Source: Ceratodon purpureus
Taxonomy: Eukaryota > Streptophyta > Bryopsida > Pseudoditrichales > Ditrichaceae
DNA: 64,000 nucleotides
Assembly: GCA_014871385.1 (NCBI GenBank)
Contig: CM026426.1
Coordinates: 70,227,287 to 70,291,286 of the forward strand
Reading direction: 5' to 3'
The notes under the pieces are model-generated. The model was not told where the DNA came from. It saw only the letters and a program-made list of their open reading frames with translations, and ran no database searches. Positions within the stretch are counted from its first letter, which is position 1, and each line of letters starts with the position of its first letter. Both the position numbers and the translations under genes were made by a program. Below, piece after piece: positions 1 to 64,000 of the stretch.

Positions 1-2203
1 GATGCATTGTTGCTCTCGCGTTGGTCTAGATTGAGTCGGGTATAGCCCTATCAAAAAGAACGTGCCTGGACTCTTTGCTAACCCAATAATCAACGTTGAA
101 TTGCTTCCAAGCACGTACATCAAGGGATCTATCCTTCAAGACTTCAAGGTCGGGATTGATCTTGTGTAGTTCCGCCTGAGCTATAGCCTTACATTTTCTG
201 CGCTCTATATACTCCTTGACAATGTAGCAATCCTCTTGAAGAGTCGAAGGCTGCTTTATTACAACCTTTGGGTGAATGCACTTCGGACCTTTACCAGACT
301 TGTTGAGGATGTGTTGACAGAGCTTTGCGTGGTCCGCCTTCAACAAGTTTCTTAGGAACTTGAAGAACTCCCTTGTGAACACTTTATCTTGTCAGGAACA
401 AACTTATTGTGGTCATTAAATTTCTTGAGCTCTCGGTTGTCCACGTCTATTAAATCTCCTTGAGCAGCACATGAGATAACTTCCTTCCACAAATTGCATG
501 TTAGGTCGCTGAATGTGATATTCTTGAGCTCGTTCGTTAGTGGAATTGGCTTATTCTTGGTTCCCTTACTAAAGACCTCAAGTTGATGCTTTGCAAACTT
601 GATGATTGAGAAGCGCTCCCTGTTTGGCTTCTCCAAAGTTCTGCACTGAGGAAGTAAATTCACCTTTAACAAATCCACCAAGGTAACAATTTAGCTTGAC
701 TTGAGCTAAAGTGTTTGTTTATCAAAGAAGAGAAAACTAGTAAAGAAAACACAATGACATTGAAAACTTTGCAATTTAGCTCAAGTCAAGCTAAAATGCT
801 GTTAGTGGGGTGTGAGAACTCACGTCTTAAGTCTTCGTGCTTGGTGGTCTTCTCTTGGTGGACGTTGACTTTGTCGCACCCGCAGCGGAATGCCTCGACT
901 GCGGCCTACCATATTTCTCCTAGACTATTCTTGACGTGAGAATGTTGGTTTCTCAAGTTGGTTTGAACGGGGAGAGGTGGTTCACTCGATTGTAGAATGC
1001 CAAGAGCTTTTAAAGCTTGTCCATGTCCTTTGTCCAAACAACAAAGGCAGTCCACTTCTTGAAGTCTTTGCATAATTCTTCCGTGGCATGCTCATCAATG
1101 AATGATTTCAAGGCTGCAACGTTGTGTTGCCTGTCGATGATCCAAATTCACAATTGCGCATTTCAGACTCATCCTTGGGTTTAAATTCTAGATCTCGCAT
1201 CACACAAAGCGTATGCTTCTGAGATCTGTTTGGCATATTTATCACGAAATTCTTCATCTCTTCCATGCCTTGTTATTCAAATGCCTCAATTATCCAGTCA
1301 ACCAGTGCAATCTTCAACTTTGTCACATCAACCTCAGTTTTTTTTTGTCAGCACGTCTTGGCCAAAGACAAACGCGTCCTAGTAGTAAGAAAAGAATTCT
1401 AGATATATCATGTTTGCGTTGTCTAAGTCGAATGCCTATCCAACCTTATATTCCTATGAGAGCGCGGCGATAGAAGAGTTGAGGTTGTTTGCCAGATCCT
1501 CCACGGAGATGCGTTTGCTCTTCTTAGTGACAACCTTGCAGTCTTCTTTGTGACCGCTTTCGTCTTGGCAGGAGAGAGGGGTGGAGGAGTCGCAGATGTA
1601 GCTTGGCTTGGTGGTGTTGGGCGTACAACCATTGCTTTGGCTTAACCGCGTTGAGAAGCTTGACTTGCAATATGACTCTTTCTCATCGTGACTACAAATA
1701 CATCCTTAGGTGCACGAGTAAACACTATCCTGATCTTATTGCGTTTCACTTGCACTGAAATGTTGTTCAAGACATTCTGTAGCTTGAAGGATAGGGTCTT
1801 CGCCTTAAGAGAATTCCCTTGCTTTGTCATCTATTTATTATCCAATATCTCATTTGTTATTGTTTTCTTAATATCATCAAAATGGGATGGTTCTAGACTC
1901 TAGACTAAGTCAAAAGCTTTGATGGATACTACTCTTGTGTCATTAGTTATGGCAAAGTTGTATGGAGTCTCTCCAATTGATGAGCATAGCAATTTGATTA
2001 TGTCCACATTTTCTTGGTCAAATTCTATTATTCTAATCTCAAAGTCTATGACGTGGAGTATATTGACTTGGCCCTCGAATCTTGACGCAAACGCCAAGAA
2101 AGGCGTATTTGAAACCCACATTAGGGACAGGGATGTGTGAATCGTTGGGTTGACCATGGTCAAACACTTGAAGGACTTCAGTCATCTCCTCGGCCATGCT
2201 CAT
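1..2203 (-). pseudogene. Decayed gene of unknown function, leftmost unit
   Basis: A long minus-strand coding relic runs off the left edge. Starting at an ATG near 2203 (MSMAEEMTEV), protein-like segments follow at 2163-1900 (contains SSIGETPYNFAITND), 1830-1642 (KTLSFKLQNVLNNI, Lys/Arg-rich), 1632-1180 (ISVEDLANNL, later AKQISEAYALCDARS), 1110-1020 (LKSFIDEHATEELCKDF), 681-352 and 382-26. The last two join with a one-base shift near 380. Segments change frame and carry many stops, so this copy is not functional. Leu/Lys/Asp-rich, soluble, no membrane segment or recognised catalytic motif. I recall similar uncharacterised proteins in bryophyte gene sets, unverified. Its 5' side faces the palindrome cluster at 2463-2574, and it diverges from the pseudogene at 53384 once the outer LTR element is removed. 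A mini-element at 690-795 interrupts it. Function unknown; that it is a real decayed gene is fairly sure. Confidence 0.6.
690..795. repeat. Inverted-repeat mini-element (106 bp)
   Basis: Positions 690-710 and 775-795 are exact 21-bp reverse complements (core TTAGCTTGACTTGAGCTAA), each nearly palindromic itself, separated by 64 bp of A-rich sequence. It sits inside the pseudogene 1-2203 and uses the same AGCT word as the clusters at 2463-2574 and 52962-53198. No clear target duplication is visible. Confidence 0.6.
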
Positions 2204-2462
2204 AACATGCTTGAAGATGCTTCAAGGCCGTAGTTACTCGGGTTTGATCATCACTCCACGTAGTCAATGAATGATGTTAAAATATATGCTAGATCGAACT
2301 ATGAGGCAATTGTGCAATTGTTCAATTATATTTCATATGTTCTTCTATTCAGCTCTACAATTTAGGTCGAATTGATCGAAAATGAAGGCAGAACGTTTTG
2401 TGCCATGCACATATCAACTTGGTCTCCCGTTATATGCATAGTAACGTGCAAGTTCTACCTTT

Positions 2463-2574
2463 AGTTTAGCTTGACTCCAAGTTGGAATCTCTCTACAGGT
2501 TAGCTGGACTCAAGCTAAATTGTTTTGAGATGGATGGCATCCACGAACAATTTAGCTTGACTCAAGCTAAACTG
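2463..2574. repeat. Cluster of AGCT palindromic units, left
   Basis: Three units of the form TTTAGCT-YRACT-YRAGCTAAA occur at about 2463-2483, 2499-2522 and 2548-2574, about 260-370 bp upstream of the minus-strand pseudogene start. A half-related unit (TTTAGGTCGAATTGATCG) is at 2362. Same family as 690-795 and 52962-53198. Confidence 0.6.
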
Positions 2575-2599
2575 CAAGGTTTGTAGACGATTTAGGTGA

Positions 2600-5400
2600 C
2601 GCGAATATTTTTCCGTACATCAACAATTACATAACCTCTTAGACATTTCTTATGGATATGAAGTTATGAGCAAAACTAAAACCTTCACACGCGAAATTCC
2701 TACAAGAAACAATGGATTCACATGGTTGGCACCATATCAAACAACATCGGATGATATAGTATTTTCGCAAAATCTAGAAATCTACTAACTGTTGAGTATG
2801 TCTATAGTACCAGAAAAGGAATTTGATCATTAATTCTTGTGGTAACTCACAACAATCAAAGAAATTACATGCACAAGAAATTGAGTAGAAATCAGGACAG
2901 AAAATATAAATCAACAAGCATCAAAAACCATAAATCTGTACAAACACAAAGAAAACATCACACATTCTGACCTAAATTTGTAACAAATTACACAAAAGAT
3001 TGCTTCTTCTTCAACAAAATAGCAAACATAGTACAATTCTGATTGTTCAATACAATCTCTCTATAGCACAAGCAATTGAGAACAATTTCATCACAAATAA
3101 TTGTATATCTATTCACCTCAACGTGTGAACATTGACAACAATTACGTAATTTACGCACCAGATGTCTTTTTCTTCTAGTACTGTGGAAGACATGGTTCTT
3201 TATCCTTTAAATTCAACAATCAACCACCTTTATTACATTCCCAAGAAATGAATAATTTGTAACCAAGACCAGATAATAATGGAGTCTTACTTACAGTATG
3301 AAGCGCGAAACGCTAGACTCGAAACTCCAAAAAATCTCTACTTCACCTTCGAAACATTGTATTGTGCTCATAGTGAATGTCTCTAGTCTCAAACAACGCG
3401 GGACTCAATTGTACGAACACAACATTTATTGGATAGTGTTGTAAGGACAACCATTAAACCGTAAATTGGAAATTACAGGTCTCTGGCAACCTTGCTCCTC
3501 AAATCCTAACCTCGCAACATCCTCTCTACTCTCTAAAACAATTACAACGAAACATGCACGGTCCTTCTTCGAAACAATTACATCACAATTATAATTAGAA
3601 GGAAACACCAGTTTATGGTTTAAATAATTGACAAGTAAATCATTTTAAACTTAAAAAGTTTCTTATCAAAACAATAAATACCTATTTTAGCTACAACAAT
3701 TTTATAGCTACCTATAATTCAATGACATTCTACCATATCTAATATGGATAAAAATATAATTCATGAATTATTTATTTAACCAATTTTTCTGGACTAGGTC
3801 TATATAATTATTGTTGATAAAACATTATAAAATATGCAAATACCTTCCATATAAGACAAAAAGATTTAATTTTGTATATAAAAATGAAATCCTCAAAGAC
3901 ATAAATCTATAAAGTAGAAGTATACCTTCATATATGTAAGTAACATTTCAAATATACCATTGTCTAATTAATGTTCTTGATAGGTAATTTAAATAATAAA
4001 CCTCATGTCTCTCAACTTCTAAAAATCTTGAGTACAAATCTATACAATAAACTTGTATATATGTGTAATTCCTAATAAAATAAATATTATTTTGTTTTAG
4101 GTTGGAAATACGTCTAATTCACGAAGTAACCTCTTATATACGATGAGATTTAAATATACATGGAAAAATATATATTAAGCTATTTCAGTATGTTTTTATT
4201 GATTTGCATATATTTAGAAAAATAAAAGAAATTCTATGGAGTAAATTTTAATTTGTATCTAAATGAAATAACTTCAAAATTACTATCTAGTTCAACATTC
4301 ATTCCTATGCAAGTTAAAATCCAAAAAACTGTTTTTTCATCCTCTTTAGATTTACATTGCATTACATCTAAAGCCGGGCAACGACGCAACCCATTAACAC
4401 CATACTTACTATTGGGGTACACGATTGACCTAATCTAGATGTGAATTTAGATAGTCAAAGAAATTTCTTTTAAGTCAACCAAAAACACTTTTACCTAAAC
4501 TTATCAAATTAACTTGGAGAGTCTAAACAATTAGCTGTCTTTCTTTAGAGGAATTTTTGAAACAAAGTGATTATCAATTTATAACAAATGGAGTAATTTA
4601 TAATTTGTATCCAAATGAAGTAACGACAAAATTATTATCTAGTCATCTTAGAATACAGTGTAATTAGCATCATAATGCAAGGGGAAAAAAAAAAAAAAAA
4701 CATTGTTGAACATCCTGTTTAGTTTTGAATTATATACATTTGAATCCTGTTAACGACTTACCCTATTCACACTAGATATAAGCTGGTAAGTGGTTCACAA
4801 GCTCAAAATGAGTACTCTTGAAGGCAATGGTAATTCTTAAAAAATAACATAAAAGCAGGTTTACCAAATCTTATAGAATTAACTTTCTAGAGTCTAAACA
4901 GTTAACGGTCTATCTTTAAGAAATGAGGGAAACAAAGATATTACTAAAATATATCAAATAAATTGGCGACAAAAAATTACAAATGATGAACAAAAATTGC
5001 CAATATATAATAATTAAAAATATTCAGAATAGAACTTCGCATATTTGGTATTAAAACCCTAAACATATATTTATCATAAAATATATACATGATATAATAT
5101 ATGGCAATACTCGTACATCCATAAATATTCTCCAATAAATAATATATATGGGTGGTATATAATGTATATATATATTCTCTATACATACATACATATACAT
5201 ACACACACGTACATATCTAAATAAACCTCATTTTTTTTTATTAATTCCAAGAAAAAGGAAAACTTGTAATTGAAAACAATATTCGTACAAGATACTTTTT
5301 ATCTTGAAGATTACATTATGTACATCCTTCAGAAATCCTAAACCGTAAAGACTATACTCTAAACCGTGAACCTTGATCCTCAAGACATGGAGGATAAGTT
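2600..5400. other. AT-rich intergenic spacer
   Basis: No convincing gene on either strand: open frames are short and of low-complexity composition. It contains an A run at 4684-4702, TA-rich stretches around 5150-5190, and a diverged tandem duplication (4237-4945). Confidence 0.6.
4237..4945. repeat. Diverged two-unit tandem duplication, about 350 bp
   Basis: The words TTTGTATCTAAATGAAATAA (4250s) and ATTATCTAGT recur in the same order about 351 bp later (4600s), and GAGTCTAAACAATTAGC near 4517 recurs about 368 bp later as GAGTCTAAACAGTTAAC. The spacing suggests two old, drifted copies of one unit. Confidence 0.5.
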
Positions 5401-5419
5401 CCATGTTATAAGAGAACTC

Positions 5420-5866
5420 TTAGTCTGGCGTGATAATGTGTCCAACCCAACCCAAGTAAAAAAGATAAAAAACCGATGATCCCGTTTCAGCATCAGGTAA
5501 GAATGGCCAAAGTTTAGAAAAAGGTGAATTTTTCGTGGATTCCCACACCATAGGATGTTGACGGGAGAAACGTCCGGCTTTATTCCCGCCTATTTTCAAA
5601 ATAAGAGCCCAGTTTAAACAGACACAAATTAGAGAATGACCTCTGGAATTGTCGCTGCTCGAAGTCTTTTCTCTTCTCTTTGGCTCCTTGCTCGAGTGGT
5701 AGCGTCCACTGCTCTTGTGGAGCTTGAGGTTTTCAGTGCGGAACCCATATTGCGCCTTCTCTCGGGTACGTCTTCTCTTAATTTTACTTGAAACATCATC
5801 ACTGTTGATAGTATATTGTTCTCCTCTGTTGCGATAGTTGTATATGCTTGGTGTATGACTAGACAA
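5420..5866 (-). CDS. Small hypothetical ORF, basic N-terminal half
   Basis: A 148-codon ATG-to-stop frame lies just left of the outer element's insertion point. Residues about 25-75 are rich in Lys, Arg and Ser (KIKRRRTREK, EPKRREKTSSSD), which could be a nuclear-localisation or disordered segment; the C-terminal part is hydrophobic and aromatic (FYLFYLGWVG). No domain is recognised. A second minus-strand frame (5629-5871) overlaps with similar length and also looks Arg-rich, which weakens the case for either. It may be an exon of a split gene or chance. Confidence 0.2.
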   Translation of the reverse strand: MSSHTPSIYNYRNRGEQYTINSDDVSSKIKRRRTREKAQYGFRTENLKLHKSSGRYHSSKEPKRREKTSSSDNSRGHSLICVCLNWALILKIGGNKAGRFSRQHPMVWESTKNSPFSKLWPFLPDAETGSSVFYLFYLGWVGHIITPD

Positions 5867-5956
5867 TCCAACCTATGTTTGTAGAGACTTTTAACACATC
5901 ACATCGAATTGGGCGTTGCCTTCTTCCCACTCCGAGAATCTGGTTGCAGAAAGGGC

Positions 5957-6701
5957 TGTTAACCGGGGATTTAAGATAGTAGAATAGAAGGGCAATCAAA
6001 CTGTAGGGGAGCAGTAAAACTACTGTTACTGGGGGAGGGGGGCAATGAACTCTTACTTATTGTCCTGGCTTGTAGTAACTATGTTTTGGATGAAAATTGT
6101 CAGATGGATGAAGTCTGGTGGTCGGATGAAAAGTGTTGGCAGTTAGGGTTTTGAGGGCGGCGGCTAGGGTTTTGGATGGGGTTGTGTAGGAGGGGGCTGC
6201 GGAGCTCATTCTCTCTCTCTCCCTCTCAGTTCAGAGCTCTTAGGTTGTAGTGTGTGTATCGGATAGGTTGCATGGCTGTGAAGTAGTTGCCGTCAGGACA
6301 ATTTCAGGATCCTGGAGGTTACAAGCAGTACTAGCAGTAGGGAGCAGGATGATGTATGGATTTGCAGTGAGTAATGGAAAGGAATTGATTGCATTTGTAT
6401 GTAAATGTATAGAGTTGCAGAAATGAGTGGTTGAGGGAGCAGGTTAGTCAATTTGCATGGTGGATCTTGTAGATCTGGTATTTAAAAGAGTGGGTAGTGT
6501 AGATCATATCAAGGAAAGTAGGAATATGTATCACATATGAGAATATACCACCAGGATTTGAGGAGATCTAAGTTGGCAGTTCTAGATCTAAGGCCAGGAT
6601 TTAGGGCAGTTTCAGGGGCAGTATAGTAAACTTCGTAGGATTTTGGAGAGGTTTAGGACAAAATGTATTTCTGAGAGAGAAATGAAAAAACCTCTTTTAC
6701 A
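5957..6701 (+). repeat. 5' LTR of outer gypsy element
   Basis: Collinear with 52167-52912 with scattered substitutions. Begins TGTTAACCGGGG, ends CTCTTTTACA. Contains three GGATGAA words (about 6088-6141), a CTCTCTCTCTCCCTCTC pyrimidine run near 6210-6227, and repeated AGATCTA words. Confidence 0.93.
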
Positions 6702-6714
6702 TTGGCGACCATGC
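6702..6714 (+). promoter_or_regulatory. Primer-binding site of outer element
   Basis: TTGGCGACCATGC directly follows the 5' LTR; the identical 13-mer follows the inner element's 5' LTR at 9906. A reverse-transcription primer tRNA would need a 3' end of the type GCATGGTCGCCA. I cannot assign the tRNA. Confidence 0.7.
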
Positions 6715-8270
6715 TTAATTTCAAACCATGTGGTTCTTGCTGCACACACCAAGACAGTACCAGATCTGTACTACCGTAGGGGTGATAAGTAGAGTGGTGA
6801 TCTAGGGTATGTGAGGAGCAGATCTGACATTTACAATGACGAGATTTGTGCCAATGAAGGTTGTAGTGACGAGATCTTCGACAGTGACAATTACAGTGAC
6901 CAGATCTGTGACAGTGAAAGCCAGAGTGATTAGATTTGTGACAGTGAAAGTTATAGTGACTAGATCTGCAAACAGTTGCACTTTCAAGGCAGTAATGGGT
7001 TGCGACGCATTAGTAACGGCTACACCAGTGCAGTCAAGACTAGTTATTGTTTACCACTGATTTGAGGTTGCATTGTAAGGAACAGTAGGCGGAATGTTTG
7101 ACTAGCAGTAAAAATGGAAGAGTCAGTAAAAAATTTGTAGATCTACTGTCTAGATGAATGTATTAACAGGAAAAATAACGCAGTAAAATAATTGAGGAAA
7201 AAACCAAGCAGTAAAAAATTACGGTAAATAAGGGGTAGTGAAAACAAACTCAGGGACTAAACGGAAGAAAAGGAACCTAGGGACTAGTGATAGGAGTCTG
7301 GAAAGGAAAGTGGTCCAGTAAATCACTAGATCTTGGTAAAACAATAAAACCTGGACCAAGAGAGTGTAAAACAGGATTGGATTCACTGAAAAACTAAACA
7401 AGCAGGACTGGAGGGACCAGGACAGTCCTCTAGGAACAGACTATAAGACTGTATTGCTTGAAATCTGGTAGAATTCTAGACTAAGGACGAATTTGACAAC
7501 CTACAGGCAGTTAGGACCAACCTAAGTAGGAGCAGTAGCTACTAACAGATCCACAAAGGACCAGACTAAGGTGGCAGATGGATGTACTGACAGGGACCAG
7601 GAGTACGAAGGACTAGCACGTAGTGACAAGAGAAGGACCGGGACAGAGATCCAGAGTACCTACCCAAGAGATCACCTGGAGAGGCAGACTTGACTTACTC
7701 GAGAAGCAGATCAGAAGACCACTAGGCGGAAACATGGGAGGGCAACCCAACTCTGAGGAGAGCATTGCCAAAGGAAAGACCAGGGACTTGATTGACATGG
7801 ACCTGGTGGGTGAGAATTCAAGCCATGAGACACTCTTTGGAGTAAGCAGGAGGATAGAATCGGCTATGGGTTAACTTGGTCCCAGTTTCAAGAAATGGCA
7901 GGAGGATGATGAAATTAGGAGGGATGATGGCTCACTGCCATCACCAAGGACCAGTAAAAGAGAGTTTTCAAGACCAGGACGTGGAGACACTCAGCATAAC
8001 TGGAATCCTCAATTGGAGACAACAATGGCATACGACCAGTTTCAAGAGGGGGAGAGGAGAAGCAGCAGCCGACCTAATACACCTAGACTAGGAGTAAAGA
8101 CACTAGGAGACTTGGTGGAGACTATGGAGACACTAAAGAAGAGACTAGACCAAGGCAGGAATGAAGACAAGACCTCAAGAGAAGCAGTACCCACTTTAGA
8201 CCCGACCAAGACCAGCAGGTAGGGACAACAAACCACCAGGAGGCAAATAGTATAATTCGCCGAGGACTAG
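6715..8270 (+). other. Leader of outer element, no intact gene
   Basis: About 1.5 kb between primer site and the recognisable gag coiled coil. Holds a 30-bp minisatellite (6841-6960), then sequence rich in GACCAG/GACTAG. Plus-strand open stretches at 7623-7874 and 7876-8222 in changing frames may be the decayed N-terminus of gag. Confidence 0.5.
6841..6960. repeat. 30-bp minisatellite, four units
   Basis: Four consecutive 30-bp units, each ending AGTGA(C/T) and beginning (G/C/T)AGAT(T/C)T, with a partial unit on each side. As 30 is a multiple of three the stretch stays open in several frames without being a gene. Confidence 0.8.
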
Positions 8271-9484
8271 TTTCGAGGACCAGAACTGGATGGGGAAGAG
8301 GAAGATAGAAGGCAGTTTGAAGAAATCAAGGCTAGACAGCAAGCCACAAGGCAGGCTGAGAAAGACAAAAGGAACCAGCAGACCAAAGAGGAGGTGTATA
8401 GATGCCAGATGGAGGAATTAGGACAAGCCACCAGGTTCAAGCAAACCATGGAGGCTTGGGAGGAGAAAAACAGAGAAGAACTTAAGATGAAGGAAGCCAC
8501 GAGGTTGTGGCATGGGACTAGGAGGATAAAGGAACAAGACCAGGAGAGACAGATGCAGGAAGCCCTTAGATCCTGGCAGGAGGCTCAAAGGAGGGAAGAG
8601 TTCAAGCAAGCAGCAGAGAAGCAGGAGGCTATACATCAGGACCTGTTACGCCAGGAGGCTATACGCGTGTGGCAGGGGCCCAGAGACTGCAGGACCAGAA
8701 GAAGAAGGAAGAAGAGAGACTAGAAGCAACCCGCCAGGCCAGCTTGTACTGGTGGCAGGAGGTGTTGAGGGAAGAAAGCCAGAAGTCGCAGGCCTAGCAG
8801 AAAGGGAGTCTGTGGCCAGGATGTGAAGAGTGTGAAGTCCAGGGTGGAAGACCTCGTCCTTCAAGAGGAGCTGAGGTGATGGGGGTACTAGTTCAGCGAT
8901 TGTTGTACCACAGGGACCAGCAGAGAGCCACTTCTTACACCAGACCAGACCAGCTAGTCCATTGGGAGCAAGAGGAGCATCAACGACCTATGTGGATCAC
9001 TTGAACGGTGATCCGTACCAGCTAGAGGCACTGAAGTTGGTGTATTGGTCAAGTGGAGGAGCAAATATTAGAAGAAGAGCCCCCAGTTTAGGGACAAGGT
9101 TCCAAAGACCAATAGAAGTAGTTGGGGGAACATCGTATGGGACCAGACCACCAGTGAGAATTGGAGTACTAGTGGCCACAGGAGCTAGCAGTTATATAGA
9201 ACGGCCAATACCACCAGTTGGAAGACCAGACGTACCACCAGTGTACCCACCAGTTGGAAGACCAGCCGTACCACTAGTATCACGACCAGTCTGTGTGGCA
9301 CATAAAAAACCACTCCCATACTCCAAGTACAAAGAAGGTACAAATCCTGATGCTCATATTCGATAGTTTGAGCGCACTTTGCAGCACAATGGAGAAACTG
9401 ATGAGCAGGTTATCATCAACATGATGGGTACCACGTTACTAGATAAGGTTGAGGCCTGGTATGAGAATTTTCTAGAGAGCCACT
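8271..9484 (+). pseudogene. Outer gypsy gag, N-terminal part
   Basis: Residues from 8271 form a long charged coiled coil (QATRQAEKDKRNQQTKEE and onward), continuing past a frameshift near 8700 to about 8799 (QDQKKKEEERLEATRQ). A Pro/Gly-rich linker follows (8962-9300), then the start of the capsid domain (LPYSKYKEGTNPDAHIR, 9314-9363), a stop, and capsid sequence up to WYENFLES. There the inner element is inserted; the capsid resumes at 42698. The inner element's gag matches this layout (DHLTGD, then YKEGNDPDAHMR), supporting the assignment. It would form the virus-like particle. Disabled by stops, at least one frameshift and the 33-kb insertion. Confidence 0.8.
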
Positions 9485-9905
9485 TGTTAACCGGATATCC
9501 TTCCGCCTCTATCTCTACCTTACTCCCCAGTTTCATCCTAACTCTGTGGTAGTCTGTCACTGTCGATGGATGAACTCTGTCATCGTCAACGGATGAAGTC
9601 TGTCATTGTCAACGGATGAACTCTATCACCATCGACAGATGACTTCTGCCAGTTCTTAGGGAGTTTAAGAGGAAGGTTTAGGGTTTTCTGTATTCATTCT
9701 ATACTAGAGCGGATAGAGTCAGGGAGATCTGAGAGCTGTTAGGAGGAGCTGCACCATTGTATTGGGTTGTTTTGCCTTGATCTATACAGATTTGGACTCC
9801 TTTTGTATGTACTTGTATGTTTCCAGCCTTGGTTTAGTTGGGTTTTGTAGGACTTTAGTGGGTTTGTGAAGGCTAGGGTTTAGTTGGTAAATCCTCCCTT
9901 TACCA
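9485..9905 (+). repeat. 5' LTR of inner gypsy element
   Basis: Matches 42300-42697 over its whole length but is 23 bp longer. The difference is one unit of a 23-bp internal repeat (TCTGTCATCGTCAACGGATG type), present in four units here and three in the 3' LTR. Carries several GGATGAA words. Confidence 0.93.
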
Positions 9906-9918
9906 TTGGCGACCATGC
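9906..9918 (+). promoter_or_regulatory. Primer-binding site of inner element
   Basis: TTGGCGACCATGC, identical to the outer element's site at 6702, immediately follows the LTR. Confidence 0.7.
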
Positions 9919-11106
9919 TTTAGTTCGAACCATGTAATCTCCTGGAGGCTTGTGTTTTGTTTCCACACCTTAGAAAGGTTTTGAAGGGTTTAAACTGGCT
10001 TTGCAAGAGTGCAGCCAGCCACTATCAGGGTTTCTATAGGTGCTGAACAATTGGGACTATCCTACCAGGGGTGTTGAGCAGTCACTACCAGTGGTTAGGA
10101 GTCGCTGAAGTGCTGAAACAGGATCACTAGAGGTGCTGGTCAGTCATTGTCAGATTCTTAAGGGCTGGAGTGATTAAACTGTTACAGTGGGAAGTGGAGC
10201 AGAGGCAATTTTGAGTCAATTGTTTCAGTGGAAACAGTAAGAGCAACATCAATAGCAGTTCAACATGTATCTAGAGGACAACATAGCAGAGTCGACACTG
10301 GGTCGTGCCTGTTGGGTGCGGGTGTTGCAGCGCAGTAGAAGGGGCCTATCTCACGTTGTCGTATCCAGTGAACTAAGGGCAATTCCGCCTTGAAAAAGGG
10401 GACAAAGGACGAGCTAGTGGTGAATAGGACTTTCACTGTAGTAGCGAGTGAAAGGTAAGTAACTCGAAACTATCGAAATTCAAAATTTCATATCTGAGAT
10501 CTGGAAATATAGGATCTTGAAAACTTTGAATTTTGTAAATTAATAACTTTGATTTCAGACTTCGATCGACGATGCGGATCTCAATGTAGGATCTCAATCA
10601 GCACTTCAGACTTTGTAATTGGGAAACGCGGATCTGAAATTGAGTTAACAATGGCTAAAAATTTGTAAACTACTTAGAGCATTCTGGGACAGAACGGCAA
10701 TTTCTGTAACCAAACTCTGATAGCTGTAAAAACAAGGAATTAACTACTGGATTAAGAACTATGAGTGTCCATAAACTGCGAAAAAGGGGATAACACTAGT
10801 AAAGGGAACCTACAAAAATCACTTTACTATTGTTAAGAACTGTATTAAGAACAGAATTGGTCGTAAACACTAACTAGGTGGGAACCTATTAGTGGGGTCG
10901 AAAGTGTTGCACTGGCAAGTATACCGACCAGTACGGAAAACTGCTGGGAAGGAGTCAAACATCGTCGATTGCAAACATTGTCGGCACCATATCAGAGTGA
11001 GCAGTTTCCAATCAGTTGAGAGGGAGCTGAGTGATTTGTACAACGACGTCGCCGATCACTAATCATGGAGGAAGGTGACACAGAGGCACTCAAGGCTGAG
11101 CGACAA
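9919..11106 (+). other. Leader of inner element, left part
   Basis: About 1.2 kb without a persuasive gene. An ATG at 11065 opens a short frame (MEEGDTEALKAERQDW) that runs into the DNA-transposon terminus at 11107; this could be the original gag start, cut off by that insertion, or chance. Confidence 0.45.
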
Positions 11107-11193
11107 GACTGGGGTAGCTTGTACGTGAGCGGGAGACATGAGCGGAGAGCAGAGAGCGGAGATTTGGAGAGCAGAGAGCAGAAAATGGGAGCC
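11107..11193 (+). repeat. Left terminal inverted repeat of element A
   Basis: GACTGGGGTAGCTTGTACGT followed by GAGCGGG, GAGCGGA, GAGCAGA, GAGCGGA and two more GAGCAGA heptamers. The partner is 21346-21403; a more distant relative is at 29367-29414. Confidence 0.65.
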
Positions 11194-11990
11194 TACACCT
11201 AAAACTAGATTTTTTATACTAAATATAAAATATAAAATTAGAAGATTCAAATATTCTCAGTATATTTTTAGAAATAATCTTATTTTAATAATTTCAATTG
11301 ACCCTATAACTATGGACTAATTACAGTATTTTCATTGAATTTGTAATTCATTTTCTCTATTCTTGGGGATGAATTTTTGACGCGCACCAATTACTATGCT
11401 CCAGCTCCCTCTAACTGATTCACACATAGATTAATTCCCCCTATCCCCTCTCATTTATATGCAAATTAGTGCTTAAAATGTACTGATATTGAAGCTCTTA
11501 AGAGGGATAAAGTAACATTTAATATTGTAACATTTTCTTAACATTACTTGAATTCATCCATTCTCGTCTACGTGCCTTTCATCTTTTATTTTATTTTTAT
11601 TTATAATTATCTTGTATTTTTTATAAACTTCCTTTATTCTATCTATCTTGTTAATGGGGTCGAAAGAGTCCTTTCATCCAATTTCATCTTTCATATTAAT
11701 ATCATTTTCATTTACTTCATTTCTTTCATATTATTTTCAACCTTCATTTTTTTTTTGCATTTTATTTTATTTTTTTATTTGTATTTTTTAAATGCTAAAC
11801 GACTTTTGCACCACCCTCTATCTTTTTTATTACGTTTAGGAGGATGACAACTGTTAATTGAAGGAAAAGCCGATTTTCAAGGGCGCCAAGCATCTTCTTT
11901 AGGGATATTTAAGTCTAGGTTATGCAATGTCTCTTTCTCTTTTGTGTTGGTGTTTAGTGAAGCTCTTTTCTGTAGTAGCGGACAGCGGTT
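11194..11990. other. AT-rich subterminal region of element A
   Basis: No gene. Very A/T-rich with T runs near 11749-11790; may contain the promoter of the ORF at 11991 (GATATTTAAG near 11903 is TATA-like). Confidence 0.45.
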
Positions 11991-12440
11991 ATGGAAGACG
12001 TCGGAGATATTGTTGTTTCACTTGCTGACGATGTTGGCCCATTTCAACCATATGTTGAGGTGGAGGAGGAGGATGTGAAGGCCAACAGCCAAGGGTGTCT
12101 TTTGACAACGGACGTGGATGTACAATCAGATGTGAGATTTGACCGTCCACCTGTAGAAATTTCGGATGAGATTATAGTGCTTGAGGAGGACGCAGATGTG
12201 CGTATGCAACGTCATGCATACTCAAAGGTTGGAAAGATCCCACGGGGAACCTATTCCAGGGAATCAGTGAATTGGAGGCGGGGAGGTGGGCCACTGTTGA
12301 AACGTTCCTACCTAGAACAGTTGCCAAGTGTGGGACCAAAAGCGAACGTCAATGTAGTTTGTCCTGTAGTACAATCAGAGGTAGGTGGTTCTGCTGACAA
12401 TGTAGTGGGCAAATCTAAATGTGTTAGGTTCAAAGATTAA
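11991..12440 (+). CDS. Small acidic protein of a recurring transposon-linked family
   Basis: An uninterrupted 149-codon ATG frame. The N-terminal half is acidic (VEVEEEDVKAN, EEDADVRM) and the centre has RHAYSKVGKIPRGTYSRE followed by a Gly/Arg stretch NWRRGGG. A degenerate copy at 25535-25903 keeps HAYSSVGVIKCGTYSR, so this motif is what selection preserved. In the second copy it lies upstream of and in the same direction as a Mutator-like transposase, which suggests an accessory transposition protein or a transposase N-terminal exon. No known domain is recognised; the stop is in frame with no splice needed. One of the few undamaged frames in the window. Confidence 0.6.
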   Translation: MEDVGDIVVSLADDVGPFQPYVEVEEEDVKANSQGCLLTTDVDVQSDVRFDRPPVEISDEIIVLEEDADVRMQRHAYSKVGKIPRGTYSRESVNWRRGGGPLLKRSYLEQLPSVGPKANVNVVCPVVQSEVGGSADNVVGKSKCVRFKD

Positions 12441-12685
12441 GACGTCTATTAACAACTATATGTTGGCTGTAATAAAGGGCACATGTGAGTGGATATGAGG
12501 TACATTGTGCACTTGTTCAAGATAGAATGTATTGAAATAGAATGCAATCGATGTGAACGACAAAGCCTTTATAATGAAAAAGTCAATACAGCTTTTGTAT
12601 TGCTGACTCAGTACATGGGATATTACTAAAATCATTCACTACGCTATAAGCGTGATCAATGGCAGTACTAAAGAAGGAATGCCAC

Positions 12686-14110
12686 CTACTTCTTTGCCAA
12701 AGGGTGACGCAAGATTCCACTCTCTAGAACTAGCTTGACCTCGTTGAAGCTAAAGGTAGGGGCATGGATGAAAAGCTCGGCTTTGGGATCACGGCTGCAG
12801 ACCTTCAATAAGATGTAATATATGTGTTTGCAATAGGTGAACTGAATCTTGCATCGGAACTTAGTCATCGTCTTCCTGAATGTAGGGCAAATGCAACCAG
12901 GATAAGAGCTGATGGTGATCTGGTACTGTATGGTGTTAGGAGCAATGCCCGAATCGAGCCCAATGATGCAACCATGGCCCGGCTGAGGTATCATGGTGAC
13001 GGAACGGAGGCGCGCTTTGAGGGACTCGGAGGAGCCCATGGAGAGTCGTTGCGCCGGGTTGGGGCGAGTCGCAGTGCGTTTGACCATCTTACATTCTCTC
13101 CTACTAGGGTAGCGGTCAGCTTCTGCAGGAACAGGCACCGAACTAAGATTTGCAGGAGGCGGGGCAGACGAGAAGAGGCGTCTTGGGGAGACCAGCTTCT
13201 TCTGCGGAAGTTGAAACCCTGCTGCTTTGAGGGCAAGAATCTCAGTGAGTTTCAGGTTAGTACCTAGTTTCACTGGCGAGACCTCTGGAATCGAGGGCAC
13301 TTCCTAGTCCTTCGAGTAGTGTGCTACCCATTTGCGCCTAGTGCCTTTCACGCAGCGCTCAATATTATCGGAGCAGAAGAAGAACTCTGTCCCCTCAGAT
13401 GTGTTCCTGCAAATGTTAGTCTAAATCCTAGGGTGGGTCGGTGCAGCAGTGCAATTTTGCCCCCTGACAATTCTCTCAGTGCACTTCTTTTTGGTAACAG
13501 CTCTTTGGGCCCAGCAGCACTTTGCAAAAGCTTTGTGAAGTCTCAAAATGTGCCACTCCTTCACATCGACCTTGGTTTCTTCAACCGCGTTGACATGGCG
13601 AATGCCTGCTTTGTTCACAGGTGATAGTAGGGGGGAATCAACTTCCTGGGCAGGAGATTGGTTACCTTCTACCTTGGTTTCATGTTCGGAGTCGTCTTCC
13701 ACAATGATTGGCATCTGCACAGGGCGAGCCCTGACGGCACGTCGTGAGCCTCTCGGGCGAGCGAAGTTTACCTTGTCCGGGCGATGAGACTCCTCCTCAG
13801 CTCCGATGGGTACGTCTCCTTTTTGCTTCTGTGAACCAAACACTTCTGCTCCAGGCATGATTGGCTGACGGGTGCAGAACTCTTCCGCTCTTGGCATGTC
13901 GAGCATGGGATCTTCGAGCAGTGTAGGATTTCTTGTGAGTTTTGTCCTGCGTTCCGCCATCCTCAGCTTCAGTTCCTTCTTCGATGGTCCTGTTGCGCCG
14001 ACGTGACCTTTGAGGAACTGGTAGTAGTTAACAACCTGTAGAAATGCCCGAACGAAATCGTCTACTGTGGCAACGTAGAGGTCGTTATTATGGAGAGACA
14101 CAAGACGCAA
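12686..14110 (-). pseudogene. Transposase C-terminal part with SWIM-type zinc motif
   Basis: Two minus-strand open stretches (14110-13421 and 13300-12686) lie in one frame, separated by two in-frame TAG codons. The start resembles the C-terminal part of the element B protein: LYVATVDDFVRAFLQ here, MYVASVDDFVQAFMQ at 28710; RPDKVNF against RPDKIKV; HVNAVEE against HVTAVEE. Further on is FFFCSDNIERCVKG, then CICPTF followed by YCKHIYYILLKV, a C-x-C...C-x-H pattern as in SWIM fingers of Mutator-like transposases, and APTFSFNEVKLVLESG near the end. The sequence stops matching abruptly at about 14112, just before the plus-strand gene at 14115, so the 5' part is lost. SWIM fingers bind DNA or protein. 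Confidence 0.65.
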
Positions 14111-14114
14111 AATT

Positions 14115-15104
14115 ATGGAGGCGGGCGAAGGTGGGGAGGCTATGGCTGCAAGACGGGCAGGGCGAGGGGACGCGGGAAGTCCTTCTTAGAAGAGTGTGGA
14201 GGAGGACCAATCGCAGGATAGTATGGGGGGCCCCGTAGACGACCACGAATGTGAAGAAGATGAGTTTGCGGATAGAGGCCGCAGTCGAGGGAGAGGAGGA
14301 GGTGCTCGTGGGAGAGGACGAGGTGGTTGTGGGAGGAGTACTGGTGAGGCAACATCTGTACTCGCATCCGCGGCACCGGAGGAGGAGGCGAGTGGTGGGA
14401 GTATGGAGGCGGAGCGAGAAGTAGAGCATGGCAAGGAAGAGATGGAGAGCGCAGGAGGCGAATCGGATCAAGCTGGGGCAACAGAGGAGGTAGGGAATGC
14501 GATTTTTGTTGATGAGGATTTGTGGTTGGCCGCGAGGTTGGAAGTGCGGGATGCTAAGTTAGCAGCAGATAGATCCGCGAGGCATGAGGTTGAAGGGGCG
14601 AAGCAACCTACTGCTACTGCCGCGAATCGTGAGGTGGGGGATGCAAACCTAGCATCAGCCATGGCCGCGAGGTGTGAGGTTGAAGGAGCGAAGCAACCTA
14701 CTGCCACTGCCGCGAATCGTGAGGTAGATGGTGATATTTATGTAACAGCCCGGGCCGCAAGGATTGAGATTCAGGTTTCAAAGGTTGCAGCAGCCATGGC
14801 CGCGTGGAGTGAGGTGTGGAGTGCGGAGCTTACTGCATCCACCGTCGCGAGGTATGGGAAGGAGATGGCGATGGTTGCAGCAGCCATAGCCGCGGGGGAG
14901 ATGGCCCTTCCTCATAGGCTTTCGGAGCCGACACCCACTCAAGAGGAGGGGTCGGATGTGGGGGGAGGCGACATGGAGGAGATGGCGAAGGTTGCAGCAG
15001 CCATGGCCGCGGGGGAGGAGGCCCTTCCCAATAGGCATTCGGAGCCGACACTCCTCCAAGAGGAGGGGGCGGATGTCGGGGGAGATGAGTTGTTTGATGT
15101 TTGA
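14115..15104 (+). CDS. Gly/Arg-rich acidic protein with internal repeats
   Basis: The frame opens with MEAGEGGEAMAARRAGRG, has one TAG at 14187, and then stays open to 15104. It contains an RGG-like tract (GRSRGRGGGARGRGRGG), acidic stretches, and Ala/Glu-rich repeats: a 90-bp unit (GAKQPTATAANREV, twice, from about 14600) and a 117-bp unit (KVAAAMAAGE, from about 14870 and 14990), all in frame. RGG tracts commonly bind RNA. A GT donor-like site and a short downstream open segment (to about 15238) suggest further exons. It runs head-to-head with the transposase relic at 14110. The function is unknown; the single TAG may make this copy inactive. Confidence 0.5.
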
Positions 15105-15397
15105 TGTTTGATGCATTCTTCTTGTTGTTTGATGTTTTCTGTTCAGTTCTTATAATATGTATACCGTCTGTGTTGTAGGAGTTCACAAAGCAATTCACTC
15201 CAAGTGAAGCTCATGGCCCAACTCCTGCAGAAAACTGAGGTAATTTGCTTTCTGCATTGAACATAGCATTGTAGATCAAACTTCCTTAACTTTCTTCTTT
15301 GTAGTTTGGTAAACTTTAATGGTAATTTGACATTCTCTTTGTCTCTTTGTTTCTAGGTTTTTTCTGATGCACCCTTGTCCATCAGTTTTCGATCACA

Positions 15398-15763
15398 GTG
15401 ATCAATGTTTCCGATCTCTTGGATTCATTTGATCAGCCTTATTGTAGGTGTGATTTAGGAAACCCTATAGGTTTAGGTAGTGGACCTTTTGAGGTCCACT
15501 CTCCTCAGTACATGCCTATGTCTCCTGTCTATGAGCCTACCTCCCCAGGCTACATGCCTACTTCTCCACGACTTGATACCCCGCCGATGTCTCTACCTTC
15601 TCCTTCCTCGCCTATTAGAGTGAGGAGGCCAGCCCATGTTCTCTTTGCCCTCCCAACACTACTGCCATGCCCTGTCCAACAAACCAGGCGATTTTGGAGG
15701 AGGCGCCATCATTGGAACTATAGACAGGCTAGGGAGTATTATAGGCGTGCACCACGTAGATAG
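15398..15763 (+). CDS. Short protein with RNA polymerase II CTD-like heptads
   Basis: A 121-codon frame, preceded by a possible acceptor (TTCTAG at about 15357). Residues 38-58 form three consecutive heptads of the form Y-x-P-(M/T)-S-P-x; the middle one is YEPTSPG. This is the register of the Y-S-P-T-S-P-S repeat of the largest RNA polymerase II subunit, keeping Y1, P3, S5 and P6. A Ser/Pro-rich segment and an Arg-rich C-terminus (RRFWRRRHHWNYRQ) follow. No other polymerase sequence is nearby, so it is not a polymerase gene fragment in any simple sense. It may be an exon of a longer gene with 14115-15104 or 15918-19940. A CTD mimic that draws capping or kinase factors is possible but inferred. 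Confidence 0.5.
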   Translation: MINVSDLLDSFDQPYCRCDLGNPIGLGSGPFEVHSPQYMPMSPVYEPTSPGYMPTSPRLDTPPMSLPSPSSPIRVRRPAHVLFALPTLLPCPVQQTRRFWRRRHHWNYRQAREYYRRAPRR

Positions 15764-15917
15764 TGGCCTCTGTACTACTTATTACTGCTGTTGATAATTG
15801 GGTTTTTAAAAGAGATTTTAAGTATGAGAAGAAATTGTTTTATTTTTCTATATAATTGTTTATTTTCTTACAATCATTGTCTTCAAATCAAGTTTGAAAA
15901 TGTATGACTTTTGGCAG

Positions 15918-18900
15918 GGAACTCAAACACATGATCCGTTGCCAACGCCATCTTGTCCTACTAATTTGACGAATGCAGTAGACAATGAATTGGTACATCG
16001 GAAACAGCACAAAGTGGACTCCATAGGCGTCATCAACAACCTCCAAATTCTCCCAAAGAGAAAGTCCCAAATCCTAGTTCCCCTGTGCAGGATGCTCTCA
16101 ATGGCAAAAGCGAGACCTCTAGGAGAAATGGGAGTTCAACATTTGAAGCAAGAGTTTGTCAAAGGCTACAGAGATGGAGACCGGGTCATGTACATTTCCA
16201 TGTACAACCACAAAGAGAAGACAGCCGATGTCACTAAGGAGATCAAGGCTGACTAGAGCCCTTGTTGGCTAAAAGCAAATGATGCTTTTGAAGATGAGCT
16301 TCTGGCCGACTGAGATTGGAAGGAGTTCTCTAGGAAGATGTTCTATGTCTGGGAAGGTAACCATTGCCTCGCCGCATGGTTCAGACATATCAACAATCAT
16401 CATAGCGAAGATCTAGCGTGGTACATCTCCGTGCACTGTATTGTTCTTGACCCACGCGGTCATGTGGGAAACCTTCTTCATGCCATGCACGACATCAACT
16501 GGTACGAATTTACTCCCTCTTTTTTGTCCACACTTCTTGCAAGCTGCTTGAACTTGTACTTTATGCATTTTATTAACTACCGTCTATTCGTACAGGTCTA
16601 CAGAAAATGATCACGTGAAGAATAATCTTCCGGCAAAACTTTTTTGTATTCGCTCCTTTGGTGTGATGAAATTGGAGGAATTCAAGGATCTACTCACACC
16701 ATAGAAGTATCAATTATCTTTGACTCACAAACCAGCTATTCCTCGATGGTTTACCTTGCCAACCAAAGTCTTCATCGCGTTTCTTTATTGTGTAAGCACT
16801 TGTTCCGCCCTCCCTCATGCTTCCATTCGACAATTGAATTGCGTAGGTTTGCAAACTCACAAAATAATAACTTTGTTTCACAGCGAGAAATCGTGGTTGC
16901 TTCTGACGAAGCTGCAAGGATGTACAAGGAGAAAACACCCACTGAAGAGCAAACTGCGACTGGTGTTTTGGATGCCATGACTACGGCTTCAAACAACATG
17001 GTCGATACCATTAAGAAGAAGGACTTCAGGAAGTACTTGGCTATTGCCAATCCCAAAAACGGTGATGACTTCCTTGCGAAGGTGAGTTGGTTAACATTTC
17101 TTCTTTGGTTGATTCACAAGTATTGCAATTTCAAACAATTCATCTAATTCTGTATGTGATGTTCCATTCCCGGATCAATCGGCATTACAGTGATTTTGCC
17201 AAATCGGAGATGATAGTGGAGAAGCTTTAGAAGATTGTTCCTGTAGCTGTGGATGCCAAATTCAAAGCGCGTTGGCAGAGGTGGAGGAACTCTTCACCTA
17301 GTTCACGACTTTCTTACAAATTTCTGCCGCCAGAATTTAAAGAGGCTGAACTCGACCCTTGGTTGAACAAGACAACATTTTGGGCTAGGGTACGTCACCT
17401 TTGAACTTATCAGTGAACACTATATGTACTCTTTCTTTGTGCATATCTTTTTGGACCTTAACAACTTTACTTTTGTGTTGTAGCTAGAGGAAGCTGTTAC
17501 CCGTGAGTTTGAAGACATCTGTAAGACCGAGAACCTTGTCATCAAGTGGAAGTCTTTCCCGGGAGTGCTGCGGCCCGACGCATATGTAGAGAGTTGGCGT
17601 ATTCTCCTATGGAAGAAGGCATTCCCTACATTTCTTGGTACCCGCGCAGATAAGGCTTTTGATAAGAAGTCTGATTTTTCTAAATTTTCGGGAGCTGCAG
17701 ATGTTGTCAAGCGTGTGACATACCGGTATGATTATTATGATTTACGTCTTTGTATTCCATTTACTTCTTCCTTTCATTCAACATAACGAGTACAATTTTG
17801 ATCTATGGCAGTTGAACTTGATTAGGTATTTCAAGAGAGAGCTGCTTGAAAAAGGTGCAATTGACCTTGAGAAGCTCCCAAAGCACTTCGCTGCGTGGAT
17901 TCAAAAAGGCTCTGACCAGTGTATTTATACTCCTCAGCAGTTGAAGAAGTTCAAGCCTCAGCACCTGGACGCTGGTTGCTAGTATCTAGATTGCATTTGT
18001 GGTTTCGTTATTGAGTCTGAAGCCGAGGTTAAATCTCAACTTGATGGAGGATCGGCAACTGTCGAGGATTTAGGGGATAGTTCAGATGAAGCCGAAGGCC
18101 TGCAGGATCAATCATTAGCGTCTCCACCAAAGAGAGGGAGAGGGCGGCGACTGCGACCTCTGGGTTCAAAGACCCAGGGCTCACAGGATACTGGTGCGGA
18201 GTCTTCCGCACCGGGGAAGGGGGCAGCCGTGACGTCTCCATCTTAAATCGTTTAAAAGCCTTCTCCAACTTCTACGACAGCGCCTTCGTCGATCAGTGCA
18301 TCGGCTATCACCAGAGGTCTGATTGAGCAGAGGAAGGCCAGACTGTTCCTGCCAACCACCTCTTCCGCTGGAACTCCGCATTCCACACATGTTTCGGTCA
18401 TCAACTCATCTGTGGATTCGTTATTGGTTTGAAATAAGAAGCTCTTTGACAAGGGTGGCAATCTAGAATGGAACAAGACTCTAGACTTCATTTGCAAGGT
18501 ATGACCCGTTGCTTAGACATTTCTTAGATACATACAGTTCTATTAATTTTATATAGTCTAACTCTGCTTTCTTGTTTCCTCAAGTTTGGAGCAGGCCGCT
18601 AGAACCAAGTTCCAGAACGGTGCTAGGTTGAGAAGCATTTGGGAGTTGACTTGATCATTGCCGACATCCCTGAAAATCTACCCGTCCCTTTGGTATCCGA
18701 TCCCCCCAACGTCATTCCACCTTGGAACTCTCGGGATGAGGAGTATGTGCAGAACATTGTTTGACTTTGCAAAACTTTACTTGCAGAATGATGGTGCTCT
18801 CTGCATCATCTACAACAATGATCAAAGGTTGGCTACGGAGATTCTCGAAGAAGCTAAGGCTAATCGCTTCGTGCTTTACAAGGATTGGTGGGGCATCAAT

Positions 18901-19940
18901 TCACTCGGCCTGACTTCTCCTACGAACCCCGAGAACTTGGTAATTTCATCGTAACCAGTCCTTGTCTTTACTTAGTGATACCCTTTTTGCTTATTTACAC
19001 TCGCATGTTTTGCTTGACTGCAGACTATTTGGTTTTGGACTCGCGTCTTCGTTCGTGGTGGCGAGCCGCCATCAAATTTCTCCTTCCAAACGAAGAAATC
19101 TGAGATGATACATGCCGACCTCAACATTACCGAGAGTGATGCCGTGTTCAACCTCACCAATGTGAATTCGCAGCTCAAGAATGAGGAGGTTCCGTGGAGA
19201 GGACCAAGGGAGAAATCCCCAGTGATGATGCAGGCCATTATTGGGGAGCTGTCCAAGCCCAGCGACATAGTCCTCGACTGGAAGGCAGGAACAGGTAACC
19301 ACTACCTACATGATTCTGCATTTCCATTCCTCTACTTTTTTCCACAGACTCTCACTTCTTCTCTACACTTTGATTTTCAAGGGCCTCAATCAAGGCATGC
19401 GAGGATATTGGTCATCATATTATAGCTTTTGAGGATGACGAAGCCATATTCAACGCCGTTCTCAAGTCGTATATGGCTGCAAAATCTCCCATGGGCCCCC
19501 CTAAACATCCTAGGCCGGCAGCAGCTGAGGAAGCACCACCCAAGAAAGCAAGATCGTCTAAGTACTGTAAGTCTTACTCTACATTTTCTAACTTTTGTGC
19601 TATTTATCTTAGCATTGCTTATGATTGCAACTCTATCTACTCAATCTAACCACTATCCATTTTATATTGCAGAGTAGTTGCGGCAACACCGCGACGTAGG
19701 CCGGGACCCGTTTCCATTCCATCGTGGCGTCTGAATTCCAGTCCGATTCAACCTTATATACTTCCGGAGTATGTTGAGGACTTAGCTCAAGCACTTCAAT
19801 CTGGTGGCGTTAGATATGTTCCTAGTCGACCTACTAGTTGTGACCCTAGGGCCCTTTCATTCATCGATCTAGAGGCTGTAGAAGGTGATTCAGAGTCATC
19901 GAGTTCTGAAAGTGGAAGTAGCGAATATAGCATACCGTGA
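15918..19940 (+). pseudogene. Multi-exon ParB-like / N4-N6 DNA methyltransferase-like gene
   Basis: Ten exons with GT-AG borders: about 15918-16501, 16596-16791, 16884-17081, 17191-17389, 17484-17725, 17812-18498, 18585-18939, 19024-19294, 19382-19566, 19675-19940. Exon 1 has FYVWEGNHCLAAWFRHIN, like the GxxRLxA core of ParB/sulfiredoxin folds. Exon 7 has DLIIADIPENLP and SDPPNVIPPW at the place of motif IV (D/N-P-P-Y), then the LYKDWWGIN strand. Exon 8 has EKSPVMMQAIIGELSKPSD then VLDWKAGTG, matching the KP...GD-VLDPFAGTG block (motifs X and I), and exon 9 has HHIIAFEDDEAI (motif II). Motif IV before motif I is the beta-class order. The middle exons are helical and unassigned; the tail is Ser/Glu-rich. 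Stops (for example 16256, exons 2, 4, 6 and 7), a frameshift near 18760 and changed catalytic residues (DPPN; DWK for DPF) suggest loss of activity in this copy. ParB-methylase fusions are known in phages and bacteria. Confidence 0.62.
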
Positions 19941-21345
19941 GTTTAAAGGAGGCTTCGGTCTACCGTTGTTTTCATCTGATTTGATTTGATTTTATTGGAG
20001 TTGATTACATATTCCTTCATCTTATCTTTTGCAAACCACTTAACGTTTTTTTTTAATTTAAATTTCCATTTTATATTCGTGTATGTAAAGGACTACACCT
20101 AAGAGACTTCTGGGCTTTCAATTCTTATGAGTTTAAACAACATCAAACATGTGATATGTATTCGGTTGAATTTTTTAAGAACCTAGGTTGATGTTTATGG
20201 TCTGCTTATGAAGGAAATACAGAACAAGGGCCAACGTAATTTTGAAAATATTGATTTCAGAATTACGTCCTTATGGAGCCCATATAAGGAAAAACCACTT
20301 CAATTATGAAGTTGTTTCTTTTAGATAATTATAGCCAGAACACCAGAAAACAATCACGTGAACATTGAATTGTTACAACTGAAATATTCAAAATATATAG
20401 AAAACTATAATTACTTTCTTTATCAATCAACAACATTTCTCATTATTATACCCATGTTATCTATTCTAGGGAGAGATCCAAATACCATCTCTCGGAGAAA
20501 TTTTCTCTCCTTCCTGCACATCCAAGACCTGATTCCCATTGGCCCTTAGCAATGACCTCAACTGATCTAACTCAAGCCAACTCAGTTCTCTAAGGGACGT
20601 TGTCTCTAACCTGTTGTCGTTAATTGGATTTGCAACTGTCGGAGGAGTCCAACCCTGCGTCGTACTACTACCTATATGATCCCAAGGGTCAGGCCCATCC
20701 GCCATCCGCTTAAGCAAATCGTGCAAAATTGTTTCACAACCAACGACCTCAAATGAATCGCCCAAACCTTCAAACAACTGCCTAGCAAGTACAAGGTTAA
20801 GTTCTACACAAATAATTGATCTTATACAACGCAAGGACGTCTGGTAAGGTTTATATAGATCGTTGCTTGACGCTTAAGCTAGCAGTGCTCTTATCTAAAG
20901 ACGGATAAATCTAAGATGAAGACAAGCACTCTAACATAGTATACATCTTGGTTTCCGCAGCTCCGTTATTGTGCACGAACTCTGAAATATTCCACGAAGT
21001 TTTCAGACCTTTAATTTTACTTTTTGTGAAATTGGTTTTTACACCAATTATTTATATAATCCTATGCAATTTTTACTGTTGTGATCTAAAAACATGATGC
21101 TGGAATACTCGTATCTAGATCCAACAAGGGACCAAACCTAAAGGATTGTATGCATGACGTCATCCTGACATCAGCCCTAATTTGTACCTCAAAAAACAAA
21201 CGTAAGAAATTTTTACCAGTAATAACCTAGAATTCCACGGAATTACACTCCGTTACTAAAAATAATAATAAAATAATGCCTTTTATGGTATTTTTCCACG
21301 GTTATAGGGTCTACTTTACTTTTGAAAATTTGGCTAAAAGTCAAT
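19941..21345. other. 3' flank of methyltransferase-like gene, mostly noncoding
   Basis: AT-rich sequence to the right terminus of element A. Apart from a minus-strand frame at 20466-20834 (listed separately) I see no gene. Confidence 0.5.
20466..20834 (-). CDS. Hypothetical ORF, 122 codons
   Basis: An open minus-strand frame with balanced, protein-like composition: LARQLFEGLGDSFEVVGCE, then PPTVANPINDNRLETT and LRELSWLELDQLRSLLRANG. It has no signal peptide, membrane segment or known motif. It lies between the 3' end of the methyltransferase-like gene and the right terminus of element A, on the opposite strand. It could be the last surviving exon of another cargo gene. Codon-rich, non-repetitive content favours real coding origin, but no partner exon was found. 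Confidence 0.35.
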   Translation of the reverse strand: MRCIRSIICVELNLVLARQLFEGLGDSFEVVGCETILHDLLKRMADGPDPWDHIGSSTTQGWTPPTVANPINDNRLETTSLRELSWLELDQLRSLLRANGNQVLDVQEGEKISPRDGIWISP

Positions 21346-21403
21346 TATCTGCTCTCTGCTCTCCGCTCTCCGCTCTCCGCTCACATGCTAACTTTCCCCA
21401 GCC
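21346..21403 (-). repeat. Right terminal inverted repeat of element A
   Basis: On the minus strand it reads GGCTGGGGAAAGTTAGCATG then three GAGCGGA and two GAGCAGA heptamers, in the same order as the left end at 11107. Confidence 0.65.
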
Positions 21404-21479
21404 CTTATAATGCCAAGTCTTGTCTTGCGCATGCTAGTTAGCCAAACAAACCAATCAATTAATCAAAATGGAAGATATG

Positions 21480-24400
21480 AGGTGATTTCAAAGCCAACCA
21501 ATGCAGCAAACTCATGCATTTACAATGTCCACATTGAGGTCGCACAGAATCAGTACGCTCAAAAGTCAAGTGGGATACAACAAGTAATTTGACTTGAGTG
21601 ATTATTCAATTATTGCCTTCAAAATATGTTTACAAACGTACACAATCAGAAGTAATGCACACAATGGACATTCTGCAGTTTGAGTTCAAAGCTTTGAAAG
21701 CCTCTTATCAAAATTATGATGTCAAACAACAAATCTACATGCAAAATCAAGAGCCAACTGAAACCGAAGAAGTATAAGCCAAAGAATTTGTGCGCCATGG
21801 ACCAAGGTCATGACCATCTATATCCTTAATGATATTCAAACTTGTGAACTTGATCGGTGAAAGCAGCTCTAAATTGAAAACCCAAATTGACCTCTAATTC
21901 ATTCAGCAAACACAACCATGACATGGCCTCATCAATGATCATGATAGCATCATCAAGGTCCAAGCATATGCAGACGTCAGCAAAAAGAATCAAAAGTACA
22001 GAGCCATAGCTTTGAAACTTAATTTAGCTACATACCTTCAAAATGAAGGATTTCAGGTTGTCAAATTCTGGTGCAAAATTTTGTGCGTCACCACCTAAGA
22101 CATCATCAAGCGAAAGGTTGACAATCAATTCATCAACAATACTGTCCTCATCATCCGCAAGTTCTATTACAGGAACTTGTGTCAGGACCTTGTATGATGA
22201 ACCCCATTTGGTCCCTTGAGTGGAGAAGGTATGCGCTTGAAATCCAGAATCAAATGTCGAGCTCTGAGCTGCTAGGCCTTTTTTCTACTTTCTCCCGTGG
22301 CGTGCTTTTCTTTTTTCTGTTTCTTCAAAGTCTTCTTCAAAGCTTTCTGTTTCCTTTCAAGCTCCTTTTGCACAACATTCTCCTCTGCATCCTTTATTTT
22401 TTAGCCTTTTATTGATTTTCTTTTACACAAGGATAGAGAAAACACTTAGAAAGCATACACTTGTTTATGTCATGCATGACTTGCATGACAACTCCAAGTT
22501 TGGCCTTTGTCTCCAAGAAAATAGAATCAACGACGTAGTGTCATGTTGCATGTTTCTTGTGAAGGCGCTCAATGTGGTTCATCCAGACTTGCCTTCTCTG
22601 GTTTTTATTGCATACTAGGAACGTGACATTAGTAAGATTGGCTAACTCTGGAATATACTAAAGATACTTATTGAACTCTTCATTGACTTTAATTCCACAT
22701 ATCACCTCAAATTTCTTTTAATGCATTAGTGACAAACATATTTTTTCCCTCTTCATTAATTGTTGTCACGAAGAACATAGACGCCCCTCCTCAGTAACCA
22801 TGTATAAATCCTTGTTCGAGTTTGGAAAGGTCACTTTGCAATTTGGGTCAGACCATGGACTTAGCCAAAAGTCTACACAGTGGCATGTTAAACCACGATC
22901 AACTATGGGGCTGCCTCCTTAGAGCCGATATGGTTGCAACGGGATTCAACTTTTGCTTTGTTCGCAACTCGTCCACATCTCCTTCAAAGTGGTCATCATC
23001 TTCTTCCCCATTGTTGCCCCCATCTTTACCAGAGCCCATCTCATTTGCTTCTATCTCAGATGCCTTAGTACTCCCTAACGAGTCAGCCCCAGAGCGCAAT
23101 CATTTCTTCGTTTGCATGAACCGAGAGTCATTCAGAGGCAATCATCAATTCGCTGCTATTACAAGCACGAGCTCGACACAGCCAACATTCAGCCTAACAA
23201 ATTCAGAATCAAAATGATAATCTAAAAGCTAGTATAAAGAATGTAGATGTACATGCTCTAATTTCCTAAAGCCTACCCCTTCTGAACATACAAACCAAAA
23301 TTTAGACACACATACTCAATACATTTGGTCCCATCAGCTGCCTATAAGCCATCAAAAAGATCAAAATAAAAAGAAAGCACTGGTCATTAGTTATGAAAAT
23401 CATGTGTAATAAAAGCCATGCTTGGGCGCGACACAACCAAGGACGATGATAAAGCAATACTTTTTAGTCAAGCAGAATCAAAATCAACTTGAGATCCCCT
23501 AAGCTATATCACTTGTGTTGCGGCTGACACATGCCCCTGAAGCTCCAAAAGCTACTTCTATCCTTCCAAATTTTACCTCACTTCAACATATAGTCCAAAA
23601 TTCAGACACACATACTCAAGCCATTTGGTCCCATGTGCTGCTCATAGGCCTTCAAAAACATCAAAATAAAAAGAAAGTAGTGGTCATTAATTATGAAAAT
23701 CATGTGTGTTAAAAGTCATGCTCGGACCCGACACAACTATAGATGCTGATAGAGCATTAGCCATGTGTCAAGCAAAACCAAAAATAAACTTAGTTAGGTC
23801 CTATGTGTTGGGGCGGACACATGCCTCAGAGCCCTTAAGAGTTGCTACTATCTTCCCGAGCATACCTTTCTAATCCAACCCTTTGAGCGCTGCGTCTATC
23901 CTCCCTTCTAGACTCCCGAGCAGCATCCAAAGGCAAAATTAGCCTATTCTAGAAGCATGACAGCCACCTAGGTATTTGGCACCGGTTCTATAGACCTAAA
24001 CACTCATATCCAACATTTGGCACACAATCTATACAAATCTGTTACATGCATTACAATGCTTCCCCCAACAAATATTGCATTCAGTCCGGAAAATCAATTA
24101 GTGAAATCAAACCTAATCAGAGACATTTTCCTCGACTGCTTGCGCGGCTTTGCTCTTGGTTGGAGCAACTTTGTCCATGTTCTTGTCAACCTCCTCCATC
24201 TAGGTTTGCTGAAATGGAAATGCTCAGGTTAGTTTAGAGTACAAACAAAACTCGTCAAGCAATACGGAGACTGAAATCCACATACTGTGTCATTTGCTCC
24301 GAACTAGACGAACCAGACCGTGGACTCAGCAGCGCCTGTCCCTTAATGATGCAACCCTAGAGCAAACTTCCGTTTGCACTTATAAGACACTGAAGGTGAC

Positions 24401-25080
24401 CTCCGAGTCCCCACCTTGACTCCATAGTTTCCAGTATCCTCACAGTTTAAATATAAAAGCACTAAGTCAACTGTATACAGCCTCGTAAAAGTTAATGTTA
24501 ATGGCCTCCTCTCATGAATAATTTAAATTCCATTAGCAAGAAAGAAGAAGATGCTAACTTGTATCGATATGATGTCAACTAATTTGCCTACCAAATCTAG
24601 CACTCATTAGGGCAAACGATGACAAAATCTACCCACATTCTATCATCCGAAATGATTTCAATGACTAATCTTGTTAGCATGATTGCTAAAACGTGAGCAC
24701 ATCTTATCAATCGAGATGATTACAATCAAAGAACAAATTTGTATCATAAAAACAATCAAGGAGTAAAAGTGATAATACCTTAGTGACCGGTTTCATGACC
24801 GGGACGCCCTCCTCTTCAACCGTAAATAAGGTTCAAGGAGCAACATTGACTCGCTCAACAAGCCCAGAGTCCCTCCCAGATTGATTTCTAGTTGCCTTCT
24901 ATGAATTCCCCCTCATTCTCCCCATCAAAGACCGCAAGTTGTATGAACTATCAATATCTTCCCTAAATGCAAAACTATACTTCTTCTCAAGACACTTCTA
25001 TTTCTCAATACTTCGATTCAATTCTCTCTGGACTCTTGCACAAGATTGCGTAATCATCTCTGTGTTTGTTGTAACTTAAG
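21480..25080 (-). pseudogene. Decayed multi-exon gene of unknown function
   Basis: Minus-strand coding pieces occur in order from 25020 down: VQRELNRSIEK, EKKYSFAFREDIDSSYNLRS (about 25030-24900); GVKVGTRRSPSVSYKCKRKF (about 24420-24360); MEEVDKNMDKVAPTKSKAA (24200-24140); VDELRTKQKLNPVATI (22970-22920); then IPELANLTNVTFLVCNKNQ and VVDSIFLETKAKLGVVMQVM (22660-22470); EDSIVDELIVNLSLDDVLGG (22160-22080); DLDDAIMIIDEAMSWLCLL (about 21950); and hydrophobic FFGLYFFGFSWLLILHVDLL (about 21770). Donor-like GTATG follows FILK at about 22040. Stops and frame changes show decay. A 300-bp duplication (23270-23870) lies in an intron-like part. It diverges from the transposase unit at 25535. No recognised domain; I recall uncharacterised bryophyte relatives, unverified. 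Confidence 0.5.
23270..23870. repeat. Tandem duplication, 300-bp period
   Basis: TTTAGACACACATACTCAA at 23301 recurs as TTCAGACACACATACTCAA at 23601, exactly 300 bp on; ATCAAAATAAAAAGAAAG and TTATGAAAATCATGTGTG recur at the same spacing, and GGACACATGCC-type sequence closes both units. Confidence 0.8.
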
Positions 25081-25534
25081 TCCATTTTTTTTATATAAAC
25101 CTAGCGTCAAATCTATGACCTCTTAATATATTCATAATTCCAGATGTCTTGAGAGACGTCAATAACCTTGGCCGGCTTCTTATAATAGCCTCAGATATTT
25201 TGTGCACCAAACTAAAGTTAGATAATAATAGTCCACATCTTTGTCTCACTATCCTAGAGGCGCCGCTTAGAGATACTCCATTGTTATGTGAGGTCAGTTA
25301 GTTAGTTAGTCAATTATAAGAACCTAAGAGTCGCTAGATTTTAGTATAAGATTGGAGTGCATTCCAAGAAACCAATATTCTTTTTCCTCCCGATCAATAT
25401 CTTAAACAACGTGACTATAGAGACAGTAGTAGCGTTGACGTGGATCTGCCAATTGAACTAATTTCAATTGATCAATTTCATGGGCCTTTTGAGGAAGCCC
25501 TTTTAGGTGGTGGTGATAAAAAGATGGGAATTGG

Positions 25535-25903
25535 TTGAGCAGATGGTTCATGCAGTCAGGGCTTCAGCCTCTTCAACATGAACCTAGGATCAACATTATA
25601 GTGGTAGAAAGTGCAAAGCAGAAGATTCATGCCTACTCTAGTGTTGGAGTCATCAAATGTGGAACCTACTCAAGAGCTTTACTTAGAGGCACTCATAAAT
25701 CCAGAGGAGTCAAGTTGAAGACGCCAGACTTTGTCTCAGTATGTAAAAATGCTAAAGGCCCTCGCAAACGTCAAGAGGCACCTTCTAATGGACCTCCTGA
25801 CGCACAGCTGGATCACGATTACAATGAAGATGGACAAGGTGCCGGCAAGTGTATTTGCCCTCCTATAGCCTCTAATCATGGATATTTGACAAGAGCTGGC
25901 TAG
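25535..25903 (+). pseudogene. Second copy of the HAYS-GTYSR small protein
   Basis: A 122-codon open frame whose residues about 25-55 include KIHAYSSVGVIKCGTYSRAL, matching RHAYSKVGKIPRGTYSRES of the ORF at 11991. Upstream, 25430-25530 has VDVDLPIELISIDQFHGPFE in another frame, likely the original N-terminus, so the copy is frameshifted. It lies 0.7 kb before the transposase core on the same strand, and so may be its N-terminal partner or first exon. Acidic and Gly-rich parts are less well kept than in the first copy. Confidence 0.5.
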
Positions 25904-26568
25904 TGTAAACCTAATTCTACTTGAACTCAAAGTCGCCAATGGCACGAAAATCGAGGCTGCTTGTGTCTTGCATATTATAAGTTATGAATTGAATTATATC
26001 CTTCTCGCATTTTATTGCGTCTGGATAGACATCTTCTTTTTTGATGAACCTCACACAATGTCCAACTAAACCATCTTCTTATTTGGTAAATGTAGTTCAC
26101 TTTGTTATGACAACGTTTCCCTAGTTTTGCTGTTTGTGGACATTTATAATTTAAAATTAAAGGTATTTACTTATTGTCTTGTACCTAATACACTTTTATA
26201 AAAAAATTGAATGTTGTTGTCTTAACACTTAATTATTGTTATATAAAGATACTCCATCTCAATATTCTATAGAGAATGTCCTTTTCCAGATTTCAAGCAA
26301 TCACATGTTTATTTCCGTTAATTGTCAACATTTAGCGCAGTAAATTACATGTTTATCTTTTACTGGACGTCTTAGAATATAGTACTCAGCCTTAGAGAGA
26401 CCCGCCCACTTGGGTTCCTACACTCTTCTCAGGAAACATATTGTTGAGAAAAGAATGGCATTTGTGCGCGGTTGACTTGCATTTTGTGCCCAGGTTACCT
26501 TTCTCCATGATAGAAGATTGTCATGCAATGGTTAGTTCCGCAATTCTGAGTTTTGAGGTTCCAATTTT
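25904..26568. other. AT-rich spacer between small ORF and transposase
   Basis: No persuasive open frame; may be an intron or promoter of the transposase relic. Confidence 0.45.
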
Positions 26569-29250
26569 GTGAGGAGTCACTGTATGCAAAGGAAAGAAGT
26601 TTTTGACAATGTAATAGGTAGTGTCACTCATGCTGTTGGCATGACACCAAGTATTAACAATCTTGGGTCATTCCGGTTGCTGAAATCTTCGGAAAGTACC
26701 TCCTTGTATGGAGTTTTTGAGTCTGTCCCAGCTGGATCAATTGAACCTCTCACCCCTCGTATGTCCTCTATAGTTAGTTTAGAAGCTTCTAGTGCTTTCC
26801 AAGGTCAAAATCAAGCGAGGCTTAGAAACCATCTACGAGTTGAGTGATGACTCTAATAGGAAAGACGTTGAGGGCACTTTGCCAATGCTAGAAAGTATTG
26901 AAAAGACACTGTCACATATAGGGATATATGTGAGGATCCGGTTCTTTCCATGAAGTCTCTGCTCCTTCTAATCCTCTAGCAAGTCCTCTAGGGAGCAGCG
27001 TCCAATGTTTGATGAAGCTTAGCATTTGTAAAAGATCTAGGAGTGATATCTCTCACATTGATTTCAATGCGATCAAAATGCAGCACGTTCGGTATCTTCC
27101 ACCTCGTTACAACAGCGATATCAATTTTGAGTTTCCACCTTTAGGAGATCACGGCCAACACTCTATTCCAAAGCAATTACGTGGAATGGATAGAAGATAT
27201 GATGGCCACGCCTGGACTCAAATCATGGCCTCTAATATCCACAACTATTTAAAGCTGACATTCTGGACTTCATCGTGCCCAGGCCACCTCCAATGTAATA
27301 ATGTAGACTGTGATAATTTAAAACGTGACCACGGGACTAGAGTAGTGATCAAGACGAAGTGGGATGGTTGTCTGAGAAGTTGTTTGAGGTTGGGTACAGT
27401 CCTCTAGCAAGTACTAGAGTTGCCTGTAAATTTTGTAATCCTCCACCAATGTGCATTTGGCTTTATCCCGCAAAGATATACTACGTGACCTCAACACCAC
27501 AAATGATACGAGTTTGCGTCCAATCAAAAACTCATGAGAATTATGTGAAATCTGTAAAACATGGACGTAATTGATAAGATAGAGGCATTGATTAGTGAGC
27601 AGGTGGAGCAAACATCGTCACCAAATTGGTCTTCTATTGTCTTGGAGATGGAGATAGTGAAGGAACTATTGGGACCGCTTCTTCTGACCAAAGAAAGTGA
27701 AGTAGAGATATTGTTGCTGGAACCAATATTTGAATGTTGTGAGCATCTAACATCACCGAACATTAGAAACTGTATTACAACTTTCACGAGTATTCAAGGC
27801 CTTGGGAATATAGTCAGCATTACTATGCTATGGGGCTTTAGCAATTGGAGTCTAGTGCAAAATACCATGTTTTCACAAGAAGGATAGAACGTAGACAAGG
27901 TCTTCGTCTTCAAAATGTTTGAAGTAGGCTCAGGGAGCGGCGTGGATCTGGTAAAGCAAATGCAGACTGGTGGTGACTTGGAGAACGCGTGGATGATTTT
28001 TGACCACGTCAAATGTGTTAGGTTGTGGATGACGATGGCCTGTCACGTGTATGATTCCACATATTGCCGAGTCATCACGATCGCAGCATGCAATATGCAG
28101 CTGGAGAACACGACAGCTTAGTTGGTGGTGTCGAAGAATCTAAATGCCATTATGGCAAAGCACGGGGTTGAGAATGTGAATTTGAAGGGATTCATGGCTA
28201 ATCGGAATGCGCCAAGCTAATTGGAATGTGGTACGCATCATATATGAAAGCGGAGATGCATTTGAGAAGAGTTCAACAAAGTAAGGACTTGTATTTTCCA
28301 TTGGATCCAATCCATGGATAGGCAAGAATGTACAAGAATGTAGTACAAGAATGTCAAGTCAATGGCACAAGAAGAAACGAAGTTCCTGGCAATTTGAGCG
28401 TGGTGGATGTCATTAGGCGATGCGACAGAGCAAAGACTACCTTGACCTGAACTGTGCTTGGTCTTGTGGCACTTTCGATATTGCCAATGAGGAGGCTTCA
28501 TGGATATGGTAAACTCATACTCATTCTTTGAGCTACTGTAGCATTACATCTTGGCCAACAGTTGCTTATTCAACATTAAACTAACTATCCTACCTCCAAT
28601 GTTTCTACAATCACAACGAAGACAAACTTGTAGAGATGCCATCATGCAACCTTGCAGAATCAACTCATGACAAGTGGAAGCAACACTCTCGAGATCAGGG
28701 TAGCAACATGTATGTAGCATCCGTGGACGACTTCGTGCAAGCGTTTATGCAATATGTTGGGTACTTCCAGTTCTTGAAAGGCGAGCGTCTTGGAAACGGT
28801 CCATCAAACGAGGAGCTGAATCTGAGACACGCAAAAAGACCTGCAGCCAATACAGGAGACCCGAAATCACTACACGAAGCGATTCTGAAGATGCCCGGCG
28901 CCAATGAGTGGTTCAACAATGATCCGCATCTCAAAGGAGAAGAGGTATTTGTTTCTTTAAAACGCAAACTTGATGCTGCTTTTAGAGATGAGCATGAGTT
29001 ACAGAGGCCGGATAAAATCAAAGTGTCAAGTCCTTGTGTCCAGACTTGATCTGCACGTAGATAGAGCAAGAATTCTGCAATAGTGGTGATAGTCGACTCT
29101 CCTACAACTAGCAAACAGGATAAACCTGACCTTTCCCCTCAACAATCTCCGCCGCAAGTGGATCGCCACCACGTCACTGCTGTTGAGGAGAGTGCCTGCA
29201 ATCCCTCTAAGTGGCACATTGCACGTCTCCCAAAGAGAGTGCCTTACTGA
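26569..29250 (+). pseudogene. Mutator-like transposase core, element B
   Basis: Ordered segments: 26569-26847 (weak); 27009-27407 with FEFPPLGDHGQHSIPKQLRG and the Cys/His motif CPGHLQCNNVDCDNLKRDH; a frameshift, then 27380-27574 with ACKFCNPPPMCIW; 27561-28119 with ALISEQVEQT, LTSPNIRNCITTF and CHVYDSTYCRVITIAACNMQ, which looks like the first catalytic Asp strand of the DDE fold; 28125-28330 with KGFMANRNAPS then QANWNVVRIIYESGD across a shift, where the second Asp strand is expected; 28636-29049 with NLAESTHDKW and VDDFVQAFMQ; and 29100-29230 ending HVTAVEESACNPSKWHIARL. It lacks the SWIM tail seen at 12686, ending next to the terminus at 29367. Stops (27885, 28119) and frameshifts make it inactive. 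Mutator-like by fold order, not by search. Confidence 0.6.
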
Positions 29251-29366
29251 AGCACCTTGAGACCTAGAGATTTCCGTTTCTTCATAAAAATATTGTTAGT
29301 ATAAAAATAAGCCATAAACTTGTTGCTTTGAATCAATTTTTTACAAAACACTTCAAAACTTACCGC

Positions 29367-29414
29367 TCACCGCTCTTCTCTCACCACTCACCACTCATTC
29401 CTTGTAAAATAGCC
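29367..29414 (-). repeat. Right terminus of element B
   Basis: On the minus strand GGCTATTTTACAAGGAATGA leads into GAGTGGT, GAGTGGT, GAGAGAA, GAGCGGT, GAGCGGT heptamers, the same heptamer plan as the ends of element A. No matching left end was found between 21404 and 25500. Confidence 0.5.
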
Positions 29415-29993
29415 TCGTCCGCTAAAAAGACAACAGGGAAGATGGGAGAGAGAGTGGTGTTCTTGGGGAGAAAAGGAGGCGAGGAAACATAGAGAGATAG
29501 TCCATTAGGAGTTGAGAGAGTGGGGAATAGAGAGAGTGGATAGATGGAAGGTGGGCAGCTGTATCTGACATTGTAGAATTACCAGGGTCTGACATGAGAG
29601 TTTGGGGCTCTTTTTGGTAGCAGAGATAGGCTTTTGACAGCTACCCGTGGATGATGGCGGCATTGTCCTGTTGATGCGGAGTTTATCATGGCAGATGAGA
29701 CCCCAATTTCCTTGATGTTCATGATGTTCCTGTTGTAGTTGGGGAAAAACTAGATTGGCTTGGTAATATTTGAGCTTGAGTGTTCCCTGCCTTTGCTGTC
29801 CATGGTGTCCAAGAGGGTCGACGTGATGTTTAATTAATACTAGAGTTATTTAGAGGTGTTGGATAGTAACAATTTCTAATTCTTTGTGTCTATGGAATCT
29901 AGGATATCTCAATTAATATGACTTTCTAAAATCGTGAGGGAGCCTCAATACCCATCCTGAGGGAGCCAATGCCCCTTGGAGATATCAGGATAT
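29415..29993 (+). other. Leader of inner gypsy element, right part
   Basis: No gene. GAGAGAGTGG-rich at first, then mixed sequence. Best read as the continuation of the leader interrupted at 11107. Confidence 0.4.
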
Positions 29994-31915
29994 GAGGAGG
30001 ACATCGCCGTTCAGGAGGGACTTCTCCACAACAATAGATGACTACAACTCACTAGAAGAGGAAAGGCGTCACACCCAGGAGGCTTTTGCACAGCCGACCT
30101 AGTGGTCGACCTGAACCTACGGCAGAGTCGACGTCGATACAGAGTCGACAGTGTTACGGAGCCGACTAGGATCACCAACTCGTCTGCCGAAGGTTCCAGA
30201 GACGATTCTAGCAGCAGTTCACGACCTCCGACAGAAGTGGGAGGATTCAAAGGAGCTACTGGTGCAGAAGTAGCCAATCAGTATCCAGGCCGGAAGGTAT
30301 CTCGGTCAAGAATGTGCATTTTCGGGACAATCATAGGCTGCAGACAGAGCGGGCTCCGGACGAGGACAGACTTCTGATGGAGAGGATCAAGGATAAACTG
30401 TTGGATCAGAGGGTGTTAGCCCGATAGCCACGCATGATGCAGCCACCACCCCCATTTCGACAGACCTAGGCAAGTACCTCCTGCAACTAGAGGCGTTACA
30501 GCAGGTGACACCAGTGGGTGTGCCTACGTTACAGCACTAGCACAGTGCGCCACAACACTAGTAGAAATATGGTCCTTAATGAGTTGTCGGTAATGACTTA
30601 AATGGTTCAAAATGACTCAATTTGAGTCATTTTGGACCATTTAAGACATTAGGGACGAGTCATTAAGGACCATATTCCTACTAGTGCAAGGAACTTTGGA
30701 ACAGAAGTCGACATTGTGGGAGCCAGAGTTAATTCATCGTGTCCAGGAGTTGGCTCAATAGATGGCAGCTCAACACTTCGCAGCACTACAATAGGAACAG
30801 GAGCTGGCAGCCCAACACTTGGTCATACTATAGCAAGAGCGGGAGCCGCTGAAAAGAGAGAAGCAGGAGTTTGTACACTTGCAAACTTTATGGGGGGAGC
30901 AAAGGAGGCAACAAGAGGAGAGCACTGAAGCAGATGTTGTCAGCGCCCCTTATATATACACTATACCCCCGGAGATGTCGGTAGGTCGAGGCATTCTTGT
31001 AACACTACCTTCAGTAATCCCTTCTGCCTTCCACAGTCGTTCAGGGTATATGGATCATCTTACAGGGGACGTGTACAAACCTACACCATCAACCCTGTCA
31101 ACAGCGTAACCCCCAGATCCGCAGATCCACCCTTTCGGAGATTGGCTTTGGTAACTGCTCACATGGGGCGGCCAACAGTGTTCCCACCCTTTCCGACAAA
31201 TACGGGTCACAGTACTGTTGCAGCTCCTGGAATCCGGCACATTGGTCCCACTATACAGCCAGTCGCGACTTATCCATCAGCTTCCATGGTGTATCCATCC
31301 ATTGCACCTATAGTTCGTACCACGAATTTCACAGCAGCACCACCCAAGCCACCAATTGGTACGCAGCGTAAGTAGCTACCTTATCGGGCGTATAAGGAAG
31401 GCAACGACCCTGATGCGCACATGAGGTACTTTGATAATTGCGCCTGGATCAATGGTGTGACTGACGAGATGGTCAAGGTCAACCTGTTTGGCACGACCCT
31501 TGTTGATAAGGCCCAGCGTTGGTACGATGACTGGATGGACCATCATCCCTACTGCACTTGGAAAGAGGTCAAGGAGGCCTTCAAGCTGAGGTACAGAGAA
31601 CAAGATTTTGATGAACATGTTTACATGACGCCGCGGACTTTCAAACATGGAGAAGGAGAGAAGGTTCAAGACTACTATGAGCATTTCATGAAGCTTGTGA
31701 AGTGTCTTCAGACGGAGGTTGGCGAAGGGTTCAAGCTCACTTACGTCCGCGCCAGACTATTGGATTACTTGAAGGTGACAACCAGTGGCTCCACAGCCAA
31801 CACATTGACAGAGCTGAAGGATCTTGCTCGACGCTGCGAGACCAACTGTATGGACGCTATAGGGAAGAAACTTGTAGCACAACGTGGTACCTGTATTCCT
31901 CTGGAAGGCACTTAA
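29994..31915 (+). pseudogene. Inner gypsy gag, coiled-coil and capsid
   Basis: From an ATG at 29994 (MRRTSPFRRDF) protein-like pieces lead to a Gln/Glu-rich coiled coil (EKQEFVHLQTLWGEQRRQQE, 30860-30910), the shared GYMDHLTGDVYKP, a Pro/Thr-rich linker and, after a TAG at 31373, a well-kept capsid domain (31376-31915): YKEGNDPDAHMRYF, MVKVNLFGTTL, WYDDWMDHHPYCTWKEV, EGEKVQDYYEHFMKL. The matching outer gag has the same order. The frame ends at 31915 where foreign CCGG-rich DNA begins; the zinc knuckle lies beyond it at 33560. A CACTA MITE at 30556 interrupts the coiled coil region. Several stops are TAG at expected Gln positions. Confidence 0.8.
30556..30686. mobile_element. CACTA-type MITE, 131 bp
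   Basis: Begins CACTAGTAGAAATATGG and ends with its imperfect reverse complement (CCATATTCCTACTAGTG). The whole element folds into a long hairpin with centre AATGACTCAATTTGAGTCAT. A 3-bp duplication CAA flanks it (30553-30555, 30687-30689), the size expected for CACTA elements. No coding. Confidence 0.92.
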
Positions 31916-31916
31916 T

Positions 31917-33490
31917 TGACACTAAATACCCTCCAAAGTAAACCACTCCGTGTTTGTTCCCACAAAGACCTATAGTTTTCCCTCTATTAGGCAATAAGCT
32001 ACCTTTTCCCGTCCGGCACCTAGCCAACCAGATTCCCTACCGGTGTAGACTTCCGGATTGTCACCCTCTAGATCCGGATCTGTCCGGATACCGGCTTCCG
32101 GACGGTTACTCTCCGTCCACTCTAGTTACCGTCCGTCCCAAATCCCCTACCGAATGGTACTTGGACGGACGTCTATTACAGTTTACTAGACAAACTTCCG
32201 GATTTTTAGACTAGTGGCCGGTTCCCACTGATCCGTCTATGCTTTAAAGTGGCTGGATTCTCCACCGTCCCGTAACTTAAAGTGGCTAGACACCCACTGG
32301 TCCTATTCTAACAACCGGATGGTATGATTTCCGTATGTCTACTCTACCGGGCCGGATGGCTACTCAGTACCGGATACAGGGACGGAATCCTATACTACAA
32401 TGACATTCTGATCCGGCTGCAAGTACTATTTCTTCACTGTTACTCCTTCCGGACGGTTTCCGGTTGGCTAGTCAGGCTTATGTCCCTGTCACCAGGCTCC
32501 TTCCGGACCTTGGAAACCGTCAACACTCGGCGCTTGACACCTTTTCAATCTCTCCGGGCGCTCTCCTGATTCACTCAACCGGAAAACACACTTCTAGAAT
32601 CCTACCGGCAACAATGGTACTTCCAACCGGAACCACAATGGACCTGCTATGCAACCGTCACTCGCTCAAACTCCAACAGTTTCTCCAAACATATTCTGAA
32701 TTTCACAAGCTAATGGAATACAAAAACAAGGTGCAAGCCTTGGGAAAACTTCTGGCTTAAGTACTATCTCCTACCCGGATTTCGCGCAGCCTAGTGGCCC
32801 ACTAGATCCTAGAATTCTGGATCTGAGATCGGGATTCTAGATCTGAGATCCGGTTTCTAGATCTGAGATCTGGTTTCTAGATCTGAGATCCGGATTCTGG
32901 ATCTGAGACTTCCGGATTCTGGATCTGAAACTTCCGGATCTCAACAACAACAAATTACTATATCTAACTCCTTGTTAATAGCCGGGTGCAATTGAGCCCC
33001 ATCGTTAGTCGCTATCAAGAGTCGGGAGATTTCTAACTACTTTTTTCTACTTCTTACCTGATCCGGAATTATAGAAGAGCCAGACCTCCGGCAGCTTGGA
33101 CATCTATCTACCGGCTTTGAGGTTTCGGTCAGTATGGAAGCTAGCCCCATCTACTATTCTTGAGTTCCGGTATTCGTCCAACAGTTTCTGGATTCCGGAT
33201 TTCCAAACTTCCGGAGTCCAGATTTCCAGATTTCCAGACTTCAGATTTCCGGATTCCAGAAACTTGCAGTCCGACCGGAACCATTTTGCTAGCCGATATC
33301 AAAGACTTGTGCCACCATGTCCGGTTATGGCTTCTAGTTTCTCCCAACCGTCTTATTAGCTAAAACAATCATATTTCTAATATTCCTATGTAGCTAGTAT
33401 TCTAGAAACACTATAATTTCCGGTTTAGCCGGAAATTTATGCTTACTTCCGGTAACTTGTGGGAACGTCTTTCCACAAAACAATACTTCC
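31917..33490. other. CCGG-rich insert within inner gag
   Basis: In the outer element capsid and zinc knuckle lie about 0.1 kb apart; here about 1.6 kb separates them. The extra DNA is dense in TCCGGA/TTCCGG/CCGGAT words, unlike its surroundings, and has no lasting open frame. It contains a 20-22-bp tandem array (32820-32940) and TTCCAGA runs (33190-33260). GTTCCCACAA occurs near 31954 and, inverted, near 33460, a hint of terminal inversion. Subterminal clusters of short words are usual in CACTA and hAT elements, but the class is undetermined. Confidence 0.55.
32820..32940. repeat. 20-22-bp tandem array (GATCTGAGATCCGG)
   Basis: Six units of GATCTGAGAT(C)CGG(A/T)TTCTA, first four of 20 bp, later ones of 22 bp with an added TT before CCGG. 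Confidence 0.85.
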
Positions 33491-33499
33491 AGACTAAAA

Positions 33500-34275
33500 A
33501 ATTAGACACAACCAATAAGTCGGCAACTCCGTCTGACAGCGTCAACTCTATTACTCGGAAATTCTGCACAATTTGTAAGAAGTTTGGTCACGATGACAAA
33601 TAGTGTTTCATTAATCCAGCCACCCCCAATAATCAACTTCACAGACTGGAGGGTACACCAACAGTTGGAGTACATGAGGTCTCTGGTCATGATGCAACCG
33701 GTGATGCTAGAAGAATGGGCAACAGTCAACCTGGAACGTACCAGTACAACACTCGCCTGCCCAGCTGTTGTTTCCTCTCCAGAGCTTTGGATCATCAACT
33801 GCGCAGCTGTCTCTTATATGCGAAGTTCGAGAAAATGATGGATGCTGAACAAAACAGTAATAATATAGTGGATGTGAATAGTGTTGAACTGCAGGAGCTT
33901 GACGATGTCGACGTCGCAGCCATACTTACAAGGGCAGCCAGAGAGAAGGCTGGTATACCCTTTGAAGATAAAGAGGTGAAAGAACGAGAACCAAGAGAGC
34001 CCCGAACGCAGGCTGATTGGGACAAGGAGGAGCATATTAGGAAGAAACTTATTGCTCTTACAAAAGAGATAAACCGGGAGAACGAGTTAGCTCACCAGGA
34101 GGAGGAGGCGCGACAGAAATTTGCCACTGTCGACTCGAGATTGAATGATATTGCAGGCCTAGTTCTAGACGGAGATTGGGTGGGCTTCTCCGATCCCGAC
34201 TGCTTATAGGACGCGCCTAGTAAGGCCACTATTGAAGCCACTGTTGAACAGGCCCAACCTTAGTCACAGACTCTC
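33500..34275 (+). pseudogene. Inner gypsy gag zinc knuckle and linker
   Basis: CTICKKFGHDDK, a TAG, then C at about 33562-33604 gives C-x2-C-x4-H-x4-C, the nucleocapsid knuckle. The open frame 33715-34209 holds an Asp/Glu-rich linker (EQNSNNIVDVNSVELQELDD) and a charged helical stretch (EREPREPRTQADWDKEEHIR, EINRENELAHQEEEARQ). It leads in the same frame into protease. The outer element has the equivalent knuckle near 43120, frameshifted. Confidence 0.7.
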
Positions 34276-34806
34276 GACAATGTCGTATGTCAACTAGTTT
34301 TGGAGACACCCATCACAGTCTCTTTGGGGCAGCTGCTTGGAGTAGCTCCAAATTTAATAGAATATGTGAAAGCGAAGGTGTTTCCTAACACTATGGGGTC
34401 GTGGACACCGTCGACTCACACTCCATCTGGTACTGTACTCCCTCAGCCAACATTGTCGACTACGTCGTTGACATCAGCTTCTCTCCGCTCACAGCGCCTC
34501 TGAGACTGGAAGGTACACCCTAATCTAGTGGTCGGTGCAGTGGATATTGACCGAGGACTCCCTGTTATTTCTGTGCAGGTGGGCCAGTCGACTTTGGAGA
34601 ACGTGTTGCTAGACGGAGGTTCTGGAATCAATCTAATCACAGAGGAGGAAAGGTTGAGGTTAGGACCTTACCAATTACAGGTGGCAAATGAGGTGGTGGT
34701 TGAACCTGTTGGTCTGATACTGAATGTCCTGATTCACATCCATGGCATACCGTACCACATCAGCCTTACTGTAATCCGTAACAAGGAGTTCAATGCGGCC
34801 TACAGT
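34276..34806 (+). pseudogene. Inner gypsy aspartic protease
   Basis: Open in one frame with stops at 34501 and 34807. LENVLLDGGSGINLITEEE (about 34589-34645) carries the D-x-G-S-G active-site loop of retropepsins, and HIHGIPYHISLTVI supplies the later flap-side strands. The outer copy at 44150 reads NVLLDGGSGINLITEEE, nearly identical. Retropepsin would cut the Gag-Pol polyprotein as a dimer. After NAAYS the frame shifts into the region before RT. Confidence 0.8.
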
Positions 34807-34847
34807 TAGGACGACCCTAGCTGATCAATGCGAAGGTTACTCACAAC

Positions 34848-36310
34848 TTGGGTAACAAGGTGGTGACTATACGGGGCAATGGCACAGTAAAGACCATCTC
34901 CATCAATCAACGGACAGGTCCCTTACCGGAATTGACAGAAGTAGTGGTCTGCTATAACTTAGCAAAAGGATTGACTGACAAGGAGGAAGATCGGTTCTTA
35001 ATGGCAGAGGAAGATCTCTTTGTTGTTGGGACGATGACCCTCGTGCACAACTTGGACGTCACCCGGTCGACCATCGTCCACTCCTATGTAGCTGTCGCCA
35101 ACACCGTTGACTTGGAAATGACCGACGTCGCCAATACCGTTCCTTCGATGACTGATCCTGTCATCTACCAGGTTTCGATTTATACCTTCATAGAAGGCAC
35201 TGTGGAAGTGGACGAAACACTTGTACGAGACAAGCTGGGAGACGTGAAGGTAGCAGCATGGAATATGACGGTGGTAGACCAGCTGAGTCGACATAACATC
35301 GGGACTGAAGAAGACCCTAAAATCGTGAAGATCTGTGTGCATCTACCACCTGACCACGCTCAGGCAGCAGAGGCACTGCTACGAGAGTACACCGACTTGT
35401 TTGCATGGACTTATAAAGACCTCAAAGGCATCCCACCATCGGTTGCATAGCATCGGATTGTGTTGGAGAAGGATGTTCCATCCATTCATCAGGCTCGATA
35501 CTGGATGAACCCCAACTATGCCAGCATCATCAAAAAGGATATTGACAAGCTGCTACCTGCTGGATTTATTGTACCAGTAGAGGAGGCGACTTGGTTATCA
35601 CCCATTGTCGTGGTTTCAAAGAAAAATGGCCAATTTCACATCTGTATTGATTACAGGAAGTTGAATGCTGCTACTGAGAAGGATCCTTATCCCTTACTAT
35701 TTACTGAGCAAGTGTTGGATGCTCTGGCAGGACACGAAATGTACACATTCTTAGACGGTCAATCTATGTACTATCAGATCATGATAGCTCCAGAGGATGG
35801 ACACAAGAGTGCCTTCATCACCAAATGGGGGGCTTTCGTTTGGATCGTGATGCCCTTTGGCTTGACGAATGCACCACCAACGTATCAGAGGGCGGTCAAC
35901 AAGGCATTCAAGGATTACCTAGGCGTCTTTATGAAATTGTTTCTGGACGATTTCATAGTCTACATCGTTGTCGTCGACCATTTGTAGAAGTGTCGTGACT
36001 ACGGCATCAGTCTAAACCCAGAGAAGTACGCCTTCATGGTCACTTTAGGCATCATTCTAGGACATGTGGTTTCCAAGCAGGGCAAGATGCCGGATCCTAA
36101 GAAAATCCAGGTCATTCAGGATATGCCATGACCGCGACGATCACAAGATGTGCAGGTTTTCAATGGCTTTGTCTAGTTCAACAGGATCTACATCAAGTCA
36201 TATGCCCACATTATGGAGCCTATCACGCGACTGATGAGGAAGACTAAGGAATTCAATTGGAATGCAAGGCAGGAAGATGCATGGCTGGACATCAAGGATA
36301 GATATACCAA
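34848..36310 (+). pseudogene. Inner gypsy reverse transcriptase
   Basis: Frame 34848-35987 with one TAG at 35448. A linker unique to this family (YNLAKGLTDKEEDRF, TIEG-like tract) precedes YTDLFAWTYKDLKGIPPS and the polymerase fold: LLPAGFIVPVEEATWLSPIV, HICIDYRKLNAATEKDPYPL (motif A area), FVWIVMPFGLTNAPPTYQ (motif B area) and KLFLDDFIVY, where FLDD is the YxDD-type catalytic pair. After a TAG at 35985, CRDYGISLNPEKYAFMV and PDPKKIQVIQDMP continue to NARQEDAW. Most of RNase H is missing: at about 36312 the sequence jumps to the integrase side. Chain copying of element RNA is the known role. Confidence 0.88.
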
Positions 36311-36315
36311 AGCTT

Positions 36316-37441
36316 GTGTAGGATCCAGGACTGATGAGTGGGCAAGCCGTGTCCCTTGGTCACTGACAATTGTGAGTGGGCAGACAGTGATGAGGGAGAT
36401 GCACGACGGCAGTGCAGGAGGTCATTTTTCCCAGGATATCACCTCCCGGAAGATTCTCGACGCTGGTTACTCGTGGTCGACGATGCACAAGGACGTTTTC
36501 GAGTACTACAGAGCCTATGACAAGTGCCAGCGGGTGGGTGGCCTTGCTAACACAGGACTAGCTCAACTGGTCACCAGTTTACTTGTTGAGCCCTTTATGA
36601 AGTGGGGCCTTGACTTTGTTGGCCGGATCAAACCAGTAGCGGCACGCACTGGTAACAGATACATTCTAGTCGCCACTGAGTATGCCACTAAGTGGGTAGA
36701 AGCAAAGGCGCTTTGAACCAATATAGCGGCTGTTACTGCCAAGTTTCTTTACGAGCAGATTTTGACTCGTTACGGCTGCCCACTCACAATTGTCAGTGAC
36801 CAAGGGACCCATTTCATTATGAGGCCATTGAGTATTTAGTACAACAAGTTTTGCTGCAGCATCGAATGTTGACGACGTACTACCCCCAAGGCAATGGTGA
36901 GGCAGAGTCGACTACCAAAGTCCTAGGTCGACTCTTAACGAAGCTGGTAAGTGACTACAGAGCAGTTTGGGATGAGCATCTGCCCACAGCTCTATTGTCC
37001 TACGGGACGACATTCAAGGTCAGTACGGGTTATACCCCATTTCCCCTTGTGTACGGGTTACACCCATTGATGTCTACCGAGTATAATATCCCCACACGTC
37101 GGACTGATGGCACCGTCGACTTTACACCTACCAGAGTACTTCAGGCCCGTATTGCAGACCTTGAACAGTTAGACGGTCACAGGACAGTCGCACAAGAAGC
37201 AGCCGGAAGTTGACAATGGGACCAATCATTGTGGAGTCAGAAGCATTATCGACAGAAGGATTTTCATGTAGGGGACCACGTCCTATGGTACCCCAAGGGT
37301 GAGAAACAACATGCAGGCAAGTTTAAAAGCCGTTGGTTTGGGCCATACAGAGTCCAATACAGGTTATCTAACAACACTGCACTGCTGATGTCAGACAGCA
37401 ACTTCGAACCCAATCCCATCATCGTCACATTAACAAACTAA
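36316..37441 (+). pseudogene. Inner gypsy integrase
   Basis: Zinc-binding head [19 protein letters not shown] to YDKCQRVGG, then core residues [15 protein letters not shown] (first Asp), IVSDQGTHF (second Asp) and YYPQGNGEAE (Glu). A small deletion and frameshift near 36817 separates second Asp from Glu. The C-terminal part has DFHVGDHVLWYPKG and WFGPYRVQYRLSNNTALL, the usual gypsy GPY/F-like end. TAG/TGA at 36714, 37212. Integrates element cDNA. Inactive here. Confidence 0.85.
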
Positions 37442-38828
37442 AACCCTATTGATTCTATTCAGAGGACCAAATGGTCAAGACTGGGCCTAAGGCACTGCCT
37501 CGTGGTCTCACCACAGATGCTACAGACTTACTACCTAATGTCTTCAGCTCGCGGCCCAATCCAGTAGAATTTGTAGCAGCAGCCCAGGGACCAGGAAACC
37601 CCTTGAACTGTACTCCATCAACTACCTCTTAGATGGTTTCTCCGACCACTGCTACGGGTGTGCATGAGCCAGTCCAACTTCCCTATACACCGGCATCTTC
37701 TACTTCCAACGATGGATCACACACACCCTTAGTAGATTGCTGCTCCATTTTTCCTCAGACAGTCAAAGTGGAGCTACCTCCAGAAATCGCGACGGTGCCG
37801 TACCTCCTAGTGGCGCCATCAATTTCCCACGCCCAAGGTCCTACAGTAGTCGTGCCTTCAAGCACCTTCCTCTCACTTGACCATTCATCCACCCAACTCC
37901 TTCATTAGGGTTTGGTGCTTCTCTTGCGGATAGCCGAGTCAACACTCCACTTTCTCGTAGCCCCGCTCCCTCTGTGGCGCCTCCTCGCAAGATAGCTTTG
38001 CCGATCCGTGGCCCCTGCCCGCACCATTTCCAACTAACACCGACAACCGCACACGAACCTTGCAACAACACCTAAACAACCGCTTTGCAGCGAAATTCCC
38101 GCTTCACCAGCGCGACCAACACGGCAACCTAGCACCCACATCAACGACATTGTTCTGGCTCGTTGAACAAGACCCCTGCTCAGCTCCATTTTGCCACTCT
38201 GCAAGTAGAGCGGGCCCTTTGCCACACTCTAGGTTATCGCACCACACCACATTGGTCAGGTTCTTTGTCCTCCCGTCCTCTTGCATTATCGTCTTGCAAA
38301 GTTCGCATAGCGAGTCCGCGGCCACTACTTCCGCAACATCGAGTCTCTTTTTTAGGGTTTTCACCGTAGCCGGTGTCTATTGTCAAGGTCGAGTCGCACT
38401 TCCAAGTTCGTTTTTTTTTCGTCCGACCCACCTTCTCTCCTTCACAAGACTGTTGTGTCAGTTGCAATTAGTCCTCAATACGCCCAGTCTCCTTCCTCTT
38501 TCCATGCATCCGCTGTACTCCCCTCCGTTTGTCAACTCCAACCCTTACGAGGATAGGTCAGTTTGCTAGCCCACCCTGTCTATTCAATTCTACTTGATTG
38601 TCCTCTGTCGAGCAATCCTCGCCTTCGAGTGACGACGCGTCCAATAGTCTGGAGTTCCCTCATTTTTGTTCGCAGGTACTTCCAAATCCAGCAACCCCCA
38701 ATCGCCGAGCTCACACCACGCATTGCCATCTTCCGCGGGCTAGTCGAGGTCGACATCGCGGCAAGTTTGGGACACTGGAAGGGTATTTCTCCAGAGGCAC
38801 TGTATTGTGGTTCCCCAGCGAGGAGTCA
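37442..38828 (+). other. Spacer between integrase and extra 3' ORF, inner element
   Basis: About 1.4 kb, Pro/Ser-rich in several frames but without a conserved frame compared with the outer element. No splice signals were judged decisive, so a subgenomic transcript start or an intron for the 3' ORF could lie here. Confidence 0.4.
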
Positions 38829-41800
38829 ATGGAGGCGGCCGGACCCAACACCCAGCCACCTACAGCCATCACTAATGACGCTGCACCCAAGAAGGTCGAC
38901 GCTGGCACTGTCGACTCTCATAGGTCCACTCCACCACCAATGGCTCAAACAAGTCCGCTGGAGCAGCGGCGTGGCGCTAAGCGCAAGACAACTGCTGTCG
39001 TTGGACGTGTCCCAAAGCGGATTCAAGTGGAGCGCAATGTTCGTCGACATTGGCAGGTAGAATTTGCACCCTACTCCTATTGGAAGCCATGGACGGCCAT
39101 GGCTAATGAGGACTGGGCCCATTGCACAAGCCAGGAGGTCTTCTACAACTTTAACTGGCCCCAGCCCGCACGGAGCTACTCCTCGACTTCCTCGAAGGTT
39201 TTGATTAGGTGCAACCTCCCAAGGGTGGGCGTCGACCTGCTTCAGAAATTAGTGGTCCTATTCGCTCCCTTGTGCGTGGGAAGCCCGTGGAGATATCAGC
39301 CTATGTCATCAGGGCTGCCCTTGGCTTCGAATCTGGGCCAAGTCTTGCTGATCAGAAACCCTCGGTCGACTTTCAGAGGAAGTTTGCCAAGTATGGCTTA
39401 ACCTCAACCGATCATCGCCATGACAGAAATAGTGTCGCGGCTTTGACACGTCCATACCAGGTACGAATTTAGGCCTTGAGTGATGCAATAGGCTTACAGC
39501 AATGTCTGACATACATTATCAACGACTTGCTGGATCATGTGTTCACAGCCAAACAGGCCGGAGCCCAAGGTGAACAATTTGACTGGTCTCATTACGTCCT
39601 CAGCAATTTACGACCTCACCAGGTCTATATTCACACACAAGACAATGCTGTCCGACGGGTGCGTAGCGCGCATGTGATTGATGAGCTATTGTATTCCTCA
39701 TTCACTGACCACGAGGAGGTTATAGACCCCCGACCCTACCTTCCAATGTCGACACGCAGGATGGCAGTCACGAGGGCACCCCTATGACTGATTCCCCTCC
39801 AGACAATTTACGAAGCACACGCCTCCGGGACCGCACTAGTGGCAATTGTCTACAGGCAATGGTCAGCGTCTCGGCCCTGCCCGACCTCGTCGAACGGACA
39901 CCCCACTTCCAAGAAGGCTCTAGTGATGTGGGGCAAACACGCCGTTGACTTCGTCAACAGGGACACCGTCTCCAACAGCCCACGTTTGAGACTGCCACAC
40001 CGTCTACCGAGCTTCTATCTAGAGCCGTTACCGACTCGGGTGTAAGCATGGTAAAGTGTACCAAAAAAGTGGTTAACTATTTGTCAGTTTCAGCCCTTTT
40101 GCTAAAATTATGCAAAAGTGATGGAAAAATGTTATTGAAGTCAAATAATTCTGCTAATATAGATTCTCAACTTGTTTTTGTACAACTTGGAAAAGTTTCA
40201 TGCAAAGTACACACTTTTAAGTTATTGTATGAGGGCTTTAAGTCCAAGCAAAGTGAATGTGACCATTTGAAAAAGTGGCTAGAAGAGAATCAAAAACTAT
40301 CTAAAAATCACTTTTGATGATGGGGGGCCCTCTGTATGTTTAAGAGGTATTCTAAAATAGTCAATTCATATATTCATCAATTGGTTTAGGGTTCCAAAAG
40401 TGTCGCAAGGATGTTTTTTAAGAGGGTCACTTCCGCGGTACTTTTAGTGAGTTTTTTTTCACCGAACATTGTTTTTCAAATTGGAAAAAACATCCTCTAA
40501 AGACAATAGAGGGCCCCAAATGAAGAAATCAAAACTTTGGAAAAGTTTATTTTCATGATTTAGAACTAGTGGTCAAATTAGGTATCAATTGAAGATGTTC
40601 TTTTTATGAAGTTGCTCATTAGATACCTTGTAACACCCTAAAAAGTGACTAAAATGCTCAAAAAACTACACCAAAATGCTCAAAATCAGCTTAGAGCTTC
40701 AAAAAACAGCACGCTTCATATTCACTTTCTAGTGATCACACATTGCCCTTACTGGTCCACTTTACCATGCTTACACCCACTCCCCTGGCTGTCGTTACCC
40801 TCTTTGATCTTGAAATGTCAGGACCTACCAACCCATGTCTTCCGATTCTGCCCACGAGACCTACGCAGAGGCTACCCCGGGCCCACTAGCTAATTCCCTG
40901 CGTGTCAGGTCATCTTCCCACACATCCTCTCACTCTCGATTGAGAGCCTCAGCACCGAGCAGGGAGGCCGACGCCCTTTCCCCAGCCGTCATCAACAACG
41001 CTCGACCTAACCCTCATCTCTGTGACCAAACAGCCAGCTCTGTCGATACCCTGGTTGGCGGCGTTGTTTTTTCTAGTGCAAAGCGAGTGGTGACCCCGTC
41101 AGTACATTCGTTGTCACCCACGCTGCCACAGCCAGAGCAAATTGACTACACACCAGTTATGCTCGACGCCACACAAGTTACTTCTCGCGACAACGATCTC
41201 CCGCGCTCAGTTACCATGGCAGATACCTACCCTATGACATCATCGACACCACACGCTTCGCCACTAACAACAGCGGCTACCCCCCTGCCAACCTCGGGAG
41301 CACACGTCGACGCTGCGCCATTCGCAGCTGCACTACCTACATCTGCTCCACCGGCCGGCACAGTTGATTCTGACGGCCAGGTTGATGCTTTCCAACTGTT
41401 GCTGCGAGACCTACAATCTATAGAGGCCACTTTGGCCGCCACCCGTACAACAGCTACGACCCTTGAATCAAGACGCCAGCAAGCCACCGTCAAAGTTGTT
41501 GACCTTCACGCTAAGATTGCTGACATTTCCAACGAGCTGACGACCATGGCCGCCACCTTGAGCTCTACCATCGCCACACGAGATGAGCTCACCCATGACA
41601 ACACCACACTGCGGTCGACAGTCCGCCAACTAGAAGCAGAATTGGCTACTCGATCCATCCTGGCTGTCCCTCAGTTGGCAGCCACCAATCGTCTGAAATT
41701 CGAGGAGAGACACAGCCATTGACTGCAGCAAGCCGAGGCTCTGGTTTTGGAAATTTGCGTCTAACATTGGCCTTAGCAACGAGCACCATGCCAACCCGCG

Positions 41801-42102
41801 ACATTAGTCGCGCCATCAGGGATTACACCGCCAACAAGCAGCAAGACTTAGATGCTGCGTTGACAACATACTGCACCGACTTCGAGCGTCAGCACCTCTG
41901 GCTCACCACGTTTGAAGAACATTGTCTGGACTTTGCTCCATGGCTGGAGACAGATGACAACGGCCAGACTACTGATCCAGCTACGGCCACTGCTGATTCG
42001 CTAGGCAGGACCGCCAACACTGATCAAGGAGCCCTCCACGCCCTTGCGGATGCAGCCGTGACACCTCCACTTGGTCCTTCCGCATCGACCCGACCAGTCT
42101 AA
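38829..42102 (+). pseudogene. Extra sense ORF of inner gypsy, split by a TIR insert
   Basis: From ATG 38829 (MEAAGPNTQPPT) the protein shows KRIQVERNVRRHWQVEFAP, then after a shift RGKPVEISAYVIRAALGF (39250-39320), LTSTDHRHDRNSV, QFDWSHYVLSNLRPHQVYI (39570s) and AHVIDELLYSSF. A 741-bp element interrupts it at 40038-40778. It resumes at 40835 with a Ser/Thr/Ala-rich part and a coiled coil (41386-41670), ending with TYCTDFERQHLWLTTFEEHC (about 41870-41930). The outer element's ORF at 49775-51854 has the same blocks in the same order, so selection once kept this protein. It is not an envelope in any clear way: no signal peptide or membrane segment seen. Function unknown. Confidence 0.65.
40038..40778. 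mobile_element. 741-bp non-autonomous TIR element
   Basis: The ends are inverted repeats: GGGTGTAAGCATGGTAAAGT at 40038 and its exact complement at the right end, about 25 bp with one mismatch. ACTC flanks both sides (40034-40037, 40779-40782). Lower GC than the host ORF it interrupts. An ORF of 90 codons (40048-40317, MVKCTKKVVNYLSV to LEENQKLSKNHF) begins inside the left repeat; Lys-rich, no known domain. AAAATGCTCAAAA recurs near the right end. Superfamily undetermined. Confidence 0.85.
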
Positions 42103-42285
42103 CATCGTCAACTTCGGATTTCTTCATCAAGTTCCATCATTTACTATTTTTTTTAGGCCCTTCGCCTTTTTTCTAGTCACTAGCTCGGATGTTAGCCCCT
42201 TTTTTTTTCTTCTTTCCTGCCTCCCGGTACTTTTTGATTTCTCTAGGCTTTCCACTGTCTATCACACTCTGAGGGCTAACTACCG

Positions 42286-42299
42286 GAAAAAAGAGATAA
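42286..42299 (+). promoter_or_regulatory. Polypurine tract of inner element
   Basis: GGAAAAAAGAGATAA directly precedes the 3' LTR, equivalent to AAAAGGGGGATAA before the outer 3' LTR. Confidence 0.6.
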
Positions 42300-42697
42300 T
42301 GTTCACCGGATATCCTTCCCCCTCTATCTCTACCTTACTTCCCAGTTTCATCCTAACTCTGTAGTAGTCTGTCACTGTCGATGGATGAACTTTGTCATCG
42401 TTGACGGATGAACTCTGTCACCATCGACATATGACTTCTGCCAGTTTTTAGGGAGTTTAAGAGGAAGTTTTAGGGTTTTCTGTATTCATTCTATACTAGA
42501 GCAGATAGAGTCAAAGAGATCTGAAAGTTGTTAGGAGGAGCTGCACCATTGTATTGGGCTATTTTGCCTTGATCCATACAGATTTGGACTCCTTTTGTAT
42601 GTACTTGTATGTTTTTAGCCTTGGTTTAGTTGGGTTTTGTAGGACTTTGGTGGGTTTGTGAAGGCTAGGGTTTAGTTGGTAAATCCATCCTTTACCA
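42300..42697 (+). repeat. 3' LTR of inner gypsy element
   Basis: Begins TGTTCACCGGATATCC, ends CCTTTACCA. One 23-bp unit shorter than the 5' LTR. Confidence 0.93.
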
Positions 42698-43690
42698 CCA
42701 CCTATACTGCTCATGGGAGGATGTGAAGGCAGCTTTCAGGAGAAGGTACAGGGACCAGACAACTGATGAAGCAGTCTACAAAGAGTTGAAGTCTTTCAAG
42801 CAGGCAAACATGGAGAAGGTGCAGGATTACTATGACAGATTTATGACCCTGCTCAAGTGTCTACAGTGAGACACTAGAGATGGTTTTCGAATTACTAATT
42901 TCAGGGCATGTTTACTGGATTACATCAAGATTACGACCAATATAGCACCAATCAAGACCTCAATAGAGTTGGTCGATGGTGCCCTAAGGTGTGAAGAAAA
43001 CTGCACTGATTCAAGTGGTAAGCCAACCAAGATCAAAGTCAAGAAGGTGGAGAGCACCAGTACGGCAGCGACTGTGATCAGGAAGGAATCAGGTCAGGAC
43101 GCCCCTAGGAGAGTCCGTGGCACATGCAAGAAGTTGGCCATGAAGATGCTAACTGCTGGTACAACCGAGCAAACCAAAGGGGACCAGGTGCGAAGAAGGT
43201 AGGAGAGGAACCAGGAGGAGTGAATGAGGTGTCTGCCCAGAAGCGAGCGGCTACCTACAATAGTAGCTACAATCATGGGTACCAGAAGTCACCAAACACC
43301 AAAGTAGGTAATGACCAGCATGGAAGTTATGGTGACAAGCCTCGAATGTTGTTATTTGTGTGGTTGGACAAGGCACAGGAGTTGGAACTGCCCTCTGAAG
43401 GCCCAGTGAGACCAATTTTGGACACAAGGGGACCAGGCAACCAAGAAACCGGACCACCATGTAAGCAACATGAAGATTGAGCTATTGGAAAATCCAAAGG
43501 ATGAGGTGAATGTAGCGAGTATGACTAGGGCCCAGAGGCGGAAGGCATGACTGCCTCCAATTGAAGACCAGTCCAAGGTACCAGAACCAAGGAAGGCCAA
43601 AACCAAGGAAGACTGGAAGGAGGAAGAACGACTCAAGAACTCTATGCTAGAGGCCTAGAAGGAAATTCAGCTCTTGAGGAGGAGGAGGAG
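42698..43690 (+). pseudogene. Outer gypsy gag, C-terminal part
   Basis: The capsid resumes as YCSWEDVKAAFRRRYRDQ, then MEKVQDYYDRFMTLLKCLQ, a stop, and RCEENCTDSSGKPTK. A knuckle-like C-K-K-x-G-H-E-D-A-N-C is spread over two frames near 43120-43155 (compare CTICKKFGH in the inner copy). Then Lys/Glu-rich sequence to about 43690. Stops and shifts throughout. Confidence 0.75.
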
Positions 43691-43739
43691 GCCTGAGTAG
43701 CAAAGTAGGCCAAAACAATTCAATCACTTCTAGCTAAGG

Positions 43740-44443
43740 AAATGGCTGAGGGGGATTTATTGGACAATGAGTGGGCAGGATTCCTAGATTTTGACGCCCT
43801 TAATTACAGCCAAAAGACTGATCTACCGGGACAAGGAGTACCGGCACAAACCAATACAGAGGGGGGCCAGGAGCAGTACTAGGCAGACGTGGTGGGCAGA
43901 AAGATACTAGACAATCCAATCACAGCGTCTTCAAGGCAGTTACTGAAGGTAGCTCCAAACATCACAGAATATGTCAAGGCACATTTGTTTCCGAAGTTGA
44001 GACCAGACAAGAATTATGGACCAAGACAAACACCAGCAGTGAAGCCGAGTACTAGTAAGATTAGTAAGCTAGATTTAATTAGCAATTTGGCTACAGATGT
44101 TGACAGGGAAGTGTTGGTGTTGACTATGTAGATTAGCAACATTATCCTGGACAATGTACTGCTGGATGGTGGATCTGGTATCAACTTGATCACTGAGGAG
44201 GAGCGTAAGCGTTTGGGATTGAAGAACCCCCAACCTGCACCTTTGAGGCTGAGGATGGCCGATCAGACAATGGTAGACCCGGCAGGGATGATTCGAAACG
44301 TGAGAATTCACATACATGGTATCCCTTACCTTATCTCTCTCACTGTGATTAAAACAAAGGAGTTCAATGAAGCGTATAGTATGATGTTAGGTCGTCTTTG
44401 GTTAATTGATGCTAAGGTGAATCATGACCAGGGAAATAACTAG
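43740..44443 (+). pseudogene. Outer gypsy protease region
   Basis: 43889-44128 gives the pre-protease block QLLKVAPNITEYVKAHLFPK, matching QLLGVAPNLIEYVKAKVFP of the inner element. After a TAG at 44129, NIILDNVLLDGGSGINLITE (about 44142-44200) carries the retropepsin D-x-G-S-G loop, and IHIHGIPYLISLTVIKTKEF and MMLGRLWLIDAKV complete the fold. Protein-cleaving role as in the inner copy. Confidence 0.8.
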
Positions 44444-45778
44444 GTCACAATAAGGGGTAATGGGACAGTTAAGACAATCTTAGGTAGTCAGAGGAAAGGG
44501 CCAAGGCCTAAAGTGCCCGAGGTCTTGGTCCGTTACAATTTCACAGAAGGACTAACGGATGAGGAGGAAGTAAGATGGTTGGCTACAAAGCAGGATTCAA
44601 TGGCCATCGGGTTTGTCACTACACCACAACAGGACCAGGAACAAGACCAGTGCAAAGTCAAGGACCGTCATAAGGACCAGTTCAAGGCCAATGACGAGAA
44701 CAACAACCAGTCCCACGCGCAGGATCAGAACAAGGACAAGTCCAAGGACCAAGATCAGAAATTGGACCAGTATACGGACTAGGGGGGGACCAAGTCGAGC
44801 CTACCCAGACCGGTCCTACACCTTTGAGGAGGGCAATATTGAGGTAGATGAGTCACCAACCAGAGAGAAGGTGTTGAAGTTGAAGATTGCTGCCTGGACA
44901 CTACTAGAGCTAGAGCGATTAAGGAAGATGAACCTGGGGGCAGAGGAGGACCCCTAGTATCTGTGCATCAGTCTAGAACTAGCCAATAAAGCAGACTCGG
45001 CCCTATTCAGGGAGTACAAGGATGTGTTTGCCTACACTTACAAGGACCTAAAGGGAATCATGCCTTCGATTGCGTAGCACAAGATCGAGCTGGAGAAGGA
45101 TATACCACCATCAAACCAGGCTAGATATCGGATGAATTTGAACTACACTAGTATTGTAAAGCAGGATGTAGACAAACTGCTCTAGGCCGGATTCATAGAA
45201 TCAGTGGAGGATGCCACCTGGTTATGACCCATTGTTATTGTGCCTAAGAATAACGGGGATTGAGAATTTGTATTGATTTTAGGAAGTTGAATGCTCCTAC
45301 TAAGACGGATCCATACCCATTGCTATTTACTAAGGAGGTGTTAGATTCTGTGGCAGTTCATAAGATGTATTCATTTCAGGACGGGTACACTGGGTACAAC
45401 TAGATTCAGATTGCACCTAAGGACCAGTACAAGACTGCTTTTGAGGCTGACCAGGGGGCGTTTGTCTGGGTGGTGATGCCATTCGGGCTGAAGAATGCTC
45501 CACCAACCTACCAGAGAGTAGTAAACAGGGCTTTCTGTGATTTTATTGGTGATTTAATGAAACTGCTCAAGGATGATTTCAGTGTTTACAGTGATATAGT
45601 CATTCATCTTGTCAAGTTAATACTGTGTTTTGAGAAATGTAGGGAGTATGGCATAAGCCTGAACCCCAAAAAATGTGCATTACTGGTGTATTCTAGCATT
45701 ATTCAGGGCCATATTATGTCCAAGGACGGTAAGCTTCTAAACCCCAAGAAAATTGAGGCCATTGAGGAAATGCCTTGA
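44444..45778 (+). pseudogene. Outer gypsy reverse transcriptase
   Basis: VTIRGNGTVKTI and YNFTEGLTDEEEVRWLATKQ match the inner linker; then an Asp/Gln/Lys-rich insert (QDQNKDKSKDQDQKLDQ, 44640-44780) not in the inner copy. The polymerase follows: YKDVFAYTYKDLKGIMPSIA, TAG at 45075, FIESVEDATWL, LNAPTKTDPYPLLF, FVWVVMPFGLKNAPPTYQR (45461-45520), KLLKDDFSVY where KDD replaces the usual LDD, and CREYGISLNPKKCALLV. Ends at a TGA after IEAIEEMP (45776). Inactive by stops at 44954, 45075, 45183, 45226, 45403. Confidence 0.85.
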
Positions 45779-45799
45779 CCCAGAAACTACTTGATGTTC

Positions 45800-46061
45800 A
45801 GGACATTATTTGCTAGGCAATAAATTCGTCTTTTATGTTGACCATATGGCACTAGTGTACCTGGTTAAGAAATCGCAAGTGTCAGGTAAGATAGTGAGGT
45901 GGCTGCTGTTGTTTCAGGAGTATGAGTTCACTATGGTTTACAAACCAGGGAAGAACCATGGAGTAGCAGATGCGCTGTCCAGACTGCCCAGTGAAGAACG
46001 AGCAATTGGGGTTGTGGACCAGACAAAGGACGCCATTATGTTTTACGTTAAGCTGAAATGA
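45800..46061 (+). pseudogene. Outer gypsy RNase H, C-terminal remnant
   Basis: HYLLGNKFVFYVDHMALVYL, then VRWLLLFQEYEFTMVYKPGK and HGVADALSRLPSE are the final strands of gypsy RNase H. Only about 25 nt separate it from the end of RT, so the catalytic N-terminal part is deleted. RNase H would remove the RNA strand during reverse transcription. Confidence 0.8.
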
Positions 46062-47330
46062 TTAGATGATGTCGGTTCTTACCTTCGGACTGGTGTTGTA
46101 CGACAGGATCTGTCCAAGGAGGAGCAGGGGAAATTGATCTTGAAGGCACTGCCGTATACGTTGATCAAGGGAGTGCTGCACAAGAAGGGCCAAGATCTGG
46201 TGCCGAGGAGGGTACTGAACCCGGTCCAGGCAGAGAGAGTGATGACGGAGATGCACTATGGAGCGGCTGGTGGTCATTTTTCATAGGAGATAACCACGAG
46301 GAAGATAAGTTGGACGCCGGTTACTGGTGGCCATCTGTATACAGAGATGTGTCTGAGTACAGTAATGCATGTGACAAGTGTCAGAGGGTGGGAGGTATGG
46401 CAATTACTGGACTGGCCACACTGGTGACGAGTATGCCAATTGAGCCATTCATGAAATGGCGGCTGGATTTTATAGGACCAGTCAAGCCTATGGTAGCCAG
46501 GATAGGAAACAGGTACATTCTCGTGGCTAGAGATTATGCTACCAAGTGGCTGGAGGCTAGGGCGTTGAGGACGAATTTAGCCATAGTGATTGCTAAGTTT
46601 TTATATGAGCAGATACTCACCAGGTACGGGTGTCCGTTGATACTGGTTAGTGACCGGGGCTCTCATTTTATTGATGAAGCCATTGAGCACCTGGTGGAGC
46701 ATTTTCTGCTCCAGCACAGGATTTCTGCAATCTACTACCCCAAGGGTAATGGCCAGACACAGTTGACCAGCAAGGTAATTGGCCACGTGCTCAGCAAACT
46801 GGTCAATGAGAAGAAGACAGACTGGGATGAACACTTGCATACGGTGTTGTTTTACTAAAGGATTGCTTTCAAGGTGACCACCGGGTTTACACCATTCCAA
46901 CTAGTGTATCGCTACATCCATTGATGCCTACGAAATACTTAGTTTTGACCAAGAGAACCAGTCTAGATATCGAATACAGACTAGCTCAGGTGTTGACGGC
47001 CAGGATAGCAGACTTTGAGCAGATAGACACTACCAAGAAGGATGCATAGGAGGTGGTAGGGACCAGACAGTAGAATTGGTTGCTTTGGAGCGAGCAGCAT
47101 TACAAGAGGAAGGATTTCCAGATTGGGGACTATGTACTGTGGTACCCCAACGGGCACAAGGAGCATGTGGGTAAATTCAAGAGGGGCCTTACAGGGTCTA
47201 GTACAGGCTGCCTAACAATACCGCTCTCTTGGTTTCAGTGCAGAATTTTGAGCCTGACGCTGTGATAGTAAACATCAATAAGTTGAAGCCCTACAGGTTT
47301 TATGATCAGGACCAGCTTGTTACTGTCACA
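46062..47330 (+). pseudogene. Outer gypsy integrase
   Basis: Head region MTEMHYGAAGGHFS, then LDAGYWWPSVYRDVSEYSNA and [10 protein letters not shown] give the H-H-C-C zinc site. Core: WRLDFIGPVKPMVARIGN (Asp), LVSDRGSHFIDEAIEHL (Asp), YYPKGNGQTQLTSKV (here Gln-Thr-Gln where Glu is expected). Tail: DFQIGDYVLWYPNGHKEHVG and VNINKLKPYRF. A stop at 46285, one at 46857 and shifts near 46900-47080. The loss of the conserved Glu would by itself abolish catalysis. Confidence 0.82.
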
Positions 47331-47640
47331 CTTAGCGATTCGACCAAGAGATTGGTCGAACAGCAAAAGAGAGATAGTGCTCATGCAGGCCAGGGAGGGA
47401 TTTGTTCGGGGGACGAGGACAGTGCTGGCACCAGACACGACCAGAACAGCGGAAGAACTTTAGACCCGAAAGCAAACCGAGAACAACTAGACAAGACCAG
47501 ACAAGACCAGAAAGAAACTCGAGACCAAGACGAAGCTCAAGACCAGCAAGATAGGACCAAATAGGACTTGGACGAAGCTCAAGACCAGTTAGACAAAAAC
47601 CAACAGGACCAGAACCAAAAAAAAAAAAAAAAGGGCAGGA
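47331..47640 (+). other. Asp/Gln-rich tail after integrase
   Basis: Open frame to 47564 with RQDQKETRDQDEAQDQQDRT; the DNA is built of GACCAG/GACAAG words, followed by an A run at 47618-47632. Low complexity; could be a disordered polyprotein tail. Confidence 0.45.
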
Positions 47641-47993
47641 CGAAGACTAGAGGCGGAGTAACAGGTGGTTTAAGGACCGTTGTTTAGGAAAAGGAGATGA
47701 GGGCAATATAGAGGAAAAAATTAAAGAAAATAGTGGAAAAAATCAAAAAGATAAAATTATTAAAAAAGCGGATGGAATCAAAAAATGGGCAGGAGAGAAA
47801 GAAAGGAAGCAACCAGTAGTATTGTGTGGAGTGGTGGGAATTAATTTTGTAAAATAGGAACAGTGAAAGGAGCAGGCAAAGGAGCAGTTCAACTACGAGG
47901 ACCTGGGCAGTATCCGTCCAATAGGTGGATTTCATCCCCTATAGACGGAAACATGCAAATAGGGTGTTCATTTACAAAACATGGAGGACCAGA

Positions 47994-48122
47994 ACTTTCA
48001 TCCATTGTGGATGAAAGTCGGACATCAAGACTTTCATCCATTTGGGATGAAAATCAGCAAGCAAGATAGTCATCCATTATGGATGAAAGGAACTAGGATG
48101 TTCATCCACCTTGGATGAAAGT
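47994..48122. repeat. Array of four ATCCAT-TGGATGAA palindromes
   Basis: Four near-perfect inverted units (for example CTTTCATCCATTGTGGATGA at about 47996, then about 48033, 48070 and 48099) each able to form a short hairpin, spaced roughly 30-37 bp. GGATGAA is also the recurrent LTR word. Confidence 0.8.
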
Positions 48123-48129
48123 CGTTAGA

Positions 48130-49774
48130 CAGAGGTGAGGCCAAGGGTCTATGACCCCGAGAACCCCAAAGACCCTGCTCTTTTTTGCAGGAGCTACACA
48201 ATTAAGGGAGAGGAGAGGAGAGTTTTGGAGGCAAGCAACAGACGTTGGAGGCAAGAAGGGGAGCAACTCGGGAGGGCAGCTGCAATCCCTTTAGAAGATA
48301 GACTGCACCGGTTGGCAACACCAAACCATAGTAGAAGAAGGGAGGGAGAGCACCTAGGGTTTCAAGGAGAGCGGCCTAGGACCCTAAGGCTGCAAGAACA
48401 GGAGACGCGACAGGACATCGGCAGGGCGCAGCTAGAAGGCAGCATCAGAAGAGGGAACCAGGGCGGAGGAGAAGAGCAGCAGCCCGGCGCCACAGTCCAC
48501 CAACAGCGGGAGGAGGGGCGCAGCTTCATCAAGGCGAGGGTTTGGATTGGCGGAGAACAACGGCAACTCGGCGCCCACCGAGAGCAAGAAGAGCAAAGCT
48601 CTACCAAGGCGGGGATAGGGGAGAGCGGCGGAGAAGCACGGCTATAGTCCGGCACCGTAGTCCACCAACACTAGGAGGAGGAGCGCGACGGCACCAAAGC
48701 GAGGGTTTGGAACGGCAAAGGAGCGGAACAGCAGCTTGGCGCCCGAGCCCACTGACAGCAGGTGGAGCTCAGCTTTGCAAAGGCGGCGATAGAGAGAACG
48801 GCGGCAGTCCAGCACCAAAGTACACCGACCACAGGAAGAGGAGCAGAGCTGGGCTAAGAGAAGGAGAAAAGGTGGCAGCGGCGTACACAGAGGCGATGCT
48901 GGAGCATACCTGCAACAGTCAGAAAAAAGGGAGTCAACATGGACAGGAGAAGGGAGTCGAGGAGGTAGAGCAGATCGGGACAAGAGGGAAGTAGTAGCAG
49001 CATAGCAAAGCAGAAGAACAAAGCAGCAGGGTGACACTGCAAATGACCGATAGCTGCGACCAACACCAGGGTTAGGACAGTCGGGGGAGATTTGATAGGG
49101 TGATACCAAGAGCAGAAGCCGAAGACAAGGATACAGCGGAGTGGAAGATTGCCATCACCAGAGGGTAGGGTCGGGAAACAGCAACAAGGCGGGAAGAAAA
49201 GTATTGCAGGGGCAGAAAGCAAGGGCCGAAGCTAGAGAGATTGAAGAAAAACAGAGGAGGAGGAGATTGAAGGAGGAGCCGGAGGCATAATGGGGAGGAG
49301 CTTGCGGCGAACAAAATCAGAGGAGGGCGCACCATCGAACGGGAGTGTCAGGTAAATTACAGTGACCCTACATCCAACAGAGTTTATCAGCTCAGGATTG
49401 AGGAGGGGCACATAGTAAGGGGGTTGTCTAGGGAAACGGTAGACAGTAGACAACATTCGGGGACCAATTTGGGAGGAAATCAGTTGGATAATTCAATCTT
49501 AACATTTGCAGACTAGGTAAGGGTAGCAGGTCAGAACAGAAGGGGCAGATCAGAGAGGTAAACTAGCCAAAGATAGAAGAAAAATAGAAAAAAAACAAAA
49601 AACAAAAGAAAAACTAAAAATGGACCAACCAGTAGAAAACCTGGGGGGTCGGGATACCAGGGGGGTGACAAGACCAGGGAACACTAGGACTAAGGCACAC
49701 ACCAGGAGGACAAGGAGAAACGAGACCTTAGACCCTTCCCACAGGGACCAGAAGTTCTATCACACCCGGAAAAG
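48130..49774. other. GC-rich spacer of outer element with 82-bp repeats
   Basis: Between integrase and the extra ORF. Open frames exist on both strands (for example 48135-48647 plus, 48642-49109 minus), but this follows from the repeat composition and no frame is conserved with the inner element. Degenerate repeats at about 48470-48860 recur every 73-87 bp (CCGGCGCCAC, TCGGCGCCCAC, CCGGCACCGTAG, TTGGCGCCCGAG), often paired as about 165 bp. Confidence 0.5.
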
Positions 49775-51854
49775 ATGGAGCAGGGGGAGGGTGAAGAACC
49801 CCCACATCAGACTAAGGAGGGACCAATTGCAGGGAACACCACCATAAGGAAGTTCACCAGCACCATAGCCAAAGCCTCCATGAGGACCAAGATTGAGAGG
49901 AAGGTAGGCAGAACTATTCAGCTCACCTTCCTTCCCTTAGAGCATTGGCAGGCTTGGAGGGACGTCCAGGATGATGAATGGGCAAAGCAGGTGGGTCTAG
50001 GGGCCTTTAAGAGTAAACCTGGCCAGTACCAAGCACTCAGCTGGTGGTAGACCTGGTGGAGGGATTCCAGTACATCAAGGTGGAGAAGATTGAGTATACC
50101 ATGCCAATTCGGGCCACAGTGAGGGATACACATGTGGAGATCACAGCATGGACCTTACAGCAGGCTCTAATGATTAAGGGGACCATGACACCACCATTTT
50201 CTAAGATTAGTAAGGAACTGGATAAGAAGTATATGACCATCTTTGGATTGACCAGGGCAGACCACACCACTGATGGGACCAGGACACCACCATTTTCTAA
50301 GATCAGTAAGGAACTGGATAAGAAGTATATGACCATCTTTGGATTGACCAGGGCAGACCACACCACTGATGGGACCAGGATCAGGGGGTTTGATGAGGAG
50401 TACCAAGACAGGATCAAGGCAGTGGTGGAGATCATGTGTGTGAAGAAGAAGTCTCAGTATGCCAGCAGTAAGCTATTGGAGAACATGTACCAGGTTGTGA
50501 GGAAGGGAGACCACAACTGGGCCCCCCTTATTCTTTCCAGCTTGAAGAGGATGCTCCTTTGGATTCACACCAGCCAGACCAAAGATATCAAGGGGGCAAA
50601 GTCGATAGATGCTTTGCTCCGGAACTCGTTCCCAAATGAGGAGGAGTATGTGGATCTAGCCCCCCAGGATAGCTCTACTGAGGAGTAGGATGACAGTGGT
50701 CGACCACCAAATGTAACCCAAGAGCGCCTAGCAGGTCTACTGCCACCATATGTGGCGAGTGGAGAGGGTTTTGAGACTCAGCTAAGCAGACAGGAGGAGG
50801 ACCAAGTGACCTCAGTGGAGCGCCAGTCTCCATCTTCACCAGGATTGCTACAGCAGCAGAGGAAGGGGAAGAGGAAGGCCGAGGCATCTCCACCAGTACC
50901 TGGAGAGCAGGCGGGTGGGCTCAAAAGACTGAGGAGGATGGGGAACAACCCCAGGTATAGGAAGATCAGTTCCGATTCCCTGGAAGTGGAGGTGAGGGGT
51001 GTTATCACCCCAAGAGGTGGAGGACAGTAGGCCAGGAGGATGTGTGGGCGCGAGAGTAGTCTAGTACAACTCACCAATAGCCTAGAGATGGTTGTAGTGT
51101 TGGCACCCACCCGGCAGCAACGAGTATTAGAGGACCAGCACCAGGACCATCACCAAGACCAGCACCAAAGGAGTCCTAGGAGCAACACTAGGACCACGAC
51201 ATGAGAGGCTAGCCATAGGAGCAGGATCTTATGGACCACTAGGATGAGCTAGCTGTGGATTTTCCCACAGGTTTAGTGGAGACGAGGATCTCACCAAGAC
51301 CAACAGAGAGGGGGGACCAGGTGGATGTCACCAAGGAGGTGGACCAGTTGGTTCAACAGCTGTAGGTGGCCTTAGCACAAGCATCACGTGTGGAGATATT
51401 ACAAGAGCACGAGGACGAGTCTGGCCCAAATTACAAAGTGTTGATGAGCACTTGACTTGGCCTAGAGGAGCAGATTCGGGAGTTGACTGACCAGCTTCAC
51501 TAGGCTCCGCAGCAGTTGGTGGCACTCTGGGAGGACCAGGAAAAGGAGAGATAGGCCTGGATAGACCAGAGGGTCCAGGCAGAGGTAGTCAGGACTAGAA
51601 GATTGGAGTTGGAGGCTTGGACTAGTGCCAGGTTCAGGAATTTTGACAGGCTGGTCATGGAGAACTACCAGCTGAGGCAGAGGGTGGAGTTGGTTGAGGC
51701 CAGTTCTACTCAGGCTTCTAGGGGGTTGACCAAGCATCTTCCGTCTACCTCCAAGGAACACGTGTTGGACCAAATTCAGGCCTACTTGGAGGACCAAGCC
51801 ATGTACTCTAGGTATTTGATGAGGTTTGCTGAGTGGCTTAAGGACCACTTCTGA
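49775..51854 (+). pseudogene. Extra sense ORF of outer gypsy
   Basis: ATG 49775 opens MEQGEGEEPPHQTKEG, then RTKIERKVGRTIQLTFLPLE (49880-49940), matching VERNVRRHWQVEFAP of the inner copy. A shift leads to 50044-50688: MPIRATVRDTHVEITAWTLQ, a duplicated 32-residue block (TPPFSKISKELDKKYMTIFG twice), DHNWAPLILSSLKRMLLWIH and IDALLRNSFPNEEEYVDLAP. After a linker (50752-51030, QQQRKGKRKAEASPP), a coiled coil at 51460-51854 ends QAYLEDQAMYSRYLMRFAEW. Positions and motifs agree with 38829-42102. Function unknown; a particle or host-interaction role is guesswork. TAG at 50050, 50686 and others. Confidence 0.65.
50187..50378. repeat. 96-bp in-frame tandem duplication
   Basis: Two nearly identical 96-bp copies (GACACCACCATTTTCTAAGA at 50187 and 50283) within the extra ORF, adding 32 codons. 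The inner element has one copy of the matching region. Confidence 0.9.
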
Positions 51855-52153
51855 CATGAGTTCTCACTCAAGGGATGGACCAGCAGGTATGACTCTTACT
51901 GTACCACCAGTATTAGCATCAGTAGGATCGGAGGCAGCACCAGGAGGACCATCATCAGCACGACCGGAGGGAACACCAGGACGACCATTATTAGCAGTAG
52001 AAGGGACAGTACCAGTTAGTGGCTAGACAGTAAATGTGGGCTAGGTTACTGGTAGCACCAGTAGGACTTTTGTTTATGACTTTTTGATACCTTCAAATGT
52101 TTTGGTTAACCCATTAAAAGTTAAAACCAAGCTTCTTAGGGCAGGTGCAAACT
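51855..52153 (+). other. 3' untranslated stretch of outer element
   Basis: GTACCACCAG/GACCATTAT-rich sequence with CCAGTA words, then non-repetitive sequence to the purine tract. No gene. Confidence 0.5.
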
Positions 52154-52166
52154 AAAAGGGGGATAA
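52154..52166 (+). promoter_or_regulatory. Polypurine tract of outer element
   Basis: AAAAGGGGGATAA immediately before the 3' LTR start TGTTAACC; typical plus-strand primer. Confidence 0.75.
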
Positions 52167-52912
52167 TGTTAACCTGGGATTTAAGGTAGTAGAATAGAGG
52201 GGCAGTAAAACTGTAGGGGAGCATTAAAACTCTTGTTATTGGGGGAGAGGGGAGTGAACTCTTACTTATTGTCCTGGCTTGTAGTAACTGTGTTTTGGAT
52301 GAAAATTGTCAGATGGATGAAGTCTGGTGGTCGGATGAAAACTGTTGGCAGTTAGGGTTTTGAGGGCGGCGGCTAGGGTTTTGAATGGGGTTGTGCGGGA
52401 GGGGGCTGTGGAGCTCATTCTCTCTCTCTCTCCCTCTCAGTTCAGAGCTCTTAGATTGTAGTGTGTGTATAGGATAGGTTGCATGGCTGTGAAGTAGTTG
52501 CCGTCAGGACAATTTGAGGATCCTGGAGGTTACAAGTAGTACTAGCAGTAGGGAGCAGGATGATGTATGGATTTGCAGTGAGTAATGGAAAGGAATTGAT
52601 TGCATTTGTATGTAAATGTATGGAGTTGCAGAAATGAGTGGTTGAGGGAGCAGGTTAGTCAATTTGCGTGTTGGATCTTGTAGATCTGGTGTTTAAAAGA
52701 GTGGGTAGTGTAGATTAGATCAAAGAAAGTAGGAATATGTATCACATATGAGAATATACCACCAGGATTTGAGGAGATCTAAGTTGGCAGTTCCAGATCT
52801 AGGGCCATGATTTAGGGCAATTTCAGGGGCTGTACAATAATTTTTGCAGGATTCCGGAGAGGTTCAGGACAAAATGTATTTTTGAGAGAGTAAGGAAAAA
52901 ACCTCTTTGACA
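52167..52912 (+). repeat. 3' LTR of outer gypsy element
   Basis: Begins TGTTAACCTGGGATTT, ends CTCTTTGACA. Full-length partner of 5957-6701; followed by the AGGGC target duplication. Confidence 0.93.
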
Positions 52913-52961
52913 AGGGCGCCGATTAAGAGCCCTATAATCGTGCCGCATTTTGCGGGATGCA

Positions 52962-53198
52962 TTTTAGTTCCACTCGAGCTAAATTGCTCTGCATTTGGTA
53001 GATGCAATTTAGCCCGACTCCGCATTTGTGACATGCAATTTAGCTCGACTCAAGCTAAATTGCATCTTATAAATATAGAGCAGTTGAGCTCAACTCGAGC
53101 TAAACTTATTTGCATTCCTAGGTTGTAGTTTAGCTCCACTCAAGCTGAAAGTGCTTGGCATTGAATGGATCAATTTAGCTGGACTCGAGCTAAATTGC
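52962..53198. repeat. Array of six AGCT palindromic units
   Basis: Units at about 52962-52986, 53005-53030 (half), 53035-53063, 53081-53105, 53126-53150 and 53171-53198, each of the form (A)TTTAGCT-YNACT-YRAGCTAAA(T), for example AATTTAGCTCGACTCAAGCT. Spacing is roughly 35-46 bp. It lies about 190 bp upstream of the coding relic at 53384. Confidence 0.8.
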
Positions 53199-53383
53199 GT
53201 ATAGGATAAGATTAAGGATCCTATTATGAGTAACTAAAATATTGTATTGACATCACAGTCTCAATGTAATGTTAGAATTTATACACTATAGCTTGGTCAA
53301 AGGTAAGTTACTTATATAGTAGATACAATCTGTTTTTAACTCTCTTCTTCTCCTCTCACCTTCCTGATCAACTGTATTTAGTA

Positions 53384-56178
53384 TTGAAGTGTGTTTTTAC
53401 AAAATTTTCACTGATTTATGTCAGGTATCATGGATTCTCTTCAGACGACAAGGTGTCGGTTGAAGCATTGGTCACCCTTGACCTTTCCGCCTTTCTAGTG
53501 GTCCGCTTCAAATTATGGCAAAAGAAGAGTGTTACAATTTATAGCGCCAAAAATATCCAATTAGCGGAGGGCTTCATCCATAACTCTAGGTCCAGCTTGG
53601 TAGTTAATTTGGTCGGTCTCGAGGTGATTCAGTCATCGTGGTCTTGGTTTTGCAATCGTTGATCAAGAGTAGTTAGAGGATGATTGAAAGTACTCATTCA
53701 AGAGGTGGCCAATCAATCGCGTCTATCTTGGCGGAGTTTGTTTGCAAGACTGTATAGTGAATGTGATGTCTATAACCGATGGGATGCAAAGCGTAATCGA
53801 TCCATTGGTGGCCGTGCCGAATCGTTTGACAATTTTCCTAGGAATACACGAGGCCTCATTATGTATTGATACTTTATAAGTGCTCTTGCTCATGAATCCA
53901 AGGGACGCATAGTATCTCATGACTCGGCTGTCAATCAACTTCGTAGCGTCAACTCTACTTTGCTGTCTTGTATGTATGATAAGACCACGGTGCAGTTTCA
54001 AAACCATATCAAACTAGACGTTCATAAAAATTCCGCAAGGAGGAATGTGGTGACTCTAGAGGGTATAGATGTTTGCCCCTTTGCGTGGATGAAGATCATT
54101 GGTGTTAGTTCGTGTACATTTCATCAAAATGCAAAGTATGTTGCTGCTAAATTAGAAGCTCAGTTCCACGGTAAAAGTAGACTTTGAAAACCTACAAATC
54201 ATACTATTGTAGCACCTGTGGTCCTAGGCGCCATTCTTGATAGGCATGTTGGCCATCTGCCCGATAAGACTCGTGTTCTTCTTACAAGGGAGACGATTGT
54301 TGCCAAAGTTCTTCCATCCAATTTTAAATGGTAGGAGCAGATTTCGCTTGTCAATGAGCATCTAGCACATTGTGTTTTGCCTCCAATGTTTGCTTCTAAT
54401 CTGAACAAGACAAAGAGGCTTAGCTTCCCACAATATTACGCTTAATAAGGAGACAACTTTGCTTGTTGTTCAAGATGTATTGAGTTTTAGTCTCAGAAGA
54501 GGTTGACTCCAACCGGCTCTCAAGCATCTTTGTTATGGTCTAGGAAGATGAAGGTCCATGGCGCATAGAGACTTGTACCACCTAATTTGATTTAGGTCAA
54601 AGGCCACTCTGCATTAAGTTTTCACAATTATGCATGATAAATGGACCACTCCAAGACGGCTTCGCTGACGTTATTCCACAAGGTCAAACACATAAACTGT
54701 CTCATGAAGCTTTCTCTCGGGGTTCTAGGAATGCTAGCTCCTAGACATGTAGACCAGCCTTATGCTCATTATGGCCTTGACATAAACTCCCACAATGATA
54801 ATTATACGGTTGGATCGTTTGCAAAGCTCCTCCGCGATCTCGAACCACCCCCTAAGTCAACCTCTTGGGAACTCTTTCCAAAAGACCCTTTCCATTTTCT
54901 ATATGTTGCGCTGTTACACATGTTAGAGATGTTGCTCGATCCTCTAGGACCGCCTCTGGAGGTCGCCGTGTCAAGGAAAGCTTTTCTTAATGTGCAAATG
55001 AATAATGTTTTTGCAATAACAAGAACATATATGTTTTCTTATTCTGGTCTCTACTAGTAGCCAAGCGTGTGTTTCGCAAATTCTATGTAAACTTAATGTT
55101 GGTCAGTCACACACATGCCTTTTTTGGCCAATGGAACATGGCTTTGCGGAGGGAGGACTTCCCCACAATTCCTCTGCTAATGAAGTCCTTCATGAAGAAT
55201 GCAACAACTCCAACCATTCAACACCTCATTCAAGAGGTTCCGGATTTCAAGAAATTTATTGCGGATTGGATGCTGAACGGCGACGACACATTAATGAGTC
55301 ATACAAAAGCTCATCAGTTGAAGCCCTATGTTAACTCTACTAAATGCCCCATCATGAAGTACAAGATATTCAGCCATGACGACTCGCTGCCAAAAGACAA
55401 TGGATGTGGCATTAAGGTGTGGAAGGAGGATTCAGAAGGTCGATCTTTATGGCCACGTGGTGTTCCTGTTGTCGTGGCACCTTGCGAGATGCAGCACCTA
55501 TCCAATGTGGTTAAGGGATTGTTGGGTTTTGTTGATCACTTGGAGAGGCTATCAACTGATTTAGTCAAGTCCAGAAGAATCTATGAGCCCCTCTCATGCT
55601 AGAGGAACGATGTTAAAGATGCTCCGATTATTCTTTTTGATGCTCATCTCGCTTTGCAGCACCGTTTTTGGCCGTCCACTAGGCTTGCCCATTTCGTTGA
55701 AGATAAGATTGAGGAAGATGGAACTTTGCGCAAAGAGTACGCACAAGGTGATCATTTTGATGGTCACAAACAAGATTGGCCTAGGCCTTCAATCCGAGTT
55801 GTCCGAGACCTATTTGCAAGGTACTTCTTAGCGTTACGACCCTGCAATGAAGGGTCCGTCTTTTCTAGTTTACACCGGCCCTAATTCAAATCTGGACTTG
55901 CCAAACACAATTCAAGTAGAGTTCTAGCGTCCAATTTCGTGAGATGGAGATGTTTTAAAATTTTATACAGGCTAAAATGTGGATAGGAGACTTCGCTGGA
56001 CAGTAGAGAAGAATGTGCCAAGATATTGATGTAGTCTTAACCGCTTGGAAATCAAAAGTGAAGAAAGATGTCACAGAATGGGAATGCAGAAAGGATCCTA
56101 CAATGAAGATCTTGCAAAAACAAGTGGACATTATGAAGGCCTCCTTGGAGAGATTTGTTTTCTTCGAATCAAAATAGA
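53384..56178 (+). pseudogene. Decayed gene of unknown function, right unit
   Basis: One reading frame can be followed from 53384 to about 55060 with several stops, then one shift into a second frame to 55884 and on to about 56178. Segments: YVRYHGFSSDDKVSVEALV; GIDVCPFAWMKIIGVSS (54064); LPDKTRVLLTRETIVAKVLP (54260); PRHVDQPYAHYGLDINSHND (54745); FRKFYVNLMLVSHTHAFFGQ, WNMALRREDFPTIPLL (55072); FIADWMLNGDD (55255); LWPRGVPVVVAPCEMQHLSN (55450); FWPSTRLAHFVEDKIEEDGT and RPSIRVVRDLFARYFLALRP (55667-55850). A possible 5' intron (GTAAG at about 53303 to CAG at 53426). No catalytic motif recognised. I recall related uncharacterised bryophyte proteins, unverified. Palindromes flank both sides. Confidence 0.58.
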
Positions 56179-56311
56179 CATATTGCATTGAAGTTGATAG
56201 TTAAGGACTTTTGAATGCTAGCAGATTATATGTTTTTTTCTGGTAGAAGGCAACTATACAGAATTCCTGATTTCTGTTGATTTTGTATCATCTATGTTTG
56301 GCTGTAGGCAA

Positions 56312-56415
56312 CAGTTTAGGTTGAGGCAACCTAAACAATTCTTCAATTATGATTGTGCGCCTGACATATTGTACCCGTAATATATTGTACATTTAGGTTC
56401 GTTCGACCTAAATTG
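56312..56415. repeat. Two palindromes of a related family
   Basis: GTTTAGGTTGAGGCAACCTA at about 56313 and ATTTAGGTTCGTTCGACCTA at about 56391: same plan as the AGCT units, with AGGT/ACCT replacing AGCT. They lie just past the 3' end of the unit at 53384. Confidence 0.65.
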
Positions 56416-56419
56416 TATT

Positions 56420-57444
56420 ATGGCTCAAATATTTATTACTGTACCCAAAGGTCAGCTTTGACAACCCTTGGTCGAATAATTAATTAATTTCAAATTTTAA
56501 TGTCCAAAACCTAAAAAAAGTATATTCACAATTTCGACAATTTCTTTTTTAATTTCTTAAAAATTTGTCTTATAGCCTTATTTAAAATTTTTACTAGAAT
56601 ATTAATCCTCCACATCTTTTTTGCATTGGATGACAAGATAAATGTGATTAAGAGTTGAGAATGCTCTGTGCTTTATGCAAGTAGAGTGGAGTTGTGTCCA
56701 ACAATCCATATGGGAAATGTGAACTTTGAGGTGAAGCACTTAGTTAGTCTTCTTTCTTATAACACACATAACTTTTGCATATAGTCTTCAAATGACATAA
56801 AATTTGTTGGAGGTGAAAGATTACTTGATTTGTAAACTTTTTTTAGACCATCAAAATTTCAAAAAAGTTAATCTTCTATGCACAGATGACCTCTAAAAAA
56901 CTGTTTTAAACCCATTTTATCTTTTTTAATCTTTTGCAATGATTTGTTCATATCTTTTTCATAAAGACTTATTTTTTTAAAAAAAATGTTTGAGCTGGAA
57001 GAAGAACTGATTTATCAACTTTTGTTAGTTAATCACAATTCTATAAAACGTTATCTTCTATGCTCAATTGGACTCCAAAAAACTCTGTAAACACATTTGA
57101 AAAGCCTCACCTAGACTCTTGCTACTTCTTAACCCATATTATTTGTAAACTAATGTGTGTGAGCTTGATTACAAAAGGAGCACATTCTCTCCACTATAAC
57201 TTGTACATGCTTCAAATATAAGTAAATGTCTAGTGTGAAGTGAAATTTCTTTACATTCGGGCAATTTTGAAAAATAATTGATATTGTATTTGACAAAAAA
57301 TGCCAATAATTTTTTAAAACTTCCGACATCTATTTTTGAAATTATTTTTTGCTGAAGCTGACCTTTGCGTACAGTATATACTTGCATAAATTATCCGTTC
57401 ATTTCATTTCCCTTTAAAAATGCATGATCATTTCCCAATTTAAT

Positions 57445-57475
<31 letters not shown>

Positions 57476-58190
57476 GGAAGCAAATGAATAATGGAAATTT
57501 TCTAATTGGGCTCATTTTTGTGGACATCATCTTTCACCTGAACCCCATTTCTTCATTTCCTTCAATCTGTTAATGCTCAGTACTTTGAAGTTGCTTGGAA
57601 GACACATTGCATATAAACCTGTACAGTCGGGTACAACATGCTTACAAATTTTTGCATTCACATGGGAAAAAAAGCTTCATTGCTGCCAACTTTGCCCCCC
57701 TCCCAAGAGCTCAAAAACTGAATTTTACCATGAAATTTTAATCACAACATCATCTTTAAGTTAATAACACGCGTACGAAATTTCAAGACTATAAGATCTA
57801 CACAAAAAAAGATATTCAAAATCTACCAACATGTGTAGCTAAGAAGAAAAAAATTCAATACTACCAACTTTGACACCCTCCCAAAGATTGTAAAAACAGA
57901 ATTTGGCCATGAAAAGTTTAGCACAAGATCATGTCTATGTTAATAGTATGTGTAAAAAATTTCAAGTTCAAAAGATTTGACCACAAAGACGTATTTGAAA
58001 TCTACCTCTATGTGTAGGTTTTTAGAAATGTTTTCACAACTACACATGTGTTGGTTTTATTGCATTTCAAGTGAAGGTAACAATAAATGCATATTCGTCA
58101 ACCGACATCTACATCCTGATATCGAGACTTGTTGACTCTATTAATTAACGACACTAATTAGTAGTCCGATGTTGATGCATTCTTACCTTA
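56420..58190. other. AT-rich spacer with about 180-bp duplications
   Basis: No gene. ATCTTCTATGC at 56871 recurs at 57053 (182 bp), with CTCCAAAAAACTCTG-like context, and CCAACTTTG at 57686 recurs at 57864 (178 bp), with ATTTCAAG and CTACC following in both. A pure T run occupies 57448-57475. Confidence 0.55.
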
Positions 58191-58238
58191 GGCTGTCCAC
58201 AATGGAGGTGGCACACCGAGCCACGCGACTACGTCGAT

Positions 58239-58964
58239 AGTAAACAAGAAGAAGCAAGACGTTGTTGCGCGATCTATAACACGGAGCTTGCTGCCGTTAC
58301 GGGCCAGATCCAGAGCATTTCGAAATGGAGGGACAAAGTTGAACAGCACATGTCTCAAAGTAAGAACAATATGGACGCGGTTGATAAGAAGTTAGATTTA
58401 CTTATAGAGGCCATGCTACCCAGCGGCGCAGTGAGAGAGCCCTCAAATCCCGAGCGAATTGGTGCCGGCCACGCAACAACATCAAGCGCGTCTGGCTAGA
58501 CAGCAACCACTATTACCGGAGGGAAGGTAGACTGCCCAAATGTGGGACGAGGATACAACGACAGAACCTGCTCTGCTTCCGTGATGTCGTGCTCTGGCAA
58601 GCGATCCCAGCACCTCAATTCCAAGTGTGTAATTGCTCGTTCAAATCGATACTGAATTGCCGGCTTCATCAAGTCAACTCGTTCTTTAACTAAACAACGT
58701 ATTTCAGATTCTCCTAGATAATTGCAGGATTACCTCAGTTCTAACGCCGTCTTTGGATCGCGCTGTGCAAGGGTTGGAGTTGAATCTAGTGAAGGAGCTC
58801 ATCCGATCTCAAGCGAACGTAACTCCAGGCATCCCAGCAACCATACAGAGTCTGAGAATCCGGTCACCAGACTACAAGCAGTGTTTGGACTCCCTCATAA
58901 TGGGGACGAATTGCGACCCCTCAAGCGCCTCACTTCAACGTGTAAGCAGCCTTCAGTTCTATAA
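58239..58964 (+). pseudogene. Fragment of a coiled-coil-like gene, unknown
   Basis: One frame, interrupted by TAG (58497), TGA and TAG (58718), reads SKWRDKVEQHMSQSKNNMDA then DKKLDLLIEAMLPSGAVREP, a helical charged stretch, and continues as open sequence 58722-58964 (SSERNSRHPSNHTESENPVT). An acceptor-like TTGCAG at 58724-58729 could begin a separate exon. No domain recognised. GC is higher than the surrounding spacer, which favours a coding origin. Confidence 0.35.
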
Positions 58965-59892
58965 GGTATACACACCTATAACCGATAACTTTAAAATTTT
59001 AGCATAGTAAATCTTGGGTTTTCAATAAGGAGTTATTTTTCGTGCGTAGTATCATAAGGTTCATGAAGAATGAGCATTTTTTCAAAATTAATTCAGTAAA
59101 ATTCAAATTACTACAATTTTTTTTTCCAAAAGTGGCACTAACCCAAGACTGACATATAGGTGTACCAATGACCAACAACAACAACAACAACAACAACATG
59201 TCCATAATACTCACAGAGGCATTCTATTGGAGGATGCATCCTAAATCTACTGTTCATCAATTATCGGTTAGTGGTTTTTCATTGCTTCGCAATGGGGAAG
59301 CCTACATATCAGTCATGGGTTTATTATCCGTCATGGGTGTGTATACCTTAGTTACTATGTTTATGCCACTCCGCAAGACAATCTACATTTCATTTTAACC
59401 CATATTCTCTTTTTAACTCCCCATCAATTGTAAGTGATAAGCCCCACATGAATAACAGGTGGAGGTTTACATTGCAGGAGCCGACGACTCCCTACATCCG
59501 CCCCTGCACTGAAAAGGACAAAGCAAGGTGCTGGAGGGTCTAAAAGATTTCGATTGCCGGTTACTGTATTTTCGGTAAAGGTAAGCAAAGCAGAGAAGAC
59601 TACGTTAGAGTTTGTCATCGTACAATGCTCAATAACCATGGTGGTGAGCGAAGCATGGAAGACTTTGTCAGAGTGTGTTACCGTACAGCAGCCTGTAAGG
59701 AAGAGGAAGATGCCTTCAATATACCTAATCTATGTGCCACCATCCGAGAACAAACCATGCGCAGAAGGGGTAAACACTCTTGAAACCATTACTCTTCCAT
59801 GTTTAGTGTGGAACTGGACAAACGTGTATACCATCTAACAAATGTTCTGCATGTATAGAATGACCCCCTTAAACCAAATAAGGCACTATAAC
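58965..59892. other. Spacer with (CAA)n microsatellite
   Basis: (CAA)8 at about 59173-59197. A 94-codon plus frame (59554-59838) exists but shows no recognisable feature. Otherwise nothing seen. Confidence 0.4.
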
Positions 59893-60163
59893 TGTTACAT
59901 CCTCAACTCCAGAACACTATAATTGCTCTCGGACGGTGCGGCCGTCATAGAAGTGTTAAGTTTACACTTTGTCGTCTCATCCATTTGGATGAACATCCAA
60001 ATCACCATTCATCCGAGTGAACTGGACGTTCACAAACTTAGAGCAAATTAGATAGTGACACGTGACACTCACAGATTGGATGCAACTCTATATATATTCC
60101 GTACTCACTGAGTGCTTCAACAGTTCAATTTATCATGATTCCAATTTCGCATTATATCAATCA
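59893..60163 (+). repeat. Probable 5' LTR of copia element
   Basis: TGTTACAT start and CAATCA end chosen from the usual TG...CA rule; the partner LTR lies outside the window, so limits are tentative. Contains CATCCATTTGGATGAACATC with further ATCC words and a TATATATA box near 60092. Confidence 0.45.
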
Positions 60164-60172
60164 TGTTTATTA

Positions 60173-60184
60173 TGGTATCAGAGC
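60173..60184 (+). promoter_or_regulatory. Initiator-Met tRNA primer-binding site
   Basis: TGGTATCAGAGC, the classic plant LTR element primer site complementary to the 3' end of initiator tRNA-Met. Confidence 0.93.
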
Positions 60185-60442
60185 GAATGGTTCTTTGAGT
60201 TCAGTTTTTTTTTAGTATCTCCTAGTGAGCTATGCTCCTAGTGTATTTTTTATTTTTTGAGTGACAGTGAGCTATGCTCCTAAGTCTACAACAGTTCTAG
60301 TTCCTGCGTTAAAGTCTAGAGTTCCGGAGCGTAATAGCAGAGGTGTGAAGAACTCTTCTGAGTGAGCCCTGCTCTTCGTTCCTGCACACGTAGAATTTCA
60401 TAACATAAGAAAGTTAGTCTTATAGCACAGAGTCACGGCACT

Positions 60443-61350
60443 ATGTCAGTCGGTGAGAGCAGCAAGCTAGTAGGAGTTAGTAACTACTACACATGGCAGC
60501 TGAAAATGCAAGCTATTCTGCGTAGAGAGAATGTGTGGGAGCTCACCTAGAATCATGTAACTCCAGAAATCTTCCCCGCAGTTGTGCTAGGGACCCTGTA
60601 TACTGAGAACTCCATACGCTAAGCCAAGAACTTGGCTTTATCACAGATTCAGCTTTCGGTGGCAGACTGTCTTCTCGGGTTTGTGGCCAACCTCAACGAT
60701 CCTGCGCTAGCTTGGGAGGCACTCCGGCTTAAATATATTCTTCAGGTAACCAGTCACATAAACTGATGTTATCTAATCAGCTGCATGCACTAAAAATGCC
60801 AGAGGAAGGATCTATGGAAGACTATATTAAAAAGGCGACAGACATCAAGAACAAGCTGTTAGCAATAGGTGACGGCATGAACAATCAAACCATTTGCCAA
60901 CTGCTATTGAATGGCTTGCCAAGAAGTTACGAGGGAGTAGTTCAAACTCTGAGCAACCTGGACATCATTCTCTCGTTTGACCAGTTGACGATTCGCTTAC
61001 TCACTGAAGCTGCACGGTAAGAACAGCGCACATCTCAGCTTGGAGATGAGGAGGCTCTGGCGACTTATTTTCAGGCCAATCAAATATTATGAGCTGCTCA
61101 AGATACCCCTCAAGGTTGGTATACAACACAGAATCCGAACCGCTTTCGAGGCTTCCCTCGTAGAGGGTCCATGATCAGAGGAAGAGGCCGCGGTTTCATT
61201 CGTTCTCCAATTGTTTGTTATCAATGCGGTAAGACTGGTCACATTGCGAGGGACTGCCTCTCTTCGCAGAACCATGTCTACAGAGGATCGTCACATAAGT
61301 CTGCTTATGCAAACGCACTTGAGAACCTCAAGGTAGCATTAGCTTAGTTC
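60443..61350 (+). pseudogene. Copia gag with zinc knuckle
   Basis: ATG 60443 opens MSVGESSKLVGVSNYYTWQL, the start pattern of copia gag (YxxWxxxM), then a TAG at 60550. After a shift, QLHALKMPEEGSMEDYIKKA and LLNGLPRSYEGVVQTL match the UBN2-type gag region. CYQCGKTGHIARDC at 61216-61257 is a complete C-x2-C-x4-H-x4-C nucleocapsid knuckle preceded by an Arg/Gly-rich stretch (RGSMIRGRGRG). Stops at 61018, 61090 and 61346. Confidence 0.88.
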
Positions 61351-62620
61351 CAAGAGATGAACAATAGTGATCCATGGTACATGGATAGTGGAGCGTCATT
61401 TCATGTTACAAGATCAAGAGAGAATTTAAAGCAGATTACCGAGACTAGCTCAGGAAGAGGGATTAGGGCAACAGGGGGGGAGACCCATGCCATTCACGGC
61501 ATAGGTAATGCATATGTAAGGACAGACACCGGTGAAATAAACATGACCAGTGTTCTCTATATGCCGAGTCTTAAGAAGAGCTTAATCAGTGTTGGAGCCA
61601 TTGCTGATACATGATGTATTATTTATTTTTCAGCAAATCATTGCTATGTGCTCGATAAGTCACATAATTGAGTCATTGCTTCCGGATCAAGGGATCCAAC
61701 AAATGAATTGTATAAGTTCACTACAACACCTGAGGTCAATAGTGTAGATGGCATTTTATGGCACAGAAGACATGGGCATCTGAGTCGCATTGGACTCAAA
61801 CACTTAGTTGAACAAAAACAAGTTACAAGTATCCCCAATATTAGTAACTTGCCCATTGTATGCGAAACTGTTTGGCAGGGAAACAACATAGGGAACGATT
61901 TCCAAAACATACCACAAATAGAGCAGAAGGCCCTGGAGACTTAATTCATTCAGATTTAGTAGGACCTCTCCGTGTCCAATCACTCAGCGGTTCAAAATAC
62001 TTTGTAGTATTCACTTGACGACTTCTCTAAAAAATCCTAGACGTACTTTCTAAAGAGCAAAGCTGAGACATTTCACAAATTTCAAATATTCCAAAAATTG
62101 ATAGAATCGGAAAGTGGCAAAAAAATCAGGGTGCTCCGCACAGACGGCGAAGGAATTTTTTTATCACAAGACCTTATTTTTCACTCTCAAGATCATGGGA
62201 TCTTGCGCCAACTAATACAGGCACTCACACCGCAACAAAACGGCGTTGCGGAATGACGCAACAGGACACTTGTCAAAAGAACACAATCACTAGCACTGGA
62301 AGCTCACCTTCCGGGTTTCTTATGGACTGAAGCAGTTTTCACGGCGTGTTTTCTTGTCAACCGCAGTCCTACCGTTGCCAACAAGGGAGTTACACCCCAA
62401 GAAAAATATTCAGGTAAAATTCCCGATGTCCAATACTTGCAAATCTTTGGCTGTATCGCATATCTACATATTCCCAAGACCTCTAGAAGTAAACTCGAAT
62501 CAAAAACCAGAAAGTGCCTCTTTTTAAGATATGATGACCAGATTAAAGTATATCAACTCTGTGATCCACTGAGAAAGAAAATTACCTTGAGCCATGATGT
62601 TGTCATTGATGAGACCAAAG
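61351..62620 (+). pseudogene. Copia protease and integrase
   Basis: WYMDSGASFHVTRSRENL (61366-61420) has the D-S-G-A protease active site. GILWHRRHGHLSRIGLKHL (61750-61806) is the pre-integrase zinc site start. The core is spread over frames: LRTDGEG (about 62131), LTPQQNGVAE then RNRTLV (62225-62270), giving the later Asp and Glu; LPGFLWTEAVFTACFLVNRS, then FGCIAYLHIPKTSRSKLE and KCLFLRYDD (62450-62540). Stops at 61613, 61942, 62256. Cleaves polyprotein and inserts cDNA in active relatives. Confidence 0.85.
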
Positions 62621-64000
62621 TCGATTTCCACTATTTATCTAATTCAACCATTACTCAACCTGATCTCTTCCTAGCGTTCCAAGACAAGTTTGGTGAGTCT
62701 GATAAAACAAATCACCTAGAACCTGAGGCTCTCGAACTAGTTCTTATGCCACCAGCCGAACCATTAGCACCCACACCCCCAGCTTCCTCTGGTTTACCCC
62801 ACCCGGTCCAACCCATCCCAAAGAGACGATACCCAATCCGAACTAGAGCCCCGTCACAGAGATTAAGAGATCATTGGACATTGTCCAGTGAACTCATAGA
62901 GGAGCCCACGGTATGAAACCGCACTCCAGGATCAGAGGTAGATAGATGCAATGGAACAGGATATCGATTCAATAGAAAAGAATCATACCTGGGATATAGT
63001 GGATAGGCCTCTTGACAAAGTACCAATTATAACCAAATGGATTTACAAAATTATAAAAGGTCCTCAAGGGGAGATTGAAAAGCTCAAAGCTTGCATAGTA
63101 GCTTGGGAGTTTTAACAGACAGCTGGTATTGATTATTTTGACACTTTCGCACCAGTGGTACATTTTTCAACCATTCGCGCTCTTTTATCTCTTGCTGCAC
63201 AACGCAAATGGACAATCCGACAAATGGATGTTAAAACCGCTTGTCTCAATGGCTGGTTAGAAGAGAAGGTCTACATGGAAATTCCCAAAGGATTTCCACA
63301 TGACGGTGATAGTTCCAAGGTATGTAAACTTAACCGCGCACTTTATAGCCTCAAGCAAGCCCCGAAGGCATGGTACTCTAAAATAGATTCTTGGCTATTA
63401 AAATAGGGAATGAGCCCAAGCAGTGCAGATCCAAACACGTATTTTCGAATACAAGATGGCAAAACTACAGTCATCTTACTATATGTAGATGACCTTCTGC
63501 TAACTAGGGACGATGACACAAGCATCAAAGACATACAACTAGCCTTGACTCGCAATTTTGAAATGACAGATTTAGGGTTAGCCAAATTATATCTTGGGAT
63601 AGAATTTGCTAACTTCCCTTCCGGCATTTACCTCCACCAGCGCGTATATATTCAAAAACTCCTTCAAGGATATTGAATGGAGACTTGCTTGCCAAGTGCG
63701 ATTCCCATGGACCCCGGGTTATCTCTTTAAAAATCTTCAGACTCTCCCAAAGTAGATCCTGAGCTTTACAAATCCTTGGTAGGGAGTCTGATATACTTAA
63801 CCAATACCAGACCCAACATTAGCTATGCCGTACGTAACGTAAGTCGGTACATGAGCTCTCGAGAGGAGGCACATCTTCAGGCTGCGAAACAAATCCTCAG
63901 ATACCTCAAAGGTACCATGGATTTTGCTCTCAAATTGTCGAGTAAAACCAATGAGCAATTTGACACCTTTGCCGACGTAGACTAGGGACGGGACCTGGAC
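62621..64000 (+). pseudogene. Copia reverse transcriptase and start of RNase H
   Basis: A Pro-rich linker (PPAEPLAPTPPASSGLPHP) leads to the [42 protein letters not shown] (motif A), [17 protein letters not shown] (motif B), and LLYVDDLLLT (63478-63507), the YVDD catalytic pair intact. LVGSLIYLTNTRPNISYAV (63773) and EEAHLQAAKQILRYLKGTMD follow; FADVD near the right edge is the first RNase H strand. TAG at 63403 and 63982, TAA at 63728. Runs off the window. Confidence 0.9.

Follow-up and report, generated by a model that had tools for sequence, protein, structure and literature searches.

A methyltransferase-like gene and a dispersed palindrome on a large Mutator-like DNA transposon of Ceratodon purpureus

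The 64,000-nucleotide stretch of Ceratodon purpureus DNA analyzed here (the window) contains a defunct and diverged member of a family of large autonomous DNA transposons in this moss. Better-preserved relatives of the element elsewhere in the genome encode a DDE transposase of Mutator-like type; their other strand codes for a methyltransferase-like protein, which was shown to be under purifying selection. The palindrome TTCKGYRCMGAA is dispersed through the noncoding DNA of these elements, an observation that is new here. An earlier, sequence-only reading had described a methyltransferase-like gene carried in a plant DNA transposon; the finding is real and goes further than this. The element is multicopy, its methyltransferase-like gene is under selection, and it has a dispersed palindrome. 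We tentatively propose, with confidence somewhat short of even, that the protein is a self-targeting factor that would recognize TTCKGYRCMGAA and mark or shield its own element; we infer the binding, the catalysis, and the anti-silencing action from the features described below.

The remnant of an exon-intron methyltransferase gene was found on the plus strand of the window at approximately 15,996-19,566, and its features are collected in Table 1. This gene, at 15.9-19.9 kb, has decayed to a pseudogene, with 11 in-frame stops (16254, 16311, 16702, 17228, 17980, 18244, 18253, 18430, 18600, 18624, and 18762) and a frameshift within exon 7, and the acceptors of exon 4 and of the junction between exons 8 and 9 were judged by eye to be damaged. 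Over 172 residues, exon 1 shares 42% identity with its counterpart in an intact relative (tblastn E 1.5e-38). The window element extends past this gene to minus-strand transposase remnants and to TIR-like ends at approximately 11,111 and 21,399. The minus-strand remnant is split over two frames (13424-14185 and 12689-13303), with 46% and 37% identity to the transposase relative P0003, and the second, separate remnant is 54% identical to P0007 over 147 aligned positions. The TIR arms at 11139-11162 and 21360-21383 are 96% complementary; an ungapped comparison of the left and right ends finds agreement at no more than 19 of their first 40 positions, and the 9 bp flanking the left end do not match those flanking the right end.

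Table 1. Positions of the element and gene features in the window
Feature	Position	Strand	Remark
Probable left TIR, GGGGTAGCTTGTACGTGAGCGG...	11111..11190	+	Aligns with right end of intact relatives
Transposase remnant, second half (exon 2 start to SWIM-like end)	12689..14185	-	tblastn to all ten relatives
Pseudogene exons 1-6	15996..18498	+	Homologous to exons of intact relatives; eight in-frame stops
Limits of pseudogene exons 1-6	15996-16501, 16596-16791, 16884-17081, 17174-17389, 17484-17725, 17826-18498	+	
DGNHR-type motif of head, FYVWEGNHCLAAW	16341..16379	+	G-N-H invariant in alignment A3
Exon 7 with motif IV (DIPE, 18663-18674)	18585..18938	+	Three stops, one frame change
Pseudogene exons 8-9 (19024-19294, 19381-19566)	19024..19566	+	PF01555 match; motif I DWKAGTG, motif II FEDD
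Probable right TIR	21344..21399	-	Aligns with right end of intact relatives
Second remnant of such a transposase, distinct from the first and inverted relative to it	26934..29046	+	tblastn to all ten relatives

Ten better-preserved copies, fetched from the C. purpureus genome by their methyltransferase match, were compared. The intact form was determined to be a DNA transposon 26.8 kb long, as measured in two copies, whose TIRs are imperfect and whose ends are GAGGG..CCCC; the TIRs contain a separate repeat, GAGCGGTGAGCG. Target duplications of 9 bp and 9-10 bp were found in both of the copies read at both ends, and these, together with the TIRs, bear out the earlier suggestion that a DNA transposon is the carrier. 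A break in similarity between C12 and C3a at 24.2 kb had been considered as the right end of the element and was overturned by TIRs found further out. The 5' end of the element is carried at 97 genome sites. In copy C1a, a reading frame of 1,080 residues is uninterrupted across seven methyltransferase exons. Methyltransferase exons were detected in all ten copies, which were themselves selected by a methyltransferase match. The dN/dS values between copies for exons 1-6 were 0.24 or lower in 25 of the 27 defined cases, and the element is concluded to need the methyltransferase-like protein because selection keeps it. Searches of protein sets for relatives beyond Ceratodon returned two proteins, both from Ceratodon, and a second search returned one; a length filter and split exons conceal intron-rich genes from such searches, so that absence elsewhere is not proven. 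No relatives were found in the viral contigs searched.

A D..D..E arrangement with C-x2-H between the second D and the E was identified by eye in the transposase. The 9-10 bp of the target duplications lie inside the 8-11 bp range given for the Mutator superfamily in the accessible part of an article on these elements (PMC6446971). MULE transposase profiles gave no match to the C1a transposase or to nine relatives. A model of the transposase (pLDDT 54.8) retrieved nothing with Foldseek at E <= 0.001; its best row was an unrelated DIX domain (E 0.07), and WRKY chains (E 0.5-1.7) and ISCth4 (E 2.1-2.4) scored lower.

The C-terminal part of the protein was shown to have a beta-class amino-methyltransferase fold. 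Exons 8-9 of the window matched PF01555 (N6_N4_Mtase) with 30.4 bits and E 4.9e-7, above the curated cutoff of 26.7, and the C1a exons matched with E 2.4e-7. All five members of alignment A2 matched the same profile (E <= 10; best 1.9e-8), with P0001 above the curated cutoff, and the family profile matched DpnA (E 9e-6) and CcrM (E 4.4e-5). Motif IV precedes motif I, the beta order, in alignment A2 and in P0001, which covers PF01555 positions 2-217 in order. The N6/N4 methyltransferase of beta order recognized by the sequence-only reading is thereby confirmed, and it survived the search for the outcome named as fatal to it, intact homologues lacking a significant N6_N4_Mtase match. The motif I and II sequences reported for exons 8-9 were also located, KPSDIVLDWKAGTG at 19,255-19,294 and FEDD at 19,428, one exon further on. 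The proposal of DPPN (18,699-18,710) as motif IV was incorrect, because the family alignment places this motif earlier, with DLIIADIPE of the window opposite DLIIIDTPF, DLVIIDQPF, and DLIILDQPY.

The usual catalytic motifs are [DNS]PP[YFW] for motif IV and FxGxG for motif I. The forms SPPY, DPPY, NPPY, and DPPW of motif IV are given in the portion of the N4CMT article at hand (PMC8885841). The relatives have D-Q-P-F, D-T-P-F, or D-Q-P-Y as motif IV and D-[LV]-[SAN]-A-S-T-G as motif I; the family therefore deviates from FxGxG and, by the Q or T at the second position, from DPPY. All ten copies, as well as P0001 and P0002, retain the D, P, and F/Y of motif IV together with the final G of motif I. 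An AlphaFold model of P0001 alone had a pLDDT of 35.7 and supports no claim.

A ParB-like head had been suggested for exon 1. The GNHCLAAW sequence on which this was based is present at 16,356-16,379, and a ParB match was absent when exon 1 was compared with Pfam, PHROGs, NCBIfam, and PDB sequences. Chance-level matches were obtained to DndB (E 0.011, one of six members) and E2F_TDP (E 0.062, two of six). The further idea that a ready-made prokaryotic ParB-methylase fusion had been captured found no support, as the single phage match of exon 1 in 50,697 records was to a glycosyltransferase with E 6.

Exact sites of TTCKGYRCMGAA numbered 135 in 121.5 kb of noncoding element DNA, 0 in 74.2 kb of exons, and 0 in 14.3 kb of flanks, tallies in which the flanks are short and the copies are mutually related and picked from the best matches. 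With one mismatch allowed in a one-strand pattern, the counts were 209 for noncoding DNA and 1 each for exons and flanks. Scanning 4,096 palindromes recovered the same one. There are 441 sites genome-wide versus 6 for the reversed control, and 90 of the 100 genome sites listed lie no more than 25 kb downstream of an element end. TTCKGYRCMGAA is nearly private to these elements. The palindromes span introns across approximately 20 kb with no clustering at the element ends, occur on both DNA strands (core types; right arm), are also contained in the right arm, and form 42-bp tandem repeats in the C1a transposase intron. Exact copies are absent from the window element and from the compact paralogue L001.

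In the intact protein, a putative DGNHR/ParB-like head and a family-specific middle precede the C-terminal methyltransferase fold. In our proposal, it would recognize TTCKGYRCMGAA scattered in the noncoding DNA of its own element and act there, most likely by methylating adenine or cytosine amino groups at or near the palindrome, and this methylation would mark or shield the element DNA against host silencing. The 1,080-residue frame, the purifying selection, the PF01555, DpnA, and CcrM matches, the TIRs and target duplications, the 135/0/0 distribution of the palindrome over noncoding, exonic, and flanking DNA, its recovery by the palindrome scan, its genome-wide excess over the reversed control and placement downstream of element ends, and a layout like that of VANC21 sites argue for this proposal. 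Weighing against it are the departures of motifs I and IV from the usual forms, the absence of exact palindromes from the window copy and L001, the chance that the transposase is the binder, the one-mismatch sites in exons and flanks, and the short flanks and related, best-match copies behind the tallies. A stricter form, which is possible and which we rather doubt, would be a private modification system in which 6mA or 4mC deposited at the palindromes distinguishes the element from host DNA and lets it escape 5mC silencing, and in which variants of protein and site coevolve between subfamilies.

An alternative that we consider unlikely is a methyltransferase fold that is no longer catalytic, in an anti-silencing protein that binds DNA or chromatin sequence-specifically and recruits or blocks host factors at the palindromes. 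The family-wide departures in motifs I and IV point in this direction, as does the ability of VANC to work without a known enzyme fold, as far as the accessible text describes it (PMC5735166); however, an inert fold need not keep the conserved residues of these two motifs. A transposition cofactor, with the palindromes bound by the transposase or used to assemble the transposition complex, is decidedly improbable. The transposase could bind the palindrome, and the tandem repeats in its C1a intron and the sites in the right arm are consistent with this, but the palindrome is dispersed through introns rather than placed at the ends, and the TIRs bear a different repeat. We give very little credence to a role of the palindrome in regulation or at the RNA level (in promoters, splicing, or small RNAs) that is unconnected with the protein; its location in introns and spacers would fit, whereas its presence on both strands and its near restriction to the elements would not. 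That the gene is a functionless captured passenger is scarcely credible because dN/dS shows purifying selection between copies and, among copies chosen by this very gene, all ten have its exons, although picking up pieces of host genes is a tendency of Mutator-like elements according to the part of the article at hand (PMC6446971).

The dispersed palindromes make the proposed marking and anti-silencing directly testable. The prediction gives the sites at single-base resolution, so that whether 6mA or 4mC occurs at specified positions in land plant DNA becomes a yes-or-no question for long-read sequencing. Use of the protein as a sequence-guided tool on plant epigenomes is also conceivable.

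Among eukaryotes, DNA amino-methyltransferases of bacterial type are rare, and in the articles consulted they occur as host genes. No published element of this kind was found in the literature searched. CcrM and DpnA (6pbd, 5hek) share PF01555 and the placement of motif IV ahead of motif I; the moss protein differs in its long N-terminal head and middle, its altered motifs I and IV, its introns, and its location on a transposon. Lanisha, presumably from Ceratodon, is also a DNA transposon lineage and was named by workers on Ceratodon. In the accessible part of the source, Lanisha is reported by Maumus, McDaniel, and Carey and is EnSpm-like, and its group has ends that are mostly CA..TG along with target duplications of 2-5 bp (PMC12730594). 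Identity with Lanisha is disfavored by the GAGGG..CCCC ends and the 9-10 bp duplications; the C-x2-H between the second D and the E is a further difference. The same excerpt describes fungal and oomycete DNA transposons with TET/JBP or SET enzymes, which are likewise element-borne and alter epigenetic marks; these are dioxygenases or histone methyltransferases, whereas the moss enzyme fold is that of a DNA amino-methyltransferase (PMC12730594). Rotifer N4CMT and the 4mC enzyme of Marchantia, a bryophyte, are also bacterial-type amino-methyltransferases of eukaryotes, described as host genes in the text at hand; motif IV of N4CMT is SPPY, whereas the moss family has D-Q/T-P-F/Y and is transposon-borne (PMC8885841).

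The closest parallel in function would be the anti-silencing protein VANC of the Arabidopsis VANDAL elements, of which the moss protein would be a counterpart. Both systems combine a DNA transposon and an accessory protein with a short motif repeated through noncoding DNA, tandem repeats, and motif variants between related families, and VANC21 sites occur in introns and in intergenic and terminal noncoding DNA, as described in the available part of the source (PMC5735166). The crowding of a family-specific motif in element noncoding DNA, a VANDAL/VANC trait, is found in the moss elements; the VANDAL/VANC type is further defined by an accessory protein that binds this motif and brings about 5mC loss. 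VANC contains DUF1985/DUF287, with no enzyme fold named in that part, whereas the moss element has an amino-methyltransferase fold, a palindromic motif, and a length of 26.8 kb with TIRs (PMC5735166). Neither DUF1985 nor DUF287 was matched by Pfam in five proteins of the moss family. If our proposal is correct, the moss element would represent a second, independent sequence-guided system alongside VANC, and one with an enzyme fold.

The exon sequences reported in the sequence-only reading are present in the window, and exons 8 and 9 of the window pseudogene were by themselves sufficient to match PF01555 (N6_N4_Mtase) above the cut-off (E 4.9e-7), in agreement with its assignment as an N6/N4 methyltransferase. 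This copy is dead. It contains eleven in-frame stops and a frame change in exon 7, and damaged acceptors were recognized by eye. The motif order is that of the beta class, with motif IV ahead of motif I, but the DPPN proposed as motif IV was misplaced; the homologous position, twelve residues earlier, reads DIPE. In the proposed ParB-like head, G-N-H is invariant and, by eye, spaced as in ParB, yet the assignment is not supported by any ParB profile, PDB sequence, or phage protein. Carriage by a DNA transposon is supported by relatives with TIRs and target duplications, and the window copy has TIR-like ends. These ends have no matching duplication and are equal at only 19 of 40 positions without gaps. 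No DNA match was found at E 1e-10 between the window copy and the ten relatives that were read.

By whole-genome search, the window is located on C6, a 110.5 Mb contig in an assembly of the moss Ceratodon purpureus that totals 362.5 Mb. This contig is nearly four times the length of the next longest among those listed. According to PMC8000587, U and V each exceed 100 Mb and the whole genome is about 360 Mb, and from its size C6 is thus probably a sex chromosome. The window also contains broken frames that resemble plant LTR retroelement proteins (by eye) and, between the transposase and methyltransferase remnants, a frame rich in Arg-Gly and repeats that has no counterpart among the ten relatives.

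At least 32 matches to PF01555 were found in the genome, 28 of which, from a total that is a lower bound, are a last-exon frame of 149–166 residues with no stop. Ten copies and their surroundings were read, and since these were picked from among the best matches, the sample is biased toward intact and methyltransferase-bearing copies. The 5′ end, GAGGGAGGCTATGACATGAGC, was found in all ten copies (one mismatch in C9), and the flanks are unrelated. Using 20 bases of this end and up to 2 mismatches, 97 genome sites were obtained versus 2 for the reversed control, which is a count of ends rather than of full elements. The two copies with both ends read are 26,787 and 26,804 bp in length by coordinates, with target duplications of 9 and 9–10 bp. 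The TIRs of copy C1a agree at 38 of the first 43 positions.

The transposase gene is on the minus strand and the methyltransferase gene is on the plus strand. The transposase has a zinc finger that by eye resembles WRKY/GCM and gave weak fold hits, a D..D..E arrangement with C-x2-H between the last two residues, and a SWIM-like end (Pfam SWIM, E 0.6, under the cut-off). MULE profiles did not match this protein, and nine relatives are 45–50% identical across half of the query. The methyltransferase gene of C1a has seven exons, all open, and encodes 1,080 residues. Two smaller genes, a frame in C1a that was judged by eye to encode a probable membrane helix and a coiled-coil/RING-like gene in C12, have no Pfam match above the cut-off. 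In-frame stops are absent from the methyltransferase exons in 7 of the 10 copies, from the transposase exons in 5, and from both in 4; frameshifts were checked for the C1a methyltransferase gene.

Coordinates of features in the window, in two element copies, and at related loci
Feature	Location	Position	Strand	Remarks
TIR-like ends of element	window	about 11,111 and 21,399		
Arg-Gly- and repeat-rich frame	window	14,190-15,104	+	304 residues
LTR retroelement-like frames	window	~31.4-37.2, 44.1-47.0, 62.3-62.9 kb		broken
Small membrane-protein frame	C1a copy	~6,897-7,172	+	~90 residues; between transposase and methyltransferase genes
Coiled-coil/RING-like gene	C12 copy, right arm	~22,211-23,469	-	
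Compact paralogue L001 (protein P0002, KC19_7G101700)	contig C8	G000:C8:9594172-9597936		motif IV DQPY
Long open frame	contig C1	G000:C1:5958254-5958736		567 residues
Long open frame	contig C5	G000:C5:15306119-15306592		569 residues

PF01555 matched all five of the aligned family members, with family protein P0001 spanning positions 2–217 of 221. The family profile matched the solved structures of DpnA (9e-6) and CcrM (4.4e-5, nearly the whole domain), and the C1a exons matched the phage methyltransferase family PHROG 67 (2.6e-9). The middle region of the protein gave no convincing match. Across P0001, P0002, and all ten copies, motif IV is D-Q-P-F, D-T-P-F, or D-Q-P-Y and motif I is D-[LV]-[SAN]-A-S-T-G, in place of the usual DPPY and FxGxG. 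Since these departures are common to the family, catalysis is probable without being certain. The compact paralogue is possibly a domesticated or separate copy. The long frames on contigs C1 and C5 match PF01555 at positions 29–190 and 29–187, unlike the transposon copies, and are possibly separate host amino-methyltransferase genes.

The methyltransferase gene as a whole is retained for its protein. For exons 1–6, 25 of the 27 defined dN/dS values are 0–0.24, and the remaining two (0.28 and 0.41) are both from the C12–C3a pair, for which exon 2 has replacement changes and zero silent changes and the transposase values are 0.48–0.79. Between C1a and C3b, exons 1–6 differ at 3–9% of silent sites and 0–1% of replacement sites. 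The values for exon 7 are 0.14–0.63. The C12–C3a exon 2 and transposase figures weigh against selection on the protein, as do the small membrane-protein frame, with values of up to 0.87, and silent-site saturation, which leaves many of the distant pairs with no ratio. By dS, the transposase of C4 and its methyltransferase exons 1 and 4 are close to those of C1a, whereas its exons 5 and 6 are close to those of C6b. Modular exchange is apparent among these three copies (L027/L028, L039/L040, and L033/L034 for C1a, C4, and C6b).

A repeated palindrome, GTTCGGTGCCGAAC, was first spotted on reading the introns of C1a. In a scan of 4,096 palindromes with six-base half-sites, the same family (TTCGGTACCGAA, TTCTGTACAGAA) ranked at the top in five of the six relatives tested and was outranked only by AT repeats in the sixth, C10. 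When both strands are counted, the 121,509 bp of noncoding DNA in the elements contain 135 sites for TTCKGYRCMGAA, and there are none in 74,203 bp of exons (transposase and methyltransferase, with the smaller genes counted as noncoding) or in the flanks, which amount to 14,296 bp. For the ten elements together, first-order shuffling gave 0.1 sites. A one-strand pattern with one mismatch allowed matches 209 times in noncoding DNA, once in exons, and once in flanks. The 135 sites are not independent events because the copies are related. The copies form about four groups. Long DNA alignments from one group to another mostly cover the transposase gene and methyltransferase exons, and the mix of core variants differs group by group.

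Genome-wide, GTTCKGTGCCGAAC was found at 441 sites versus 6 for the reversed control. Among the 100 sites listed, which come from C1, C2, and part of C3, 90 fall in the 25 kb zones downstream of element 5′ ends, and these zones make up 0.87% of the sequence covered; eight others are within 51 kb and two are elsewhere. The palindrome is therefore almost private to these elements. It does not occur in the window or in 3.8 kb of the compact paralogue, and its absence from the window fits with the age of that copy or with a subfamily that has another site of its own.

The simplest reading, by analogy, is a self-targeting factor that would locate its own element via the palindrome and would then modify or shield the DNA of that element. 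The data show the gene, its family and the selection on it, the transposon, and the palindrome with its confinement. We infer that the methyltransferase-like protein binds the palindrome and that it methylates; binding or methylation may in turn counter silencing. In the literature searched, no plant transposon with such a methyltransferase and dispersed family-specific palindromes was found. Already known are transposons that carry VANC proteins and others that carry TET/JBP or SET enzymes (PMC12730594), as well as bacterial-type amino-methyltransferases encoded by host genes of rotifers and Marchantia (PMC8885841). According to PMC5735166, VANC21 from the Arabidopsis transposon VANDAL21 binds a short motif that is dense in its own family's introns, intergenic regions, and terminal noncoding DNA, DNA methylation is lost at those noncoding regions upon binding, and motif variants and tandem repeats differ among related VANDAL families. 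The layout of the moss element is the same as that of VANDAL21, whereas the moss protein has a methyltransferase fold and VANC21 is a DUF1985/DUF287 protein.
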